Positions 1 to 33,454 of a stretch of DNA of 33,454 nucleotides are shown in pieces (position 1 is the stretch's first letter; the number at the start of each line of letters is the position of its first letter). The position numbers and the translations under genes are program-made. Under the pieces are notes generated by a model. It searched no databases. It was not told the DNA's origin and worked only from the letters and a program-made list of their open reading frames with translations. Source of the DNA: Chloroflexota bacterium (GTDB lineage: Bacteria > Chloroflexota > Dehalococcoidia > UBA2979); assembly GCA_009839925.1 (NCBI GenBank), contig VXOS01000061.1, positions 1 through 33,454 on the forward strand. Direction: 5' to 3'.

Positions 1-27
1 GTGACTACGCGACCCCCCTCACCCCCA

Positions 28-47
28 CCCTCTCCCCCAGGAGAGGG
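28..47. repeat. GC-rich palindrome downstream of LLM gene
   Basis: Perfect 8-bp inverted repeat CCCTCTCC / GGAGAGGG around a 4-nt loop (CCCA), set in a C-rich then G-rich stretch (about positions 11-57). It lies about 70 bp past the stop of the minus-strand LLM gene. It could be a 3' hairpin without a T-run or a REP-like dispersed repeat. Positions 1-114 hold no convincing gene. Confidence 0.45.
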
Positions 48-114
48 GGCGGAGGGGAGCCGGAGCGCCCCGGCGCAGTTACGCAAAGGTCTCCTCGGGA
101 AGAGGGGACCGGAA

Positions 115-981
115 CTAACCCCGAGCAGCCGCCAGCGAGTAGAGGAGCCCCTCCACCTCCCGCGGCTCGAGCGCCGGGCCGGGGGTGAGCAGGCAGTGCG
201 TGACGCCCGCGTCGCCGAGGGCGGAAGCGGCCTCGAGGATGGCCGCGGCGGGCTGCTCCGGGGCGAGGGGGAGCGGGGCGCAGATGTCGATGGCGGCGAA
301 GTCGCGGGCGGCGGACTCGCAGGCCTCGCGGGCGCGGGCGACGGCCTCGGCCGGGTCCGAGGCGGCGTCGAGGATCAGGCCGTCTCCGGAGGCGGCGAGG
401 CGGGCGAGGGCGCTCGGGCCCTCGTCGCGGACGTAGATCGGCGGGTGGGGCTTGCGGATCGGCTTCGGGTAGGCGCCGATGTAGCCGAAGCGGATGTAGG
501 CGCCCTCGAAGCTGCTCGGATCGTCGCTCTCGCGCCACATTTCGCGGCAGATCGCGATCCACTCGTCCGTTACCTCGGCGCGCGGCTCGTAGTAGTCCTC
601 GACAGCGAGCGCGGCGAACTCGCCCGGCGTTGCCTCCTGCGAGACGCCGAAAAGCAGCCGGCCCTGCGCGATGCAATCGAGGGTGCTGACCGCCTTGGCG
701 AGGAAAAGGGGGTTGCGCAGCGGCAGCACGCAATCGAGCGTCCCGACCTCGATGCGCTCGGTGTTGGCGGCGATGCCGGTGAGCAGCGAGATCGGCTCCA
801 GCACCTCCTCGCGCCAGGCGTTCGCCCCGCCCTCGCCGCGCATTGGAGTGACCAGCCGGTCGGAGGCCCAGACCGAGTCGAGGCCGTAGCGCTCGGCCGC
901 CTCGCCGAGGCTCACGAGCGCCGAGGCGTCGAGGGCGCGCGCGGGGCCGGCGGCGTTGGGCAGCAGCAGTCCGAAGCGCAT
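115..981 (-). CDS. LLM class flavin-dependent oxidoreductase
   Basis: A 288-aa bacterial-luciferase-like (LLM) TIM-barrel protein, a family using FMN or F420 to oxidise or reduce small organic substrates in the cytosol. The N-terminus MRFGLLLPNA, the segment GLDSVWASDRL (about residues 31-41), the EVGT strand and the IGAYPKPIRKPHPPIYV segment in the second half are typical. I chose the ATG at 981 because a GGAG lies 8 nt upstream. A GTG at 990 is an in-frame alternative with GGGGAG upstream. It is the last of three minus-strand genes (crotonase, LLM, LLM) with short gaps, probably one operon. At 288 aa it is shorter than the usual 320-350 aa. Substrate and cofactor cannot be read from the sequence. 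Confidence 0.85.
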   Translation of the reverse strand: MRFGLLLPNAAGPARALDASALVSLGEAAERYGLDSVWASDRLVTPMRGEGGANAWREEVLEPISLLTGIAANTERIEVGTLDCVLPLRNPLFLAKAVSTLDCIAQGRLLFGVSQEATPGEFAALAVEDYYEPRAEVTDEWIAICREMWRESDDPSSFEGAYIRFGYIGAYPKPIRKPHPPIYVRDEGPSALARLAASGDGLILDAASDPAEAVARAREACESAARDFAAIDICAPLPLAPEQPAAAILEAASALGDAGVTHCLLTPGPALEPREVEGLLYSLAAARG

Positions 982-1006
982 CGGCGTCACTCCGCTCCCC
1001 GGCTGC

Positions 1007-1987
1007 TCACGCGAAGGCCGGGAGGATCTCGTCGGCCATGAGCTGGATGCCGCGCATGATCCGCTCGAAGGCGGGCTCGCGGCCCTCGACGCGCGGCAGC
1101 GTCATGAAGTGGCGCACGCCCGCCTTCGCGAAGCGGCGCAGGTCGGAGACGATCTCGTCCGGGGTGCCGCTGCAGAGCTGCCGCTCGCCGTCGCGGCGGC
1201 CGTTCAGCTGGAAGCGCATGCCGTGCGCGCCGCTGGCGTTGAGCAGCCAGTTCTTCGAGATCTCGATCTCCTCGGGGTCGCGGCCCTCGGCGAGGCAGAT
1301 GCGGCGGAACTCGGCGATGCGCTCGGTCAGCTCCTCGATCGTGTCGCCGGTGCAGTCGAAGCCCTGGCCGATGCGGACGGCGCGGCGCATCGCGGCGCGG
1401 CTGTGGCCGCCGATCACGATCGGCGGGTGCGGCTGTTGCAGCGGCTTCGGGTAGGCGCCGACGTTCTCGAAGCTGACGAACTCGCCGTGGAAGCTGGACG
1501 GGCCGCTGCTGGTCCACAGCTCCTTGACCGCGCGCAGGTACTCGTTGGTGACCGCGCCGCGCCGGGGGAAGTACCCGGGCGGGAGGTTGAGCGCCGTGAA
1601 CTCCTCCTCCATCCAGCCCAGCCCCGCGCCGAGGGCGAGCCGGCCGTTCGAGAGGTGGTCGACCGCCGCCAGCATCTTGGCGAGCACCACGGGGTGGCGC
1701 AGCGGGATGATCAGCACGCCCTGGTTGAGGATCACGTGCTTCGTGCGCACCGCGAGGGCGCTCAGCAGCGTGACCGGCTCGTAGACCGGGTACTGCCAGC
1801 GCGTCGCGCCGCGGCGGTCGGTGTGCGCCTCGTCGTAGCCGATCTGCGCCGGCAGCACGACGTGGTCGCCCATCCAGACCGAGTGGTAGCCGAGCGCGTC
1901 GGCGGCCTCGCCGATCTCGATGCAGCCCTGGACGCCGACGCTCTGGCCGAGGTTGCCGACGTTGGAGACGGAGATGCCGAACTTCAC
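1007..1987 (-). CDS. LLM class (probably F420-dependent) oxidoreductase
   Basis: A 326-aa luciferase-like monooxygenase-superfamily protein. It starts MKFGISVSNVG, has ADALGYHSVWMGDHV (about residues 29-43), the strand HVILNQGVLIIPLRHPVVLAKMLA (written here only as a landmark at about 84-107), LALGAGLGWMEEEF, and VGAYPKPLQQPHPPIVIGG before the C-terminal half. The pattern resembles the F420-dependent LLM proteins common in Actinobacteria. It lies 36 bp after the crotonase gene and about 25 bp before the next LLM gene, so the three are likely co-transcribed. The pairing with a crotonase-fold protein suggests breakdown of a CoA-linked or cyclic substrate, but this is inference. Substrate unknown. 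Confidence 0.87.
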   Translation of the reverse strand: MKFGISVSNVGNLGQSVGVQGCIEIGEAADALGYHSVWMGDHVVLPAQIGYDEAHTDRRGATRWQYPVYEPVTLLSALAVRTKHVILNQGVLIIPLRHPVVLAKMLAAVDHLSNGRLALGAGLGWMEEEFTALNLPPGYFPRRGAVTNEYLRAVKELWTSSGPSSFHGEFVSFENVGAYPKPLQQPHPPIVIGGHSRAAMRRAVRIGQGFDCTGDTIEELTERIAEFRRICLAEGRDPEEIEISKNWLLNASGAHGMRFQLNGRRDGERQLCSGTPDEIVSDLRRFAKAGVRHFMTLPRVEGREPAFERIMRGIQLMADEILPAFA

Positions 1988-2023
1988 GGGCGGCTCCTCG
2001 AGCGCTGTGGCGCTGCCCGCACC

Positions 2024-2887
2024 TTACACGCCGATCTCGCCGCGCTGGAACGCCTCGATGGTGGCGCGCAGGCCGTCGCGGGTGATGCGGCGGTTCATCT
2101 CGTGCACGGCGTCCGAGTGGTGCGCCGTGACGTTCACGTCGACGGACTGGAGCATCGCCTCGCGGAAGCCGCGCAGGTCCTGCGTGCGGTTTATCGCCCG
2201 CTTCTGCAGCGTCAGGATGTCGCGAGGAGTTCGCGCGAGCCGTTGCGCGTACTCCTCGACGGCCTCGTCGAGCTCGTCGGCGGGGAAGGCGCGGTTGAAG
2301 AGGCCGATCCGCACCGCTTCCGTGCCGCTGATGATCGAGCCGGTGTTGAAGAACAGCTCCTTCGCCTTCTTCGGGCCGATCAGCCAGGCCCAGTAGACGG
2401 AGTTGAAGCCCGCCCCGAGCGGGAGCTGCGGCGCGCCCACCCGCGCGTCCTCGGCGACGAAGGTGATGTCGCAGACGGCGGCGAGCTGGACGGCGCGCCC
2501 GAGGCAGTAGCCGTGCACCTTCGTGATCACGGGCAGCGGCGAGTCCCAGATGCGGAAGTAACGCTGCAGGTTCAGCTCGCGCCCGGCGCGGTCGTCGACG
2601 GTCGAGGTGGGCACCGGGTGCCCGGAGGCCTCATCGCGCTTGGTATCGGCCCCGGCGGAGAAGGAGCGACCGGCGCCCGCGATCACGACGGCATGCACGC
2701 CCTCGTCGGCTTCGGCGCGATCGAGCAGCGCCAGCAGCTCGTCGTCGAGCGCCGGGCTGATCGCGTTGAGGCGGTCCTGGCGGTCGATCGTCAGGGTGGC
2801 GATGCGGCCGGCGACCTCGTAGCGGACGAAGCCACGGTTATGCCGAACTTCACTGGGCGGCGCGTCTCCGGCAGTCTCAGCGCTCAA
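2024..2887 (-). CDS. Crotonase-fold protein (enoyl-CoA hydratase/isomerase family) with altered active site
   Basis: A 287-aa crotonase-superfamily protein expected to bind an acyl-CoA. Landmarks are the first oxyanion-hole segment SFSAGAD (about 75-81), the second GYCLGRAVQLAAVCD (about 126-140) and GAPQLPLGAG (151-160). Aligned by eye to classical enoyl-CoA hydratase, the two catalytic glutamates (Glu144 in LGGGCE and Glu164 in QPE of the rat enzyme) correspond to Gln134 and Gln154 here, and the glycine after LG is Arg131. Classical hydration of enoyl-CoA is therefore doubtful. A different CoA-ester reaction or a non-catalytic role is possible. The start is TTG. It is the first gene of the minus-strand trio with two LLM oxidoreductases, and it diverges from yqgE. 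Confidence 0.85.
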   Translation of the reverse strand: MSAETAGDAPPSEVRHNRGFVRYEVAGRIATLTIDRQDRLNAISPALDDELLALLDRAEADEGVHAVVIAGAGRSFSAGADTKRDEASGHPVPTSTVDDRAGRELNLQRYFRIWDSPLPVITKVHGYCLGRAVQLAAVCDITFVAEDARVGAPQLPLGAGFNSVYWAWLIGPKKAKELFFNTGSIISGTEAVRIGLFNRAFPADELDEAVEEYAQRLARTPRDILTLQKRAINRTQDLRGFREAMLQSVDVNVTAHHSDAVHEMNRRITRDGLRATIEAFQRGEIGV

Positions 2888-2922
2888 GCGCGGGCCCCTC
2901 TCCAGGGTGTGTACGGGTCTGC

Positions 2923-2934
2923 GATGATAGCGAG
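2923..2934. promoter_or_regulatory. Candidate overlapping divergent -10 elements
   Basis: Only 47 bp separate the divergent crotonase and YqgE genes. On the minus strand TATCAT (2929-2924) is a good -10 hexamer for the crotonase operon. On the plus strand GATGAT (2923-2928) ends 6 nt before the GTG of yqgE, which would give a leaderless or nearly leaderless message. No clear -35 is seen. Confidence 0.35.
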
Positions 2935-3489
2935 GTGAGTGAGAACCTGGTCGGCAAGCTCCTGGTCGCGACGCCGCTGCTGCAGGATCCGAACTTCCTG
3001 CGCACCGTGGTGCTGATCTGCCAGGAGAACGACGACGGCTACCTCGGCCTGATCCTCAACCGGCCGCTGGAGGCGACGGTCGGCGAGCATCTGCCGGAGT
3101 GGGAGCACCTCGTGTCCGCGCCCGCCCGCATCTTCGAGGGCGGCCCCGTACAGCGCGAGGTCGCGCTCGCCCTCGGCCGCCGCACGGACGGCGGCGAGGA
3201 CGGCAGCTGGACGCCGATCGGCGAGCAGCTGGGGCTGCTGGACCTGCGTGGGACGCCCTCGGAGCTGTGGGGCGTGGTCGAGCAGCTGCGCATCTTCAGC
3301 GGCTACTCCGGCTGGGGCGCCGGCCAGCTGCAGGGCGAGCTGCGCGAGCAGGCCTGGTTCGTCGTCGACGCCGAGCCGGGCGATCCGTTCGCCGAGGACA
3401 GCGAGGGCATGTGGCGGCAGGTGCTGCGCCGCCAGCCGGGCAACCTCGCGATGTTCGCCCACTTCCCGCCCGACCCGGCACTGAACTGA
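2935..3489 (+). CDS. yqgE: YqgE/AlgH family protein
   Basis: A 184-aa protein of the YqgE/AlgH family (DUF179), a widespread cytosolic family of uncertain function. It shows the full signature: LVGKLLVATPLLQDPNF at the N-terminus, the FLRTVVLICQENDDGYLGLILNRPL region (about 20-44), FEGGPVQRE (about 66-74), and FSGYSGWGAGQLQGEL (about 120-135), ending with the W-rich motif MWRQVLRR. Length is normal for the family. The start is GTG. It stands alone, divergent from the crotonase operon and convergent with the alkaline-phosphatase-like gene 5 bp away. In some proteobacteria the gene neighbours yqgF. That is not the case here. Confidence 0.93.
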   Translation: MSENLVGKLLVATPLLQDPNFLRTVVLICQENDDGYLGLILNRPLEATVGEHLPEWEHLVSAPARIFEGGPVQREVALALGRRTDGGEDGSWTPIGEQLGLLDLRGTPSELWGVVEQLRIFSGYSGWGAGQLQGELREQAWFVVDAEPGDPFAEDSEGMWRQVLRRQPGNLAMFAHFPPDPALN

Positions 3490-3494
3490 CCGCG

Positions 3495-4703
3495 CTACGA
3501 GGCGAGCAGCAGCGGGATGCGGATCTCCTCCGGCCGCAGCCCGGAGTGGTGCGAGGCGTGGCGCAGCAGCTCACGCGCCCCGTTCGTGGGGTGGTAGCCG
3601 AGTACGTGCGCGCCTCGGGAGATCGCGACAAAGTCGCCGAGGCGCTCCGCCGTGAGTGGGCTCAGCGGATCCGGCCCGAGGAGCCGCAGCTCGTCCACCT
3701 CCTGCGTCGTCAGCAGCAGGAACGCCTCGCCGAAGAGCTCGCGGAAGCGAGCGGCGAAGGCCTCGTGAGCGCCGGGCCGCACGCGGAAGTGCAGCACGCG
3801 CGAGTCGCCCGCGGGCTCGGCGGCGAGCAGCTCCGGGATTCCATCGTCCTCGCGAATCAGCAGCACCTCGTCCCCGCTCACCCCCAGGTGCCCGTGGTCG
3901 GCGCTGAGCGCGACCACGGCCTGGCCGTGCAACTCCCGGGCGAGCAGGCCGAACACCTGGTTGATGCCGTGCAGCGCCTGGGTCGCCTCGGCGCTCCACG
4001 GGCCGTGCTCGTGGGCGGCGTGGTCGAGGTGCGGGATGTAGAGGTAGACGAAGCTCGGCCCGTCCGCCCCGAGGACGGCCTTGATGGTCTGTTCCACGGC
4101 CTCGGCGAGCGTCTCGTAGCCGGTAGCGGGCTCGCCGCCCGTGCCGTAGCGCGAGTAGACGCTGCCGGCGATCACCTGCGGCAGGAGGACCAGCGTGTCG
4201 CGCGTCATCCGCGGCGTGAGCGCGGGCAGCGGGAACAGGTCCTCGGACCGCACGCCGAGCTCGGCGAGCGATCGATCGTCGCGGCGGCGCACGTGGGGGA
4301 GGATGGTGGCCGGCCCGCCGATCGCCTCGATGTGCGTCCACCAGCCGGTGACCGCGTGCCGCGCCGGCCACTCGCCGGTCATCAGCGTGGTCAGCGCAAC
4401 CACCGTCGAGGCGGGGAAGATCGCCCGCAACTCCATCGCAAGGTGCGCGCGCAGCACGTTCGCGCCGTCGCCGCCCTGCTCGATCATGTCGAGCCCGAGG
4501 CCGTCGGCGAGCACGAACACGGTGTGCTCGCGCTCCTCGAAGCGGTCGGCGATGGTCTGCGCGTTCGCGCTCAGCGCGAGCCCGCGCACGCCGCAGGCGG
4601 CGCCGACGGCGCGGGACAGATCGAGGAAGTTCGGGACGTCGGGATCGGGGCGGAGCAGATCGCCTGCCTCGAACGCCGCGAGCAGTGCGTCGACATCGCT
4701 CAT
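3495..4703 (-). CDS. Alkaline-phosphatase-superfamily protein (nucleotide pyrophosphatase/phosphodiesterase type)
   Basis: A 402-aa metal-dependent phosphohydrolase-fold protein of the type I phosphodiesterase/nucleotide pyrophosphatase group. Visible metal-site and nucleophile motifs are VLADGLG (Asp67), FPASTVVALTTLMTG with Thr100 as likely nucleophile, HLDHAAHEHG in the middle, SADHGHLG, and the C-terminal ASHHSGL. No signal peptide or membrane segment is seen, so it should be cytosolic. The ATG at 4703 is preferred over upstream in-frame ATGs because GGGGGAA precedes it by 4-5 nt. The substrate is unknown. The family hydrolyses phosphodiesters, pyrophosphates or phosphomonoesters. It is single and convergent with yqgE. 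Confidence 0.87.
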   Translation of the reverse strand: MSDVDALLAAFEAGDLLRPDPDVPNFLDLSRAVGAACGVRGLALSANAQTIADRFEEREHTVFVLADGLGLDMIEQGGDGANVLRAHLAMELRAIFPASTVVALTTLMTGEWPARHAVTGWWTHIEAIGGPATILPHVRRRDDRSLAELGVRSEDLFPLPALTPRMTRDTLVLLPQVIAGSVYSRYGTGGEPATGYETLAEAVEQTIKAVLGADGPSFVYLYIPHLDHAAHEHGPWSAEATQALHGINQVFGLLARELHGQAVVALSADHGHLGVSGDEVLLIREDDGIPELLAAEPAGDSRVLHFRVRPGAHEAFAARFRELFGEAFLLLTTQEVDELRLLGPDPLSPLTAERLGDFVAISRGAHVLGYHPTNGARELLRHASHHSGLRPEEIRIPLLLAS

Positions 4704-4804
4704 CGGCGTTCCCCCTGTCGCCACCATCATGGCCTGCGCCGTAGAGGTTGAACAGGCGCAGCCGAGTTAGGCGGCGGCGCGCCGCGCTCAAGGCGCGCTG
4801 CGGC

Positions 4805-4810
4805 TATGCT
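4805..4810 (+). promoter_or_regulatory. Candidate -10 element for third LLM gene
   Basis: TATGCT lies 36 nt before the ATG at 4847 in the 143-bp divergent gap, and a strong GAGGAGGAG ribosome binding site (about 4831-4840) follows. No convincing -35 hexamer is seen. Confidence 0.3.
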
Positions 4811-4846
4811 GGCGGTCGCGATCCGGGCAGCGAGGAGGAGGACGAC

Positions 4847-5911
4847 ATGCTGAAGCTGGCGATCTCGTGCGGCGGCGCGACCTACGCGATCCAGGACTTC
4901 GACGAGACGGCGGTTTACGCGCAGGAGGCGGAGAAGATCGGGATCGACACGATCTGGACCGCCGAGGCGTGGATCCACGACGCGATCACGCCGCTCGCCT
5001 TCCTCGCCGGGAAGACGGAGCGCGTGCGACTGGGCACGGGCATCATGCAGGTTGGCGCGCGCACGCCGGCGATGGCGGCGATGACCGCGATGACGATGAC
5101 GCGGCTGACCGGCGGGCGCTTCATCATGGGCTTCGGCACCTCCGGACCGCAGGTGATCGAGGGCTGGCACGGCATCCCCTTCGCGCGCCCGGTCGCGCGC
5201 ACGCGCGAGTACATCGAGGTGGTCCGCCGCGCGATCAGCGGCGAGCCGCTGACCTACGACGGCGAGTTCTACACGCTCCCGCTGCCAGGCGGAGACGGCA
5301 AGGCGCTGCGCCCGACCGGCGCGGCGACGCCCGACGTGCCGATCTGGATCGCCTCGATCGGCCCTCGCAACCTGGAGCTCACGGGCGAGCTGGCGGACGG
5401 CTGGCTGGGCACGGTCTTCATCCCGGAGGAGGCGGAGCTGTTCTTCTCCCACATCCGCACGGGCGCCGAGCGCGCCGGCCGCAGCTTCGACGACATCGAG
5501 ACGCAGGCGGGCGCGGGCGTCTGGTTCACCGAGGACGATGAGCAGTACAACCGGGCGCTGGACGCGCTGAGCGTCGGCGTCGCGTTCAGTCTCGGCGGGA
5601 TGGGCTCGCGCCGCTACAACTTCTACAACCGCGCCTACGCCCGCCAGGGCTACGCCGACGAGGCGAAGCTGGTGCAGAACCTCTGGCTCGACGGCAAGCG
5701 CGACGAGGCGCGCGCGGCCGTGCCGCGGGAGCTGGCCGGCAAGGTCAACCTCGTGGGCGACGACGCGATGGTGAAGGAGCGGCTGCGCCTCTACCGCGAC
5801 ATCGGGATGGACATGATCTACGTCTCGCCGCACGGCGACACGATCGAGGAGCGCCTCGAGACGCTGGGCCGCGTGATGGACCTCACGAACGCCGTCAACG
5901 CGGAGGCGTAG
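4847..5911 (+). CDS. LLM class (F420-type) oxidoreductase
   Basis: A 354-aa luciferase-like oxidoreductase. Landmarks are AEKIGIDTIWTAEAWIHDAITPLAFLA (about 28-54, the substrate/cofactor loop), TERVRLGTGIMQVGARTPAMAAM (about 57-79), GRFIMGFGTSGPQVIEGWHG (about 91-110), and TPDVPIWIASIGPRNLELTGELADGW (about 161-186). This arrangement resembles methylene-H4MPT-reductase-like F420-dependent proteins of Actinobacteria. The ATG at 4847 follows an excellent GAGGAGGAG ribosome binding site, and upstream in-frame sequence lacks family homology. Its last 17 bp overlap the 3' end of the convergent MFS gene. It is not in an operon with the other two LLM genes. Substrate unknown. Confidence 0.88.
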   Translation: MLKLAISCGGATYAIQDFDETAVYAQEAEKIGIDTIWTAEAWIHDAITPLAFLAGKTERVRLGTGIMQVGARTPAMAAMTAMTMTRLTGGRFIMGFGTSGPQVIEGWHGIPFARPVARTREYIEVVRRAISGEPLTYDGEFYTLPLPGGDGKALRPTGAATPDVPIWIASIGPRNLELTGELADGWLGTVFIPEEAELFFSHIRTGAERAGRSFDDIETQAGAGVWFTEDDEQYNRALDALSVGVAFSLGGMGSRRYNFYNRAYARQGYADEAKLVQNLWLDGKRDEARAAVPRELAGKVNLVGDDAMVKERLRLYRDIGMDMIYVSPHGDTIEERLETLGRVMDLTNAVNAEA

Positions 5912-7253
5912 CCGGAGGGGCAGGCGGAGGCTGAGCGTCGCCCGTGGCGGGGGTGATGCGCGGCCGCTCGCGCGCGACGATCTCCGCCCAGGTGGGGCGG
6001 CGCACCAGCGTGACGCAGAGCGCGGACACCATCACGAGCATCCCGAAGATCATGAAGATGCCCTGGTAGGTGCCGGTGCGGTCGAAGACCATCCCGGCGA
6101 TGATCGGGAAGGCCACCCCGAACGGCATCTGCGTCATCATCGCGAGGCCGCGGATCGTCGAGAACCGCGCCGACCCGAAGTAGTCGGCGATCAGGGTCAT
6201 GAAGAGCACGACGTAGAGGCCGTGCCCGAAGACGTAGAACGGGTAGAAGATCGCCAGCATCCAGGCGCGCTCGGACGTCACGTGGGCGAAGATGATCAGC
6301 CCGATGCCCTGCGCCAGGAAGCAGGCGATGTAGCTGGGCTTCCGTCCGAAGAAGTCCGCGACGTAGCCGAAGAAGAAGCGCCCCGGCACCTGCAGCGCGC
6401 CGTAGGCCGCGACGGCCAGCCCGGCGTGCACCGCCGAGAAGCCGACGTTCTGCAGGTGCGGCACTTGGTGCACGATCCAGACGTTCTGCGTAGTGCCGCC
6501 GAACGTGATCGCCGCCGCCAGCAGGTAGCTGGCGGGCGTGCGCAGCGCCTCGGCGACGGACATCCCGCTCGTCGAGGCGAGGTGCGCCGCCTGGTCTCCC
6601 CGCCGCGTCGCCTCCTCGGGTGAAATGCCGTCCGGGTGCATCCCGTAGGGCTCGGGGCGGTCGCGCAGCACGAACGCCATCGGCAGGCCGATGCAAAGGA
6701 TGGAGAAGGCGGCGATCACGAGCGTCGCGCGCCACCCGAACTGCACGATCAGCGTGGCGACGATCGGCGCCATCATGTAGCCGGCGGCGTTGCCCGAGAA
6801 GAGCAGCCCCATCGCGCGCGGGCGGCCTCGCTGGAACCAGTTCATGACCGCCGCCGAGAACGGCGTGAACCCGCTCGCGCTCTGGCCGATGGCGATCACG
6901 AGGCTCGCGGAGTAGTAGTGCCAGATCGTCTGCGCGGAGGCGAAGTACAGCATGCCGACGAAGACGATCAGCAGCCCAACGATCGCCATCCGCCGCGGCC
7001 CGAAGCGATCGACCATGTAGCCGGTGAACGGGGCCATCAGCCCGGACTCGAAGGCGCGCAGCGAGTAGCCGATCGTGATCACCGCGACGGTCCAGCCCAT
7101 CTCGTCGCGGATCGGCTCGATGAAGACGCCGAAGCTGAAGCCGATCACGCCGCCGACGAGGAGGTTCGACGTCCCGCCGGCCAGCACGATGTACCAGCCG
7201 TAGAACAGCGGACCGCCCGTCAGCCGGTTGACGACGCGCGCGAGCGCCCTCAC
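5895..7253 (-). CDS. MFS transporter (OFA/monocarboxylate-like)
   Basis: A 452-aa inner-membrane transporter with about 12 hydrophobic helices. The start GPLFYGWYIVLAGG, the motif-A loop GYMVDRFGPRRMA (about 78-90) between helices 2 and 3, and the second-half copy GYVADFFGRKPSY place it in the major facilitator superfamily, near the oxalate/formate antiporter (OFA) and monocarboxylate carriers. These usually move small organic acids with protons or by exchange. The start is GTG at 7253. The proline- and alanine-rich C-terminal tail (PPPAPPATPPR) overlaps the convergent LLM gene by 17 bp. It is divergent from the SDR gene. The cargo is not determinable here. Confidence 0.88.
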   Translation of the reverse strand: MRALARVVNRLTGGPLFYGWYIVLAGGTSNLLVGGVIGFSFGVFIEPIRDEMGWTVAVITIGYSLRAFESGLMAPFTGYMVDRFGPRRMAIVGLLIVFVGMLYFASAQTIWHYYSASLVIAIGQSASGFTPFSAAVMNWFQRGRPRAMGLLFSGNAAGYMMAPIVATLIVQFGWRATLVIAAFSILCIGLPMAFVLRDRPEPYGMHPDGISPEEATRRGDQAAHLASTSGMSVAEALRTPASYLLAAAITFGGTTQNVWIVHQVPHLQNVGFSAVHAGLAVAAYGALQVPGRFFFGYVADFFGRKPSYIACFLAQGIGLIIFAHVTSERAWMLAIFYPFYVFGHGLYVVLFMTLIADYFGSARFSTIRGLAMMTQMPFGVAFPIIAGMVFDRTGTYQGIFMIFGMLVMVSALCVTLVRRPTWAEIVARERPRITPATGDAQPPPAPPATPPR

Positions 7254-7353
7254 GACCGTCCCATGGGCCGCGCCCTCCGGTTCCCGTTCGCGTTCGTGGC
7301 CGGCGTCGCGCCCAATGCTAGCGGAGGGTCCTCGCGCACAACAGGCACGCCGC

Positions 7354-7374
7354 TATAGTCCCCGCGGGGAGGTG
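7354..7374 (+). promoter_or_regulatory. Candidate -10 element and ribosome binding site for SDR gene
   Basis: TATAGT (7354-7359) is a near-consensus -10 hexamer 20 nt before the ATG at 7379. The ribosome binding site GGGGAGGTGG (7366-7375) follows closely, so the leader would be very short. The other half of the 125-bp divergent gap serves the MFS gene. Confidence 0.45.
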
Positions 7375-7378
7375 GCAC

Positions 7379-8212
7379 ATGAGCGGACGACTCGAAGGCA
7401 AGCGGGCAGTGATCACCGGAGCGGCGAACGGCCTCGGCCGCGCCTGCGCGGAGCGCTTCGCCGAGGAAGGCGCGTCGATCGTCGTCGCGGACCTGCTGGC
7501 GGACGGCGCCGAGGAGGCAGCCGAGGCGATCCGCGCGGCCGGCGGCACGGCCGTCGCCGTGCAAGTCGACACGCGGCATGACGAGAGCAACGCCGCGCTC
7601 GCCAAGAGCGCCGTCGAGGCGTTCGGCGGCATCGACATCGTGATCCCGGCCGCCGGTGTCGCGCACCCCGGCTACATCACCAACGACGTCGAGAACAACG
7701 CCCAGCACCTGGCGGCCTTCGCCGAGGATCCGCTGGGCCACAGCTTCATCTACCAGCCGCTGGAGATGTGGGACTACGTCATGGACGTGAATTTCACCGG
7801 CGTGCTGCTGACGCTGCGCCACACCCTGCGGCCGATGATCGAGGCCGGCGAGGGCGGGTCCGTCGTCACGATCGCCTCGATCCTCGCGAAGCTGCCGGTC
7901 GGCGCGTCGTCGGCCGCCTACCAGGTGGCGAAGGCGGGCGTCTGGATGCTGACCAAGTCGATGGCGCCGGAGCTGGCGAAGCACGACATCCGCATCAACT
8001 CGATCGGACCCGGCTATTTCGAGACCTCGATGACGGAGATGCTCCGCCTCGACGAGGCGACGAAGCAGGCAGTGCTGGGGATGGTGCCGCTGGGCCGCAT
8101 GGGCACGCCACGGGAGCTGGCCAACACGGCGCTCTTCCTCGCGAGCGAGGAGTCCTCGTACTTCACGGGTCAGCTGCTGATCCCGGACGGCGGGTGGTTC
8201 CCGACGGCGTAG
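7379..8212 (+). CDS. SDR family NAD(P)-dependent oxidoreductase
   Basis: A 277-aa classical short-chain dehydrogenase/reductase with a Rossmann fold. The cofactor loop TGAANGLG is at residues 13-20, the acidic residue of VVADLL near 38 favours NAD(H), the catalytic Ser is 167 (TIAS), and YxxxK is Tyr181/Lys185 (YQVAK). The C-terminal NSIGPGYFET and FTGQLLIPDGGW are typical. The usual NNAG is replaced by PAAG (90-93), and an extra loop (about 100-128) follows it. The family oxidises or reduces alcohol/ketone groups. The substrate is unknown. A strong ribosome binding site supports the ATG. The neighbouring MFS carrier may import the substrate, which is inference. Confidence 0.92.
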   Translation: MSGRLEGKRAVITGAANGLGRACAERFAEEGASIVVADLLADGAEEAAEAIRAAGGTAVAVQVDTRHDESNAALAKSAVEAFGGIDIVIPAAGVAHPGYITNDVENNAQHLAAFAEDPLGHSFIYQPLEMWDYVMDVNFTGVLLTLRHTLRPMIEAGEGGSVVTIASILAKLPVGASSAAYQVAKAGVWMLTKSMAPELAKHDIRINSIGPGYFETSMTEMLRLDEATKQAVLGMVPLGRMGTPRELANTALFLASEESSYFTGQLLIPDGGWFPTA

Positions 8213-8216
8213 CCGG

Positions 8217-8678
8217 CTAGAGCAGCGCCGCGAGGCCGAGCGAGACCGCGCCGAGGATTAGCACGAGCGAGGCGGCGCCCGCCCAGAGCGAGAGCAGCCA
8301 GTACCACGGGGCGGCGATCATCCCCGCCCCGCGCTCGCGCAGCGCCAGGCGCAGGGTCCGCGCGAGCAGGCGGCCGTCGCTCGCCCACTACTCGCCGCGC
8401 ACCGCGGCCTCGCCGAGTTGCTGCCGCAGCTCGTCGATCAGCGCGGCGGCGCGATGGAGCGTGCGCGCGAGGTGGACGAGCAGCAGACCGGGCAGCAGCA
8501 GCGCGGCGGCAATGACCGCGGCGAGGGCGAGCTCCACCGGCGCTGCCGGGCCCTCGCGACCCGCGATCAGCCACCACACGAGCGCGCCCGCGGCCAGAGA
8601 AGTGAAGGCGAGGAGCTCGATGGCGCGCAGACCGCGCCGCGCGAGCGTCGTGGGATCCGCTACGCGCCAGCTATGCAT
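8217..8678 (-). pseudogene. Small membrane protein gene interrupted by an in-frame amber codon
   Basis: The reading frame from ATG 8678 (GGTGGTGA upstream) encodes 96 aa: MHSWRVADPTTLARRG, then two hydrophobic segments (about 22-42 and 47-70) and an amphipathic helix HLARTLHRAAALIDELRQQL. It then meets TAG at 8390-8388. The same frame continues without another stop for 56 codons (WASDGRLLARTLRLALRERG, then a third hydrophobic helix YWLLSLWAGAASLVLILG) to TAG at 8219-8217. The continuation matches the style of the first part and holds a third membrane helix, so the TAG most likely breaks a 153-codon gene. A C-to-T change in a CAG codon would explain it. A sequencing error, a true truncation or readthrough are alternatives. 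The function is unknown. Confidence 0.6.
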
Positions 8679-8732
8679 CTCGTCACCACCAGTGCGCCTC
8701 TCGCCGGGACGGTTCGGACGCCCGCCGGAGGC

Positions 8733-8738
8733 TAGACT
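8733..8738 (+). promoter_or_regulatory. Candidate -10 element for cupin gene
   Basis: TAGACT lies 28 nt before the TTG start of the cupin gene and upstream of its GGGAGG ribosome binding site (about 8755-8760). No good -35 was found. The gap (8679-8765) is shared with the divergent membrane-protein gene. Confidence 0.3.
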
Positions 8739-8765
8739 GAGGCAATCACCACGAGGGAGGCAACG

Positions 8766-9107
8766 TTGGGCACATACCGCCTGTACACCGGAAGCGACGG
8801 CGAGTCCCACATCGACCCCATCGATCTGGCGGAGACTCCCGACTGGAGGGCAGGACTGGACACCACGACGATCAGCTTCCGGGAGGACCCCGTGGGGAGG
8901 TTCGTGGACTGGCACCCGGCGCCCCGCCGGCAGTTCGTCATCATCCTCTCGGGGCAGCTCGAGATTGGACTGAGCGACGGGTCGAAGCACCTGTTCGGTC
9001 CCGGCGACGCGCGGCTGGTCGAGGACACGACCGGGGAGGGCCACACCACCGCGGTGCACGGCGAGGAGCCCTGTGTCACGGCCACCATCCCCCTCGCCAA
9101 CCAGTAG
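8766..9107 (+). CDS. Small cupin-domain protein
   Basis: A 113-aa single-domain protein that looks like a cupin beta-barrel. It contains APRRQFVIILSGQLEIGLSDG (about 52-72), corresponding to the G(X)nPG-type beta-strand region, followed by LFGPGDARLVEDTTGEGHTTAVHG (about 77-100), where GPGDA and His94/His99 are in plausible cupin motif-2 positions. A metal site is possible but motif 1 lacks the usual HxH. The TTG start is set by GGGAGG 5 nt upstream. Function unknown. It lies upstream of the tetrapyrrole-like operon in the same direction, separated by a 157-bp gap with two dyads, so it may or may not be part of that unit. Confidence 0.75.
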   Translation: MGTYRLYTGSDGESHIDPIDLAETPDWRAGLDTTTISFREDPVGRFVDWHPAPRRQFVIILSGQLEIGLSDGSKHLFGPGDARLVEDTTGEGHTTAVHGEEPCVTATIPLANQ

Positions 9108-9149
9108 CGCCCGCCCAACCCCCGCCGCGCCGGGGAGCGCGCGATTCCG

Positions 9150-9194
9150 CCTCGAATCTACCTAAATCGACGGTTCGATCCGGTAGCTTCGAGG
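9150..9194. promoter_or_regulatory. 45-bp interrupted dyad upstream of the operon
   Basis: Three nested pairs of arms: CCTCGAA (9150-9156)/TTCGAGG (9188-9194), CTACC (9158-9162)/GGTAG (9182-9186), ATCGA (9166-9170)/TCGAT (9175-9179), with loop CGGT. That gives 17 base pairs with small internal loops, centred at 9172/9173, 71 nt before the operon's ATG. It could be a regulator-binding dyad, a leader RNA hairpin, or a terminator without a T-run for the cupin gene. Confidence 0.6.
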
Positions 9195-9210
9195 TGGCCC
9201 GGTTGTCGCT

Positions 9211-9236
9211 TCGCGAGCGGTGGCGGAAGCTCGCGA
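9211..9236. promoter_or_regulatory. Second inverted repeat in the operon leader
   Basis: Perfect 8-bp arms TCGCGAGC (9211-9218) and GCTCGCGA (9229-9236) with a 10-nt spacer, 28 nt before the ATG at 9265. As RNA it would form a stable hairpin just upstream of the GAGGGGACC ribosome binding site. Either attenuation or operator function is possible. Confidence 0.45.
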
Positions 9237-9264
9237 GGGCGTTCGACCGGCGAGGGGACCAGGT

Positions 9265-10293
9265 ATGCGCTATCGCACGATCGCGGGCACCGACATCTCG
9301 GTCTCGGAACTCGGCTTCGGCGTCTGGACGGTCGCCGCCGGGTGGTGGGGCGACTACAGCGACGACGAGGCCGTGACGCTGCTGCGGCAGGGCCATGAGC
9401 GCGGCATCAACTTCTTCGACACCGCCGACACCTACGGCAACGGCCGCGGCGAGACGATCCTCGCGCAGGCCTTCCCCGGCGCCGAGCGCGACAAGATCGT
9501 GATCGCCACCAAGTTTGGCTACGACTGGGAGTCGCAGATCGGCAAGCGCCGCGAGGGCCACCAGGAGGCGCCGCACTGCTTCGAGCCGGAGTTCCTGCAG
9601 CGCGCGCTGGACGGCTCGCTGCGCCGCCTCGGCACCGACCGCATCGACCTCTGGCAGCTGCACAACGTGCGCATGGAGCACCTGGAGCGCGACGACGTCT
9701 GGAGCTTCCTCGACCGCGTGCGCCGCGAGGGCAAGGTGCGCAGCGTCGGGGCCGCCCTCGGTCCGGCGATCGGCTGGCGCGAGGAGGGCCTCTACGCCCT
9801 CGCCGAGCGGCAGGTCGAGGTGGTGCACATGATCTACAACGCGCTCGAGCTGGACCCCGGCCGCGAGCTGATCGCGGCGGCGCGCGCGGCCGGGCGCTCG
9901 CTGATGGTGCGGGTGCCGCACTCCTCGGGGATGCTCGAGGGCAAGTACACCGTGGACACGGTGTTCGACGAGAACGACCACCGCCGCCACCGCCCCCGCG
10001 CCTGGCTGATCAACGGCCTCAAGAAGATCGCGCAGCTCGACTTCCTCACCGAGGCGACGGGCGGGGTGCTCGGGCAGGCGGCGCTGCGCTACATCCTCAA
10101 GGACCCGGAAATCGTCTGCACGCTGCCCAACATCTACGGCCTCGAGCAGATCGAGGAGTTCGCCGGCGCCTCGGACTGCGGCGACGTCGGCCCCGAGGTG
10201 GCCGCGCGCATCGAGGCGCTGTACGACTCCAACTACGGGCTGCCCGTGGAGCAGGAGGCCGCCGTGACGGCGGCGGGACGGGGGTCGCGATGA
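9265..10293 (+). CDS. Aldo/keto reductase
   Basis: A 342-aa AKR-superfamily (beta/alpha)8-barrel, normally an NADPH-dependent carbonyl reductase. The catalytic tetrad is intact: Asp52 and Tyr57 in FDTADTYG, Lys83 in ATKFGY, His133 in LWQLHN. The start MRYRTIAGTDISVSELGFG is typical. The ATG at 9265 has GAGGGGACC upstream. A GTG at 9220 in frame would add 15 non-homologous residues. The C-terminus contains an unusual stretch KYTVDTVFDENDHRRHR (about 228-244). The stop overlaps the next ATG (ATGA), making it the first gene of a seven-gene translationally coupled operon. Its role alongside tetrapyrrole-like proteins is unknown. Confidence 0.9.
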   Translation: MRYRTIAGTDISVSELGFGVWTVAAGWWGDYSDDEAVTLLRQGHERGINFFDTADTYGNGRGETILAQAFPGAERDKIVIATKFGYDWESQIGKRREGHQEAPHCFEPEFLQRALDGSLRRLGTDRIDLWQLHNVRMEHLERDDVWSFLDRVRREGKVRSVGAALGPAIGWREEGLYALAERQVEVVHMIYNALELDPGRELIAAARAAGRSLMVRVPHSSGMLEGKYTVDTVFDENDHRRHRPRAWLINGLKKIAQLDFLTEATGGVLGQAALRYILKDPEIVCTLPNIYGLEQIEEFAGASDCGDVGPEVAARIEALYDSNYGLPVEQEAAVTAAGRGSR

Positions 10294-11093
10294 CGACGAC
10301 CGAGGCGCACGCCGGCTCGCATCCGGCTTCCGGCTACCACTCACGGCCGGAGGCGGCGCAGGACGGCGCGCCGCGCAGCCCGCGCGGGGTGCAGTCCGTC
10401 AAGTTCAGCTTCTTTCGCGTGCGCGACGAGGTGCGCGCGCTCCCCGCGGCCGGGCGCGAGGCGATCGCCGGGGAGCTGGAGGAGCTGCTGGAGCAATCGG
10501 CGACCTCGCTGCTGACGCGGCTCTACTCGACGGTGGGGACACGCGCGGACACCGACTTCCTGGTCTGGCAGGTCCACGACGAGCTCGCGCCGATCCAGGA
10601 CTGGCACGCGCTGCTGCTCGGCTCGCAGGCGGGCGCGGCGCTGGAGCGGCCGCACTCCTTCCTCTCGATGACGATGCGCTCGATCTACACCAACCCGCTG
10701 CACGAGGGGTCGGGCGCGCGCGACCGGCTGCGGGAGGACGGCGGCGTGAAGGACTACCTCTTCGTCTACCCGATGGTGAAGACCCGCGCCTGGTACACGC
10801 TGTCCCGCGAGGAGCGGCAGCGGATCATGAACGAGCACATCGCGATCGGGCACCGCTACCACGACATCCAGATCAACACGACCTACTCCTACGGCCTCGA
10901 CGACCAGGAGTTCGTCGTCGCGTTCGAGGGGGACGCCCCCGGCGAGTTCCTGGCGCTGGTGCGCGAGCTGCGCGACTCCGAGTCGTCCTCCTACACCGAG
11001 CGCGACACGCCGATGTTCACCTGCCGCCGCATCGAGACGCCTCGCGAGCTGACGGCGCACGTCGGCCTCCGGGCCTCCGGGGGCGCCTCGTGA
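10290..11093 (+). CDS. Chlorite dismutase-family protein, coproheme decarboxylase (ChdC/HemQ)-like
   Basis: A 267-aa protein of the chlorite dismutase/HemQ family. ChdC oxidatively decarboxylates coproheme III to heme b with peroxide. The family core starts near residue 36 (VKFSFFRV) after a 35-residue low-complexity extension. DYLFVYPMVKTRAWYTL (155-171) matches the ChdC segment carrying the catalytic tyrosine (Tyr160 here). ERQRIMNEHIAIGHRY (175-190) carries the proximal-histidine position, His183. SSYTERDTPMFTCRR (233-247) is the conserved C-terminal strand. The tyrosine favours a ChdC-like activity over chlorite dismutation, but activity is inferred. It overlaps both neighbours by 4 nt. 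A proline-free N-terminal targeting signal is not evident. Confidence 0.82.
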   Translation: MTTTEAHAGSHPASGYHSRPEAAQDGAPRSPRGVQSVKFSFFRVRDEVRALPAAGREAIAGELEELLEQSATSLLTRLYSTVGTRADTDFLVWQVHDELAPIQDWHALLLGSQAGAALERPHSFLSMTMRSIYTNPLHEGSGARDRLREDGGVKDYLFVYPMVKTRAWYTLSREERQRIMNEHIAIGHRYHDIQINTTYSYGLDDQEFVVAFEGDAPGEFLALVRELRDSESSSYTERDTPMFTCRRIETPRELTAHVGLRASGGAS

Positions 11094-11392
11094 GCGTGCG
11101 GCTGGCGGCGCTCTTCACCGCCGCGCCCGGCGGCGAGCAGCGGCTGCGCGAGGTGCTGGAGTCGGACGCGCGCTCGACGCAGAGCGAAGCGGGCGCGGAG
11201 CGCTTCGAGCTGTTTGTGAGCGCCGGGGACGCGCGCCGCCTCGTACTCATCGAGCAGTGGCGCTCGCAGGAGGACCTGGACGCGCACAAGACGAGCGACC
11301 ATCGCAACGAGACCCACGCCGCGCTGCACGGCGAGGACATCCTCGAGGACCTCGAAATCTGGCGCTGCGAACCGAGGGACGGTCCCGCATGA
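11090..11392 (+). CDS. ABM-domain protein 1 of 4
   Basis: A 100-aa antibiotic-biosynthesis-monooxygenase (ABM/YgiN/IsdG-like) ferredoxin-like fold protein. It shows the pattern of an N-terminal strand VRLAALFTAAPGGEQRLREVL, then RLVLIEQWRSQEDLDAHKTSDH (about 49-70), with the E-x-W and downstream His of the superfamily. It is the most divergent of the four tandem copies: EPGN becomes EAGA and the AF-DP tail is missing. Cofactor-free quinol or heme oxygenation occurs in this superfamily. The reaction here is unknown. The GTG start overlaps the preceding stop (GTGA), and its own stop overlaps the next ATG. Confidence 0.8.
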   Translation: MSVRLAALFTAAPGGEQRLREVLESDARSTQSEAGAERFELFVSAGDARRLVLIEQWRSQEDLDAHKTSDHRNETHAALHGEDILEDLEIWRCEPRDGPA

Positions 11393-11685
11393 CGATCAAG
11401 CTGACCGTGTCGATCACCGCCAACCCGGAGGGCCGCGATCGGCTGCTCGCGCTGCTGCGCGACGACGTGGTCGGCAGCCGCGCGGAGCCTGGCAACACCC
11501 GCTTCGACCTCTACGTGCAGGACGACGACCCCAACCGTTTCGTGCTGATCGAGGAGTGGCCAAACCAGGAGGCGTTCAACCATCACATCCAGCAGGACTA
11601 CCTGCTCAAGCTGCGCGAGGCCTTCGAGGACCCCGCGCTCTGCGCCGGACGCGATGTCTGGCGGCTGGTGGAGGACGACGCGTGA
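11389..11685 (+). CDS. ABM-domain protein 2 of 4
   Basis: A 98-aa ABM-domain protein. Landmarks are ITANPEGRDRLLALLRDD, AEPGNTRFDLYVQDDDPNRFVLIEEW (about 32-57) and EAFNHHIQQDY, then REAFEDPAL. Trp57 and His64/His65 are in the W/H positions that ABM and IsdG-type proteins use, though this alone does not prove heme binding. Start ATG, 4-nt overlap with copy 1. Single ABM domains normally pair as homodimers. With four co-translated paralogues, hetero-oligomers are possible. Confidence 0.83.
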   Translation: MTIKLTVSITANPEGRDRLLALLRDDVVGSRAEPGNTRFDLYVQDDDPNRFVLIEEWPNQEAFNHHIQQDYLLKLREAFEDPALCAGRDVWRLVEDDA

Positions 11686-11993
11686 GCCAGCGCGCGACGG
11701 TCTTCCTGAGCGCGAACCCGGACGGGGTGGACGAGGTGCTCGGACTGCTGCGCGCCTACGCCGAGGCAGGTCCGAGGGAGCCGGGCAACCTGCGCCTGCG
11801 GGTCAGCCAGGACATCCTCGACCCCTCGCGGTTCGTGATGTGCGAGGAGTGGGAGACGCAGGAGGCGCTCGACGCGCACATGACGCAGGACCACACCCGC
11901 GCGGTCCTCGCCGCGTTCGGCGACCCGGAGCTGATCACGGGGACCGAGATCTGGCAGAGCTTCGAGGCAGCGCCTTCGGGGAGGGCGGCATGA
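11682..11993 (+). CDS. ABM-domain protein 3 of 4
   Basis: A 103-aa ABM-domain protein: VFLSANPDGVDEVLGLLRAY, REPGNLRLRVSQDILDPSRFVMCEEW (about 32-57), EALDAHMTQDH, AAFGDPELITGTEIW. It shares RVSQDI-D--RFV-CE-WE--EAL and AF-DP-LITG with copy 4, so these two are the most recent duplicates. A cysteine precedes the E-x-W motif in copies 3 and 4 but not 1 and 2. GTG start in a GTGA overlap. It ends in ATGA shared with copy 4. Confidence 0.83.
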   Translation: MSQRATVFLSANPDGVDEVLGLLRAYAEAGPREPGNLRLRVSQDILDPSRFVMCEEWETQEALDAHMTQDHTRAVLAAFGDPELITGTEIWQSFEAAPSGRAA

Positions 11994-12283
11994 CTGGTCG
12001 CGTCACGGTGTTCTTCGAGGCGAACCCGGAGCGGCGCGCGCGGCTGCTCGAGCTGCTGCGCGCCGACGCGGAGGGGTCGCCCGCCGAGCCGGGCAACGTC
12101 TGCTTCCGCGTGAGCCAGGACATCGTCGACTCCGACCGCTTCGTGATCTGCGAGGACTGGGAAAGTCGCGAGGCGCTCCACGAGCACTTCGAACAGGACT
12201 ACGCGAAGGCGGTGAAGGCCGCGTTCACGGATCCGCAGCTGATCACGGGCTTCGACACCTGGTTCGCGGGGGAGGGCGCATGA
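11990..12283 (+). CDS. ABM-domain protein 4 of 4
   Basis: A 97-aa ABM-domain protein: VFFEANPERRARLLELLRAD, AEPGNVCFRVSQDIVDSDRFVICEDW (about 32-57), EALHEHFEQDY, AAFTDPQLITGFDTW. It is closest to copy 3. Position and spacing of E-x-W (Trp57) and the following histidines match the other copies. It overlaps copy 3 and the AhbAB-like gene by 4 nt each. Confidence 0.83.
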   Translation: MTGRVTVFFEANPERRARLLELLRADAEGSPAEPGNVCFRVSQDIVDSDRFVICEDWESREALHEHFEQDYAKAVKAAFTDPQLITGFDTWFAGEGA

Positions 12284-13416
12284 CCACCGAAGCGGCCATC
12301 CCGGCCACCGTCGACGACCCGACCAACGCAGCCATCCTCGCGGTCTCCGAGGACCGCGTCGCGGGGTTCCAACGCGACCCCCTCGGACGCATCGCCGAGC
12401 GGTCCGGCGTGGCGCTGCCGGTCGTCATCGAGCGGATTCGCGCAATGCTGGAGGCGGGCACGATCCGGCGCGTGCGGCAAACGCTGCTCGCGAACAAGCT
12501 CGCGCCGGGCGCGCTCGTCGCCTGGCGGCTGCCCGAGGATCGCCTGCACGACGGCTTCGACTACCTCTTCCAGCAGGACCCCTTCTCCGGCCACGTCGTG
12601 ATCCGCAGCGCGGACCCGGCCACGCCGGGCGCGACGTACCGGCTCTGGACCACGCTCAAGACGCCCGTCGGTTTCTCGCTGGAGCGGCACTGCGAGCTGC
12701 TCTCCGAGCGCATCGGCGCGGAGGCGTTCCGGCTGATGCCGGCGAAGCGCCTCTTCACCCTCGGCGTCGGCCACGTCCGTCGGCGCGGTCTGGAGCCGGG
12801 CGCGCGCAGCGAGGAGCCCGCGAGGGTGATCGATACCGAGATCGTGGACCTCGACGAGCAGGACTGGCGCGTGCTGATGGCGCTCAAGCGCGAGTTCGCG
12901 CCCGGGGAGATCGGCCCCGACCTCTGGGCCGCCCGCGCCAGCGAGGCGGGACTCACCCTCGAGGCCTTCTTCGAGGCCGCCGAGGAGCTCGACCGGCGCG
13001 GGGTCGTCGGGCGCTTCTCGACCTTCCTCGAGCACGTCAAGCAGGTCGCCGGGGCGGCGCCGGTGACGCGCTACAACGCGCTGTTCCACTGGGCCGTGCC
13101 GCAGGGGCGCGAGCTGGACGCCGGCCGCGAGGTTGGCCGCCACCACGTGATGACGCACGCCTACTGGCGCGAGGGCGGCCCGGAGTTCCGCGACGTCAAC
13201 GTGATGGGCGTGGCCCACGGCACGGACAAGGACCTGCTGCTCGCCCACAAGGCGGCAATCGACGAGCACCTCGCCGAGGCCGGCATCGACGTTGGCTACA
13301 CGAACGTCTTCTGGGGTGGGCGCAGCGAGATCAAGCCCTCGGAGATTGCGCCCGACGCCTACGTCGCGTGGGCGAGCGGGCAGGGCGTGGACCCCGCGAC
13401 GCTGCGCGAGGCGTAG
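12280..13416 (+). CDS. Double Lrp/AsnC-type protein resembling fused siroheme decarboxylase AhbA-AhbB (NirD-L)
   Basis: A 378-aa protein with two copies of a winged-helix plus RAM-like (ferredoxin fold) unit. Copy 1 has DPLGRIAERSGVALPVVIERI (about 32-52), EAGTIRRVRQTL, ALVAWRLPE (about 81-89) and YRLWTTLKTP. Copy 2 has LDEQDWRVLMALK (about 191-203), EELDRRGVVGRFSTFL, LFHWAVPQG (about 268-276), VMTHAYWREGGPE, and VNVMGVAHGTDK (about 307-318). The A-W-V-P and H-x-Y-xR-x(n)-N-x-x-x-x-H layout is that of AhbA/AhbB/NirD/NirL siroheme decarboxylases, not ordinary Lrp regulators. AhbAB makes 12,18-didecarboxysiroheme. Whether this protein does so, or only senses a tetrapyrrole, is open. It is the last gene of the operon. 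Confidence 0.72.
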   Translation: MTTEAAIPATVDDPTNAAILAVSEDRVAGFQRDPLGRIAERSGVALPVVIERIRAMLEAGTIRRVRQTLLANKLAPGALVAWRLPEDRLHDGFDYLFQQDPFSGHVVIRSADPATPGATYRLWTTLKTPVGFSLERHCELLSERIGAEAFRLMPAKRLFTLGVGHVRRRGLEPGARSEEPARVIDTEIVDLDEQDWRVLMALKREFAPGEIGPDLWAARASEAGLTLEAFFEAAEELDRRGVVGRFSTFLEHVKQVAGAAPVTRYNALFHWAVPQGRELDAGREVGRHHVMTHAYWREGGPEFRDVNVMGVAHGTDKDLLLAHKAAIDEHLAEAGIDVGYTNVFWGGRSEIKPSEIAPDAYVAWASGQGVDPATLREA

Positions 13417-13452
13417 CTCCCCACCAACACCGGAACGTCTCCCCTTCGGACC

Positions 13453-13470
13453 CTTAATCGAGGGTTAACC
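13453..13470 (+). promoter_or_regulatory. Candidate PHO box upstream of pstS
   Basis: Two 7-bp units, CTTAATC (13453-13459) and GTTAACC (13464-13470), share TTAA-C and are spaced exactly 11 bp apart, the period of PhoB/PhoP direct-repeat units. GTTAACC resembles the GTTCACC unit of actinobacterial PHO boxes. It is 53 nt before the GTG of pstS. Confidence 0.5.
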
Positions 13471-13522
13471 GCCCCCGCCGAGCATGCGCTTTGGACGGGG
13501 ACATACCGAGGAGGTACAGAGA

Positions 13523-14503
13523 GTGTTCGCGATCCGATGGAGGAGACTGCTCCCGCTGGCCATGCTCGCCCTCGCGGCGACGATGCTGATCGGGGCATGC
13601 GGGGGCGATGACGGCGGCGGCGAGACCACGGGCAGCGGCGAGAAGCTGTCCGGCAGCGTGGCGGTGGACGGCTCCAGCACCGTCTTCCCGGTGACCGAGG
13701 CGGTCGCCGAGGAGTTCCGCTCCGTCGGCCCCGACGTGCGCGTCACCGTCGGCGTCTCCGGCACCGGCGGCGGCTTCGAGAAGTTCTGCAGCGCCGAGAC
13801 CGACATCTCCAACGCCTCCCGCCCGATCAAGCAGAGCGAGATCGACAGCTGCGCCGAGAACGGCATCGAGTACCTCCCGCTCCGCGTCGGCCTCGACGGC
13901 CTCGCCGTCGTCGCCCACCCCGACGCCGAATTCCTCGAGTGCATCACGATGGATGAGCTGGCGATCCTCTGGGGCCCCGACTCCGAGGGCTCGATCAAGA
14001 GCTGGAACCAGGTGCGCGCCAGCTGGCCGGACGAGGAGATCAAGCTGTTCGGGCCCGACACCGACTCGGGCACGTTCGACTTCTTCACCGAGGAAGTGAA
14101 CGGCGAAGGCGGCGCCTCCCGCGCCGACTACACCAACTCCACCGACGACAACGTGCTCGTCACCGGCATCTCCGGCTCGAAGGGTGGCGCCGGCTACTTC
14201 GGCTACGCCTACTACGCCGAGAACGCGGAGCGCCTGCGCGTTGTCGCCGTCGACGGCGGCTCCGGCTGCGTCATCCCCTCCGACGCCACCGTCTCGGACG
14301 GCTCCTACGCCCTCGCGCGGCCGCTCTACATCTACGTCTCGACGAAGTCGCTGGCGGAGAAGCCGCAGGTGCGCGAGTTCGTGCGCTACTACCTGAGCGA
14401 CGCCGCAATTGCGCTCGTGCCCGATGTGGGGTACACCGCAATTGCTGCCGACGAGCTCGCCGAGTCCCGGGCCAACCTCGAAGCCGCCATCTCCGGCGGC
14501 TAG
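13523..14503 (+). CDS. pstS: Phosphate ABC transporter substrate-binding lipoprotein
   Basis: A 326-aa PstS-family periplasmic-type phosphate binder anchored as a lipoprotein. A signal peptide (RWRRLLPLAMLALAATMLIGAC) ends in lipobox IGAC with Cys26. Phosphate-site segments are VDGSSTVFPVTEA, GVSGTGGGFEKFC, SNASRPIKQSE and DTDSGTFDFF. The GTG at 13523 is chosen because GAGGAGGT sits 7 nt upstream. An ATG at 13484 would include this ribosome binding site in the coding region. It is first of pstS-pstC-pstA-pstB-phoU with a candidate PHO box upstream, so induction by phosphate starvation is likely. Confidence 0.94.
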   Translation: MFAIRWRRLLPLAMLALAATMLIGACGGDDGGGETTGSGEKLSGSVAVDGSSTVFPVTEAVAEEFRSVGPDVRVTVGVSGTGGGFEKFCSAETDISNASRPIKQSEIDSCAENGIEYLPLRVGLDGLAVVAHPDAEFLECITMDELAILWGPDSEGSIKSWNQVRASWPDEEIKLFGPDTDSGTFDFFTEEVNGEGGASRADYTNSTDDNVLVTGISGSKGGAGYFGYAYYAENAERLRVVAVDGGSGCVIPSDATVSDGSYALARPLYIYVSTKSLAEKPQVREFVRYYLSDAAIALVPDVGYTAIAADELAESRANLEAAISGG

Positions 14504-14536
14504 CGAACGAGGAGCGAGAGCAGGGATGAGCGACTG

Positions 14537-15475
14537 ATGGCTGCCGATACGGCAGCGGCAGGCGGACCGGCGGCGCAGTTCCAGCGCCGCCGAGGCCGCG
14601 AGTTGGTCGAGCAGGCGATCGGCTACGCCCTGTTCCTCTGCGCGGCGATCACGGTGCTCACCACGGTGGGCATCGTCCTCATTCTCGTCGTGGAGGGGCT
14701 GCAGTTCTTCCGCGACGTCTCGCCCTGGGAGTTCTTCACCGGCACGAAGTGGACGCCGCTCTTCACGAACCAGGCGTTCGGCGTGCTGCCGCTGATCGGC
14801 GGCACGTTGCTGGTGGCGGTCGGGGCGGCGCTGATCTCGGTGCCGGTCGGGAGCGCGAGCGCGATCTACCTCTCCGAATTCGCGAGCCCCGCCACGCGCG
14901 CGGTGCTGAAGCCGATCCTCGAGATCCTCGCCGGCGTACCTACCGTGGTGTACGGCTACTTCGCGCTCACGGCGGTCACGCCACTGCTGCGCACCACGCT
15001 GTTCCCCGAGACAGAGATCTTCAACGCGCTCTCGGCGATGGTCGTCGTCGGGATCATGACCATCCCCATGGTCTCCTCGCTCTCCGACGACGCGCTGCAC
15101 GCCGTCCCGGCCGACCTGCGCGAGGCCGCCTACGGCGTGGGCGCGACGAAGTTCGAGGTGGTCACGCGCGTCGTCTATCCGGCGGCGCTGAGCGGGATCA
15201 TCGCCTCGTACATCCTCGCCGCCTCGCGAGCGATCGGGGAGACGATGGCGGTGACGATCGCGGCGGGCGCATCACCGAACCTGACGGCGAACCCGCTGGA
15301 GTCGATCCAGACGATGACCGCGTACATCGTGCAGGTCTCGCTCGGTGACACGCCGCACGGGACGATCGAGTTCCGCACGATCTTCGTCGTCGCGCTGACG
15401 CTGTTTGCGATGACGTTGGTCATGAACATCATCGCCGCGCGGGTCACGGCCCGCTTCCGCGAGGTCTACGACTGA
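14537..15475 (+). CDS. pstC: Phosphate ABC transporter permease PstC
   Basis: A 312-aa inner-membrane permease with six predicted helices. It has the large loop after helix 1 typical of PstC ([19 protein letters not shown], about 54-72) and the EAA coupling motif [16 protein letters not shown] (about 195-210), which contacts PstB. It pairs with PstA to form the channel. A short out-of-frame ATG (14526) stops at once. The ATG at 14537 opens the correct frame. The stop overlaps the pstA ATG (TGATG). Confidence 0.95.
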
Positions 15476-16404
15476 TGGCCGCCACGGACATGCAAGCCGG
15501 AGCGGACCGCGGCCTGTACGTCCCGAGGCTGTCCTTCCGCCACAAGAAGGGCGCGGCATTCTTCGCAATCTGCCTCGCCGGCACGCTCGTCGGCGTCGTC
15601 TTCCTCGCCTTCCTGTTGCTCGACGTCTGGCGCGATGGCGCGGGCTTCCTGCGCTGGGAGTTCCTCCAGAACTTCCCCTCGCGCTTCCCGGAGCGCGCGG
15701 GCTTCCAGTCGGCGCTGTGGGGCAGCCTCTGGCTGATCATCACGACGGCGCTCCTGGCGTTCCCGATCGGCGTCGGGGCGGCGATCTACCTCGAGGAGTA
15801 CGCACCCCGCGGTTTCGTGACGAAGGCGATCCAGACCAACATCTCCAACCTCGCCGGGGTGCCCTCGATCGTCTTCGGCATCCTCGGCCTGCAGCTCTTC
15901 GTGCGCGGCACGATCGGCATCGGGCCGAGCATCGGGGGCGGCTTCGGGCGCTCGATCATCGCCGGCGGCGCGACGATGGCGCTGCTGATCCTGCCGATCG
16001 TGATCGTCGCCGCGCAGGAGTCGATCCGCGCGGTGCCGCCGTCGCTGCGCGAGGCCTCGTACGGGGTTGGCGCGACGCGCTGGCAGACGGTTTGGCACCA
16101 CGTGCTGCCGCAGGCGTTTCCCGGGATCATGACCGGCACGATCCTGGCGCTGTCGCGGGCGATCGGGGAGACGGCGCCGCTGATCATGATCGGCGCGCTG
16201 ACCTTCGTGGCGTTCCGGCCGGAGAGCCTGCTGGATCCGTTCACGGTGATGCCGATCCAGATCTACAACTGGGTGGCGCGGCCGCAGCCGGAGTTCCAGG
16301 ACCTCGCGGCCACGGGCATCATCGTGCTGCTGGTGATGCTACTCTCGATGAACGCGATAGCCGTGCTGCTGCGGCAGTGGACCGGACGGCGTTACGGACG
16401 CTAG
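15475..16404 (+). CDS. pstA: Phosphate ABC transporter permease PstA
   Basis: A 309-aa permease with six predicted helices. Landmarks are [25 protein letters not shown] (about 59-83), [35 protein letters not shown] (about 103-137, the conserved PstA segment) and the EAA motif [22 protein letters not shown] (about 192-213). It is translationally coupled to pstC by a 1-nt overlap. Confidence 0.95.
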
Positions 16405-16416
16405 GACGTACGCGGG

Positions 16417-16443
16417 CGCCGGTCCCCCTCGCGGGTTCCGGCG
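16417..16443 (+). promoter_or_regulatory. Intercistronic hairpin between pstA and pstB
   Basis: Arms CGCCGG (16417-16422) and CCGGCG (16438-16443), with an inner CCC/GGG pair, lie in the 58-bp gap before pstB. No T-run follows. It may set the ratio of pstA to pstB message by partial termination or RNA protection. Confidence 0.35.
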
Positions 16444-16462
16444 GGAGTGAGGAGCCTACGGG

Positions 16463-17344
16463 ATGGTCGGGAACGTGACCGACGAGGCGGAGCGGACGGC
16501 AGCCTCCGCAGCGGCCCGCGCGGCCGGCGTGAGCGTGCAGGCCGGTGTGCGCGCGACGGAGCCCGAGCCGGCGGCGGAACCCGGCATCGCCGTCGAGATG
16601 CGCAACATCAGCCTCTGGTACGGCCAGAAGCAGGCCGTCGGCAACGTCTCGCTCGATGTGCCTCGCAACCGCGTGACCGCGCTGATCGGCCCCTCCGGCT
16701 GCGGCAAGAGCACGTTGCTGCGCTGCATCAACCGCATGAACGACCTGATCGACGGCGTGCGCATCGAGGGCGAAGTCATGATCGACGGCGCGAACATCTA
16801 CGCGCCCAACACGGAGCCCTCCCAGGTGCGCCGCCACGTGGGCATGGTCTTCCAGAAGCCCAACCCGTTCCCCAAGTCGATCTACGACAACGTGGCCTTC
16901 GGCGCGAAGATCAACGGCTACACCGGCAACATGGACGACCTCGTGGAGGAGTCGCTGACCAAGGCGGCGCTCTGGGACGAGGTCAAGCACGAGCTCAAGA
17001 AGTCCGGGCTGGCGCTGTCGGGAGGGCAGCAGCAGCGGCTCTGCATCGCCCGCGCGATCGCGGTGAACCCGGAGATCGTGCTGATGGACGAGCCTTGTTC
17101 CGCCCTCGACCCGATCGCGACGCAGCGGATCGAGGATCTGATGCTCGAGCTGGCGAACGACTACACAATCGTTGTAGTCACGCATAACATGCAGCAGGCG
17201 GCACGCGTCTCGCACAAGACGGCGTTCATGCTCGCCGAGGACGATCTGGTTGGACGACTGATCGAGTTCTCCGACACGGACGAGATCTTCCTCAACCCGC
17301 AGGACAGCCGCACAGAGGAATACATCACCGGCCGCTTCGGATAG
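16463..17344 (+). CDS. pstB: Phosphate ABC transporter ATP-binding protein PstB
   Basis: A 293-aa ABC ATPase powering phosphate import. Walker [10 protein letters not shown] is at 76-84, the Q-loop at [15 protein letters not shown], signature LSGGQQQR at 185-192, and Walker B IVLMDEP at 205-211, followed by the PstB-specific [16 protein letters not shown]. The first 41 residues (Ala/Glu-rich, [10 protein letters not shown]) are an extension beyond the usual approx. 250-aa PstB. GAGGAG lies about 8 nt before the ATG. Confidence 0.95.
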
Positions 17345-17391
17345 TACCCGACGCAGCCGCGAGGTCGCCCGGACGCGCCGGCGGCAGCGCG

Positions 17392-17397
17392 TACCAT
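17392..17397 (+). promoter_or_regulatory. Candidate -10 element for phoU
   Basis: TACCAT in the 111-bp pstB-phoU gap, 58 nt before the phoU ATG. The gap is long for this operon, so phoU may have a promoter of its own. The call rests on the hexamer alone. Confidence 0.22.
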
Positions 17398-17455
17398 CGG
17401 GACCCCCAACAGGCGGACGGACGCAGCACCGCCGGATCGGAGCACGAGAAGCGAG

Positions 17456-18121
17456 ATGCCGCGAGAGCAGTTCCAGGCTGACCTCGACCGGCTGCAGGAC
17501 GGCCTGCTCGAGATGGGTGCGATGGTCGATCGCCAGATCGAACGCGCCATGGCCGCGCTCGTCGAACGCGATGTCGCGCTCGCCGACGCGGTGATCCGCG
17601 ACGATGCCGAGGTCAACCGCAAGCGTTTCGACCTGGACAACCAGGTCCTGCACTTGCTCGCTCAACAGGGCCCGATGGCGCGCGACCTGCGCGTCGTGAT
17701 CTCGGTCCTCTCGATGGTCGTCGACCTCGAGCGGATGGGGGACCACGCCAAGGGCATCGGCGCGATCGTGCAGATGATGTCGGACGAGCCGCTGGTCAAG
17801 CCGCTGGTCGACATCCCCGAGATGGCGACACGGGCGCGCTCGATGCTCAACAACTCCCTCGACGCCTTCGTCAACGGCGACATCGAGGCCGCCTACCGGG
17901 TCGGGCAGGCAGACGACGGCGTGGACGAGTTGCAGGACCGGGTCTACAAGGACCTGGTCGCGATCATGATCAACGACCCTGCGACGGTGGAGCCCTGCAC
18001 GCACCTGCTCTGGGTGGCGCACAACCTCGAGCGGATCGCGGACCGCACCACGAACATCGCCGAGCGCGTCGTCTTCGCCGAGACCGGCGAGATCGTCGAG
18101 ATGGACCTCTCGACCTACTAG
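17456..18121 (+). CDS. phoU: Phosphate signalling protein PhoU
   Basis: A 221-aa all-helical PhoU with two repeats. Each repeat carries its metal-cluster motif: DLERMGDHAKGIG (90-102) and NLERIADRTTNIAERV (190-205). PhoU links the Pst transporter to the PhoR-type sensor kinase and restrains phosphate uptake when phosphate is plentiful. No phoR/phoB pair is present in this window. It is convergent with the aquaporin gene (11-bp gap). Confidence 0.95.
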   Translation: MPREQFQADLDRLQDGLLEMGAMVDRQIERAMAALVERDVALADAVIRDDAEVNRKRFDLDNQVLHLLAQQGPMARDLRVVISVLSMVVDLERMGDHAKGIGAIVQMMSDEPLVKPLVDIPEMATRARSMLNNSLDAFVNGDIEAAYRVGQADDGVDELQDRVYKDLVAIMINDPATVEPCTHLLWVAHNLERIADRTTNIAERVVFAETGEIVEMDLSTY

Positions 18122-18132
18122 GCGCTCACGCG

Positions 18133-18831
18133 CTAAGCGGCGTCATCCGAGCCCGGCGGGCTGGCCGCCCGCACGAACTGGTAGAGCAGCCCGCCGAGGA
18201 TCGCGCCGGCGATCGGCCCGGCCCAGTAGACCCAGTGGTCCGTCCACGTGCCGGAGAGCAGCGCCGGCCCGAACGAGCGCGCGGGGTTCATCGAGGCGCC
18301 CGCGATCGGGCCGGAGAAGGTGGCGGCAAGGCCGACGTAGCCGCCGATCGCGATCGCCGCCGTGCCGCGCACGGCGCGCGCGTCGGTAGCGACGGCCATG
18401 ATCACGAACATCAGGAAGGTGGTGATCACCACCTCGAGGCCGAGCGCCTGCGCGGCCGTGTCGCTCGGCTCGGTGCTGCCGAGGTCCGCGACGCGCCCGA
18501 ACAGCCAGCGCAGCGCCAGCGCGGCGGCGGCCGCCCCGGCCAGCTGCGCGACGAGATAGGGCAGCACGTAGGCGCGCGGGAAGCGCCCGACGGCGGCGAA
18601 GGCGATGGTCACGGCCGGGTTGATGTGCGCGCCGGAGATGTGCCCCGTCGCGAAGACCGCGGCCATCACCGCCAGACCGAAGCTGAGACCGATCCCGAGC
18701 GAACCGACCCCGCCCCCGGAGACGGCGTCGATGACCACGGCGCCGGGACCGGCGAAGACGAGCAGGAACGTGCCGAGCGACTCGGCGGCGTATGCCCGCC
18801 TGTGATCGAAGTTCGGGAGCCATTCGCGCAT
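18133..18831 (-). CDS. MIP/aquaporin family channel
   Basis: A 232-aa inner-membrane channel with six predicted helices and both half-helix signatures: SGAHINPAVT (NPA at 71-73) and GASMNPARSFGPAL (NPA at 182-184, followed by Arg185 of the selectivity filter). The short length and absence of the GlpF-type NxARD in the second motif suggest water rather than glycerol transport. This is inference. The ATG at 18831 opens MREWLPNFDHRRAYAAESLGTF. Confidence 0.93.
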   Translation of the reverse strand: MREWLPNFDHRRAYAAESLGTFLLVFAGPGAVVIDAVSGGGVGSLGIGLSFGLAVMAAVFATGHISGAHINPAVTIAFAAVGRFPRAYVLPYLVAQLAGAAAAALALRWLFGRVADLGSTEPSDTAAQALGLEVVITTFLMFVIMAVATDARAVRGTAAIAIGGYVGLAATFSGPIAGASMNPARSFGPALLSGTWTDHWVYWAGPIAGAILGGLLYQFVRAASPPGSDDAA

Positions 18832-18962
18832 CGGAAGAGCCTACCGCGAGGCGACCAAGCAGTCGTTAATCGGGCAGCCCGCCTCGCCACCTGCGCAAGG
18901 GTTGCACCAGCGCATACCTGGCGAGGGCGCCACTGCCCAACCAACGTCCGTTCGCGGCGATG

Positions 18963-18998
18963 TACCATGAGTGCATCCGCTCACTCGCCGTTGGCGAG
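18963..18998 (+). promoter_or_regulatory. Candidate promoter and dyad upstream of toxin-antitoxin pair
   Basis: A possible -10 TACCAT (18963-18968) is followed by the inverted repeat CTCGCC (18984-18989)/GGCGAG (18993-18998) with a 3-nt loop, then a GGAAGGAAA ribosome binding site before the ATG at 19017. A dyad here would suit antitoxin autorepression, which is inference. The rest of the gap (18832-18962) shows nothing I can name. Confidence 0.3.
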
Positions 18999-19016
18999 CC
19001 CGGAAGGAAACGGATA

Positions 19017-19247
19017 ATGGGACCGCTGGACAGGATCACCGTCGATCCTGCCGTCATGGGCGGCAAGGCCTGCATTCGCGGCATGCGGGTCACAGTAGGG
19101 ACCATCGTGGGACTGTTGGCGTCCGGCCGCTCGCCTGACGACATCCTGGAGTCCTATCCGTATCTTGAGCGAGAGGACATCGAGCAGTCTCTGGCTTACG
19201 CAGCCTGGAGGCTGGAGGAGCGCGAAGTTCCCCTCTCCGCACCGTGA
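19017..19247 (+). CDS. DUF433 family antitoxin
   Basis: A 76-aa DUF433 protein: DRITVDPAVMGGKACIRGMRVTVGTIVGLLASGRSPDDILESYPYLEREDIEQSLAYAA is the whole-family signature (residues 5-63, with key GGKACIRGMRVTV and YPYLEREDIE). DUF433 proteins have a helix-turn-helix-like fold and are encoded upstream of DUF5615/PIN-like toxins. The ATG at 19017 has a GGAAGGAAA site. An upstream in-frame ATG (18960) lies over the probable promoter. Its stop overlaps the toxin GTG by 4 nt. The pair's codons use more A/T in third position than the surrounding genes, suggesting acquisition. Confidence 0.88.
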   Translation: MGPLDRITVDPAVMGGKACIRGMRVTVGTIVGLLASGRSPDDILESYPYLEREDIEQSLAYAAWRLEEREVPLSAP

Positions 19248-19612
19248 GGCCGAAGCTCCTCCTCGACATGAACCTGTCGCCCGAATGGGTGCGGACGTTG
19301 CAGGAACAAGGGTGGGAGGCTGAGCACTGGTCCACCATCGGCGACCCAGGGGCCACCGATAGGGAGATCATGGACTGGGCTGCCTCTCACCAGTATGTCG
19401 TGTTCACCCACGATCTCGACTTCGGGACCATGCTGGCGCTATCGCACCGGGCTGGCCCCAGTGTGCTTCAGATTCGGGCCGCGAACATGCTGCCAGATCA
19501 GTTGGAGGGGTCCGTCATCGCTGCGCTCAGTCAGCATGAGGCAGACCTGGCGGCTGGAGCACTGGTCGTCGTTGACCAGAGCCGGAGCCGGGTTCGAGTC
19601 TTGCCACTATGA
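19244..19612 (+). CDS. DUF5615 PIN-like toxin
   Basis: A 122-aa PIN-like (Mut7-C/DUF5615) protein, predicted metal-dependent RNase toxin. It has KLLLDMNLSPEWV with Asp8 (residues 4-16), GATDREIMDWA with Asp39/Glu41, and VVFTHDLDFG with Asp57/Asp59 (52-61), which would make the acidic metal site. The tail LLSHRAGPSVLQIR-like segment (IRAANMLPDQLEGSV) matches the family's approx. 110-120 aa. GTG start, coupled to the DUF433 antitoxin. RNase activity and target are not shown by sequence. Confidence 0.86.
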   Translation: MRPKLLLDMNLSPEWVRTLQEQGWEAEHWSTIGDPGATDREIMDWAASHQYVVFTHDLDFGTMLALSHRAGPSVLQIRAANMLPDQLEGSVIAALSQHEADLAAGALVVVDQSRSRVRVLPL

Positions 19613-19655
19613 GATCGTAGAGCGCCTCCCACCGGCAGGGGTTGCGCTGCGGGCC

Positions 19656-19661
19656 TACACT
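19656..19661 (+). promoter_or_regulatory. Candidate -10 element for CYTH-CHAD gene
   Basis: TACACT ends 9 nt before the GTG at 19671. Transcription would start within a few nucleotides of the GTG, giving a nearly leaderless message. This fits the absence of any ribosome binding site there. Confidence 0.3.
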
Positions 19662-19670
19662 CGTGCTCCG

Positions 19671-21290
19671 GTGCAGCGAGCAGTCTCCCCAGCCGACTCG
19701 CGTCCCTGCCTCGATCACGAAGTCGAGTGGCAATTCGTCGTCGACGACCCTGCCGAGGCGGAGCGCGTCCTCCGGCGTGAAGCTGCGGCGGACGGGCTCA
19801 GCCTGGAGGCGCTCGGCGAGCAGCGGCTGGTCGATCGATACCTCGACACGGACGGGTGGGCGTTCCATCGCGCGGGGTTCGCGCTGCGGCTGCGCCAGGG
19901 GACCGGCCCGGCGCTGGCGGAGCTGAAGGCGCTGACCGGAGGAGACGACGCCCCCGAGGAGCACGCGCCGCTGCGCAGGCGGGAGATCAGCGAACGCCTC
20001 AGCGCCGCCTATCCGCTCGCGCCCCTGGCCGGGCTGCGAGCCGGGTCGGGACCGGTCTCGCGCCGCGTGCGCGACGTCGCCGGGAACGCCACCCCGCGGC
20101 CGCTGTTCACGCTGCGCACAGTGCGACGCCGCTTCGCCCTGCGTTCAGCCTGCGCCACGCTCGCCGAGGTCGCGATAGATGACACCTCGATCCTGCACGC
20201 GGGCGGCGAAGCGGCGGCCGGACTGCGCCGCCTCGAGGTCGAGGTCGGCAGTGCCTCCACCGCCGAGCAGGTCGCGCCATTCGCTCGGCGGCTGCGCGAG
20301 AACGCCGGGCTGCGGCCGGCGGAGGGCTCCAAGTTCGAGGCAGGCCTCACGGCCGTCGGGCTGCACCCCGAAACGGCGCCCGACCTGGGGCCGACGGACT
20401 ACGACCACGCCTCGAGTCTCTCCGAGGTGGCTCGCGCCGCGCTGCGGCGCCAGCTGGCGGCCTGCCTCGCCGAGGAACCGGGGACCCGGCTGGGCGACGA
20501 CATTGAGGCGCTGCACCGCATGCGCGTCGCCAGCCGCCGGATGCGGGCGGTGACCCGCAGCTTCGCGGAGGCGCTCACCCCGGAGCTGCTCGCGCTGCGC
20601 GAGGAGTGGCGCTGGATCGCGGACGCGCTGGGCGAGGTCCGTGACCTCGACGTGCAGATCGAGGCGCTTGGCGAGGCGGATGCCGCCCTCGCGCCGCTGC
20701 GCGAGCAGCTGCAGGCCGCGCGCAGCGACGCGCGCGTGGAGCTGCTGGCGGCGCTGAACTCGCCGCGCTACGAGGCGCTGACCGAGGGCATGGCGCAGGC
20801 CTTGCGCGGCCCGGCTCCGAGCGAGGGCGCGGGCGCCCAGCCCGCGCGGCTCGCGGTCCCGAGGCTGCTGCGCCGCGCACGCAAGCGGCTGAGGCGGACC
20901 GTCCGGCACCTCGACGGCGACGCGCCGGCTCGCGAGTACCACCGCGCGCGGATCCGGGCGAAGCGGGTGCGCTACGCGACCGAGTGCGTCGCGAACCTCT
21001 ACGGGGAGCCGGCCCGGGAGCTGATCGCGGCGCTCAAGCACGTGCAGGACGTGCTCGGCCGCAGTCAGGACGCATCGATCGCGATCGCGCGGCTGCAGGG
21101 GATCGCTTGCGCCGATCGCGATACTCCGCCCGGGACGCTGTTCGCGATGGGCCGCCTGGCCGAACGCGAAGCCCGCGTGCTTGCCACGAGGGACGAGGCG
21201 TTCCGCGTCGCATGGGCTCGCTTCCGGAAGTGCTGGAAGCGGTTCGACCGGGCGCTCGGCGACGCGGCCTGCTCCGGGGAATCGCGATGA
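19671..21290 (+). CDS. CYTH-CHAD domain protein (polyphosphate-binding type)
   Basis: A 539-aa two-domain protein. The N-terminal CYTH (triphosphate tunnel) domain is about residues 15-220 (VDRYLDTDGWAFHRAGFALRLR near 51-72). The C-terminal CHAD domain is about 255-525, with the two conserved histidine-basic helices HRMRVASRRMRAVTRSF (near 282) and HRARIRAKRVRYATE (near 424). CHAD domains bind polyphosphate. CYTH domains hydrolyse triphosphate or bind it. The family's ExExK appears as EVEWQ (17-21), so the lysine is Gln21. No better start than GTG 19671 is found in frame. Its stop overlaps the sixA ATG. In a region with pst, phoU and ppx, a polyP role is likely. Confidence 0.85.
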   Translation: MQRAVSPADSRPCLDHEVEWQFVVDDPAEAERVLRREAAADGLSLEALGEQRLVDRYLDTDGWAFHRAGFALRLRQGTGPALAELKALTGGDDAPEEHAPLRRREISERLSAAYPLAPLAGLRAGSGPVSRRVRDVAGNATPRPLFTLRTVRRRFALRSACATLAEVAIDDTSILHAGGEAAAGLRRLEVEVGSASTAEQVAPFARRLRENAGLRPAEGSKFEAGLTAVGLHPETAPDLGPTDYDHASSLSEVARAALRRQLAACLAEEPGTRLGDDIEALHRMRVASRRMRAVTRSFAEALTPELLALREEWRWIADALGEVRDLDVQIEALGEADAALAPLREQLQAARSDARVELLAALNSPRYEALTEGMAQALRGPAPSEGAGAQPARLAVPRLLRRARKRLRRTVRHLDGDAPAREYHRARIRAKRVRYATECVANLYGEPARELIAALKHVQDVLGRSQDASIAIARLQGIACADRDTPPGTLFAMGRLAEREARVLATRDEAFRVAWARFRKCWKRFDRALGDAACSGESR

Positions 21291-21835
21291 ACCTCTACCT
21301 CGTCCGCCACGCGATCGCCGAGGAGCGCGATGCGCGGCGCTGGCCCGACGACGCGCTGCGCCCGCTCTCCGATCGCGGCCGACGGCGCTTCGAACGCGCC
21401 GCCGCCGGGCTGCGCCGGCTGGGCATCGAGGTCGACGTGCTGCTGACCAGCCCCTACATCCGCGCCTGGGCGACCGCCGTGATCCTCTCCTCGGAGGCCG
21501 GCTGGCCGGCCCCGGTCGTGTTCGACTCCGCGCGGCCGAGGAGCAGGCCGGAGCACGCGCTCGCCGAGCTGTCGCGGATCGCGGAGCAGCGCACGAGCAT
21601 CGGCGAGGGGCGTGCGATCGCCCTGGTCGGCCACGAGCCGGACCTCGGTCAGCTCGCCTCGGTGCTGCTGACCGGCGAGCCCCACGCGCTGTGGCTGCGC
21701 TGGCGCAAGGGCGGCGTTGCCTGCCTGCGCTGCGACCCCGCGCTGCTGCCCGGCAGCGCGACGCTCGAGGAGTACCTGCCGCCGAAGGTGCTGCGTGGCA
21801 TCTCCGGCCGCCGCCAGCGCGACGCGAACGGCTAG
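21287..21835 (+). CDS. sixA: SixA-type phosphohistidine phosphatase
   Basis: A 182-aa histidine-phosphatase-superfamily protein. The catalytic RHA motif is at Arg7-His8, the SPYIRAWATA segment has Arg59, and the second histidine is His116 in LVGHEPDL. The small size and the N-terminal LYLVRHAIAEERD-W-DD-RPLSDRG pattern are those of SixA, which removes phosphate from phosphohistidine in phosphotransfer proteins. ATGA overlap with the CHAD gene indicates coupled expression. CHAD-SixA neighbours recur in other bacteria as I recall. The last 4 bp overlap the convergent ppx gene. Confidence 0.87.
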   Translation: MNLYLVRHAIAEERDARRWPDDALRPLSDRGRRRFERAAAGLRRLGIEVDVLLTSPYIRAWATAVILSSEAGWPAPVVFDSARPRSRPEHALAELSRIAEQRTSIGEGRAIALVGHEPDLGQLASVLLTGEPHALWLRWRKGGVACLRCDPALLPGSATLEEYLPPKVLRGISGRRQRDANG

Positions 21836-23382
21836 CCTCCGCCGAGGACGCCGACCTTCCCCCGTTCGTCCTCGATCAGCAGTCGCCTGCCGAAGACCTG
21901 CTCGAGGCGCGCCGCGATCCGATCCGGACGCCAGCTGGAGCGGCCCGGCAGCAGCACGCGCAGATCGCCGCCCGCATCCAGCGTCACCTGGGGCGGCGCG
22001 CCGGGCGGCAGACGCAGCTCCATCGCGTCCGCCAGCACGAGGAGCGCGGCCGCCCGCTGCAGAGCCTCGTCGTCCTCGGGCCCGAGCAGCGGGCGCAGCA
22101 CGCGCGCCAGCGTCTGCGGGCGATGCGCGATGCGGATCAGGGCGGCGAGGCGCGCCACATCGTCGTGCGCGAATCCGCTGAGGTCCGCGCTGAGCACGAT
22201 CTCCGCGGCGGCGCGCTGGCGGCGGTACGCGTCAACGGAGCCGCCGATGTCGTAGAGCGTCGAGGCGTAACGCAGCGTCTCGCGCAGGCCCTCGCCGGCC
22301 TCCGGGTCGAGCAGCGCGAGCAGCAGCTCGACGATCCCGGTGCGGCGGCGGGCCCGATCGTCGTCCCAGCTCGCGAAGCGCCGCGCGAGCGCCCCGACCG
22401 AGGCGCGACGCACGATGGGCGGGTCGGGCAACGGACCGTCGCCCCGCGCGACGCCCTCTCGCAGGCCCTGTCCGGAGACGAGCAGCGAGCGCCCGCGCAC
22501 GTGCTCGGCCACGGCAAGCACGCCGCTCGCGCCGGCCACGATGATGTCGCTGCGATCACGGTTCAGGCCGGGCACCAGGCGGCGCTGGGCCGGCTTGAGG
22601 CTGGCGAGGCGGTTGCGGACGCGACGCAGGCGGCGCGAGGTCAGCGTGTAGCCGTGCACGCGAACGATCGGATAGCGCCGCCCTCGGCGGCTCACCGCCG
22701 CGAGGTTGCGGACCGTGCCCCCGGTCCCCACCAGCACCTCGTCCCTCGCGAGGCGCGGCACGCCCGCGCTGACGAGTTCGGCGCGGACGTGCAGGCGCAG
22801 CGCCTCGATCTCCTGGTCCGAGGGCGGATCCGAGGGCAGCAGGCGATCGGTCAATCTCAGCGTGCCGAGCGGGAAGCTCCAGGTCTCGCGGATCGCGCGG
22901 TCGCGGAAGCGTGCGATCTGCAGGCTGCCTCCACCAAGGTCGACGACCAGCCCGTGCTCGACGGGCAGCCCGTAGATCGCCCCGAGCGCGGCGCGCCGCC
23001 CCTCGGTCTCGCCGTCGAGCACCTCCAGCTCGATGCCCCAGCGGTCGCGGATCGCGGCTTCGAGGTCGAATGCGTTGCCGGCGTCGCGCAGGGCCGCGGT
23101 GCCGACGGCGGAGACGCGGGCGACTCCCCGCCGGGCGGCGAGCGCCATGAAGTCGTCGAGGACGGTCAGCGTGCGATCGAGCGCCTCCGTCGGAAGGCCG
23201 CCCGTGGCGTCGACCGCGCGGGCGAGCCGCACGGTGGCGCGCGGCTCGGCGATGACCTCGAGGTAGCCGTCGCTGCGGGGCCGCGCGATCATCATGCGCA
23301 GGGAGTTCGAGCCGACGTCGATCACGGCGATCGGCTCCGGCTCGCCGGGACTGGCGTGCGGACCCGTCAGGCGTGCGCTCAT
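21832..23382 (-). CDS. ppx: Ppx/GppA family phosphatase
   Basis: A 516-aa exopolyphosphatase/guanosine pentaphosphatase. The ASKHA ATPase-like part covers residues 17-310: DVGSNSLRM (22-30), VGTAALRDA (93-101), DGETEGRR with the catalytic-glutamate position Glu125/127, and VVDLGGGSLQ (146-155). The C-terminal HD-like helical part follows (about 330-500). It releases phosphate from polyP or converts pppGpp to ppGpp. The sequence does not decide which. The ATG at 23382 is chosen because upstream in-frame codons lie over the promoter region. It is convergent with CHAD-sixA. Confidence 0.9.
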   Translation of the reverse strand: MSARLTGPHASPGEPEPIAVIDVGSNSLRMMIARPRSDGYLEVIAEPRATVRLARAVDATGGLPTEALDRTLTVLDDFMALAARRGVARVSAVGTAALRDAGNAFDLEAAIRDRWGIELEVLDGETEGRRAALGAIYGLPVEHGLVVDLGGGSLQIARFRDRAIRETWSFPLGTLRLTDRLLPSDPPSDQEIEALRLHVRAELVSAGVPRLARDEVLVGTGGTVRNLAAVSRRGRRYPIVRVHGYTLTSRRLRRVRNRLASLKPAQRRLVPGLNRDRSDIIVAGASGVLAVAEHVRGRSLLVSGQGLREGVARGDGPLPDPPIVRRASVGALARRFASWDDDRARRRTGIVELLLALLDPEAGEGLRETLRYASTLYDIGGSVDAYRRQRAAAEIVLSADLSGFAHDDVARLAALIRIAHRPQTLARVLRPLLGPEDDEALQRAAALLVLADAMELRLPPGAPPQVTLDAGGDLRVLLPGRSSWRPDRIAARLEQVFGRRLLIEDERGKVGVLGGG

Positions 23383-23434
23383 GCACCGATCCGTATGCGC
23401 GCTTCGCGCCGTGGCGGGGAGCCGTCGGGCAGCC

Positions 23435-23462
23435 ATGATACCGGCCGCGCCGTTTGTGGTAA
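23435..23462 (-). promoter_or_regulatory. Candidate promoter of ppx
   Basis: On the minus strand TTACCA (23462-23457), a 16-nt spacer and TATCAT (23440-23435) form a reasonable -35/-10 pair, giving a leader of about 45 nt before the ATG at 23382. Confidence 0.4.
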
Positions 23463-23480
23463 GCAGAGTTGGGGCAGCCG

Positions 23481-23504
23481 CTCGAGCGAAACGGAGCGTT
23501 CGAG
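23481..23504. promoter_or_regulatory. Dyad between ppx and small membrane gene
   Basis: CTCGAGCG (23481-23488) and CGTTCGAG (23497-23504) pair over 8 positions with one G-T wobble and an 8-nt spacer. It lies about 20 bp upstream of the ppx -35 candidate and about 70 bp upstream of the plus-strand small gene, so it could be a shared operator. Confidence 0.35.
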
Positions 23505-23571
23505 GACCCCCGGCTGGACTCGGAGCGGCGGCGGCGGCCATTATGGATCACATAGCGAAAGGCGCCCTGCA

Positions 23572-23745
23572 ATGAAGGTTATTCGCAGCCTCTTCATCTT
23601 CGCCGCGCTCGCCGGCATCGCGGCCGTGATCGCACGGAAACTCGGACTGGTCGGCGGCCACGAGGACGACTCGTTCGACTTCGTGTTCGAGGACTCCCCG
23701 GGCGAAGACTCAGCGGACGACGGCGACGACGACGCTTCCGAGTAG
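23572..23745 (+). CDS. Small membrane protein with acidic tail
   Basis: A 57-aa protein: basic start MKVIRS, one hydrophobic helix LFIFAALAGIAAVIA (7-21), then a strongly acidic tail (EDDSFDFVFEDSPGED, SADDGDDDASE). One membrane pass with the tail outside or inside cannot be decided. GAAAGG upstream is a weak ribosome binding site. No family is recognised. Its last 36 bp overlap, on the opposite strand, the 3' end of another small membrane gene. Confidence 0.6.
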   Translation: MKVIRSLFIFAALAGIAAVIARKLGLVGGHEDDSFDFVFEDSPGEDSADDGDDDASE

Positions 23746-23895
23746 CGCGATCAGCACGATCGCCATGGCGACTCGGAGCAGTACGTTGCCCCAGGCACGG
23801 TGGGCCGGCGGATCCCAGTACGCGTATCCCGCCTCCTCGGTGAGGTCAGGGTCGAGATCGCCCTCGCTGGACTCGATCCAGTCGCCGTTGCTCAC
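23710..23895 (-). CDS. Small C-terminally anchored membrane protein
   Basis: A 61-aa protein: an acidic soluble part SNGDWIESSEGDLDPDLTEEAGYAYWDPP, then HRAWGNVLLRVAMAIVLIALLGSVVVAVVR, a single C-terminal membrane helix. The GTG at 23895 is the likely start. No family is recognised. Convergent and antisense over 36 bp with the preceding small gene. Confidence 0.5.
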   Translation of the reverse strand: MSNGDWIESSEGDLDPDLTEEAGYAYWDPPAHRAWGNVLLRVAMAIVLIALLGSVVVAVVR

Positions 23896-23998
23896 GCTCG
23901 TGCCTCGCCGTCTCCCGAGCGCCACCGGGCAGCCCGCCCGTGCAGGCTAGCGAACGGGGGCGCGGCGGCGCCAGCGCCCGCTGTGAACGGGCGGCCGC

Positions 23999-24913
23999 GT
24001 GACCGCCTCCGAGCCCGGCCTCGCGGCGATCGAGGAGGCCGCGCTCGAGTTCGGCAGGCTCGCGGGCGAGCGCATCGGCGAAGCGCTCGAACGCGAGATC
24101 GTCGTCGAGTACAAGGACGAGACGACCACCGCGGGCGGCGCTCCGACCAACCCGGTTTCCGAGACCGACCGCGCGATCGAGGAGCTGCTGCGCGAGCAGA
24201 TCGCCGAGCGCTTCCCCGAGCACGGCGTGATCGGTGAGGAGGCGGGCGGCGACGCCGAGGCTGATCGCGAGTTCGTCTGGGTCCTCGATCCGGTCGATGG
24301 CACCGCGAACTTCGTCAACGGCTTCCCGCTCTTCGCCAGCTCGATCGGCGTGCTGCGGCGCGGGCGACCCGCCGTGGGCGCGATCTGGTGCTCGACCTCT
24401 CACGCGCTGCGGCCGGGCGTCTACCACGCGCACGAGGGCGGTCCGCTCTGCTTCGAGGGCGAGCCGGCGCCGCTCGGCCGGCCCAGCGTCGGCGTCACGC
24501 GCCGCCTCGGTGCGGCGCCGGGCGGCGCGCCCGGCCGGATGCTGCGGCTGGACACACGGGTCACGGGTTCGGCGGCGCTGGAGTGCGCGTTCGTGGCGGC
24601 CGGCATCTTCCAGTCGGCGGTCTTCGGATCGCCGAGCATCTGGGACGTGGCCGCCGGCGTCACCCTCGTGCGCTCCTCGGGCCGCGTCGCGCTGACGATG
24701 CAGGGGAAGCGCTGGAACGCCCTCGAGCGCTTCGAGGCGCCCGGCTCGGTGCGCGGGGACCGCACGCCGACGATCCGCGACTGGCGTCAACCACTGATCC
24801 TCGGGACGGAGGAGGAGGCCGAGGCGCTGGTGCACCGCTCGCGCAGCCTCGGAGTGCGCTGGATGCGGGCGCGCTGGCGGCTCAGGCAGCAGTTGCGCCG
24901 CTGGCTGCCATGA
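23999..24913 (+). CDS. Inositol monophosphatase family protein
   Basis: A 304-aa IMPase/FBPase-fold, Mg-dependent, Li-sensitive type phosphatase. Metal-site motifs are complete: GEE (79-81), DPVDGTANFVNG (97-108) and the C-terminal WD of SIWDVAAG (Asp216). The family dephosphorylates inositol monophosphate, histidinol phosphate, PAP or similar. The substrate is not decidable. An unusual insert (GRPSVGVTRRLGAAPGG, about 160-176) and a basic C-terminal tail (RARWRLRQQLRRWLP) differ from E. coli SuhB. GTG start. The 103-bp gap before it shows no clear promoter. Confidence 0.9.
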   Translation: MTASEPGLAAIEEAALEFGRLAGERIGEALEREIVVEYKDETTTAGGAPTNPVSETDRAIEELLREQIAERFPEHGVIGEEAGGDAEADREFVWVLDPVDGTANFVNGFPLFASSIGVLRRGRPAVGAIWCSTSHALRPGVYHAHEGGPLCFEGEPAPLGRPSVGVTRRLGAAPGGAPGRMLRLDTRVTGSAALECAFVAAGIFQSAVFGSPSIWDVAAGVTLVRSSGRVALTMQGKRWNALERFEAPGSVRGDRTPTIRDWRQPLILGTEEEAEALVHRSRSLGVRWMRARWRLRQQLRRWLP

Positions 24914-24923
24914 CGGGCCGCGC

Positions 24924-25685
24924 CTAGATCGGCGGCCAGGGCACGCAGCGCCAGGGGTACATCTCCGGCAGCACCGGATTCGCCAGCAGCTCCGTGCTGC
25001 GCTCGATCAGCGCCTCGACCTCACGCTCGTGCAGGCAGGCGCGCAGTGCGTCCGTCGAGGGGTCCGCGGCGCGCAGGCAGTCGCGCACGCGCCGGATGTC
25101 GTGCTGCCAGGGTTCAGGCAGCTGCTCGCCGGCGAAGTCCCAGATCACCGTGCGCAGCTTCTCGTAGCTGTGGAAGCAGAGCGCGTTGTCGATGCACCAC
25201 AGCCGCCCCGCGCCATCGAGCAGGACGTGCCCGCCCTTGCGGTCGGCGTTGTTCGCCAGCAGGTCGAAGACGGCGACGCGGATCAGCGACTCGCGCAGCT
25301 CCTCGCGATCGCGCAGCTCGAAGAAGTGGTCGGCCGGGTTGTGCTCGATGAAGAGCTGGAACGAGCCCGCGCCCTCGGGCCCCTCGCGCTCGAGGGTGGG
25401 CGGGACGATCTCCCAGCCGAGCAGCCGCGCGTACTCGTACGTCGCGATCTCGCGCAGGTGCAGCGTGCCGTAAGGGAAGTCGCCCAGCGGCCGCTCGCCT
25501 CGCTGTGGCTTGTAGACCGCGAGCCCCTCGCCGTGCGCGGAGTGCGCGAGGTCCACGAGGAAGACGTAGTTGGAGGAGTCGTAGAGCAGCCGCGAGCGCA
25601 CGACCTCGGAGTCGCGCAGCGCCTCCTCGACGTGGGGATCGTCGGGTCGCCAGGCGTTGCGGAGGTCACGGATGCTCTCGGGCAT
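24924..25685 (-). CDS. SCO1664 family protein (PI3/PI4-kinase-like)
   Basis: A 253-aa protein of the actinobacterial SCO1664 family, distantly similar to phosphatidylinositol 3/4-kinases and HipA-like kinases. Kinase-like landmarks are SNYVFLV, the lysine of LAVYKPQRGERPL (Lys59), NNADRKGGHVLL (145-156) as catalytic loop and WCIDNALCFH (Asp166) as metal-binding segment. The ATG at 25685 has GAAGCGAGGG upstream. In many actinobacteria SCO1664 sits with an MSMEG_4193-type phosphatase and DUF3090. Neither is adjacent here. Substrate unknown. Confidence 0.85.
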   Translation of the reverse strand: MPESIRDLRNAWRPDDPHVEEALRDSEVVRSRLLYDSSNYVFLVDLAHSAHGEGLAVYKPQRGERPLGDFPYGTLHLREIATYEYARLLGWEIVPPTLEREGPEGAGSFQLFIEHNPADHFFELRDREELRESLIRVAVFDLLANNADRKGGHVLLDGAGRLWCIDNALCFHSYEKLRTVIWDFAGEQLPEPWQHDIRRVRDCLRAADPSTDALRACLHEREVEALIERSTELLANPVLPEMYPWRCVPWPPI

Positions 25686-25729
25686 GCGCCCTCGCTTCCG
25701 GCGGCGCGAACGACCTGGCTCGGATGGCG

Positions 25730-25735
25730 ATTGTA
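25730..25735 (-). promoter_or_regulatory. Candidate -10 element for SCO1664-family gene
   Basis: TACAAT on the minus strand, 44 nt before the ATG at 25685, in the 74-bp gap after the DehI-like gene. This suggests the gene has its own promoter. Confidence 0.35.
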
Positions 25736-25759
25736 GCGCTCGCCTTGAACGCGGACAGG

Positions 25760-26587
25760 CTAGGGCTGCTCTACGACCTCGCGCTCGCGGATGCCGAGGC
25801 CGAGCCGCAGCGCGGTGCAGTGCATCATCATCGTCGCCAGCGCGGGCAGCGCCGCATCGACGACCGCGCGCGCCTCGGCGATCGCCTCCGCGCTCACGCC
25901 GCCGGCCCGCAGGGCGTCCTCGTCGGCGCGCAGCGGTCGGGCGAGGAAGCGCGTCGAGGAACGCGCGTAGAAGTAGAGCGCGCGGCCGCGCTGGCGGAAC
26001 AGCGGGTAGGCGGAAAGGTGCTGCAGCTCGTCCCACGCCGCCTCGAGGTAGCCGGGCCAGACCGCGATCGCGCGGTACAGCTCCGGCGGACTGGAGAGCT
26101 GCAGCAACTCCGCCACCTCGGGCAGCGGTCCGGCGACCGCCGAGGCGAACTCCACCTCGCGCTCCCGGTGCTCGCGCTCTCGTTCGCTGCTCTCGCGCGG
26201 GGCGGGGCGACCCTGCCCGCCGACCGAGGGCGCCTCGCGCGCCTCGGCGAGGGCAGAGCAAAGCAGCAGCAACTGCGGCTGCACAAGGTGGAACGCGTCG
26301 AGGACGCCAAGCAAGCCATCGAGGTCCTCGCCGCTGAGCGCCCCGCCGAGCAGCGTCTCGCGGCTGAGCGCGGGCTGGTAGACCTCCTCGACGGCGTCGA
26401 GCGCCATGTCCGCCATGTAGAGCGCGCTGCCGAGGAAACCGGCGGTCTCGACGGACGGCTCGAGCTCCGGCCAGACGGTCTCGAGCACACCCTCGCAGCG
26501 TCCGAGGGCGGCGATCACCTCGGGCACGAAGGGCGAGCGCAGCGCGGCCGCGACGGCCTCGGCTGTGGGTGACGGCGCGGCGGTCAT
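25760..26587 (-). CDS. DehI-like (haloacid dehalogenase group I) protein, catalytic residues not conserved
   Basis: A 275-aa mostly helical protein with an internal twofold pattern. LDGLLGVLDAFHLVQPQLLLL (about 89-109) and LYRAIAVWPGYLEAAWDELQ (170-189) resemble segments of Pseudomonas DehI. From my recollection of that sequence, Asn114, Tyr117 and Asp189 of DehI align with Gln103, Leu106 and Glu169 here, so haloacid dehalogenase activity is doubtful. A charged linker ESSEREREHREREVE (132-146) joins the halves. The -10 element TATCCT (26600-26595) ends 7 nt before the ATG, so the message may be leaderless. Function unknown. Confidence 0.55.
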   Translation of the reverse strand: MTAAPSPTAEAVAAALRSPFVPEVIAALGRCEGVLETVWPELEPSVETAGFLGSALYMADMALDAVEEVYQPALSRETLLGGALSGEDLDGLLGVLDAFHLVQPQLLLLCSALAEAREAPSVGGQGRPAPRESSEREREHREREVEFASAVAGPLPEVAELLQLSSPPELYRAIAVWPGYLEAAWDELQHLSAYPLFRQRGRALYFYARSSTRFLARPLRADEDALRAGGVSAEAIAEARAVVDAALPALATMMMHCTALRLGLGIREREVVEQP

Positions 26588-26724
26588 CGGGCGGAGGATA
26601 GCGCCCGGTCAGCCCGTAGCGGCGAAACGCGGTAGGGTGGATGAGGCGGCGAAGGAGCCGCAACCTCAGTACCTCTGCTCTGTCGTTTCATTCAAGCGCC
26701 CGCGTCGAGCCTGAGATCAATCAT

Positions 26725-26775
26725 GGATCCGTCCCGAGGGGACGCATCCGCAGCGCCGGCGTGGCCGGCAAGGAG
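26725..26775 (+). promoter_or_regulatory. Structured 5' leader of RRM gene
   Basis: Two hairpins in tandem. The first (26725-26749) pairs GGAT-CGTCCC with GGGACG-ATCC with one C-C mismatch and a 3-nt loop. The second, GCCGGC-GTG-GCCGGC (26755-26769), directly touches the ribosome binding site AAGGAG (26770-26775). This could modulate translation, for example with temperature. The rest of the gap 26588-26724 also has GCGGC/GCCGC arms near 26647-26662. Confidence 0.5.
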
Positions 26776-26784
26776 TGAAGCGAG

Positions 26785-27081
26785 TTGGCTCAGAGAATCT
26801 ACGTAGGCAACCTGCCGTACGCAGCCACCGAGGACGAGGTGGAGACGCTGTTCGCCGCATACGGCGAAGTCCTCGCGGTCGCGCTGCCGACCGACCGCGA
26901 AACCGGCAGGGCGCGAGGCTTCGGCTTCGTCGAGATGTCCGACAGCGAGGCCGCGCAGGCCATCGAGGGCGTCAACGGCACGGAATTCGGCGGGCGCACG
27001 CTGAACGTCAACGAGGCGCGGCCACGCGAGAACCGCGGCGGCGGGCGCGGCGGCTACGGCCGGTACGACGACCGTCGCTAG
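26785..27081 (+). CDS. RRM-domain RNA-binding protein
   Basis: A 98-aa glycine-rich RNA-binding protein: a single RRM with RNP2 IYVGNL (5-10) and RNP1 RGFGFVEM (44-51), then a short RGG-like tail (RGGGRGGYGRYDDRR near the end). Such proteins in cyanobacteria and some actinobacteria are cold-induced RNA chaperones. The TTG start is decided by AAGGAG (26770-26775) 9 nt upstream. It is followed 207 bp later by a DEAD-box helicase, a common functional partner in cold-stress RNA handling. Confidence 0.92.
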   Translation: MAQRIYVGNLPYAATEDEVETLFAAYGEVLAVALPTDRETGRARGFGFVEMSDSEAAQAIEGVNGTEFGGRTLNVNEARPRENRGGGRGGYGRYDDRR

Positions 27082-27084
27082 CGT

Positions 27085-27107
27085 CCAACCCTGGCACGTG
27101 GGTTTGG
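27085..27107 (+). terminator. Hairpin after the RRM gene
   Basis: CCAACCC (27085-27091) pairs with GGGTTTGG (27100-27107) with one bulged T, beginning 3 nt after the stop codon. No T-run follows, so it is at best a non-canonical terminator. Confidence 0.35.
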
Positions 27108-27128
27108 GCCCTCGGGTGACCGATCGCC

Positions 27129-27185
27129 GGGGGCGAGTGCGGAGAGTCCGGCCGGGCGACGGGCTTCGCCTGTCCACTCGCCCCC
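27129..27185 (+). ncRNA. Candidate structured RNA/leader before DEAD-box helicase
   Basis: A perfect 11-bp closing stem GGGGGCGAGTG (27129-27139)/CACTCGCCCCC (27175-27185). Inside it is a second stem GACGGGC (27158-27164)/GCCTGTC (27168-27174) stacked directly on the outer 3' arm, plus a CCGGCCGG palindrome on the 5' side. This is about 100 nt before the helicase ATG. It may be a cis-regulatory leader or a small RNA. I do not recognise a known family. Confidence 0.45.
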
Positions 27186-27288
27186 ACGATGGCCCTCCGG
27201 CGACACCAGAACGTTGAAGCACTCACGGCCTCGCCCGGCAGCAAGGCTCCCATCACACCCTCCCTCACCACGAACGGAACCGCCCTCG

Positions 27289-28680
27289 ATGACCCTCTCC
27301 CCTCCCGACGCGCCCGCGCGGGCTGAGCACGGCCCGCACACGCTGCACCGCAACGGCGGCAGCTCCACCGCAAGCTTCGAGGCGCTGGGCGTCTCGCACG
27401 ACCTCACCGAGGCGCTGACACGGGCCGGCATCGAGCGCCCCTTCCCGATCCAGGCGCTGGCCATCCCGGACGCGCTCGCCGGCCGCGACATCTGCGGGAT
27501 GGCGCAGACCGGCTCCGGGAAGACGCTCGCCTTCGGCCTGCCGATGATCGAGCGCACGACCACCGCACGGCCGCGACGCCCGCACTCGCTTGTGCTTGCG
27601 CCGACGCGCGAGCTCGCGAACCAGATCGCCGAGGAGCTCACGCCGCTCGCCGCCGCGCGCGGCCTCTGGCTGACCGCGATCTACGGCGGCGTCTCGATGC
27701 CGCGACAGGTCCGGGCGCTGCAGCTCGGCGTGGACATCGTGATCGCCACGCCGGGGCGGCTCAACGACCTGCTCGAACAGGAAGAGCTGTCGCTCGCCGC
27801 GGTCTCGTTCGTCGTCGTCGACGAGGCCGACCAGATGGCGGACATGGGCTTCCTGCCGCAGGTGGAGCGCATCCTGAAGCAGATCGAGGGCCGGCCCCAG
27901 ACGCTGCTGTTCTCGGCCACGCTCGACGGCGCGGTCGGCGCCCTCGTGCGCCGCTACCAGCAGAACCCCACCCGTCACGAGGTCGCCTCCGCCGCTCCCA
28001 CCGTGGACGGACTGGAGCAGCGCTTCATCGGCGTGCGCGCCGAGGACAAGATCGACGTCACCTCCAAGATCTGCGCCGGGGCCCGGCGCGCGCTGGTCTT
28101 CGTGCGCACGACCCGCGCCGCGGACCGCGTGGCAAAACGGCTGGGGCGGACCGGACTGCGGGTCGCCGCCATTCACGGGCGGCTTTCGCAGAACCGCCGC
28201 GAGTCCACGCTCGAGGCGTTCCGGCGGGGCGACTCTCCCGTGCTCGTCGCCACGAACGTCGCCGCTCGCGGACTGCACGTGGACGGCGTCGACGTCGTCG
28301 TGCATTACGACCCGCCCGAGGACCACAAGACGTACTTGCACCGCTCCGGGCGAACCGCTCGCGCCGGCGAGGATGGCATGGTCGTCACGCTCGTGCTGCC
28401 GGAGCAGCGGCCCGACGTCGCCGTGCTGCAGCGCGACGGCGGCAGCAACTACTCCGTCGTCGAGATGCGCGCCGGCGACCGCAGGCTCCTCGACCTCGCT
28501 TCGTGGTCCGCGCCGCGCGAGCGTGTCGCCCCGGACCAGGGCCACGGCGCAAACGGCGGCAACGCCGGTCGCCGCCCCGGCGGTCGACAGTCCTCGAAGG
28601 CCCGCAACGGACGCGGGCGCGCATCGGGTGGCGACCCCCGGCCTGCCGAGCGCCGTCCCGCAAGGAACCGCCGGCGCTAG
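27289..28680 (+). CDS. DEAD/DEAH-box ATP-dependent RNA helicase
   Basis: A 463-aa DEAD-box RNA helicase. Q-motif (Phe30, IQ54-55), Walker A AQTGSGKT (72-79), APTREL (104-109), TPGR (154-157), DEAD (178-181), SAT (209-211), and in the second RecA domain RALVFVRTTRAADR, ATNVAARGLHV and HRSGRTAR. The last 60 residues are a basic, glycine-rich unstructured tail (GRRPGGRQSSKARNGRGRA). The ATG at 27289 has only a weak GGAAC site. An upstream in-frame TTG (27214) would add 25 non-conserved residues. Probably acts in RNA remodelling with the neighbouring RRM protein. Confidence 0.94.
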   Translation: MTLSPPDAPARAEHGPHTLHRNGGSSTASFEALGVSHDLTEALTRAGIERPFPIQALAIPDALAGRDICGMAQTGSGKTLAFGLPMIERTTTARPRRPHSLVLAPTRELANQIAEELTPLAAARGLWLTAIYGGVSMPRQVRALQLGVDIVIATPGRLNDLLEQEELSLAAVSFVVVDEADQMADMGFLPQVERILKQIEGRPQTLLFSATLDGAVGALVRRYQQNPTRHEVASAAPTVDGLEQRFIGVRAEDKIDVTSKICAGARRALVFVRTTRAADRVAKRLGRTGLRVAAIHGRLSQNRRESTLEAFRRGDSPVLVATNVAARGLHVDGVDVVVHYDPPEDHKTYLHRSGRTARAGEDGMVVTLVLPEQRPDVAVLQRDGGSNYSVVEMRAGDRRLLDLASWSAPRERVAPDQGHGANGGNAGRRPGGRQSSKARNGRGRASGGDPRPAERRPARNRRR

Positions 28681-28708
28681 CCGGCTCGCCGGGCGCGAGC
28701 CTGCCGCG

Positions 28709-29296
28709 CTACGCGTGCGGGCCGGCCTCCCAGCCGACGACTCCGAGGTACTCGCGGGCGAACCCCGCCGGGAGCGGGTGCGTCTCTGTCGCCATGATGT
28801 TGTTCCAGTGATTGAGGAAGCCGCGCCAGCTGATCACGGCGACCAGCTCCACGATCTCGCCCTCGTCGAACCACTCGCGCAGGGCCTCGAAGTGCTGCTC
28901 GGTGACCAGGTTCGGCACGACCGAGCCGTCGCGGGCCAGCCGCAGCGCGGCCTTCTCGCGGGCTGTGAAGAGATCGCTCTCCTCGAAGTCGTAGACCGCG
29001 CGCAGCTTCTCGACGGGCATCCCGTTGCTCGCCGCCCGGAAGGCGGCGTGCGACTGGGTGTGCGAGCAGCGCGCCGCGATGTCGACGGCCAGCGAGACGA
29101 TGCTCTTCAGCTCGCGCTCGACGGTTCCCGAGCGGGTGGCGGCGAGCATGACGCTCATCGCCTTCACCAGCTCGGGCCGCCGCGCCATCGTGAGTTGCCC
29201 TCGAGGGATATAGCCGCCGGTCTCCTCCATCGCCCGAAGCGACTCCCGGATCTCCGGGTCCACGTCCTCGATCGCCAAGGCTGCGATGTGCGCCAT
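28709..29296 (-). CDS. Carboxymuconolactone decarboxylase/AhpD-like protein
   Basis: A 195-aa CMD-family helical protein. The AhpD-type region is [24 protein letters not shown] (about 66-89) with Cys77, His79 and His83. AhpD enzymes need CxxC, and here the second cysteine is absent, so a classical AhpD redox cycle is unlikely. [30 protein letters not shown] (near 138-167) is the typical CMD-like C-terminal part. GGAAGGGG precedes the ATG at 29296. A TATCGT -10 may lie near 29342-29347 on the minus strand. Convergent with the helicase gene and divergent from ruvB. Confidence 0.8.
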
Positions 29297-29385
29297 GCGA
29301 ATCCCCTTCCACGGTGCGTCGCGAGGTCTCAGCCGCGCTCACGATAGCGCTCGCCGTCGCGCCCGGCAGGGGAGCCCTCGCGCTA

Positions 29386-29406
29386 CGAACGAACGTTCGC
29401 TATACT
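29386..29406 (+). promoter_or_regulatory. LexA (SOS) box against the ruvB -10 element
   Basis: CGAACGAACGTTCG (29386-29399) fits the Gram-positive/actinobacterial LexA consensus CGAAC-N4-GTTCG exactly. The -10 hexamer TATACT (29401-29406) follows after one base. A repressor here would block ruvB transcription until DNA damage. Confidence 0.75.
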
Positions 29407-29435
29407 GTGCGCGGCGGGGTACGGCAGGAGGCGGC

Positions 29436-30503
29436 GTGGACGACGAGAAGCGCGGTCCGCTGGCCCGCACGCAGACCCCCGAAGACATCTCGATCGAGCC
29501 CACGCTGCGCCCCAAGCGGCTTGAGGAGTATTTCGGCCAGGACACGGTCAAGGAGTCGCTGCGGATCGCGATTGCCGCAGCGAAGGGGCGGGGCGAACCG
29601 CTCGACCACCTGCTGATCCACGGCCCGCCGGGCCTCGGCAAGACGACGCTCGCGATGATCCTCGCGTCCGAGATGGGCGTCTCGATCCGCGTCACCTCGG
29701 GGCCCGCGATTGAGCGCGCGGGCGATCTCGCCTCGGTGCTGACGAGCCTGCAGCCCGGCGACGTGCTGTTCATCGACGAGGTGCACCGGCTGCCGCGCGT
29801 GGTGGAGGAGATCCTCTACCCGGCAATGGAGGACTGGGCGCTCGACATCATCCTCGGCAGCGGGCCGAAGGCGCGCGACGTGCGGCTCACGCTCAACCGC
29901 TTCACGCTGATCGCCGCGACCACGCGCTACGCGCTGGTCTCGCAGCCGCTGCGCGACCGCTTCGGGGCGAGCTACCGGCTGGACTTCTACGACGAGGCGG
30001 CGCTGAGCGAGATCGTGCGGCGCTCGGCGGGCGTGCTCGGCTGCGCCATCGACGCCGGCGGGGTGGCGGCCATCGCCAGCCGGGCGCGCGGCACGGCGCG
30101 CGTCGCCAACCGGCTGCTGCGGCGCGTGCGCGACTATGCCGAGGTGGAGGCGGATGGCGTGATCACCGAGCCGGTGGCCGCGCTCGCCCTCGCGCAGTTG
30201 GGCATCGACGAACTGGGCCTCGACGCGATGGACCGCGAGCTGCTGCGCGTGCTCGTCGAGCGCTTCGGCGGCGGACCGGTCGGCCTCGAGACGCTGGCCG
30301 CGGCCGTCTCCGAGGAGGCCGACACGATCATGGATGTCTACGAGCCGTACCTGCTGAAGATCGGCTACCTGCAGCGCACCCCGCGCGGGCGGGTCGCCTC
30401 GCGGCTCGCCTACGATCGCCTGGGCCTGGAGCCGCCCCCCGCGCTGCTTGCCGCCGTCGCGCAGCAGCCCGCGCTGTTCGAGGAGAACGGCGCGGGCGCC
30501 TGA
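29436..30503 (+). CDS. ruvB: Holliday junction branch migration helicase RuvB
   Basis: A 355-aa AAA+ ATPase driving branch migration on RuvA-bound Holliday junctions. Walker [10 protein letters not shown] (63-71), Walker [10 protein letters not shown] (111-119), the sensor region [20 protein letters not shown] (near 155-174), and the C-terminal DNA-binding winged helix ([17 protein letters not shown]). The GTG at 29436 is supported by AGGAGG 4 nt upstream. In most bacteria ruvB follows ruvA and often ruvC. Here both neighbours are unrelated, so it stands alone under its own SOS box. Confidence 0.96.
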
Positions 30504-30512
30504 AGGCGCCCC

Positions 30513-30719
30513 TCAGCGCACCCCCAACACCATCGCGTCCACCGGGTTGCCGGCGTCGAAAAGGGCGACGGCAAGGCGGCGGCCGGGCGTGAGCTGCGCG
30601 ACGGGGATGGCGCGCGAGACCGGCACGGACGTGACCACCGAGGAGAGCGACCCGGCGAAGCGCACGGTCGCCGTGTATGCGGCGCCGTCGAAGGAGACGA
30701 GAGTGGCGCGCTCCAGCAT
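30513..30719 (-). CDS. Small hypothetical protein, possible phage baseplate/tail component
   Basis: A 68-aa beta-rich protein (ATLVSFDGAAYTATVRFAG, SSVVTSVPVSRAIP, GRRLAVALFDAGNP, AMVLGVR). The pattern suggests a small OB-like barrel of the sort found in tail-spike or baseplate modules, but no motif proves it. The ATG at 30719 is 2 nt after the stop of the large upstream gene, with GGGGAGG upstream, so the two are co-translated. No T-rich terminator follows. Only 9 bp separate it from ruvB (convergent). Confidence 0.55.
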   Translation of the reverse strand: MLERATLVSFDGAAYTATVRFAGSLSSVVTSVPVSRAIPVAQLTPGRRLAVALFDAGNPVDAMVLGVR

Positions 30720-30721
30720 CG

Positions 30722-32692
30722 TCAGACCTCCCCGAGCGTCAGCGTCTGCTCGTAGCGCGGCCGCGCGCCTCGGGAGAAGCGCAGCCGCAGGCCCGCGACG
30801 CGAAACGGCACGGCATCGAGGCCTGCCGCTGCATCGCTGACGGCGACGATGTCGCCGGGCTCCTGCGCGACGTTGGGCCGGACCAGCAGCTCGCCACGCT
30901 CGACGGCAACGCGCGACTGTCGCAGCAGCGTGCCGGCCCGCGCAGCCGCGCGGTCCTGCGCTCCGAGGTTCTCGTCGACGGCGATGACCGCGCCCGCGCC
31001 TTCGGCGATCGCGGCCTCGTCGGTCGCCTCGGCGAAGACGCCGCTGCCGAAGACCCGCGCCCAGCCTGCTGCCGGGCGGCCGGCCTCGATCGCGTGCGCG
31101 AGGATGGCGTGGTCCGTGCCGTAGGCGTAGTCGGCAGCCGCGCCCGCGACCGGCTCGGAGACCACCAGCAGGCGGCCGTCGCTGCGCAGCCGGTCCGGCA
31201 ACGCCCGCAGCAGCCGCCGCACGGCGGTCGCGCCACGCTCGCCGGCCCGCACGGTGAACGCCGGACGCAGCAAGCCGGACTCCGCGCTCGCGCCTCGCGC
31301 GGTCAGCCGCAGCCCGGCGCGCCGCGCGATGGCCGCGAGGATCTCGATCGCGCTCCGCTGTCCCGCTTCCCAGACAAGTTGCTCCGGAGCCACCCACGCC
31401 TCGATCAGGCCGAGCCCATCGACGGCGTCCACCTCGACCGTGGCCGTGCTGCCGCTGCGACGCCGCCGTACCGCGGCGATCCAGAAGCGCGGCCCCTCGG
31501 ATGTCTCGATGCCGGCGGCGCTGCGGTAGCCGGGCTGCACCCACAGCTCGCCGCCGGCCGCGAGGGCGAGCGGCGCGCGGGAGTCCGCGTGACGCCCGTC
31601 CTCGTTGCGCAGCGTCAGTCGCAGCCGTCCCTGCTCGCGCTGATCGATCACCGCCTCCAGGACGTCGTCCGTCAGCTCGTGCTCCACGTGCGCGACGGAC
31701 GCGCGCCAGACCGTGTTCGGCGAGGCCAGCCAGGCGGCAGCGGATGAGGCCGCGGCGCCGAGGCCGTACTGCGAGGCGTGGGCGAAGGGCCGCGGATCAC
31801 GCCACTCGCCGCCACCGTGAAGGCTGCCGGCGACGCCGGCCGCGATCTCCACCCGGTCGTAGCCGCCGGTTTCGCCGTACGACTCGACGAACACGGACTG
31901 CGGCGCGTCGGCGCGCAGCAGGCCGCTCGCGAGGTAGCTGATGCTCGACCCGGCGGCCGCCGAGGCGACCGCGACGAGCGGTAGCCAGTGGCCGGGCGGC
32001 TGGCCGCCGCCCGAGCCGAGCACCGTCGACCAGACGCCGGCCGTGCCGTCCGCGGCGGTCCCCGAGACCAGCACGTTGCAGTCCACCTCGAAGTACGCGG
32101 CGAGGCCGCAGACCGTCGCGAGCGAGCGCGACCAGGCGACGGGCGCGGCCCACTCGCCAAGGCCCTGGCGGCGCACGGCGTAGACGGTCCCGCCCGAGGC
32201 GTAGAGCACGGTCGCCGACCCGTCGCCGGCGATCGCCGCCGCGACCGCCGTGACCGCCGAGGCGGCAGTCACGACCGTTCGCGCAGCCCCGAAACGGGCG
32301 CCCGAGTCCGCGCTCTCGCGCAGCTCGACGCGTACGCCATCGGTACGCACGCTCACGAGGATGGCGCGGCTGCCGGAGGCGGCCAGTCCGAGGCGCGGCG
32401 CGAGGGCGACGGTCGCGACGGCGGTCCAGGCGTCGAAGCCGACGCCGGTGGCGGGATCGCTCACGCGCTGGCGGCTGAGCGCGCCGGTCGCGGGGTCGAT
32501 CCGCGCGCGCAGCAGCGCGCCGTCGCCGGCGACCGCGAGGGCGCATGGACCGTCGGGCTCGGCGCCCTCGTGGATGCGCTGCCAGCGCAGCCGGATCGCG
32601 CCGGCGTCGCGGTCGAAGAGCCGGACGCGCAGGTAGGGCTCGGCGCTGGCCGACTGCTGGGCGGCGCGCAGGGTGGGGGTGAGCGCTCGCAT
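30722..32692 (-). CDS. Large beta-rich protein, putative phage tail/hub-like structural protein
   Basis: A 656-aa protein. Residues about 20-330 repeat beta-strand units rich in Ala/Gly with motifs such as DGALLRARIDPATG, GSRAILVSVRTDG, GSATVLYASGG, ADGTAGVWSTVLG, suggesting a beta-propeller. Residues about 340-656 (ELTDDVLEAVIDQREQGRLRLTLRNEDG, GPRFWIAAVRRRRSGSTATVEVDAVDGLGLIE, AGERGATAVRRLLRAL) resemble tail-hub proteins. I infer a virion or tail-like structure. The ATG at 32692 is preferred over upstream in-frame codons, which overlap the neighbouring gene. No signal peptide. Confidence 0.55.
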   Translation of the reverse strand: MRALTPTLRAAQQSASAEPYLRVRLFDRDAGAIRLRWQRIHEGAEPDGPCALAVAGDGALLRARIDPATGALSRQRVSDPATGVGFDAWTAVATVALAPRLGLAASGSRAILVSVRTDGVRVELRESADSGARFGAARTVVTAASAVTAVAAAIAGDGSATVLYASGGTVYAVRRQGLGEWAAPVAWSRSLATVCGLAAYFEVDCNVLVSGTAADGTAGVWSTVLGSGGGQPPGHWLPLVAVASAAAGSSISYLASGLLRADAPQSVFVESYGETGGYDRVEIAAGVAGSLHGGGEWRDPRPFAHASQYGLGAAASSAAAWLASPNTVWRASVAHVEHELTDDVLEAVIDQREQGRLRLTLRNEDGRHADSRAPLALAAGGELWVQPGYRSAAGIETSEGPRFWIAAVRRRRSGSTATVEVDAVDGLGLIEAWVAPEQLVWEAGQRSAIEILAAIARRAGLRLTARGASAESGLLRPAFTVRAGERGATAVRRLLRALPDRLRSDGRLLVVSEPVAGAAADYAYGTDHAILAHAIEAGRPAAGWARVFGSGVFAEATDEAAIAEGAGAVIAVDENLGAQDRAAARAGTLLRQSRVAVERGELLVRPNVAQEPGDIVAVSDAAAGLDAVPFRVAGLRLRFSRGARPRYEQTLTLGEV

Positions 32693-32703
32693 GCGGCTGC
32701 GGG

Positions 32704-33309
32704 CTATCCGCCGCTCGGCGAGACGAGCACGCCGGAGCGGGCGCGCCGTGCGCGGCCGTGCCGGGCCAGCGCCCGGGCGAACTCGGCAAGCCGTTCCTGC
32801 GCCCAGACGTGGTAGTGCCGCCAGGTGTCCGCGCCGCCGACGTTGACACGGTTGACCGCGAACGAGGCCCACTCCAGCGCCGCGTACGCGCCCGCCCCCG
32901 TCGCCACGAGGTCATCGAGCGCGGGCGGCAGCGTGCTGCCGGTGTCGTCGAGCGTGTGCAGCTTCGAGTAGTGGACCGTGACCGCCTCGCCCCCGTCCGG
33001 CGGGGCGCCGACCTGCAGCGTCAGCGTGTCGCCCCAGAGCGAGAACGGCGGCCGCGAGGGCGGGTAGTGCCCGACCGGGTACTCGACGGCCTCGATGCTC
33101 ACACGGTCGGTCAGCGTCGCGACACTGAGGTCGCGGCTGCCGGCGACCGTCCGCAGTGAGGCGCTCGCCTCGAGCGGCGCGGCGAGCGAGAGCTCGCGGA
33201 CGGCGCGCTCGATGTGCCGGTCGAGCGCCTCGTCGGGCCAGCGCTGGTTCGTCGGATCGCTGTCGCGGAGATCGCGGCGCAGCCGCGCGCGCATCGACGG
33301 CAGGTCCAT
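32704..33309 (-). CDS. Phage adaptor (head-tail connector)-like protein
   Basis: A 201-aa protein. The start MDLPSMRARLRRDLRDSDPTNQRWPDEALDRHIERAVRELS is the pattern of phage head-tail adaptor proteins, in which a helical start precedes a beta domain. Here RTVAGSRDLSVATL and the segment VGHYPPSRPPFSLWGDTLTLQ follow. The C-terminal helix DTWRHYHVWAQERLAEFARAL would end the adaptor. GAGGAAGAG precedes the ATG at 33309. The first gene of the minus-strand trio visible here. The start of the cluster lies beyond the window edge. Confidence 0.6.
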   Translation of the reverse strand: MDLPSMRARLRRDLRDSDPTNQRWPDEALDRHIERAVRELSLAAPLEASASLRTVAGSRDLSVATLTDRVSIEAVEYPVGHYPPSRPPFSLWGDTLTLQVGAPPDGGEAVTVHYSKLHTLDDTGSTLPPALDDLVATGAGAYAALEWASFAVNRVNVGGADTWRHYHVWAQERLAEFARALARHGRARRARSGVLVSPSGG

Positions 33310-33454
33310 CTCTTCCTCGATTCGGGCAGGGAAGGTCGGAGGGTTGGGGAGGGGGGGGGGGGCCGCGCGCGGGCGGCCCGGGCGGCCCCCCCCCCCGGCG
33401 CGGCGGCGGGCCCCGGCGGGGGCGGCCGGCGGGAGAGGATGATCGGGACTGAGA
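33310..33454. other. Low-complexity G/C homopolymer tail, likely contig-end artefact
   Basis: It contains runs of G (about 33349-33361) and C (about 33386-33396) and long stretches of only G and C, unlike anything else in the window. No gene is supported. It is more likely assembly or sequencing noise than biology. Confidence 0.7.

Follow-up and report, generated by a model that had tools for sequence, protein, structure and literature searches.

A candidate route from siroheme to heme with an aldo-keto reductase in the place of a radical-SAM enzyme

Three genes in the 33,454-nucleotide stretch of Chloroflexota DNA analysed here (the window) probably encode the last steps of a siroheme-dependent pathway to heme b that runs without a radical-SAM enzyme: an aldo-keto reductase (AKR), a ChdC-type coproheme decarboxylase and a fused AhbA-AhbB-like (AhbAB-like) siroheme decarboxylase. 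We put the probability of this reading, which is built on sequence comparison, at roughly two in three. The assignment to siroheme-dependent heme synthesis is strong; the reactions ascribed to the individual proteins, above all to the AKR, are predictions. Three end-routes to heme have been described; accounts of the siroheme route give it radical-SAM enzymes and assign it to archaea and sulfate reducers. The open-access papers searched held nothing relevant on a role of AKRs in making siroheme or heme and no heme route of this form, in keeping with the novelty that the first-pass annotation had suggested. The AKR, which that annotation left as the one gene with no tetrapyrrole link, proves the most informative.

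The locus and its conserved core

Each of seven open reading frames in the window overlaps the next by 4 nt, and all seven frames and six overlaps (ATGA or GTGA) lie where the first-pass annotation had placed them.

9265..10293, forward strand: AKR, candidate AhbC replacement and partner of ChdC and AhbAB (PF00248, 149.7 bits)
9418..9663, forward strand: codons of the AKR catalytic tetrad D52, Y57, K83 and H133, invariant in 38 relatives
9910..9999, forward strand: AKR subfamily signature R216-V-P-H219-S-S-G ... D238-H-R-R-H-R243-P-R (alignment of relatives)
10290..11093, forward strand: ChdC-type coproheme decarboxylase of the Cld superfamily (CLD; PF06778, 184.4 bits)
10767..10838, forward strand: ChdC catalytic Tyr160 (10767-10769) and proximal His183 (10836-10838), by alignment with C. 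diphtheriae ChdC
11090..11392, forward strand: ABM1, lineage-specific (PF03992)
11389..11685, forward strand: ABM2, lineage-specific (PF03992)
11682..11993, forward strand: ABM3, lineage-specific (PF03992)
11990..12283, forward strand: ABM4, lineage-specific (PF03992)
12280..13416, forward strand: AhbA-AhbB-like fused siroheme decarboxylase of a divergent subtype (AHB; PF17805, 53.8 bits)
12592..12606, forward strand: A-half motif HVVIR, a variant of HXYXR with Val in place of Tyr (motif comparison)
13156..13170, forward strand: B-half motif HAYWR (HXYXR intact, proposed catalytic Arg included; motif comparison)

All seven products exceed Pfam gathering cut-offs (Aldo_ket_red, Chlor_dismutase, ABM four times, AsnC_trans_reg2). 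A congener (G001, locus L011) has the identical order CLD-ABM1-ABM2-ABM3-ABM4-AHB at 84-94% protein identity, with dN/dS of 0.10-0.33 across the six comparable genes; the AKR is outside this comparison because the G001 contig ends at CLD. The 4-nt overlap is shared at four of the five checkable junctions, the ABM4 start being unresolved in G001. By order, identity and dN/dS in the congener, the seven frames are real genes.

The first-pass annotation had proposed a search of Actinobacteria for conserved co-occurrence of all seven families. The host is a member of the Chloroflexota (Dehalococcoidia), not of the Actinobacteria, and a conserved seven-gene unit was rejected: among the clusters examined, the ABM genes occur only in the window's genome (G000) and in G001, both species of a single genus. 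The ABM quartet is thus an insertion seen in no other genus, and the conserved core is three genes, AKR, ChdC and the fused AhbAB-like protein. Within the insertion, dN/dS against G001 is 0.33 for ABM1, 0.24 for ABM2 and 0.29 for ABM4, and ABM3 and ABM4 are 54% identical.

The three core proteins

The AhbAB-like protein has two halves, each HTH plus AsnC-like, as indicated by PF17805 and by profile matches, one spanning the entire protein with NirD-like 4ch7 (E 1e-77) and others with AhbA and AhbB of D. desulfuricans (4czd). The HXYXR motif of siroheme decarboxylases (PMC4145669) is intact in the B half; the Tyr-to-Val change in the A half is common to all 13 members of the subtype. At 61.1 and 40.2 bits the protein falls below the NCBIfam AhbAB equivalog cut-offs (125 and 140 bits); these low scores and the lost Tyr weigh against the pathway reading.

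The nearest solved structures to the window ChdC are actinobacterial coproheme decarboxylases. In the alignment its Y160 and H183 correspond to Tyr135 and His158 of the C. diphtheriae enzyme, and both are invariant in relatives. It scores 117 bits against the HemQ_actino equivalog (cut-off 235 bits), and the closest curated NCBIfam models are still heme synthases. The position of the distal Arg of true Cld is presumably held by Ile195, judging by eye against a Nitrospira sequence.

The AKR is predicted to adopt the AKR barrel fold (pLDDT 90.5), and its D-Y-K-H tetrad is intact and unchanged in the 38 relatives, down to 41% identity. All its NCBIfam matches are far below the cut-off of any named AKR equivalog. 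Queried with the one sequence, phmmer found no PDB match at 1e-25; a profile search gave matches. Its best solved match by both profile and fold is the AKR11 enzyme IolS (1pyf), which shares the fold and the tetrad at about 26% identity. However, the RVPHSSG and NDHRRHRPR signature is unique to, and invariant in, the window subfamily: R216, H219, D238, H239, R240 and R243 are the same in all 38 relatives, whereas in IolS the positions of R216 and H219 carry Tyr and Leu. Unlike IolS, the window AKR sits in heme clusters.

Gene neighborhoods and the heme inventory

The tetrapyrrole module proposed in the first-pass annotation was borne out by neighborhoods. ChdC, AhbAB or siroheme genes lie alongside the AKR in 62 of 80 AKR loci, so the homologs are not scattered without a conserved neighborhood; the other 18, with no such partner nearby, count against the pathway reading. 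The commonest pair is AKR-ChdC (60/80). In relatives, the core triad is embedded among the siroheme genes SirC-HemA-HemC-HemD/CobA-HemB-HemL, and in three other Chloroflexota ChdC, a Rieske domain and AhbAB are fused in one protein that adjoins the AKR. The conserved clusters span many genera and several phyla.

A search of the window's genome for hemE, hemH and sirohydrochlorin genes, which had been proposed as a check, found no match to HemE or to the ferrochelatase HemH; SUMT (G000:C114, over the cut-off) and SirC are present. The canonical coproporphyrin pathway was thus rejected for this genome: ChdC is the last enzyme of that pathway (HemE, CgoX, CpfC, ChdC) as of the window system, but the pathway uses HemE and ferrochelatase. 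Because both are absent, coproheme must come another way. There was also no match to the profile of the radical-SAM enzyme AhbC; since this profile picks up AhbD-type proteins too (as in L071 and L065), we consider AhbD missing as well. Draft genomes may hide genes, and absences are to be read with this caveat.

The same pattern extends to other genomes. HemE is lacking in 21 of 22 relatives with AhbAB, and 20 of these 21 have the AKR or AhbC; the remaining one is cut by a contig end. Among 18 AKR genomes, most of them from other classes and phyla, none has HemE over the cut-off and 17 have AhbAB; AhbC is lacking in 13, including the complete genome of Rubrobacter marinus. Its similar pattern means that cultured relatives exist. 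In a sample of 201 Chloroflexota genomes, the AKR occurs in 16 and HemE in 100; 15 of the 16 lack HemE, and a single genome (G106) has both, which tells against the proposed route. On the other hand, AhbC accompanies the AKR in 4 of 19 AKR relatives and in 5 of the 18 other genomes, which counts against replacement; where visible (L065, L067), this AhbC sits in a second, AhbC-AhbD set. Two congeners (G002 and G003) have SUMT and no member of the triad, which counts against the pathway reading.

The proposed route and its alternatives

The missing HemE and HemH, the cluster slots and the ChdC-Rieske-AhbAB fusions lead us to a siroheme-dependent route with ChdC standing for AhbD and the AKR for AhbC. 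Uroporphyrinogen III would be converted to siroheme by CobA/SUMT and SirC, whose genes lie on a different contig. The AhbAB-like protein would decarboxylate the acetates at C12 and C18, yielding 12,18-didecarboxysiroheme. By elimination, the AKR would take off the C2 and C7 acetate arms, elsewhere the task of AhbC, to give Fe-coproporphyrin III (coproheme), which ChdC would convert to heme with peroxide in the place of AhbD. The AKR thus appears, by elimination, to replace the radical-SAM deacetylase. To our knowledge, no AKR cleaves such a C-C bond, and we know of no convincing arrow mechanism. Somewhat better than even, in our estimate, are the odds for the fuller proposal, in which the AKR eliminates both arms and hands coproheme to ChdC, the decarboxylases are Rieske-fused in some lineages, and the route serves Rubrobacter, many Chloroflexota and other phyla. 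Of the synthesis, repair or breakdown first suggested for the locus, heme synthesis from siroheme stands; repair and breakdown do not.

Two known systems come close. The Ahb pathway of sulfate reducers and archaea (AhbABCD) likewise has siroheme genes and AhbAB and dispenses with HemE and HemH, and the gene surroundings match where AhbC-AhbD occupy the AKR/ChdC slot (clusters L071 of G034 and L017 of G032); the window's genome, however, has the AKR and ChdC in their places. In the hybrid Ahb/ChdC route of Haloferax volcanii, PitA acts in air and AhbD without air (PMC5746218). There, too, ChdC is the aerobic alternative to AhbD beside AhbAB and an ABM domain is tied to ChdC; but Haloferax keeps AhbC, no AKR is described, and the window ABMs are separate, lineage-specific proteins.

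The main competitor, tentative and on balance unlikely, keeps siroheme-dependent synthesis with ChdC and makes the AKR an accessory, supplying or removing redox equivalents for ChdC or repairing isobacteriochlorins oxidised to lactone or keto forms; in that case removal of the acetate arms would fall to ChdC, AhbAB, the Rieske partner or some enzyme encoded elsewhere that escaped recognition. The predominance of the AKR-ChdC pair, the added Rieske domain and weak AhbC-profile matches among other radical-SAM proteins in most genomes are consistent with this. However, no other conserved unassigned enzyme is common to all clusters. As a general helper of ChdC, the AKR is weakened by its absence from most HemE-containing Chloroflexota and from G026, which has HemE, HemH and ChdC, and by AKR-AhbAB pairs without an adjacent ChdC (L018, L145, L152).

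Much less probable is a product other than heme b, such as a d1-like isobacteriochlorin. AhbAB homologs do serve heme d1 synthesis too (PMC7242693), and the window's subtype is divergent; yet the genomes examined show no alternative route to heme, ChdC is the sole Cld-family gene in the window's genome, and the clusters match AhbC-AhbD clusters, which make heme b.

IsdG-type heme-degrading enzymes belong to the ABM superfamily, which would suit a degradation or repair module around the four ABM proteins. We regard this as highly improbable, and heme degradation as their role found no support: they are confined to two species, resemble PA3566, LsrG and YgiN, and have no IsdG or MhuD by name among 17 PDB matches. 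They would be lineage-specific accessory proteins that perhaps bind the tetrapyrrole, as has been proposed for the ABM domain of haloarchaeal PitA. Fortuitous neighbors sharing no pathway are scarcely credible: the triad does lie apart from the siroheme genes in the window's genome (SirC is at L061, on another contig), but gene fusions, and clusters conserved over many genera in several phyla, contradict this.

The data thus point to a siroheme route that fits aerobic conditions, carried by many Chloroflexota, Rubrobacter and other bacteria, and to the enzyme that probably fills its gap. If true, this would explain the source of coproheme in HemE-less bacteria with ChdC, add a C-C bond-cleaving activity and new chemistry to the aldo-keto reductase superfamily, and offer a radical-free heme route for engineering. 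A siroheme route without radical-SAM enzymes may also bear on the aerobic source of coproheme in haloarchaea, which was left open by the authors of the Haloferax study (PMC5746218).

Seven reading frames and a conserved unit of three genes

Re-reading the sequence bore out the first-pass annotation exactly, with seven frames that overlap by 4 nt at each of their six junctions. Pfam assigns the proteins to Aldo_ket_red, Chlor_dismutase, ABM (four proteins) and a two-part AsnC_trans_reg2; in the last, NCBIfam indicates AhbB and AhbA halves, with scores under the equivalog cut-offs. The window is contig 29 of a draft genome of 2.86 Mb. Phosphate-uptake genes lie downstream of the module on the same strand (13484-18121), where Pfam identifies an ABC ATPase and PhoU, and PstS, PstC and PstA were named by inspection.

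The congener G001 has the same order, ChdC-ABM1-2-3-4-AhbAB, with dN/dS of 0.10-0.33. ABM2-4 share 39-54% identity with one another and resemble tandem duplicates; ABM1 stands further off, at 29-32%. The solved structures closest to the ABM proteins are those of PA3566, LsrG and YgiN. Because haloarchaeal PitA shows that an ABM domain can work together with ChdC (PMC5746218), an accessory role for the ABM proteins is plausible by analogy. Among the clusters examined, ABM genes are limited to two species of the window's genus, and AKR-ChdC-AhbAB occurs without them in G018, G012, G023 and G009.

We scanned an AKR alignment against 84,980 genomes, took on the best 80 of 462 loci, and called same-strand neighbors up to 8 kb away with HMMs built from gene clusters. 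ChdC, AhbAB or siroheme genes were found near AKR at 62 of these 80 loci, both ChdC and AhbAB at 29, and no partners at 18; the three lone-AKR genomes searched (G051, G052 and G053) have AhbAB and lack HemE. AKR thus keeps ChdC, AhbAB or siroheme company at most of the loci, but the conserved unit is only three genes: AKR, ChdC and AhbAB. SUMT was found and the triad was absent in G002 and G003.

The typical Dehalococcoidia cluster reads AKR-AhbAB-ChdC-HTH-SirC-HemA-HemC-HemD/CobA-HemB-HAD-HemL (loci L053-L056, L073, L076, L077 and L079). A second arrangement, AKR-ChdC-AhbAB-SirC-HemA-HemC-HemD/CobA-HemB-HemL, carries a divergent AhbAB (L012, L014, L078, L084 and L085). The window genome keeps its siroheme genes on another contig:

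G000:C114:1-13290 (L061), siroheme genes in the order HTH-SirC-HemA-HemC-HemD/CobA-HemB-HAD-HemL
L061:6591-7355 (+), 255-aa open frame between HemD/CobA and HemB, no Pfam match

The DNA polymerase IV-like gene that precedes the cluster in relatives does so here too, and the triad slot is empty; the relocated AKR-ChdC-AhbAB block lies in the window, upstream of the phosphate-uptake genes, and carries four inserted ABM genes.

Heme enzymes in genomes with AKR

HemE was found in none of the 24 genomes of the family and HemH in none apart from one partial match; SUMT was present in 17. AhbC had no match in the window genome; of 40 relatives, 10 gave full-length matches (>500 bits), and four of these 10 have AKR as well. 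HemE was absent from 21 of the 22 relatives with an AhbAB match, and 20 of these 21 have AKR or AhbC; in the remaining one, G001, the contig stops short of the AKR site. Absences from draft genomes may reflect genes that the assemblies missed. The relative with HemE (G026) also has HemH and ChdC; its AhbAB, at L016:2-805 (-), is of the divergent subtype, and AKR and AhbC are absent.

Eighteen further AKR genomes come from Rubrobacter, Thermomicrobiales, Poribacteria, Omnitrophota, Eremiobacterota, two further Dehalococcoidia and others. None has HemE over the cut-off, 17 have AhbAB, and five have full-length AhbC; with four AKR relatives, these five retain AhbC alongside AKR. The complete genome of R. 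marinus has AKR-ChdC and AhbAB and lacks HemE and AhbC, its best radical-SAM match scoring 102 bits versus about 500 for real AhbC. Among 201 Chloroflexota genomes picked without regard to clustering, 16 have AKR, 100 have HemE and one, the fragmented G106, has both (Fisher p = 3e-4, kinship of genomes ignored). Four loci from this sample (L184, L188, L189 and L191) hold AKR and AhbAB amid siroheme genes. In the control genome of Deinobacterium chartae, a Cld family member, an AhbAB domain and SUMT are present, with no HemE or ferrochelatase match; from these genes, it may use a similar route.

Residues of the three enzymes

Across 38 AKR sequences with identities as low as 41%, D52, Y57, K83 and H133 never vary, and neither do R216, H219, D238, H239, R240 and R243. 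In IolS, the nearest solved AKR (about 26%), positions 216 and 219 are Tyr and Leu; the Tyr occupies the place where AKRs usually have an aromatic residue stacking on nicotinamide. Structure prediction gives an AKR barrel (pLDDT 90.5), and the basic signature would suit a poly-carboxylate substrate. In ChdC, Tyr160 and His183 have their counterparts in the C. diphtheriae enzyme and are invariant in relatives. HXYXR, with the Arg proposed to be catalytic in siroheme decarboxylase (PMC4145669), is intact in the B half of AhbAB; in the A half, all 13 proteins of the window's divergent subtype have HVVIR or HVVVR instead.

The AhbC step and the ChdC-Rieske-AhbAB fusions

Locus L071 (G034) reads HTH-AhbC-AhbD-AhbAB-SirC-HemA-HemC-HemD/CobA-HemB-HemL, an order matched by L017 (G032) over the portion read. 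In AKR genomes, AKR and ChdC stand in the surroundings that hold AhbC and AhbD in L071. ChdC in place of AhbD has a precedent, since Haloferax relies on PitA (ChdC) when air is present and on AhbD when it is not (PMC5746218; PMC8305020). Elimination then leaves AKR as the candidate for the AhbC step, which takes off the acetates at C2 and C7 (PMC3942049). For didecarboxysiroheme, the inferred substituents of rings A and B are CH3 and CH2COOH at C2/C7, with H at C3/C8; on the way to coproheme, CH2COOH and H would leave as acetic acid while a C=C bond forms. Such a step would be redox-neutral overall and would therefore have no intrinsic need for SAM radicals or O2, although no convincing arrow mechanism suggests itself for acetate removal by an AKR.

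In G200, G094 and G128, a single frame of 762-861 aa combines Chlor_dismutase, a Rieske [2Fe-2S] domain and both AhbAB halves, directly 3' of AKR in Chloroflexota siroheme clusters:

L184:3839-6124 (-), ChdC-Rieske-AhbA-AhbB fusion adjoining AKR
L188:7973-10555 (+), ChdC-Rieske-AhbA-AhbB fusion adjoining AKR
L191:4109-6544 (-), ChdC-Rieske-AhbA-AhbB fusion adjoining AKR

The open-access papers searched contain no description of this fusion; an earlier account of the fusion or of the pathway in a subscription journal is possible. The Rieske domain is a possible electron carrier, which keeps alive the alternative that AKR is accessory rather than the acetate-removing enzyme. The fusion links the enzymes that precede and follow the missing step, and so strongly supports one common pathway.
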